A stretch of DNA of 22,819 nt from Pseudorhodobacter antarcticus. GTDB taxonomy: Bacteria > Pseudomonadota > Alphaproteobacteria > Rhodobacterales > Rhodobacteraceae. The position numbers were made by a program, and so were the translations under genes. The stretch spans positions 1-22,819 of the forward strand of contig CAMAQR010000058.1 of assembly GCA_945860375.1 (NCBI GenBank), read 5' to 3'. Shown piece by piece: positions 1 to 22,819 of this stretch. How positions within the stretch are numbered: position 1 is the first letter of the stretch; the number at the start of each line of letters is the position of its first letter. A model generated the notes under the pieces. The model was not told the origin of the DNA, did no database searches, and was given only the letters and a program-made list of their open reading frames with translations.

Positions 1-317
1 AGAACCCGACCGAAGGCCGCATCCAACGCCTTCGGGTCGATCATTCGGAACACAGTGGAGAAGGTATCATGCGATGGGATGGAATGCCTGAGCTTCAGGA
101 AGTCTCTGAAAACATGCTCTTTTGCGCGACCGAAGTCTGCCATCTCGGCACAGCTGGTCGCCCCGCAGAGCACCGCGACGAAGCCTACGACCAGCAGTTC
201 GCAAAGGTCGTGCCGCGCGTTGTCGGCGCGGGGATCGGGGATGTCATCGAAGGCGGCGAGGAAGATATCCATGCAGGGAACGGGCTCCAAAAGGGCGATC
301 CCCACCCCAGAATCCAT
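1..317 (-). CDS. ISAs1-family transposase, N-terminal part (cut by window edge)
   Basis: Reading the minus strand from an ATG at 317 gives an open frame of 105 codons that runs off the left edge with no stop. It contains DDIPDPRADNARHDLCELL, GATSCAEMADFG and HSIPSHDTFSTVFRMIDP. These are hallmarks of the N-terminal domain that precedes the DDE catalytic domain in ISAs1-family (H-repeat-like) transposases. The catalytic residues would lie outside the window, so intactness cannot be judged. A second ATG at 272 sits just before the conserved DDIPDPR block and could be the true start. The gene lies on the same strand as, and downstream of, the Sel1-repeat gene, and points towards the left edge. 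Plus-strand frames over the same bases are Arg/Pro-rich shadows. Family assignment rests on recognised motifs. Confidence 0.82.
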   Translation of the reverse strand, partial: MDSGVGIALLEPVPCMDIFLAAFDDIPDPRADNARHDLCELLVVGFVAVLCGATSCAEMADFGRAKEHVFRDFLKLRHSIPSHDTFSTVFRMIDPKALDAAFGRV

Positions 318-375
318 CCTGCCCAAGACCGCAAGACCCCTCGGATCAGGTCAAATCCCAAACGCGATTCCCCTG
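1..375 (-). mobile_element. ISAs1-like insertion sequence, left-end fragment
   Basis: The transposase N-terminus at 317 implies an IS end a short distance upstream. On the minus strand, CAGGGGAATCGCG begins at 375 and resembles the CAGGG-type ends I associate with this family, so I place the outer boundary there tentatively. The other end lies outside the window, so neither a matching inverted repeat nor a target duplication can be confirmed. The 43 bp between this boundary and the Sel1 gene stop contain nothing recognisable. Confidence 0.45.
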
Positions 376-418
376 CTCTCGATCTCGCGGTCGTCGTTTT
401 ATTGCGCGCCGCAGGGGG

Positions 419-880
419 CTAGCGAAAATCCATTAAGCAAGCCTTTGGGTGGCCCAGTTCGCACGCCTTCACTTTGAGCTTCTCAGCTTTCTTATCCTCA
501 TTCATCAGGAAGAAGCTCTCTGCCGCAACAAAGCAACCCTCGGCAATGCTTTCGGCGCAAGACGCGACAAATAGCTGAAGAACCTCACGGCCATATGGCG
601 GGTCTTGTTCCGCAGCTTTCAGAACGCCGAGCCGATAGCAGGAGAACGCAAACCCGCCAGCACATCCACCTTCATAGTATTGCGATGCCGCCTCAACGTC
701 ACGAGCCACCCCTTCACCTTGCTCATAGATCATTCCAAGCATGTGACATGAGACGGCATCGCCGTCTTGGCAGCTTCGCTCATGGTCCTTGACGCGGTCA
801 GCATGTGCGGCACCTGAGAAGGTGAGTGTCAATGCCAAGTAGGCAACAACAATGATCCTAGTCAGCATTAACTTGGGCAT
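419..880 (-). CDS. Secreted Cys-rich Sel1-repeat protein
   Basis: A 153-residue protein. Residues 1-27 form a Sec-type signal peptide: basic start, hydrophobic IIVVAYLALTLTF, and AHA before a probable cleavage. The mature part carries Sel1-like repeats with paired cysteines (SCQDGDAVSCHMLGMIYEQG, then GGCAGGFAFSCYRLG, then SCAESIAEGCFVAAESFF and ACELGHPKACL). This resembles the cysteine-rich Sel1 proteins whose helix pairs are disulfide-linked, and a periplasmic or secreted location fits. The start at 880 is preferred over an upstream ATG at 1018 because GGAG lies about 10 bases upstream and the signal peptide begins there. The gene sits between an IS and a tRNA gene and looks accessory. Its partner or substrate cannot be deduced; Sel1 repeats usually mediate protein-protein contacts. 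Confidence 0.72.
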   Translation of the reverse strand: MPKLMLTRIIVVAYLALTLTFSGAAHADRVKDHERSCQDGDAVSCHMLGMIYEQGEGVARDVEAASQYYEGGCAGGFAFSCYRLGVLKAAEQDPPYGREVLQLFVASCAESIAEGCFVAAESFFLMNEDKKAEKLKVKACELGHPKACLMDFR

Positions 881-1274
881 TTTTAGAATCTCTCCGGTGT
901 GGGTTGAAATGTGACGACACGTGACCTCCGCATCAAAGAACTGTTCCGCCTGCATACCCCCGTGGTTGATGCCATCACAAGTAGCTTGGCCAAAAGTACC
1001 CTGTGTTAAGAGAGGCATAGCATTCTACCGGGGGCGGGTCGAAAATCTCGTCCATGCCCCCCCCGGGGGTAGTGCTCGGGCCTTGGACTGGGCGAACCCT
1101 CTGTTGATTGCTTGAGAGGCGACGCGAGCCGAGGCAAGGATGGGTAGAGAAGCCGTTCTTCAAGCGACACTGGTCAGCTTGTGAGGCAAGATGAAAGCGA
1201 TGTGGGTCTGGCTGTGGGGCCCAGTCTGGCGCTATCAGCTAAACCATTGATATAATTTCATTATTTTGTTTTTT
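881..1274. other. Gene-poor stretch between the Sel1 gene and tRNA-Ser
   Basis: No frame here has convincing protein character. A plus-strand frame from GTG 911 gives only 32 residues before a stop and is not recognised. The upstream extension of the Sel1 frame (881-1018) lacks a ribosome site. The stretch contains a GC-rich imperfect stem-loop (1025-1072) and becomes AT-rich just beside the tRNA 3' end (1243-1275). It may be remnant DNA from integration events; this is inference. Confidence 0.5.
1025..1072. repeat. GC-rich imperfect inverted repeat
   Basis: CTACC-GGGGG at 1025-1034 pairs with CCCCC at 1060-1064 and GGTAG at 1068-1072, leaving a three-G bulge. GGG at 1036-1038 can also pair with CCC at 1057-1059. 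The loop is about 18 bases. No T-run follows on the plus strand, so it is not a standard terminator. Function unknown. Confidence 0.4.
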
Positions 1275-1364
1275 TGGCGGAGAGACAGGGATTCGAACCC
1301 TGGGTCGGCGCAAACCGACAACGGTTTTCGAGACCGCCGCATTCGACCACTCTGCCACCTCTCC
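1275..1364 (-). tRNA. tRNA-Ser, anticodon CGA
   Basis: Read on the minus strand from 1364, the acceptor GGAGAGG pairs with TCTCTCC (last pair G-T). A D-arm with AGAGTGGTCGAATG follows. The anticodon stem GCGGT/ACCGT encloses the loop CTCGAAA, giving anticodon CGA, which reads UCG codons. A long variable arm typical of class II tRNA (serine) is present, and the T-arm contains GGTTCGAATCC. The discriminator base is G. CCA appears to be encoded (1275-1277), followed by an A-rich run. Without CCA the gene spans 1278-1364. Predicted frames across this locus on either strand are artefacts. Confidence 0.96.
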
Positions 1365-1385
1365 GCGGTAGGTATCGTGGCGCGG

Positions 1386-1414
1386 GATTTAGCGGGGTCG
1401 GGCGGGGCTTGCAA
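1386..1414 (-). promoter_or_regulatory. Candidate tRNA-Ser promoter
   Basis: On the minus strand, TTGCAA (1409-1414) and TAAATC (1386-1391) are separated by exactly 17 bp. This would start transcription near 1379, about 15 bases before the tRNA 5' end. The -35 hexamer lies inside a perfect 14-bp palindrome, GGGCTTGCAAGCCC (1405-1418). Placement relative to the tRNA is good; the hexamers are only moderate matches. Confidence 0.45.
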
Positions 1415-1554
1415 GCCCGATTGCGCATGTTTTTTGAAGGAGATGTCGCGGTGATCACGTCAGTTTGCGCAAATCGGGGACTTGGGGGACTTGGCGTCGG
1501 GTCAGAGAGGGCTTACCTTTCGCGACGAAGCAGCTTTAACTGAAAGCAATTGCC

Positions 1555-2415
1555 ATGGTTTTACGTGCGTTTGTTGTGTCTGTGGGCATGGGCGTTGCGG
1601 CACTGTTGCCCTTCGTGACCTTGGCGCAAACCGGGGTTGCGACGACGGTATCTTCTGAAATATCGACCCTGTCCAAGACCCTGATGATCGGACGGGTCAT
1701 GGATGTGATGCGCGCCGAGGGCCTGAAGCACGCAGCCGATCTGTCAGCGGACCTGCTGGCAGGGCAGGGGGACGCCGCCTGGCGGGCGGTGGTGGAAGTC
1801 ATTTACGACACCGAAAAGATGACCGCGCGCTTTGATGCCAAACTGGCCGAAGCTTTGGCGGGCAGTCCTGCCGCCGTCACCGAGAGCGCCGCGTTTTTCA
1901 CCAGCCCCTTGGGTCAGCGCGTTCTGAACCTTGAACTTGAGGCGCGGGTGACGCTGTTGGATGAGGCCGCAGAGGCTGCTGCAAAAGTGGCCTGGGACAA
2001 TATCCGCGTTGAAAACGCCCCGCGTGCGCCGTTGCTCACCGAATTTGTTGCCGCGAACGACCTGATTGAATCCAATGTGATGGGTGCGCTGAACGCCAAT
2101 CTGGCGTTTTATCGGGGGCTGTCCAGCGCCGGTGCCTTTGGCGATCCGATGCCCGAGGATCAGATGCTGGCCGAGGTTTGGGGGCAGGAACCCGAAATTC
2201 GCACCGAAACCACTGACTGGCTGTATCCTTTTCTGATGCTGTCTTATCAACCGCTCAGTGATGCCCAATTGCAAAGCTATATCGATTTTTCCCTCACCGC
2301 TTCGGGTCAAAAACTGAACGCGGCGGTGTTCGTCGCCTTTGATGCGGTGATGGTTGCTCTGTCGCGCGAGTTGGGCATCGCAGCGGGGCAGTTGATGTTG
2401 GGCCAGGACATCTGA
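1555..2415 (+). CDS. DUF2059 domain-containing secreted protein
   Basis: A 286-residue protein with an N-terminal signal peptide (about residues 1-24; hydrophobic FVVSVGMGVAALLPFVTLAQ). The rest is alpha-helical and matches the DUF2059 type, whose hallmark is a helix ending in a PxGQ/SGQ turn. That element appears twice: AAFFTSPLGQRVLNL near residues 112-126, and YIDFSLTASGQKLNA near residues 244-258. The arrangement suggests two copies of the same fold. Location is predicted to be periplasmic. No catalytic motif is visible and the function of the family is not established. The ATG at 1555 is poorly provided with a Shine-Dalgarno sequence (only TGAAAG upstream). The gene sits between tRNA-Ser and the rplU promoter and appears monocistronic. 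Confidence 0.8.
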   Translation: MVLRAFVVSVGMGVAALLPFVTLAQTGVATTVSSEISTLSKTLMIGRVMDVMRAEGLKHAADLSADLLAGQGDAAWRAVVEVIYDTEKMTARFDAKLAEALAGSPAAVTESAAFFTSPLGQRVLNLELEARVTLLDEAAEAAAKVAWDNIRVENAPRAPLLTEFVAANDLIESNVMGALNANLAFYRGLSSAGAFGDPMPEDQMLAEVWGQEPEIRTETTDWLYPFLMLSYQPLSDAQLQSYIDFSLTASGQKLNAAVFVAFDAVMVALSRELGIAAGQLMLGQDI

Positions 2416-2422
2416 CCAAGGC

Positions 2423-2451
2423 TTGACAGCCACTGCAACCCACCCCATAAG
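2423..2451 (+). promoter_or_regulatory. rplU-rpmA promoter
   Basis: A consensus -35 TTGACA (2423-2428) is followed after 17 bp by CATAAG (2446-2451) as the -10. It begins only 8 bases after the DUF2059 stop codon. The predicted transcript starts near 2458, giving an rplU leader of about 140 bases. The perfect -35 and correct spacing make this the best sigma-70-type promoter I see in the window. Confidence 0.65.
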
Positions 2452-2460
2452 CGCTCATCC

Positions 2461-2511
2461 CGGCGAGATGCGAATCTCGCCGAGCTTTAATTCATGACGC
2501 CCGCAAGGGCG
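2461..2511 (+). promoter_or_regulatory. Two stem-loops in the rplU leader
   Basis: The first stem-loop (2461-2482) pairs CGGCGAGA with TCTCGCCG over 8 perfect bp with a 6-base loop. The second (2498-2511) pairs CGCCC with GGGCG around a GCAA tetraloop of the GNRA type. Both lie downstream of the predicted start site, so they would form at the 5' end of the rplU mRNA. No strong T-run follows either stem, which argues against simple terminators for the DUF2059 gene. A role in ribosomal-protein autoregulation is possible but not shown. Confidence 0.5.
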
Positions 2512-2599
2512 CGCAGTTCGTAGGCGGGGCAACCCGAAACACCCACGCGGCAAGTACGCTGGGGGGCCGAAGGGCGCGGAGCAAAAGAAGGATAGACCT

Positions 2600-3052
2600 A
2601 TGTTTGCGGTCCTCAAGACCGGTGGCAAGCAGTACAAAGTGCAGGCGGGTGACGTTCTGCGCGTTGAAAAGCTTGATGCCGTTGCTGGTCAAAAGATCCA
2701 GTTCAACGAAATTCTGATGGTTGGTGGCGAAAGCCTGACCATTGGTGTGCCCTTCGTGGCAGGTGCTGCCGTTCAGGCCGACGTGATCGACCAGATCAAG
2801 GGTGACAAGGTCATCCACTTCGTCAAGCGGCGCCGCAAGCACTCGTCGCAGCGCACCAAAGGCCACCGTCAGCATCTGACGCTGGTTCGCATCACCGAAG
2901 TTCTGGCTTCGGGCTCTGATGCAACGGGTGTGGCCGCTGCAACCGGCACCGCCGACGCACGCCGTGCTGCGCATAACAACGCTCCGGCCGCTGTGGTCGA
3001 AGCTCCTGCGAAACCGAAGCGCGCTGCCAAAGCCGCTGCTGCAACGGAGTAA
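2600..3052 (+). CDS. rplU: 50S ribosomal protein L21, with C-terminal extension
   Basis: A 150-residue protein whose first ~101 residues are canonical L21. It starts MFAVLKTGGKQYKV, and the family signature occupies residues 71-94 (VIHFVKRRRKHSSQRTKGHR plus QHLT). L21 binds 23S rRNA in the large subunit. Residues 102-150 form an Ala/Lys/Arg-rich, low-complexity tail that is absent from the 103-residue E. coli protein. AAGGA lies 8-10 bases before the ATG. The gene is the first of a two-gene rplU-rpmA operon, with only 6 bases between them, and is driven by a strong upstream promoter with a structured leader. Confidence 0.97.
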   Translation: MFAVLKTGGKQYKVQAGDVLRVEKLDAVAGQKIQFNEILMVGGESLTIGVPFVAGAAVQADVIDQIKGDKVIHFVKRRRKHSSQRTKGHRQHLTLVRITEVLASGSDATGVAAATGTADARRAAHNNAPAAVVEAPAKPKRAAKAAAATE

Positions 3053-3058
3053 TACCCC

Positions 3059-3328
3059 ATGGCACACAAAAAAGCAGGCGGTTCATCCCGCAACGGCCGC
3101 GACTCGGCGGGCCGTCGTCTTGGCGTGAAGCTGTTCGGTGGCCAAGCTGCCATCCCGGGCAACATCATTGTGCGTCAGCGCGGCACCACCTGGTTTCCGG
3201 GCGAAGGCGTTGGCATGGGTGTGGATCACACCTTGTTTGCCAAAGTTGAAGGCCATGTGACCTTTAAAAAGGGTTTCAAAGGCCGCACGTTTATTTCGGT
3301 GCTGCCAGCAGCGAAAGCCGCCGAATAA
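3059..3328 (+). CDS. rpmA: 50S ribosomal protein L27
   Basis: An 89-residue protein with the typical L27 start [16 protein letters not shown] and the core [21 protein letters not shown]. The lysine-rich N-terminus of L27 reaches the peptidyl-transferase centre in bacterial ribosomes. There is no Firmicutes-type cleavable N-terminal extension. The Shine-Dalgarno GGAG (3046-3049) overlaps the end of rplU, whose stop lies 6 bases upstream, so the two genes are co-transcribed. A strong stem-loop terminator follows. Confidence 0.98.
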
Positions 3329-3336
3329 GCCGAACC

Positions 3337-3355
3337 TTTACAATGCCATTGTAAA
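3337..3355. repeat. 19-bp near-perfect palindrome after rpmA
   Basis: TTTACAATG at 3337-3345 is the exact reverse complement of CATTGTAAA at 3347-3355, around a single central C. This AT-rich dyad has the size and symmetry of a transcription-factor operator and makes a poor RNA hairpin because the loop is so small. It lies 8 bases after the rpmA stop, immediately before the terminator and about 100 bp upstream of the first GNAT gene. The binding protein is unknown. Confidence 0.55.
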
Positions 3356-3357
3356 CA

Positions 3358-3390
3358 GGGGATCGGCTGAAAGGCCGGTCCCCTTCCATA
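3358..3390 (+). terminator. Rho-independent terminator of rplU-rpmA
   Basis: GGGGATCGGC (3358-3367) pairs with GCCGGTCCCC (3374-3383) over 10 bp with one T-G pair and a 6-base TGAAAG loop. A short pyrimidine stretch (TTCC, then TATTT) follows. This separates the ribosomal-protein operon from the GNAT-obgE-proBA group. Confidence 0.65.
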
Positions 3391-3452
3391 TTTCCGGCAG
3401 GGAAGTGGAATTTCTCGGGCGAAAGCCCTGCATGCGCTTTCAGGAGGGAGCC

Positions 3453-3998
3453 ATGGTTTTGGATTTGATTGCATCCGTTGAAGAAGGCCAGATTTTCGCA
3501 GGCCGTTTCGTGCTGCGCCATGTGCGGCGGTCGGACCAGGGGTTGTTTGCGCTCTACGCTGGCGACCGGCGTGTTGCCGAGGCCACACATTCGATCCCTC
3601 ACCCTCTGCCGCCGGGTGCTGCCGAAGCGTTTGTGACCCGCGCCATGCTGGGCAAAGCTGATGAGGAAATCTGGGTGATGGACGGCTCGTCCACCGGTCT
3701 GGCCGAAGTTCTGGGTGTGATCAGTCTCAAGCGCATGGACCGCGGTCAGTCCGAGGTCGGTTACTGGGTGGCCCCGGCGTTCTGGAACACCGGGATCGCG
3801 TCGGATGCCGTGCGTGCGCTGGTGGCCAACAACCCCCAGAAAAACCGCACTATTTTTGCCGAGGTGTTCCAGGACAACTCTGGCTCGGCCCGCGTGCTGA
3901 CCAACGCAGGCTTCCAGTATCTGGGCGATGCCGAAACGTTTTCGGTCGCGCGCAATGCCCGCGTGCCAACCTGGACCTATGTGAAAAAGCTGGACTAG
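3453..3998 (+). CDS. GNAT-family N-acetyltransferase (RimJ/RimL type), first of a pair
   Basis: A 181-residue acetyltransferase of the GNAT fold. The N-terminal strand reads GRFVLRHVRRSDQGLFALYAGD. Later elements are LGVISLKRMDRGQSEVGYWVAPAFWNTGIASDA, which covers the beta4-beta5 and acetyl-CoA-binding region, and NSGSARVLTNAGFQYLGD, the typical beta6/beta7 block. This is the pattern of RimJ/RimL-like enzymes that acetylate protein N-termini or small amines. The start at 3453 is chosen because AGGAGG (3442-3447) lies 5 bases upstream; a longer frame from 3405 has no ribosome site. The next GNAT gene starts 4 bases after the stop. The substrate is unknown; the neighbours suggest ribosomal proteins, which is inference only. 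Confidence 0.85.
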   Translation: MVLDLIASVEEGQIFAGRFVLRHVRRSDQGLFALYAGDRRVAEATHSIPHPLPPGAAEAFVTRAMLGKADEEIWVMDGSSTGLAEVLGVISLKRMDRGQSEVGYWVAPAFWNTGIASDAVRALVANNPQKNRTIFAEVFQDNSGSARVLTNAGFQYLGDAETFSVARNARVPTWTYVKKLD

Positions 3999-4002
3999 GG
4001 CG

Positions 4003-4518
4003 GTGGTTTTGCGCGCCCATCTGCAAACGGCGCGGCTGACCTTGCGCCCGGTGGCGGCCCATGATCAGGCCGCCATTGTGGCGGGTCTTGGTGATTTGGC
4101 GGTGTCCAGTTGGTTGTCGCGCGCGCCCCACCCCTACACGGCGGCAGACTTCCATGAGTTTGCGGCGGAAGTTGCCTATCCCGGCGAGACTTTTGCGGTG
4201 GAGGACGTGGGCGGTTTTGTCGGCGTGGTCGGTGCGGGTTTTGAATTGGGCTATTGGTTCATTCCGCAGACCCAGGGAAAGGGCTACGCTACCGAAGCAG
4301 CGTTTGCGGTTTTGTCCATGCAATTTGCTCATGATGAAAGCACGGTGACGGCGGGCTATTTCATCGGCAACACCGCTTCGGCGCGGGTGCTGGCCAAGTT
4401 GGGCTTTGTTGAAATTGGCAGGTCTTTGCGCGCCTGCCGCGCCTTGGGCCTTGAACGCCTGCATGTTGATCTGTTGCTGACTCCGGCTGCTTTTGCCGCC
4501 CAGAATCCCGTAGCTTGA
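4003..4518 (+). CDS. GNAT-family N-acetyltransferase (RimJ/RimL type), second of a pair
   Basis: A 171-residue GNAT protein. It opens with LQTARLTLRPVAAHD, the usual first strand of RimJ/RimL relatives. ELGYWFIPQTQGKGYATEAAFAVL follows, in which the Q-G-K-G-Y-A loop binds acetyl-CoA pyrophosphate. It then has NTASARVLAKLGFVEIG. The start is a GTG at 4003, four bases after the previous gene's stop, so translation is probably coupled; AGGG at 3997-4000 is a minimal ribosome site. It is a diverged paralogue of the preceding gene, with a better preserved acetyl-CoA loop (QGKGYA against WNTGIA). The substrate cannot be assigned. Confidence 0.84.
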   Translation: MVLRAHLQTARLTLRPVAAHDQAAIVAGLGDLAVSSWLSRAPHPYTAADFHEFAAEVAYPGETFAVEDVGGFVGVVGAGFELGYWFIPQTQGKGYATEAAFAVLSMQFAHDESTVTAGYFIGNTASARVLAKLGFVEIGRSLRACRALGLERLHVDLLLTPAAFAAQNPVA

Positions 4519-6701
<2,183 letters not shown>

Positions 6702-6712
6702 TCCTGCGGCTG

Positions 6713-6760
6713 CCGGGGCGCCGCCCCGGACCCCGGGATATTTGTGCCAATGTGAAAGGG
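6713..6760 (+). repeat. Dispersed intergenic element, copy A (before proA)
   Basis: A hairpin CCGGGGC/GCCCCGG (6713-6719 with 6723-6729) is followed by ACCCCGGGATATTTGTG and then GCCAATGTGAAAGGG. The same hairpin-plus-tail layout recurs at 20599-20652, and the tail alone near 12255. The final AAAGGG (6755-6760) is placed correctly to serve as the ribosome site of proA, whose ATG is at 6767. The GC stem may act as a partial terminator between proB and proA. Confidence 0.65.
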
Positions 6761-6766
6761 CGAAGG

Positions 6767-8026
6767 ATGTCTGGGCAAGCCGTTGATATGATGCGCGATA
6801 TTGGTGCGCGCGCCAAGGCTGCGGCGCAAGAGTTGGCCTGCGCGTCCCAGGAACGCAAATATGCGGCGCTGATCGGGGCATCGGCCGCGGTCTGGGCGCG
6901 GCGACAGGAAATTCTGGACGCAAACTGTCTGGACATGGACCACGCTGCGGAAAAAGGCCTGTCGCCCGCGATGATGGACCGCTTGCGGCTGGACGAACAC
7001 CGCATCCGTGGCATCGTTGATGGCCTGCGCACTGTGGCTGAACAGGCCGACCCGGTTGGGCGCATTTTGGCCGAATGGGACCGGCCGAATGGTCTTCATA
7101 TCCAACGGGTTGCGACCCCGCTGGGCGTTGTGGGCGTAATCTATGAAAGCCGGCCAAACGTCACCGCAGATGCGGGGGCGCTGTGCCTGAAGGCCGGGAA
7201 CGCCGTGATTTTGCGCGGTGGTTCTGAAAGTTTTCAGTCGTCCGAAGCCATTCACGACTGCATGGTGCAGGGCCTGCGCGAGGCTGGGCTGCCTGAGGAT
7301 GCCATTCAACTGATCCCGACGCGTGACCGTGAAATGGTCACCGCCATGTTGCAAGCCGTTGACTTTATTGACGTCATCGTGCCGCGTGGGGGCAAAGGGC
7401 TGGTTGGCCTTGTGCAGCGTGAGGCGCGGGTACCGGTGTTTGCGCATCTGGAGGGCATCTGCCACGTCTACGCCGACCGTGATGCCGATCTGGAGAAAGC
7501 GCGCCGGGTGGTGCTGAACTCTAAAACCCGGCGCACCGGAATTTGCGGGTCGGCGGAATGCTTGCTGATCGACTGGCCGTTCTACACCAAGCATGGCGCG
7601 GTTCTGATCGAGGATCTGCTGAAGGCCGGGGTTGAGGTCCGCGCCACAGGCGAGTTGTTGAAAATCCCCGGCACAGTTGAGGCGCAACCCGATGATTTCG
7701 GGCGTGAATTTCTGGACATGATCATCGCTGTCAAATTGGTGGACGGGGTCGATGACGCAATTGCCCATATCCGCAAATATGGCAGCAACCACACCGAAAG
7801 CATCCTGACCGAGAATGACGCCACCGCGGCGCGGTTCATGCAGCGGTTGGACAGTGCGATTTTGATGCGCAACGCCTCCACCCAGTTCGCCGACGGCGGC
7901 GAGTTCGGGATGGGCGGTGAGATCGGCATTGCCACCGGCAAGATGCACGCGCGCGGGCCAGTCGGGGCGGATCAGTTAACCAGCTTCAAGTATATTGTCA
8001 CCGGGAACGGCACCATCCGCGCCTAA
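6767..8026 (+). CDS. proA: Glutamate-5-semialdehyde (gamma-glutamyl phosphate) reductase
   Basis: A 419-residue enzyme of the aldehyde-dehydrogenase fold. It reduces gamma-glutamyl phosphate with NADPH to glutamate-5-semialdehyde, the second step to proline. Visible motifs are [27 protein letters not shown] (120-146), [10 protein letters not shown], and the catalytic cysteine in [13 protein letters not shown] (Cys260). The C-terminus reads [22 protein letters not shown]. Length matches the family (E. coli 417). The ATG at 6767 is preferred over an in-frame GTG at 6752 because AAAGGG, supplied by the dispersed element, lies 6 bases upstream. The stop overlaps the chpT stop by 4 bases on the opposite strand. 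Confidence 0.97.
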
Positions 8027-8634
8027 AAACTCAGCCTGATCTGGGCTTCGCTGATTTCGGCGGTAAGGCGGCGGTGTTGACGGGTGAATTCGTCCGGCAC
8101 CAGCAGGAATTGCACATGCGCAGGGGCAACATCCGGGGCGGCGGCGGGGTTGATCAGACAGTCCCACAGGGCAGTGTCCAACTTCATCTTGGGGGCGGTG
8201 GCCACCAAAAGCCAGCGGGCATCGCCGCGTTCGATGCTGATGCGGCCGCCGTAAGGCAATGCGGATTCGGCGCATTGCAACAGCAAAAACACCAGTTTTA
8301 CATCGCGGCGCGGCAGATCGGGCGGGCTGATCCAATCGACTTTTATCCGGCCGCCATGGGTCATGTCTGACAAAATGGAGGTGACTTCATTGCGCCCGAT
8401 CCGCTGGTCTGCGCCGGTCGCGCCGTAAGCCACCCGGAAAAAGCGGATGCGGGCATTGGCATGGGCGACGCTTTCGGTGATCAGCGCCATTTCCGGCCCC
8501 TTGACCGCCCCATCCATCAGCATCAGTTCAACCCCGTTGCCGATGGCGCCGATCGGGCTGATAAGGTCGTGGCAGATGCGAGAGCCGACAAGTGCTGCGA
8601 GGTCAGGTTTTTCGGGCAAAGGGTACTCTTTCAC
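8023..8634 (-). CDS. chpT: ChpT histidine phosphotransferase
   Basis: About 203 residues from a GTG at 8634; an in-frame GTG at 8658 would add 8 residues and overlap the divergent gene. Neither start has a good Shine-Dalgarno, so the start is uncertain. The phosphorylated histidine lies in [20 protein letters not shown] (His22 by this numbering), the alphaproteobacterial ChpT signature. A degenerate histidine-kinase-like C-terminal domain follows, without clear ATP-binding boxes, as expected for ChpT. In Caulobacter and relatives, ChpT passes phosphate from the CckA kinase to CtrA and CpdR. In Rhodobacteraceae this pathway controls motility and gene transfer agents. The gene converges on proA with overlapping stops. 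A CtrA-type site lies about 200 bp away, in front of olsB. Confidence 0.9.
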
Positions 8635-8648
8635 GCAAGGGGGCAGAT

Positions 8649-8822
8649 ATGGCGGCACGACTGGAACCGGGGATGCTGGTGCGGCATCCGTCGCAGCCCG
8701 AGTGGGGGCTGGGGCAGGTGCAATCCAACATCAACGGCCGGGCGACGGTGAATTTCGAACATGCGGGCAAGGTGGTGATCGACCTGAAAGAGGTGGCATT
8801 GACGGTGGACTACCTGAGTTGA
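8649..8822 (+). CDS. Small DUF3553 protein
   Basis: A 57-residue protein, MAARLEPGMLVRHPSQPEWG at its start, then LGQVQSNINGRATVNFEHAGK. The pattern G-x-x-V-x-H-P-x-x-x-x-W-G-x-G-x-V with a closing hydrophobic/acidic strand matches DUF3553. It resembles the Tudor/CarD-like beta-barrel found at the C-terminus of UvrD/PcrA helicases and in transcription-coupling proteins. By that analogy it may contact RNA polymerase or another protein, which is inference. The ATG at 8649 is chosen because AAGGGGG lies about 6 bases upstream; an upstream in-frame ATG at 8592 would overlap chpT extensively. It is divergent from chpT with at most 14 bases between the starts. Confidence 0.78.
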   Translation: MAARLEPGMLVRHPSQPEWGLGQVQSNINGRATVNFEHAGKVVIDLKEVALTVDYLS

Positions 8823-8834
8823 CGCAGGGTGCGG

Positions 8835-8850
8835 TTAATATGGGGTTAAC
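8835..8850 (+). promoter_or_regulatory. CtrA-type binding site upstream of olsB
   Basis: TTAA-TATGGGG-TTAAC matches the full CtrA consensus TTAA-N7-TTAA(C). It lies 13 bases after the DUF3553 stop and 111 bases before the olsB ATG. I found no other full match in the window by eye. The presence of chpT, the phosphodonor of CtrA, next door strengthens the reading. It could act on olsB-olsA; action on chpT across the small gene is less likely. Confidence 0.6.
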
Positions 8851-8960
8851 ACAACCTCGGCGTGGTCTTGGTTTTTCCGGGCAGGGCAAGGCAGTTGCAA
8901 TGCGTTCCGACGCCGCCTAAGACGAATGCGCAGACCTAAGCCCGGACCCGACGCCCCCTT

Positions 8961-9743
8961 ATGACCGACGACGCGCCCTACATCCTGCGATTGGCCGAAA
9001 CAGAGCGTGATTTACGGGCTGCCCAAAGGTTGCGCTACGGCGTTTTCGTGCAGGAACTGGGGGGAAGTGGCCCCTTGGTTGACCACGCCAACCGGTTGGA
9101 GAAGGATGAGTTTGACCCGTTCTTCGAGCATCTGTTGTTGATCGACCCCAGCCGGGATGCGGATGATCTGGCCGATGTGGTGGGGGTTTACCGGCTGCTG
9201 CCGTCAGACCGGCTGGCGCTGTCGGGGCGGTTTTACTCGGAAAACGAATACGATCTGACGGCACTGAAAACATCAGGCCGCAGGTTGCTGGAACTGGGGC
9301 GGTCTTGCGTGCATCCCGACCATCGCGGCGGTTCGGCCATGCTGTTGCTGTGGAACGCCTTGGCGGAATATGTGCTGGAGCGGGAGATCGAGGTGCTGTT
9401 TGGCACCGCGTCCTTCCATGGCACCAATGTCAGGGCGCTGGCGCAACCGTTGTCCAATCTCCACCACCACCACCTTGCCCCGCTTGCGCTGCGGGTGACG
9501 GCCCGCGCGCCGCATTGCGCCGAGATGAACCTGATCCCGGCGGCGCAATTGGATCGCCGTGCGGCACTGGCGGGGACGCCGGCGCTGATCAAGGCCTATC
9601 TGCGGCTTGGGGGCTTTGTGGGCGAGGGGGCTTGGGTGGATCATGCCTTCAACACCACCGATGTTTGTCTGGTGATGGACACTGCAAGAATGAGCGCCAA
9701 GCACCGCGACTTCTACATCCGCAAATCGGCGCGGGACCCATGA
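8961..9743 (+). CDS. olsB: Ornithine-acyl-ACP N-acyltransferase (OlsB-like)
   Basis: A 260-residue GNAT-fold acyltransferase of the hemolysin/OlsB type. Recognisable blocks are AAQRLRYGVFVQELGG, EKDEFDPFFEHLLLID, VGVYRLLPS and ELGRSCVHPDHRGGSAMLLLWNALA, the acyl donor-binding region. GTASFHGTN and KAYLRLGGFVGEGAWVDHAFNTTDVCLVMD, the typical C-terminal block, follow. OlsB transfers a 3-hydroxy fatty acyl chain from ACP to ornithine to make lyso-ornithine lipid at the membrane. The assignment is supported by the overlapping downstream olsA-like gene. The ATG at 8961 follows a C-rich stretch without a strong Shine-Dalgarno. A CtrA-type site lies upstream. Confidence 0.87.
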   Translation: MTDDAPYILRLAETERDLRAAQRLRYGVFVQELGGSGPLVDHANRLEKDEFDPFFEHLLLIDPSRDADDLADVVGVYRLLPSDRLALSGRFYSENEYDLTALKTSGRRLLELGRSCVHPDHRGGSAMLLLWNALAEYVLEREIEVLFGTASFHGTNVRALAQPLSNLHHHHLAPLALRVTARAPHCAEMNLIPAAQLDRRAALAGTPALIKAYLRLGGFVGEGAWVDHAFNTTDVCLVMDTARMSAKHRDFYIRKSARDP

Positions 9744-10558
9744 GCGACTGGCGGACGGATGACACGCCGCCCTTGCGGTTGGGGGCGGCGGGCTGGCTGC
9801 GGGTGATCTGGCGTGGCGGACTCTTGGGCGGACTGACCTTTGGCGCGCTGGCGGTGCTGCTGTTGGTGCGGCTGCTGGAGCGGCCCTTGTGCGGGCAGGC
9901 GCGGCCGGTGACGCCGTTGATCACGCAGTTTGTGTGCAAGATGGCGTTTCCGATCCTGCGGCTGCATTTGATTACGCGCGGGCAGCCGATGCAGCAAAAG
10001 GGGGCGGTGGTGGCCAACCATGCCTCTTGGTTGGATGTCTTCGCGCTGAACGCGGTGCAGCGGGTGTATTTTGTGTCGAAATCCGAAGTGGCAGGTTGGC
10101 CCGGCATCGGCTGGCTGGCACGGGCGACGGGGACGGTGTTTATCACCCGCAGGGGGGCAGAGGCGAAGCGGCAACAGGCTGTGTTTGAAGGCCGATTGCG
10201 GGCAGGGCACAAGTTGCTGTTTTTCCCCGAAGGCACCAGCACCGATGCGACCCACATTTTGCCCTTCAAATCAACGCTGTTTGCGGCGTTCTACAGCCAT
10301 GGGCTGGACCATATCCTCTTTATTCAGCCCGTGACGGTGATCTATCACGCGCCACCCGGCGAGGACGCGCGGTTTTATGGCTGGTGGGGAGATATGGATT
10401 TCGCACCGCATCTGCTCAAAACACTGGCGGCGCGGCGGCAGGGCCGGGTTGAGGTGATTTTTCACCCCGAAGTGCCGGTGGACGTGTTCGCCAACCGCAA
10501 GGATCTGGCCGCGCATTGTGAGCGCGTGATCCGGGCCAGTCACACTCTGGCCGGGTAA
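9740..10558 (+). CDS. olsA: Lyso-ornithine lipid O-acyltransferase (OlsA, PlsC family)
   Basis: A 272-residue protein of the 1-acylglycerol-phosphate acyltransferase family. An N-terminal membrane segment (about residues 27-46) is followed by the catalytic NHASWLD motif at 93-99 (HX4D: His94, Asp99) and FPEGTS at 162-167. Paired with OlsB, it would acylate the 3-hydroxyl of lyso-ornithine lipid to complete ornithine lipid, a phosphorus-free membrane lipid. A general PlsC role in phospholipid synthesis cannot be excluded from sequence alone. Its ATG overlaps the olsB stop in an ATGA arrangement, showing tight translational coupling. A GC stem-loop follows. Confidence 0.85.
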   Translation: MSDWRTDDTPPLRLGAAGWLRVIWRGGLLGGLTFGALAVLLLVRLLERPLCGQARPVTPLITQFVCKMAFPILRLHLITRGQPMQQKGAVVANHASWLDVFALNAVQRVYFVSKSEVAGWPGIGWLARATGTVFITRRGAEAKRQQAVFEGRLRAGHKLLFFPEGTSTDATHILPFKSTLFAAFYSHGLDHILFIQPVTVIYHAPPGEDARFYGWWGDMDFAPHLLKTLAARRQGRVEVIFHPEVPVDVFANRKDLAAHCERVIRASHTLAG

Positions 10559-10578
10559 GGCGCGCGCAAGCACGCGCC
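10559..10578. terminator. Stem-loop between convergent olsA and the ThiE-like gene
   Basis: GGCGCG (10559-10564) pairs with CGCGCC (10573-10578) around an 8-base loop in the 24-bp gap between two convergent genes. It may work in both directions, but T-runs are weak on both sides. Confidence 0.4.
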
Positions 10579-10582
10579 CGAT

Positions 10583-11203
10583 TTAGCCCAAGGGTGACAT
10601 CAGGGCCTTGAGCGCGGCAATCGGGTTCTCGGCGGACCAGATTTCCTCACCCACCCCAAAGAAATCGGTCACGGGGCCGAATTTTTCCACCAACTCCAGC
10701 GTCAACGCGCCTTCGGCGATGACCGGCACTTCTATGACCTTGGACCACCAGTCGAACAGGTCGAAATCGACCTGCTCGCCGATGCCCAAGGGGCTGGTGC
10801 CGATGGGGCCGAAGGCGACGTAATCGGCGCCAGCCTCGCCCGCGTTCATGCCGTCGTGGCGGGTGATGCCGCAAAAGGCGCCGACGATGGCGTCGCTGCC
10901 CAATTCTTTGCGGACATAGCGGACCTGGCGCGCGCCATCGGTCAGATGGACGCCGTCAAGGCCAAGGCGCTGCACCATCAGCATGTGGTTGTCGATGACG
11001 ATGGCCACGTCGCGGGCGTGGGTGACAAGGCGGCAGGCGTCGGCGGCGCGGGCGATCATGTCTTCGTCTTTGCCGGCAAGGGACAGCCGCACGCAAGCGA
11101 TGTCGACCGCGTCCAGCACGGCGGCCAGACGGTCGGGGAACACCTCGAGGTCAATCGCGGGCGGGGTGATCAGGGTGATTTGCGGGCGGTCAGTGTCGGC
11201 CAT
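10583..11203 (-). CDS. ThiE/TenI-like TIM-barrel protein, key ThiE residues missing
   Basis: A 206-residue protein with the thiamine-phosphate-synthase/TenI barrel pattern: LGLDGVHLTDG at 80-90 and AGEAGADYVAFGPIGTSP at 121-138. Several residues that ThiE uses are absent. The usual Q-L-R-x-K after beta2 is replaced by VRLSLAGKDED (38-48). The metal-binding N-D is replaced by D-N (Asp71-Asn72). The G-x-S-x-H motif reads CGITRH (111-116), and T-x-T-K is replaced by SPLGIG (137-142). It is therefore likely a divergent paralogue, as TenI is, and automatic naming as thiamine phosphate synthase would be risky. AGGA lies about 10 bases before the ATG. No other thiamine gene is nearby. The gene is divergent from trmJ. 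Confidence 0.75.
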   Translation of the reverse strand: MADTDRPQITLITPPAIDLEVFPDRLAAVLDAVDIACVRLSLAGKDEDMIARAADACRLVTHARDVAIVIDNHMLMVQRLGLDGVHLTDGARQVRYVRKELGSDAIVGAFCGITRHDGMNAGEAGADYVAFGPIGTSPLGIGEQVDFDLFDWWSKVIEVPVIAEGALTLELVEKFGPVTDFFGVGEEIWSAENPIAALKALMSPLG

Positions 11204-11253
11204 TGGATGCGTCCTGCATAGGGTTGCCCCCCTGTTAGCGCAGATTGGCGGGC

Positions 11254-11282
11254 TTGGCTAGGAAGCGCGGGTGGCGTATCAG
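11254..11282 (+). promoter_or_regulatory. Candidate trmJ promoter
   Basis: TTGGCT (11254-11259) and TATCAG (11277-11282) are 17 bp apart, in the 102-bp divergent gap and about 20 bases before the trmJ ATG. Hexamer matches are modest, so this is a weak prediction. Confidence 0.28.
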
Positions 11283-11305
11283 GCGGGTTCAATCGGAGTG
11301 CTGCC

Positions 11306-12043
11306 ATGATCCCCCCCGCCTTTATTCTTGTGCGCCCACAAATGGGTGAAAACATCGGGGCCGCCGCCCGGGCGATGTTGAACTTTGGGTTGGAGCGGAT
11401 GCGGATCGTGTCGCCCCGCGATGGCTGGCCCAGTTCGGCGGCGGTGGCGCTGGCCAGTGGGGCGGGGCGGGTGCTGGATCAGGCGGGGTTGTTCGGATCG
11501 GTGCAGGATTCGATCGCGGATTGTGATTTCGTTTTCGCGACCACGGCGCGGGGGCGCGAGTTGACCAAGCCGGTTTATACGCCCGAGGCGGCGATGGATC
11601 ATGCGCGGGCCTTGATTGCCGCCGGAAAACGTGTGGGCGTCTTGTTTGGGCCGGAACGCGCGGGGCTGGAGAATGAAGATGTGGTGCTGGCCAATGCGAT
11701 CGTGACGGTGCCGGTGAACCCGGAGTTTGCCTCGCTGAACCTCGCGCAATGTGTGTTGTTGATGGGGTATGAATGGCGGCGGCAGACCGTTCCTGCGGTG
11801 GGCATCGTGCAAGAAATGGCGCGGACGGAATTTGCCTCGGCGCTGGAGGTGGAAAAGCTGGGCGATCATTTTGAGGAACGGCTGGAGGCGGCAGGGTTCT
11901 TCTTTCCGCAGGCCAAGGTGCCGGGGATGAAGGCCAGCCTGCGCAACATGTGGTCGCGGCTGGGGCTGACCAAGGCAGAGGTTCAGACCTTTCATGGCAT
12001 GCTGCGCCAGATTGCCTATCGGTTGAAGCATCAAGACAAGTAG
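11306..12043 (+). CDS. trmJ: TrmJ-like tRNA 2'-O-methyltransferase (SPOUT family)
   Basis: A 245-residue SPOUT (TrmH/SpoU) methyltransferase. The three family motifs are present: ENIGAAARAMLNFGL (15-29), VGVLFGPERAGLENEDV (110-126), and VPVNPEFASLNLAQCVLLM (135-153), which forms the knotted S-adenosylmethionine site. The N-terminal placement of the motifs and the C-terminal ~90-residue helical extension fit TrmJ, which 2'-O-methylates position 32 of certain tRNAs. A related rRNA or tRNA target is possible. GGAG lies 7 bases before the ATG. The gene is monocistronic and followed by a short stem-loop. Confidence 0.88.
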   Translation: MIPPAFILVRPQMGENIGAAARAMLNFGLERMRIVSPRDGWPSSAAVALASGAGRVLDQAGLFGSVQDSIADCDFVFATTARGRELTKPVYTPEAAMDHARALIAAGKRVGVLFGPERAGLENEDVVLANAIVTVPVNPEFASLNLAQCVLLMGYEWRRQTVPAVGIVQEMARTEFASALEVEKLGDHFEERLEAAGFFFPQAKVPGMKASLRNMWSRLGLTKAEVQTFHGMLRQIAYRLKHQDK

Positions 12044-12068
12044 GGTCCCAACTCGGGACCACTTTATT
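12044..12068 (+). terminator. Terminator after trmJ
   Basis: GGTCCC (12044-12049) pairs with GGGACC (12055-12060) around AACTC, followed by ACTTTATTG. The stem begins immediately after the stop codon. It is short, so termination may be partial. Confidence 0.45.
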
Positions 12069-12341
12069 GTTGTTTGATATCAGTTGGTTGAGGGTGTGAA
12101 ATTAGGGATTTCTTAAGGTTTGAGGCGGAATTTGCGGCCGTCCGAAGGGGCCCAGGCCCTCGGCTTCGCCTTTGCCCGGCCAAATCCTTGCAGATTTGGC
12201 GTTCGACGCTGACGTTCTTCCACGGGAAGATCGTCCGGGCGCGCCTTACCCTTGGATATTTAGGCCAATGTGAATTCATGCGGGGGTGACGTTGTGGCGG
12301 GGTTCTGCGACAGTGTTTGCGGTAACACTGTGGGGGTAAGC
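12061..12341. other. Intergenic stretch trmJ-GMC oxidoreductase
   Basis: No gene is supported here. Bases 12061-12120 are AT-rich compared with the rest of the block. Bases 12137-12267 hold a compound repeat-like element with several small hairpins (see copy C). The in-frame extension of the downstream gene back to 12270 lacks a ribosome site and crosses the repeat tail, so I treat 12268-12341 as leader. Confidence 0.5.
12137..12267 (+). repeat. Dispersed intergenic element, copy C (compound form)
   Basis: The tail TTGGATATTTAGGCCAATGTGAA (12253-12275 region) matches the tails of copies A and B. Here it is preceded by small inverted repeats: CCAAATC/GATTTGG (12180-12186 with 12193-12199) and TCTTCC/GGAAGA (12216-12221 with 12225-12230). 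The tail continues as GTGAATTC, so unlike copies A and B it does not provide AAAGG. The GMC gene instead uses a GGGGG ribosome site 70 bp further on. The left boundary is approximate. Confidence 0.45.
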
Positions 12342-13826
12342 ATGGCCGCGCCGGATATTCTGATCATTGGGTCCGGCATGGGCGGGGCGACTTTGGCGGC
12401 GGCTTTGGCGCCTTCGGGGCGGCGGATCGTCATTCTGGAGCGGGGGGAGTATCTGCGCGATTGCCCCGAGGCGCGCGATCCATGGGCGGTGTTCGGGTCT
12501 GGGCATTTCAGCCCCAAGGAAAGCTGGCAGGATGCGGCGGGCGGGGTATTTCAGCCCAACAATTATTACCATCCGGGCGGCAATTCGAAATTCTACGGCG
12601 CGGTTCTCATGCGCTATCGGGCCGAGGATTTCCGGCCCCTAAAGCACATGGGCGGCACCGCACCCGGCTGGCCGATGAGTTACGCCGAGTTGGAGCCGGA
12701 TTATCAGGCGGCAGAGGAAATGTATCAGGTTCGGGGTGCGAGTGGCGAAGACCCGACCGAGCCTGCGCATTCGCGGCCCTATCCGTTTCCGCCTGTGCCG
12801 CACGAGCCGGACATGGTCGATCTGTGCAACCGTTTGAAAGCGCAGGGGTTGCATCCGGGGGCTTTGCCGTTGGGAGTGGACATTGATTTGTGGCTGAAAG
12901 GGGGGGCTGTCACCTTTGACGGCTTTCCAAACACCCGCGGCGGCAAGATGGATGCGGAAACCATCGGGCTGGCGCAGGCCTTGGCGCATCCGAATGTGAC
13001 GCTGCTGACCGGGGCGAAGGTGACGCGGTTGATTGCCGAAGGCCGGCGGATCGCGGCGGTGGAGTTTGAGCGGGCGGGCGGGGTGGAGCGGATTGCGGCC
13101 CCCGTGGTTTGCTTGTGTGCGGGGGCGGTGAAGTCGGCGGCTTTGCTGTTGGCCTCGGCTGATGCGGACCATCCGACGGGGTTGGCCAATGGCTCCGATC
13201 AGGTCGGGCGCAATTTCATGAACCACAACATCACGGCGGTGCTGGGCGTCAGCCCGTTCCGGCGCAATCGGTCTGTGTATGAGAAGACCATCCAGATGAA
13301 CGACTGGTATCTGACCGGGGGCCCAAAAGGCGAGCCTTTGGGCAATGTGCAGATGCTGGGGCGCATCACCGGCGAGATCATGGCGGCGGAAAGTGGGTTG
13401 CCTTTGCCCCTGTCGCGTTGGCTGGCGGATCATTCGGTGCATCTGATGACGATGTCCGAGGATTTGCCAAACCCTGAAAGCCGGGTGTTCCTGCGCGATG
13501 GTCAGATCGTGCTGCAATGGCAGCGGTCAAATTGGGCGGCGCATCTGGCTTTGAACGCCAAGCTGAAGGGGGTGTTGAAGCGCGCGGGCTGGCCGGTGGT
13601 TTTGACCAAGACCTTTGAGAAGCGCACGCCCAGTCATCAATGCGGGACGGCGCGGATGGGGGTTGATCCGGGCAGCTCGGTCGTGGATCCGTTCTGCCGG
13701 GCGCATGATCTGGAGAATTTGCGCATTGTCGATGCCTCGGTGCTGCCAACCTCGGGTGCGGCCAATCCGTCGTTGACGGTGGCGGCGCTGGCCTTGCGGG
13801 TGGCGCGGCATATGGTGCCGCAGTGA
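12342..13826 (+). CDS. GMC-family FAD-dependent oxidoreductase
   Basis: A 494-residue flavoprotein. The N-terminus has the dinucleotide-binding motif IIGSGMGGATLAAALAPSG, with the ribose-binding acid in ILERGE (Glu33). The C-terminus shows SHQCGTARMG (His432) and LPTSGAANPSLTVAALALRVARH (Asn475), the GMC signature with its His/Asn active-site pair. GMC enzymes oxidise alcohols or sugars (choline, glucose, gluconate). The electron acceptor and substrate cannot be read here, and no cytochrome subunit is adjacent. No signal peptide precedes the flavin motif, so it is probably cytosolic unless exported with a partner. The start at 12342 is chosen because GGGGG lies 5-6 bases upstream; a longer frame from 12270 adds 24 residues unlike the family. 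Confidence 0.88.
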   Translation: MAAPDILIIGSGMGGATLAAALAPSGRRIVILERGEYLRDCPEARDPWAVFGSGHFSPKESWQDAAGGVFQPNNYYHPGGNSKFYGAVLMRYRAEDFRPLKHMGGTAPGWPMSYAELEPDYQAAEEMYQVRGASGEDPTEPAHSRPYPFPPVPHEPDMVDLCNRLKAQGLHPGALPLGVDIDLWLKGGAVTFDGFPNTRGGKMDAETIGLAQALAHPNVTLLTGAKVTRLIAEGRRIAAVEFERAGGVERIAAPVVCLCAGAVKSAALLLASADADHPTGLANGSDQVGRNFMNHNITAVLGVSPFRRNRSVYEKTIQMNDWYLTGGPKGEPLGNVQMLGRITGEIMAAESGLPLPLSRWLADHSVHLMTMSEDLPNPESRVFLRDGQIVLQWQRSNWAAHLALNAKLKGVLKRAGWPVVLTKTFEKRTPSHQCGTARMGVDPGSSVVDPFCRAHDLENLRIVDASVLPTSGAANPSLTVAALALRVARHMVPQ

Positions 13827-13877
13827 TCCGGCGGGGTTGAAGCTGCCGGGGGCGCGGCCTAGAGTCCGGGCAACCAG

Positions 13878-15053
13878 ATGGGGGCGGCGATGGCGGTCAA
13901 GCGCAGTATTTTCGAAGAGGTCGGGGCCGGGCAAGCGCCAGTGGCGCAGGGCGGCGGCATTGACGCGCGCGGCAAGGGGGCGCGGCGCGGCATTCGCCTT
14001 TGGTTGGTGGTGCTGTTCCTGTTGGTCTTTGCGATGATCGCCGTGGGTGGTTTGACGCGGCTGACGGACTCGGGCTTGTCGATCACGGAGTGGAAGCCGG
14101 TGACGGGGGCGGTGCCGCCGTTGCATGCAGCGGCTTGGGGTGTGGAGTTCGAAAAGTACAAGGCGAGCCCGGAGTTTCAGCTGCAAAACACCGGGATGAC
14201 GTTGGAAGAGTTCAAGACCATTTACTGGTGGGAATGGGGTCACCGGCAGTTGGGCCGGGTGATCGGGCTGGTCTGGGCGGCGGGGTTCGCCGGATTCCTG
14301 TTGGCGCGGCAGGTGCCGGCGGGCTGGATCGGGCGGCTGTTGGGTGTCGGCGTGCTGGGCGGTTTGCAGGGGGCCATTGGCTGGTGGATGGTGTCGAGCG
14401 GGCTGAAAGGCAGCATGGTCGATGTGGCGTCTTACCGATTGGCAACGCATCTGGGGCTGGCTTTTGTTATCTTGGGGCTGATTGCGACCTATGTGTTCCT
14501 GTTGCAGCGGACCGAGGCCGCGTTGTTGCAGGCGCGGCGGGTGGGCGAGCGCAAGCTGGTCGGGCTGTCCACGGGCCTGATGCATTTCGCCTTTCTGCAG
14601 GTGGTGCTGGGGGCATTGGTGGCGGGCATCGACGCCGGGCGCGGCTTTCCGACCTGGCCGCTGATGAACGGGCAGTTCTTTCCGGCGGATGCGTTTTATG
14701 TGCCGGACGGGGCGGGGGGCAGCTTGCCGCTGTGGCATGCGTTCTTTGAAAATCCGGGACTGGTGCAGTTTGTGCATCGGATGTCTGGGTATCTTTTGTT
14801 CGCCTTTGGTATTGTGGTCTGGCTGCGGGGGCGCAGGTCGGCGCATCTGGCGACGCGGCGGGCGTTCCACGGCGTGATGGCGATGCTGGTGGTGCAGATG
14901 GGCTTGGGCATTTTTGCGGTGCTGACGATGGCGCAGGCGCATGTCGCGATCACCCATCAGATCGGGGCCGTGGTGTTGTGGGTGCTGATCATCCGGGCGC
15001 GGCATTTGTCGGTCTACCCGGTGGCGGGATCCATTCGGAAGGGGACGGCGTGA
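13878..15053 (+). CDS. ctaA: Heme A synthase, COX15/CtaA type
   Basis: A 391-residue inner-membrane protein with about eight hydrophobic segments. It oxidises heme O to heme A for aa3-type cytochrome c oxidase. Four conserved heme-ligand-type histidines are visible: WGHRQLGRVIG (His122), THLGLAF (His191), VHRMSGYL (His300) and THQIGAVVL (His360). The conserved glutamate is in SITEWKPVTG (Glu71). The first ~40 residues are a polar, poorly conserved cytosolic tail. An ATG at 13890 (starting MAVKRSIFEEVG) is an alternative start with a G-rich stretch just upstream. No other oxidase assembly gene is in the window. The stop shares one base with the next ATG (TGATG), so translation is probably coupled. 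Confidence 0.95.
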   Translation: MGAAMAVKRSIFEEVGAGQAPVAQGGGIDARGKGARRGIRLWLVVLFLLVFAMIAVGGLTRLTDSGLSITEWKPVTGAVPPLHAAAWGVEFEKYKASPEFQLQNTGMTLEEFKTIYWWEWGHRQLGRVIGLVWAAGFAGFLLARQVPAGWIGRLLGVGVLGGLQGAIGWWMVSSGLKGSMVDVASYRLATHLGLAFVILGLIATYVFLLQRTEAALLQARRVGERKLVGLSTGLMHFAFLQVVLGALVAGIDAGRGFPTWPLMNGQFFPADAFYVPDGAGGSLPLWHAFFENPGLVQFVHRMSGYLLFAFGIVVWLRGRRSAHLATRRAFHGVMAMLVVQMGLGIFAVLTMAQAHVAITHQIGAVVLWVLIIRARHLSVYPVAGSIRKGTA

Positions 15054-16528
15054 TGAACAACTCGGCTTATGTGGATTTGATGGCGTATCAGCGCCAGACC
15101 GAAGCTTTGGCCAAGGTGGCAGAGCGGCTGGGCTGGGATCAGGAAACCATGATGCCGCGCGCGGGCACCGAGCAGCGTGGCGAGGAAATGGCGGCGATGG
15201 AGGGCGTGTTGCATGCGCGCCGCACAGACCCGCAGATCGCGCAGTGGTTGGCGGATGCGGCGGCGGTGGATGAGGTGGCTGCGGCGCAGCTTTACCACAT
15301 TGACCGGTCTTACCGCCGGTCGGTCAAGGTTCCGGGCGATCTGGCGCAGGCTTTGGCGCGGGTGACGTCGGTGGCGCAGGGCGTCTGGGCCGGGGCGCGG
15401 GCGGCGGACAAGGTGGCGGATTTCCTGCCGACGTTGAAGGAAGTGATCGGGCTGCGGCGGCAAGAGGCGGAATGTCTGGCCGAGGGCGGCGATCTTTACG
15501 ATGCGCTGATTGATGATTACGAGCCGGGGGCTTCGGCGGAATCGCTGGGCGGGATGTTTGACCGGATGCGGCCCCGGCTGGTGGCTTTGCGCGGGGCGGT
15601 GCTGGACTGCGAGGCTCCGCCCGCTTTGGCCGGGCATTTCGGGCAGGATGCGCAGTTGCGCCTTGCACGGGATCTGGCGGGGGCATTTGGCTATGACTGG
15701 TCGCGCGGCCGGCTGGATCTGGCGGTGCATCCGTTCAGTTCGGGCGGAGGCGATGACAGCCGGATCACCACGCGGGTGGTGGAAAGCGATCCGTTCAACT
15801 GCATCTACTCGACCATTCATGAGGTGGGCCATTCCAGCTATGAACTGGCAATTGACCCCGATTACGCGATGACGCCTCTGGGTCATGGCGTGTCGATGGG
15901 GGTCCATGAAAGCCAGAGCCGGATTTATGAGAACCAGATCGGGCGCGGACAGGCCTTTGCAGGCTGGATGCACGGGCAGATGGCCGAACGCTTTGGACCG
16001 TTGAATGTCGATGGGCCGGAGGGGTTTTATCGGGCCATCAACCGGGTCCAGCCGGGGTTCATCCGGACCGAGGCGGATGAGGTGCACTACAATCTGCACA
16101 TCATGATGCGGTTCGATCTGGAGCGGGCGCTGGTCCGGGGCGATCTGGCGGTGGATGATCTTGAATCTGCCTGGAATGATCGGTTTATGGCAGATTTCGG
16201 GGTGGAAGTGGAGCGTCCGAGCCATGGAATGTTGCAAGATGTACATTGGTCGGTTGGCCTGTTTGGCTATTTCCCGACCTATACCTTGGGCAATGTTTAT
16301 GCGGGATGTCTGAACAAGGCGATGCGCGCGGCGGTGCCGGACATTGATGCGGCATTGGCGCGGGGAGACACGTCGGGGGCGACGGGTTGGCTGCGCGAGA
16401 ACCTGCAGCGCCACGGCGGATTGCGCAAACCGTCCGAGACCATCGCGCTGGCCTGTGGGTTCGAGCCGACAGAAGGGCCGCTATTGGATTATCTGGAGGC
16501 CAAGTTCCGCGACCTGTACCGGTTGTGA
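15053..16528 (+). CDS. M32-family metallocarboxypeptidase (Taq type)
   Basis: A 491-residue carboxypeptidase that removes C-terminal residues from peptides in the cytosol. The zinc motif HEVGH is at 256-260, with the second zinc/catalytic block VHESQSR at 284-290 (Glu286). The family-specific HPFSSGGGDDSRITTR is at 226-241. The N-terminal LGWDQETMMPRAG and C-terminal NLQRHGGLRKPSE are also typical, and length is close to the usual ~500. The start at 15053 overlaps the ctaA stop by one base, and AAGGGGA lies upstream. An in-frame extension to 14978 would lie wholly inside ctaA and is rejected. A 4-base overlap leads to the MFS gene, so ctaA, this gene and the transporter form a coupled run. 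Confidence 0.95.
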   Translation: MNNSAYVDLMAYQRQTEALAKVAERLGWDQETMMPRAGTEQRGEEMAAMEGVLHARRTDPQIAQWLADAAAVDEVAAAQLYHIDRSYRRSVKVPGDLAQALARVTSVAQGVWAGARAADKVADFLPTLKEVIGLRRQEAECLAEGGDLYDALIDDYEPGASAESLGGMFDRMRPRLVALRGAVLDCEAPPALAGHFGQDAQLRLARDLAGAFGYDWSRGRLDLAVHPFSSGGGDDSRITTRVVESDPFNCIYSTIHEVGHSSYELAIDPDYAMTPLGHGVSMGVHESQSRIYENQIGRGQAFAGWMHGQMAERFGPLNVDGPEGFYRAINRVQPGFIRTEADEVHYNLHIMMRFDLERALVRGDLAVDDLESAWNDRFMADFGVEVERPSHGMLQDVHWSVGLFGYFPTYTLGNVYAGCLNKAMRAAVPDIDAALARGDTSGATGWLRENLQRHGGLRKPSETIALACGFEPTEGPLLDYLEAKFRDLYRL

Positions 16529-17709
16529 CCGCCGACCGACAATCTTGGGCGGTGTGGCTGCTGGCCATGGGCCAGACGCTGACCTATGCGGGCGTTTATT
16601 ATGCGTTTCCGGCGCTGTTGCCGGATTTGCAGGCACAAACCGGGTGGTCGGTGGCGGAATTGGCTTTCGGGCCGACGCTGGGCTTTCTGGTGATGGCAGT
16701 GCTGACGCCCTTTACCGGGCGCTGGGTGGACCGGGGCTTTGGCGGCGAAATGCTGACCTATGCGCCGGTGTTGATGGCGCTGGGCGTGGCGGCATTGGGA
16801 TTTGCGCCTGCGCCTTGGGTGTGGTGGGTGATCTGGGCGGTGATCGGGTTTGCGCAGGCCTGCTGTTTGTATGAAAGCTGCTTTGCCTTTCTGACCCGGC
16901 GCTTGGGCGGTGGTGCGCGGTTGGCGATCACGCGGGTGACGCTGGTGGCGGGGTTTGCGGGCACGCTGGCCTTTCCCTTGGGGGACTGGCTGGGGCGGAG
17001 CTTGGGCGGGCAGGGGGCTTTGGTGGCCTTTGCGGGGCTTATTTTGCTGGCGGTTCCGGTGAATGCTTTCGCGGTGCGGGCCTTGCGGCGACTGGACCGG
17101 TCCGGGGCTGCGCGGCCAGCACCCGAGCCGGGCGCTTTGCATGCGGCGCTGCGACAGCCGTCGTTCTGGGCGATTTCAGGGATTTTCGGGCTGATCTGGC
17201 TGAACCACGGCATATTGCTGACCTATGTGCTGATGCTGTTTGAAGATCGGGGTGCGGGAGCGGGAATGGCAACGCTGGCCGCCGCCTGCATTGGGCCATC
17301 GCAGGTGTTGGGGCGGTTCGTGTTGCTGATGAACGAGGCGCGGATCGGCAATGCGCGGGCGACGCTGTGGTCGCTGGGCGGGGTGGTGATTGCGGGCGCG
17401 GTGTTGATCGTGGCGGGGCTGGTGCCAGCGCTGATCTTTGTGTTCGCCGCGTTGCAGGGTGCCGGGGCGGGGCTGTTGTCGGTGCTGCGGCCGATGCTGG
17501 TGGTGGATATTCTGGGGCGGCGCGGGTTTGGCGCCATTTCAGGGGCGGTGGCGGTGGCGCCGATTCTGGCATCCGCCGCGGCACCTTCGGTGGGGGCGGG
17601 GCTGTTGGTATGGGGCGGGCCTACGTTGGTGTTTGCGGCTTGTTTTGCGATGGCAGTCGTGGGGATGGGGTTGGCGGTCTGGTTGCTGCAATTCAAGAAA
17701 AGCGCATGA
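16525..17709 (+). CDS. MFS transporter
   Basis: A 394-residue major-facilitator protein with about 12 hydrophobic segments. It starts with SWAVWLLAMGQTLTYAGVYYAFPALLPDL. The loop between TM2 and TM3 reads GRWVDRGFGGE, a variant of the MFS G-x-x-x-D-R-x-G-R motif. A hydrophilic central loop (about residues 188-210, RRLDRSGAARPAPEPG) splits the two six-helix halves. The substrate is unknown; the pattern is of the monocarboxylate/oxalate-like MFS branch at best. The GTG start at 16525 overlaps the peptidase stop (GTGA). A longer frame from 16387 lies inside the peptidase gene and is rejected. Its stop is 7 bases from the convergent crotonase-family gene. Confidence 0.86.
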   Translation: MTADRQSWAVWLLAMGQTLTYAGVYYAFPALLPDLQAQTGWSVAELAFGPTLGFLVMAVLTPFTGRWVDRGFGGEMLTYAPVLMALGVAALGFAPAPWVWWVIWAVIGFAQACCLYESCFAFLTRRLGGGARLAITRVTLVAGFAGTLAFPLGDWLGRSLGGQGALVAFAGLILLAVPVNAFAVRALRRLDRSGAARPAPEPGALHAALRQPSFWAISGIFGLIWLNHGILLTYVLMLFEDRGAGAGMATLAAACIGPSQVLGRFVLLMNEARIGNARATLWSLGGVVIAGAVLIVAGLVPALIFVFAALQGAGAGLLSVLRPMLVVDILGRRGFGAISGAVAVAPILASAAAPSVGAGLLVWGGPTLVFAACFAMAVVGMGLAVWLLQFKKSA

Positions 17710-17716
17710 TGCCCCC

Positions 17717-18508
17717 CTACCGACGTCTTTCCAGGAAAGCAGTGATGCCGTCATTGGTGGCATCAAGCAGGATGTTTTCCACCATGGTGGCCCCGGCAAG
17801 GGCATAGGCTTCGCGCGTGGGCAGGCCCGATTGCGCGGCGAAGGCGGCTTTGCCCAGTTGCAGCGCCTCGGGGAGTTTGGCGGCGAGGGTTTGGGCCAGC
17901 GCTTGGGTGGCAGCGTCCAACGCGTCAGGGGGGGCGATGCGGTTGATCAGGCCGACCTCACGCGCGCGGGCGGCGTCGATGAATTCGCCGGTGGACAGCA
18001 TTTCGAACGCCACGGCGGGGGCGACTTTGCGGGTCAGGGCGACCATGGGGGTCGCGCAGAACAGACCGATGTTGATGCCGTTGACGCCAAAGCGGGTGCC
18101 GGTGGCGGCCACGGCCAGATCACAGGAGGCGACGAGTTGGCAACCGGCGGCGGTGGCCACACCCTGGACCTGCGCGATCACGGGTTGCGGCAAGGCGGTC
18201 AACGCCTGCATCATTGCGGTGCAATCGGCGAACAATCGGGTGAAGGCGGCGCGGCCCGCATCTTCGGTGTTTTCGTCGGCAGCAGTGCGGGCAGCCTGCA
18301 TTTCGCGCAGATCATGGCCCGCGCAAAAGGCTTTGCCCGCGCCTTTCAGCACGACCACGCGGATGGTTTGATCTGTCGCGAGCGCTGCGATCTGGGCGGT
18401 CAGCGCGGCGATCATCGCGGTGGACAGCGCGTTGAAGCTGGCGGGCGCGTTCAGGGTCAGGGTGGCGATTCCCGCGTGATCGTGGCGCAGCAAGATGTCG
18501 TCGGTCAT
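17717..18508 (-). CDS. Enoyl-CoA hydratase/isomerase-family protein (ECHDC3-like)
   Basis: A 263-residue crotonase-fold protein. The CoA-binding and oxyanion elements are clear: GIATLTLNAPASFNALS (13-29), GKAFCAGHDLREM (58-70) and VQGVATAAGCQLVASCDLAVA (114-134). The two glutamates that hydrate enoyl-CoA in classical enzymes are absent: Gln124 stands in GCQL where C-E-L is usual, and Gly144 in FGVNG where F-G-x-P-E is usual. This resembles the ECHDC3-like subgroup, so ordinary hydratase activity is doubtful. AGGGAGG lies 6 bases before the ATG, an excellent ribosome site. The gene is divergent from a PaaI-like thioesterase, which suggests a shared acyl-CoA role. Confidence 0.87.
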   Translation of the reverse strand: MTDDILLRHDHAGIATLTLNAPASFNALSTAMIAALTAQIAALATDQTIRVVVLKGAGKAFCAGHDLREMQAARTAADENTEDAGRAAFTRLFADCTAMMQALTALPQPVIAQVQGVATAAGCQLVASCDLAVAATGTRFGVNGINIGLFCATPMVALTRKVAPAVAFEMLSTGEFIDAARAREVGLINRIAPPDALDAATQALAQTLAAKLPEALQLGKAAFAAQSGLPTREAYALAGATMVENILLDATNDGITAFLERRR

Positions 18509-18563
18509 TGCATCCTCCCTTTGGATTGGCCAAGTCTAGGCGCGGATGCGATCGGGGGAAAGT

Positions 18564-18980
18564 ATGTTGGTGATGGATGGTCCGGCGTTGCAGGTGTTTT
18601 TGCAGCGCGATTTCGGGCAAGTGGCCGAAGATTTCGCGGTGGAGCGGGTGGGCGCGTCCGGGCTGACGCTGCGGTTGCGGGTGGCCGAGCGGCATTTGCG
18701 GCCCGGCGGCACGGTGTCGGGGCCGTCGATGTTCGCGCTGGCGGATGTGGCGATGTATCTGGCGATCCTGTCGCGGATCGGGCCGGTGGCTTTGGCCGTG
18801 ACCACCAATTGCAGCATGGATTTCATGCGCAAACCGGCGGCGGGACTGGATGTGTTGGCCCATGCGCGGATTTTGAAGCTGGGGCGGCGGTTGGCGGTGG
18901 GGGATGTGTTGTTGTATTCCGAAGGCCTCACCGAGCCGGTGGCGCGGGCTGGGCTGACCTATGCGGTCCCGCAGACGTGA
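18564..18980 (+). CDS. PaaI-like hotdog-fold thioesterase
   Basis: A 138-residue protein of the PaaI/YdiI hotdog family, which hydrolyses acyl-CoA thioesters. It has LRPGGTVSGPSMFALADVAMYLAI (46-69), containing the G-G-x-x-x-G-x-x-x-x-x-x-D-x-A pattern with catalytic-type Asp61. VALAVTTNCSMDFMRKPAAG and LDVLAHARILKLGRRLAVGDVLLYSE, the central helix-strand blocks, follow. The ATG at 18564 is favoured because GGGGGA lies 4-5 bases upstream; the in-frame ATG at 18546 would add six residues. It is divergent from the crotonase-family gene with a gap of about 50 bp, so the two may share control. The substrate is not predictable. Confidence 0.85.
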   Translation: MLVMDGPALQVFLQRDFGQVAEDFAVERVGASGLTLRLRVAERHLRPGGTVSGPSMFALADVAMYLAILSRIGPVALAVTTNCSMDFMRKPAAGLDVLAHARILKLGRRLAVGDVLLYSEGLTEPVARAGLTYAVPQT

Positions 18981-18995
18981 TGGGCCCTGCCAATG

Positions 18996-19016
18996 GGGTG
19001 GGTTCTTCACCCACCC
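18996..19016. terminator. Stem-loop between thioesterase and bactofilin genes
   Basis: GGGTGGGT (18996-19003) pairs perfectly with ACCCACCC (19009-19016) around TCTTC, in the 65-bp gap between convergent genes. A TTTTT run lies 20 bases further on, at 19036-19040. It may serve both genes. Confidence 0.5.
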
Positions 19017-19045
19017 TGCGGAGGGTGACAGAGCGTTTTTGCCGA

Positions 19046-19429
19046 TCAGGCCTTGGCTTTGGTGAAGCGGCCTTCGATCTGGGCGCCGCTTTCGATGATC
19101 AGGGTAGAATAGCTGATGTCGGCGGCCACTTGGGCGGCGGCGCGCAGGGTGAAGCTTTGGCTGTCGACGCGGCCATCCAGCTTGCCCTTGACCTCAACCG
19201 TTTCGGCGCTGACCTGACCTGAGACGCGGCCTTCGCTGCCGATGATCAGACCCTGTGCCGACACCGAACCTTCGATGTCGCCCAACACTTCGATGGTGCC
19301 GGTCGAAGTGATCTCACCGACGATCTTGAGATCGGAGGACAGAATGGAGCGGTTGTTGCTGCTGCTGTTGCCACCCGAAGTCGGGCGGGGCACTGGTGCT
19401 GCGGTCGGGTCGGCTGGTTTGGAGAACAT
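19046..19429 (-). CDS. Bactofilin (polymer-forming cytoskeletal protein)
   Basis: A 127-residue protein. After a Pro/Ser/Asn-rich disordered start (residues 1-27), a bactofilin beta-helix core follows: SILSSDLKIVGEITSTGTIE, VLGDIEGSVSAQGLIIGSEG, RVSGQVSAETVEVKGKLDGR and ADISYSTLIIESGAQIEG. The short hydrophobic/glycine turns repeat every ~17 residues. Bactofilins self-assemble without nucleotide into filaments that organise cell-wall enzymes or polar structures. No membrane anchor or peptidase neighbour is present. The start at 19429 is chosen because AAGGGA lies about 7 bases upstream and MFSK begins the disordered tail. A longer frame to 19576 runs into the divergent gene's leader. Confidence 0.92.
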   Translation of the reverse strand: MFSKPADPTAAPVPRPTSGGNSSSNNRSILSSDLKIVGEITSTGTIEVLGDIEGSVSAQGLIIGSEGRVSGQVSAETVEVKGKLDGRVDSQSFTLRAAAQVAADISYSTLIIESGAQIEGRFTKAKA

Positions 19430-19604
19430 CGTCGCATCCCTTGGGGTGTGAGTTCGGCGATAAGGACCGATAGGGGCGGTCGGGTCAACCCCGCCTGTGG
19501 CCGCAACTGTCGCAAAGCGCCGTTTGCGGTCGCGCTTTGGCTGACAACCGCACAGGGATTTGATCAGATGCAGCAAAGGAATCGCCCCAAGGAGGGGGCC
19601 TCAT

Positions 19605-20588
19605 ATGACCCAACCTCGCAATGACGGTTTTTTCGCCCCGGTGTCCGGCTTTGATCTGCCGCGATTCGCAGGCATCCCCACCTTTATGCGGCTGCCGCAT
19701 GTGCCGTTTGACCATGCGCGATTTGGCGACGTTGAGATCGGCTTGATCGGCGCGCCCTGGGATGGCGGCACCACCAACCGCCCCGGCCCGCGCCACGGGC
19801 CGCGCCAGCTGCGCGATCTGTCGACGATGATCCGGGCGATGAACGGGGTGAGCTGGGTGGCGCCGTTTGAATTGGCCAATTGCGCCGATCTGGGCGATGT
19901 GGCGCCGAACCCCGGCGATCTGACGGATTCGCTGGCCCGGATGGAGGCGTTTTATGATCGGGTGGTGGCGGCGGGGGTGTTGCCGCTGACCGGGGGCGGC
20001 GATCATCTTTGCAGCCTGCCGATCCTGCGGGCGGTGGCCAAGGCCCGCCCGGTGGGGATGATACAGTTCGACAGTCACACTGATCTGAACGACGTTTACT
20101 TTGGCACCAGCCGTTACAACCACGGCACGCCTTTCCGCCGAGCGGTGGAAGAGGGGCTGATTGATCCCAAACGCTACTGTCTGATCGGCATTCGCGGCAC
20201 CGCCTATGGGCGCGAGGATTGGGATTTTGCGGCGGCCAACGGCATTCGGATCATTCCGATCGCCGAGTTTCATGCGCGCGGGGTTGAGGACGTGATGGCC
20301 GAGGCGCGCGACATTGTCGGGCAGGGTGACACCTATATCACCTATGACATTGATTTCGTCGATCCGACCTTTGCACCGGGCACCGGGACGCCCGAAGTGG
20401 GCGGGCCAAATTCGTGGCAGGCCTTGCAGGTGGCGCGGTTGCTGCAAGGGGTGAATATAGTGGGGGCTGATCTGGTGGAAGTGTCACCGCCCTTTGATGC
20501 CAGTGGCGGCACGGCCTGGCTGGGGATTTCGATCATGTTCGAGATGCTGTGCGTGATGGCGCAAAGGGTGGCGGGGTTGCGCGGCTGA
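19605..20588 (+). CDS. speB: Agmatinase-family ureohydrolase
   Basis: A 327-residue binuclear-manganese ureohydrolase. Metal ligands are visible in GGGDH (His134), FDSHTD (Asp156, His158, Asp160) and TYDIDFVDPTFAPGTGTPE (Asp248, Asp250). Agmatinase cleaves agmatine to putrescine and urea. Relatives act on guanidinobutyrate or other guanidino compounds, and this sequence cannot decide between them, so the symbol is tentative. It has Cys after GGDHL and Ser in place of Ala in the D-A-H-x-D motif. The ATG at 19605 is preceded by AAGGAGGGGG, and an in-frame ATG at 19560 is less well placed. A dispersed hairpin element separates it from a downstream amidohydrolase gene. Confidence 0.88.
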   Translation: MTQPRNDGFFAPVSGFDLPRFAGIPTFMRLPHVPFDHARFGDVEIGLIGAPWDGGTTNRPGPRHGPRQLRDLSTMIRAMNGVSWVAPFELANCADLGDVAPNPGDLTDSLARMEAFYDRVVAAGVLPLTGGGDHLCSLPILRAVAKARPVGMIQFDSHTDLNDVYFGTSRYNHGTPFRRAVEEGLIDPKRYCLIGIRGTAYGREDWDFAAANGIRIIPIAEFHARGVEDVMAEARDIVGQGDTYITYDIDFVDPTFAPGTGTPEVGGPNSWQALQVARLLQGVNIVGADLVEVSPPFDASGGTAWLGISIMFEMLCVMAQRVAGLRG

Positions 20589-20598
20589 GGCGGTGTGA

Positions 20599-20652
20599 CC
20601 GGGGGTTTCACACCCCCGGACCCCGGTGGGATGTTTGAGCCAATGTGAAAGG
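20599..20652 (+). repeat. Dispersed intergenic element, copy B (before the amidohydrolase)
   Basis: A perfect 8-bp hairpin CCGGGGGT/ACCCCCGG (20599-20606 with 20612-20619) is followed by ACCCCGG and GGATGTTTGAGCCAATGTG. It then continues AAAGG. The tail matches copy A almost base for base. AAAGG at 20648-20652 lies 7 bases before the amidohydrolase ATG at 20660 and is its only plausible ribosome site. The hairpin may attenuate read-through from the ureohydrolase gene. Confidence 0.65.
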
Positions 20653-20659
20653 CATAGAG

Positions 20660-22324
20660 ATGACGGCTGAGATGATCGTGACCAATGCGAAGGTCTTGAC
20701 GATGGATGCGGGGCGGCCTCGGGCAGAGGCTGTGGCTGTGGCGGGCGGCAAGATTGTGGCTGTCGGGTCTGCGGCGGAAGTTGCGGCGCTGGCGGGGGCT
20801 GAGACTCGGGTTATCGATGCGGGCGGACGGACGTTGCTGCCGGGGTTCTTTGAGAGCCATTTGCATCTGGTGCTGGGCGGCAATGAATTGACGCAGTTGC
20901 AGATCGGTGGGGTGCATGGCTTTGACGCGTTGAAGGCGGCGTTTGAGGGGTATGCGCTGCTTTATCCCGCCACGGCTTTGCTGATGGCGCAGGGGGCGTC
21001 TTATGAGATTTTGGATGCTGCGGTCACGCGGCACGATCTGGACCGGGTGATTGCCGATCGCCCGATTGCGATGATGTCACCGGATCACCATACGGTTTGG
21101 GCCAATACGGCCGCTTTGACGGCGGCAGGGCTGTTACAGGGGGCCGCCATGCCGCATGGGCATGAAGTGGTGATGGCAGCCGATGGCACGGCCAGCGGCG
21201 AGTTGCGCGAGTTTGAGGCGTTCGGGCCGATCTTGGCTTTGGGTGGCGAGGCGCATTTGCAGTTGGGGATTGCGACGGGGGGCGAGCCTGAGCCTTGGCC
21301 AAGCGCTGCGGTGCGCGCCAAGGATAAGGACAAGATCGCGGCAGGACTTGCCCACTGCGCGGCGCACGGCATCACCTCGATGGTGAACATGGATGGCAAT
21401 CGCTACACCTGCCAGCTGCTGCGCGAGATGAAAGACGAGGGGCGGTTGACCGCGCGGGTCAAGGTGCCGTTCCATTTCAAGCCGCATATGGAATTGTCGG
21501 ACCTCGAGCGGGCCTCAGCCATGACGGTGGAGTACAAGGACGACTGGGTGTCGTCGGGCTTTGTGAAGATGTTCATGGATGGCGTGGTCGACAGTCGCAC
21601 GGCGTTCATGCTGAACGACTATCCGGGGACGACGGAGCGCGGCGAGCCGTTGTTTGAACCCGAGCGATTCAAGGCGATCTGTGCAGAGATTGATCGGCGG
21701 GGCTTGCAGATTGCGGTCCATGCGATTGGCGATGGCGCGGTGCGCACCACGATTGATGGCTATGAGGCGGCGGGCATGGCCAATGGCCGGCGCGACATGC
21801 GCCACAGGATTGAGCATATCGAGCTGATTGCGCGCAGCGATATTGCGCGGCTGGGGGCGTTGGGGATCACGGCTTCGGTGCAGCCGCCACATCCGCCGGG
21901 TGCTATGGATTTCCCGATGTCTTCCATGGAGACGGTGTTTGACCGGGATCGTTGGGTCGATGCCTATCTGTGGAAGTCTCTGGCAGATCAGGGCGCGCCT
22001 TTGGCTTTCGCCTCGGATTGGCCGGTGACGGATGTGTCGGTGATGCGGGGACTTCAGGCCGCGCTGACTCGGGTGCCGTTTGAGGGGGCTGCGGATGAGC
22101 GGATCAGTCTGATGCGGAGCCTATACGCCTATACTGCGGGCGGGGCGTGGGCCGCGCATATGGAAAGCGTCACCGGCAAGCTGGTTGTGGGCTTGGCGGC
22201 GGACCTGGTGCTGATTGATGCAGATATTGAGTCGGTGGAGTCGGGTGATTTGGGTGGCACGGGAATCGCGCTGACGATTGCGGGCGGAAACATCACCCAT
22301 CAGAGCGCAGGATTCGCCATCTGA
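20660..22324 (+). CDS. Amidohydrolase, YtcJ-like
   Basis: A 554-residue metal-dependent hydrolase of the amidohydrolase superfamily, YtcJ/AepA-like branch. Metal-ligand candidates are the H-x-H pair in FFESHLHLV (His67, His69), the lysine in GFVKMFMDGVVDSRTA (Lys303), HAIGDGAVR (His354), RIEHIELI (His386), and the acid in FASDWPV (Asp453). A small beta domain formed by both termini (MIVTNAKVLTMDAGRPRAEA and AADLVLIDADIESVE) is typical. The substrate is unknown; members cleave C-N bonds of amides or cyclic ureides. The ATG at 20660 is preferred over an in-frame GTG at 20645, with AAAGG from the repeat upstream. No signal peptide is seen. It closes the plus-strand unit with speB. Confidence 0.9.
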   Translation: MTAEMIVTNAKVLTMDAGRPRAEAVAVAGGKIVAVGSAAEVAALAGAETRVIDAGGRTLLPGFFESHLHLVLGGNELTQLQIGGVHGFDALKAAFEGYALLYPATALLMAQGASYEILDAAVTRHDLDRVIADRPIAMMSPDHHTVWANTAALTAAGLLQGAAMPHGHEVVMAADGTASGELREFEAFGPILALGGEAHLQLGIATGGEPEPWPSAAVRAKDKDKIAAGLAHCAAHGITSMVNMDGNRYTCQLLREMKDEGRLTARVKVPFHFKPHMELSDLERASAMTVEYKDDWVSSGFVKMFMDGVVDSRTAFMLNDYPGTTERGEPLFEPERFKAICAEIDRRGLQIAVHAIGDGAVRTTIDGYEAAGMANGRRDMRHRIEHIELIARSDIARLGALGITASVQPPHPPGAMDFPMSSMETVFDRDRWVDAYLWKSLADQGAPLAFASDWPVTDVSVMRGLQAALTRVPFEGAADERISLMRSLYAYTAGGAWAAHMESVTGKLVVGLAADLVLIDADIESVESGDLGGTGIALTIAGGNITHQSAGFAI

Positions 22325-22340
22325 GGTGAGGATTCGGAAA

Positions 22341-22412
22341 GATTCGGGGCGTTGAAGCCCGAATCAAAGGCGCAGATTTGGGGGCTGGTCCGAATTTGCG
22401 CCTTTTCTCTTT
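22341..22412 (+). terminator. Two tandem stem-loops ending the amidohydrolase unit
   Basis: The first stem pairs GATTCGGG (22341-22348) with CCCGAATC (22358-22365). The second pairs AAAGGCGCAGATT (22366-22378) with AATTTGCGCCTTT (22393-22405): 13 bp with one G-T pair, a 14-base loop, and then a TTCTCTTT stretch. The second is a convincing rho-independent terminator. It insulates the presumed rRNA operon downstream. Confidence 0.75.
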
Positions 22413-22505
22413 CCAGCATCTGCCTCACCAAGCAGCAGCATCTGTGAAAATCCCCTGTAAACATTGAGCGTGACAAGAAAATGACGAAGTTGCGCATTTT
22501 TCCTC

Positions 22506-22534
22506 TTGCGGGTTTCGGCGACTGACCCTAAACA
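22506..22534 (+). promoter_or_regulatory. Candidate rRNA operon promoter
   Basis: TTGCGG (22506-22511) and TAAACA (22529-22534) are spaced by exactly 17 bp. They lie about 140 bases upstream of a boxA-like element and downstream of a strong terminator. Placement and spacing are good; the -35 is an imperfect match. Confidence 0.42.
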
Positions 22535-22540
22535 CCGCCT

Positions 22541-22819
22541 TACCGAAGACGAGCAGACGCAGCGATGCAGACGGGAAGCAGAGGGAAGCGAGACGAAACG
22601 CTCGTAACGAAATCTGGATACACGGAGGCAAGACGCCCGAAGTTGGGGTGTGTTGTTTGTTTTGTGTCCGCGCTCTTTGAAAATTGAATTGTTGAAGGGA
22701 TATGTGGGCGGTTTGGGCGCATCGGCGTCTAACACGTAGCATATCTGACCAGCAGGGGACTTGGGGAACCGAGCGACCGATGACCTGGTAAAGCTTCACT
22801 GTTTTGCGGCTTTTGTTGT
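22541..22819 (+). other. Probable rRNA operon leader (16S gene beyond window)
   Basis: The stretch from the candidate start site to the window end has no coding frame of merit on either strand. It contains a boxA-like element followed by AAATTGAATTGTTGAAGGGATATG and GGGCGGTTTGG, a pattern I associate with alphaproteobacterial 16S leaders. The mature 16S start (AGAGTTTGATC) is not present, so it would lie just past 22819. Confidence 0.6.
22672..22684 (+). promoter_or_regulatory. boxA-like antitermination element
   Basis: GCTCTTTGAAAAT matches the boxA core (TGCTCTTTAA/GA) used by Nus-factor antitermination in rRNA leaders. Its position downstream of a candidate promoter and at the end of a gene-free stretch supports the assignment. 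Confidence 0.6.

Follow-up and report, generated by a model that had tools for sequence, protein, structure and literature searches.

The 22,819-nucleotide stretch of Pseudorhodobacter antarcticus DNA analysed here (the window) carries a full CtrA-type site in the spacer between a small DUF3553 gene and the ornithine-lipid genes olsBA. The site has a readable direction, and this direction faces chpT rather than olsB. We put the probability at roughly 60% that CtrA, bound here, activates a leftward promoter serving chpT, a reading drawn from sequence comparison; the olsBA target proposed in an earlier note is probably wrong, the site is most likely aimed at chpT, and a site of a known kind most likely has a new target in this gene.

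In these bacteria motility and gene transfer agents are governed by a relay whose middle step is ChpT, and the literature, as far as the available excerpts go, describes the control of chpT as coming from outside the CtrA loop. If the reading is right, part of the family closes the CtrA loop at ChpT, and the presence of the site would point to the species concerned. The direction of a CtrA site is readable from sequence, and it can correct a target that was assigned by proximity.

We infer a chain of CtrA binding, transcription start, activation and feedback, in which phosphorylated CtrA would occupy the directed repeat TTAACC-N5-TTAACC, from 8849 down to 8833, and RNA polymerase would use a -10 at 8822-8817 and initiate near 8810. 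The leftward transcript would cross DUF3553 in antisense and then read chpT. CtrA activity would in this way raise ChpT, giving a positive loop of the form CckA -> ChpT -> CtrA -> chpT.

The site and its neighbouring genes

A pattern search of the window located an exact TTAA-N7-TTAAC on the + strand at 8835-8850 (TTAATATGGGGTTAAC), where the earlier note had placed it, and confirmed it as the sole TTAA-N7-TTAA pair in 22.8 kb. At least one such pair arose in 2 of 100 dinucleotide shuffles of the window, and the 16-base TTAA-N7-TTAAC form in none. The two TTAA halves, 7 bp apart at 8835-8849, have the full CtrA-site pattern, and the element is a near-palindrome that matches TTAA-N7-TTAAC again on the opposite strand at 8834-8849. 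The flanking Cs that give the TTAACC form its direction are present, the leftward sequence reading TTAACCCCATATTAACC. The site stands 12 bases from the DUF3553 stop codon, 111 bp from olsB, which begins at 8961, and 200 bp from the likely chpT start (GTG 8635); the distances to olsB and chpT had been given correctly before. Coordinates and supporting evidence are collected in Table 1.

Table 1. Features around the CtrA-type site, in window coordinates.
Feature	Position	Strand	Evidence or remark
chpT, histidine phosphotransferase	8023..8635	-	PF10090, 97.5 bits; RICHDLISP in translation
DUF3553, 57-residue gene	8649..8822	+	PF12073, E 5e-27
Region near 8810 where a leftward chpT transcript is predicted to start	8806..8814	-	Deduced from the -10 position
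Predicted leftward -10, TCAACT, overlapping the DUF3553 stop codon	8817..8822	-	Offset 27-32 from box start; weak in clade
CtrA-type site, TTAACC-N5-TTAACC read leftward	8833..8849	-	Exact pair, N7-specific conservation, orientation
olsB sigma-70-like promoter, TTGCAA-N17-TAAGAC, distinct from the CtrA site	8895..8923	+	Score in spacers
olsB, L-ornithine N-acyltransferase	8961..9743	+	NCBIfam NF052554, 431 bits, equivalog cut-off 350
olsA, lyso-ornithine lipid O-acyltransferase	9740..10558	+	NCBIfam NF052552, 432 bits, equivalog cut-off 300

The names given earlier to the flanking genes are supported, olsB and olsA by scores above their NCBIfam cut-offs and chpT by its Pfam HPTransfase domain (97.5 against a cut-off of 22.9), with ChpT below both NCBIfam ChpT cut-offs (108 vs 240 and 107 vs 225). 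The longest chpT frame opens at 8658, and the GTG at 8635 is the likelier start. The earlier layout was thus sound in its gene names and overlooked the DUF3553 gene lying between chpT and the site. The window also has a tRNA gene, on the minus strand at 1278-1364.

DUF3553 is matched in 279 of 295 family genomes, and in most of the loci seen it is a stand-alone gene beside chpT and ahead of olsBA. chpT, DUF3553, olsB and olsA occur together in 190 of 200 loci, these loci having been located via OlsB or DUF3553. Six loci (L252, L255, L256, L258, L260 and L261) come from genomes lacking a CtrA match, no chpT was found in them either, and DUF3553 still adjoins olsB, so that the link between DUF3553 and olsBA seems to be independent of the relay. 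The available part of a study of DinX describes the DUF3553 domain of that protein as Tudor-like and closest to the RNA-polymerase-interacting domain of PcrA/UvrD (PMC6511836).

Conservation of the site and its likely regulator

The nearest OlsB matches of the window come from Rhodobacteraceae, including Cypionkella. We drew loci from three sources, 69 by OlsB, 30 from a DUF3553 search of 295 genomes and 100 as fetched regions; the 200 loci included 195 with DUF3553 before olsB, which came to 187 after identical ones were dropped, and these 187 all differ from one another in the 60 nt that follow the DUF3553 stop. An exact N7 pair is found in 31 of the 187 spacers, and all other spacings from 0 to 6 and from 8 to 20 give between 0 and 6. 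With up to one mismatch allowed, N7 is found in 86/187 spacers, N6 in 36 and the remaining spacings in 8-28. The observed N7 sites number 31 exact and 55 with one mismatch, where block-shuffled spacers gave 0.2 and 6.2 per set. When one member of each of two near-identical pairs is dropped, 31 exact sites remain, and 84 of 185 spacers retain a site with at most one mismatch. The first 70 loci span 834 kb and contain 18 N7 pairs, 12 of which fall within the 8.9 kb that these spacers occupy.

Conservation before olsB, which the earlier note had named as a check, holds in the genus to which the nearest relatives belong and is mixed in the wider family, where the counts run from the 31 exact to the 86 one-mismatch-tolerant spacers given above (n = 187). 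In the genus, the site occurs in 14 of 14 loci (10 exact and 4 with one mismatch), always leftward, and its distance from the DUF3553 stop stays at 12 or 13 bp although spacer length varies; this set was taken from the 14 of 15 genomes with an OlsB match, and some of its loci are also among the 187. Held-out loci (17 new and one repeat, L333, which equals L019 and has no box) contained an N7 site in nine cases. On an OlsB tree, to which 12 of the 18 loci from CtrA-less genomes were added (five were already present under other identifiers and L267 was left out), the 31 exact sites require at least 25 changes, and it follows that outside the genus the site has often been gained, lost or degraded. 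In one CtrA-positive genome (G058), in which chpT and olsB are apart, the box is at neither gene. Where chpT and olsB are together and DUF3553 was not found, a one-mismatch box lies between them in G218 and G251 and none in G143 and G089.

The regulator itself is widespread, with CtrA (NF045991) present in 268 of the 295 family genomes at the threshold used and above the cut-off in 267. Upstream of ctrA, an N7 site with at most one mismatch was found in 32 of 32 promoters, other spacings giving 2-16; these controls comprised 34 loci, of which two had no start found and one further locus was excluded from the matrix described below. The sites are mostly GTAAC-N5-GTTAACCATT, read towards ctrA, and an exact N7 site occurred within 400 bp of ctrA in 0/32 promoters. 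The far half of the ctrA upstream site (L216-L249) is nearly always GTAA, not TTAA, unlike the exact sites near chpT.

A further comparison is offered by comM, which we take to be one of the Com-family genes with predicted CtrA sites. N7 sites with at most one mismatch occur in 14 of 30 comM promoters, compared with 12 for N6 and 10 for N17, and TTAACC reads towards comM; in these upstream regions (L291-L320) the one-mismatch N7 sites mostly lie some 65-91 bp upstream of the model start. The comM sites agree with the predicted CtrA control of competence-type genes, sites of this kind having been predicted for Com-family genes of D. shibae in the part of that study available (PMC6473078). Taken with the N7-specific conservation, the ctrA and comM promoters give good support to the identity claimed for the element as a CtrA-type site: it looks like a genuine CtrA binding site, binding itself being predicted.

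Genomes without CtrA point the same way. The exact site is found in 0/18 loci from such genomes and in 31/182 of the others (Fisher one-sided p 0.04), and a site with at most one mismatch in 4/18 and 86/182 (p 0.03). In the CtrA-less subset with DUF3553 linked (n = 13), the p-values are 0.10 for the exact and 0.08 for the one-mismatch form. A tree-paired test of CtrA loss had six supported pairs usable, so that its sign test was unable to reach 0.05. The set of 182 includes L001-L069 and the window, among which CtrA was checked in four near genomes (L001, L003, L006 and L007) and scored above the cut-off in all four; 27 of the family genomes had no CtrA match, seven of them unlisted. The loss of the box in CtrA-less genomes agrees with CtrA as the regulator, in an underpowered comparison. 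Pseudorhodobacter sp. PARRP1, the genome of L006 (G004), has three CtrA matches above the family cut-off.

Direction of the site

At both ctrA and comM each half, read in the direction of the gene, gives TTAACC, which means that the site has a direction. We built a direction matrix from the flank positions only of the ctrA and comM sites; when each family was scored with the matrix of the other, 26 of 31 ctrA sites and 11 of 14 comM sites were oriented correctly. Scored with the joint matrix, the spacer sites read leftward, to the DUF3553/chpT side, in 28/31 exact cases and in 73/86 with at most one mismatch, the olsB-ward orientation accounting for only 3/31 and 13/86. The ctrA matrix alone gives 28/31 and 74/86 leftward, and the comM matrix alone 24/31 and 62/86. 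With the close clade of the window counted once and other kinship ignored, 22 of 25 exact sites (p 1.6e-4) and 67 of 80 sites with up to one mismatch are leftward. The held-out loci repeat the bias, with eight of nine N7 sites leftward. Outside the spacers TTAA is nearly unbiased (GGTTAA 45 vs TTAACC 40 on one side, 35 vs 28 on the other), though lone TTAA within the spacers does lean leftward (GGTTAA 10, TTAACC 2, n = 54).

The relatives also share a -10 bias on the same side. At offset 26/27 from the box, 30 of 86 sites have a TA on their left side and 2 of 86 on their right, and after removal of the loci with a DUF3553 stop near that offset the counts are 16 left against 2 right (n = 50); the offset was picked after the profiles had been viewed, so that p-values for it are not those of a planned test. 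The same offset carries a TA in 7/14 comM sites and in 3/31 ctrA sites, whose TA peaks at 32 and 35, and the -10 spacing is therefore taken from comM, itself a predicted CtrA target. Among the held-out N7 loci the TA is on the left in two of nine and on the right in none of nine, a small bias. In the genus of the closest relatives it was found in 0 of 14 loci, and in the window the DUF3553 stop codon sets some of the letters of the predicted -10.

Other searches for a promoter gave little. A generic promoter scan of 8560-9000 found none, and a leftward sigma-70 scan over DUF3553 was weak (26/185 loci vs 15 rightward), its largest bin holding 9 hits at 180-194 bp out. A chpT promoter inside DUF3553, sought as a constraint on third codon positions, gave no clear signal.

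Several points weigh against a chpT promoter at the site. It would give chpT an unusual leader, some 175 nt long and antisense to a different gene; the -10 is poor in the window's own clade; comM and ctrA disagree on the -10 spacing; the -10 bias of the held-out loci is small; lone TTAA in the spacers shares the leftward lean; and the exact sites are scattered over the OlsB tree. In the available parts of two D. shibae studies, chpT is unchanged in ctrA and cckA mutants (PMC7232146, PMC4046655); the authors of a KLH11 study, in the text available, saw no CtrA site upstream of chpT (PMC3692519); and the accessible text of a C. sphaeroides paper states that chpT is not reported in CtrA regulons (PMC11999139). 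Each of these three species may or may not carry the spacer site. Our search of a limited literature collection did not find CtrA control of a chpT promoter.

Competing readings and known systems

The earlier note had CtrA controlling ornithine-lipid synthesis from this site, a claim that we find unsupported: the orientation of the site and the -10 of the relatives face chpT, and olsB has a promoter of its own. The family form of that promoter, TTGCAA/T-N17-TARAAC, is strongly conserved, reaching a score of at least 13.5 in 140/187 spacers and in 8/187 shuffles, on a score devised after 31 of the spacers had been viewed; where it reaches that score, the median distance from the end of the -10 to olsB is 34 nt. 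On orientation and the relatives' -10 we rejected olsBA as the main target of direct control by CtrA. An additional, indirect effect on olsBA, via the antisense transcript or the shared site, may exist.

That CtrA nevertheless controls olsBA from here, say by activating the olsB promoter from an upstream position, is unlikely in our judgement, and the evidence on it is divided. Where the promoter is callable, an exact site precedes the olsB -35 in 25 of 26 loci (12.6 expected by room) and a site with at most one mismatch does so in 62 of 71 (32.0 expected), the gaps from box to -35, which span 10-102 bp and are mostly 21-59 bp, are feasible for an upstream activator, and in L066, where DUF3553 was not found, a TTAACC half faces olsB. 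Set against this, besides the orientation and the relatives' -10, are the lack of helical phasing in those gaps (Rayleigh p about 0.47) and the distance of the site from the DUF3553 stop, which is held across the genus as the spacer varies; fixed spacing on one side and unphased gaps on the other fit a promoter facing away better than an activator of olsB. Our limited literature collection yielded no link between CtrA and ornithine lipid or olsB, the one paper on bacteria of this kind to contain both terms being a Brucella review. Somewhat easier to entertain, as a minority possibility, is a site that serves both sides, activating chpT leftward and exerting a modest effect on olsBA, or on read-through from DUF3553 into olsBA, rightward. 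The site stands between both units, and at R. sphaeroides fliF2/fliL2 a single full site can, according to the available part of that work, serve two divergent promoters (PMC6180460). Since a leftward transcript would run across DUF3553 in antisense, it could moreover influence the rightward unit. Against a two-sided role, a rightward TA at the comM -10 spacing is found in just the two of 86 sites noted above, and co-transcription is conjectural. A further elaboration, in which a CtrA-driven chpT promoter behind DUF3553 couples relay feedback to antisense down-tuning of the DUF3553-ornithine-lipid unit, strikes us as rather doubtful.

The PhoB box is a CTGTCAT repeat and the FnrL box is TTGAT-N4-ATCAA. 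In the 187 spacers, Pho boxes (at most 4 mismatches) were not clearly enriched, at 15 against 10.4 in shuffles, and Fnr boxes (at most 2 mismatches) were not enriched, at 6 against 8.8. These near-shuffle levels make it very unlikely that another regulator, be it PhoB, FnrL or another OmpR-type protein, uses the TTAA repeats, the more so as the N7 signature is that of the ctrA promoters and the exact site is absent from the CtrA-less loci, a difference that is not significant when relatedness is allowed for. In favour of such a regulator, the available text of one study ties aminolipids, including ornithine lipids, to phosphate limitation (PMC6298996), and that of another predicts an FnrL site at the D. 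shibae chpT promoter (PMC7232146). A chance match without function we consider extremely improbable: exact sites are patchy across the family, and in KLH11 a full CtrA site before cckA had no effect according to the accessible part of that paper (PMC3692519), so that a full upstream site need not regulate, but the N7-specific enrichment, the unbroken presence in the nearest genus and its repetition in held-out loci all speak against chance.

We return to the preferred reading, a CtrA-activated promoter facing chpT. It would share its half-sites and their spacing with the TTAA-N7-TTAAC of Caulobacter and with the CtrA-dependent promoters of Rhodobacterales (ctrA autoregulation, fla2). As at ctrA and comM, TTAACC would read towards the gene served, and in relatives a TA stands at the comM -10 spacing. 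It differs in its TA spacing, which is not that of ctrA, in that chpT is not a reported CtrA target in the literature available, and in that a gene, DUF3553, intervenes between the site and its likely target, so that the leader would cross this gene in antisense. In the parts available, work on Rhodobacterales predicts CtrA feedback on ctrA, cckA and divL (PMC2877005; PMC4046655), which is likewise a regulator acting on its own phosphorelay; here the loop would close on chpT. XrpA of Cereibacter sphaeroides, which according to the available text represses chpT and ctrA, likewise exerts direct transcriptional control from the chpT upstream region, and is an Xre-family repressor, not CtrA (PMC11999139).
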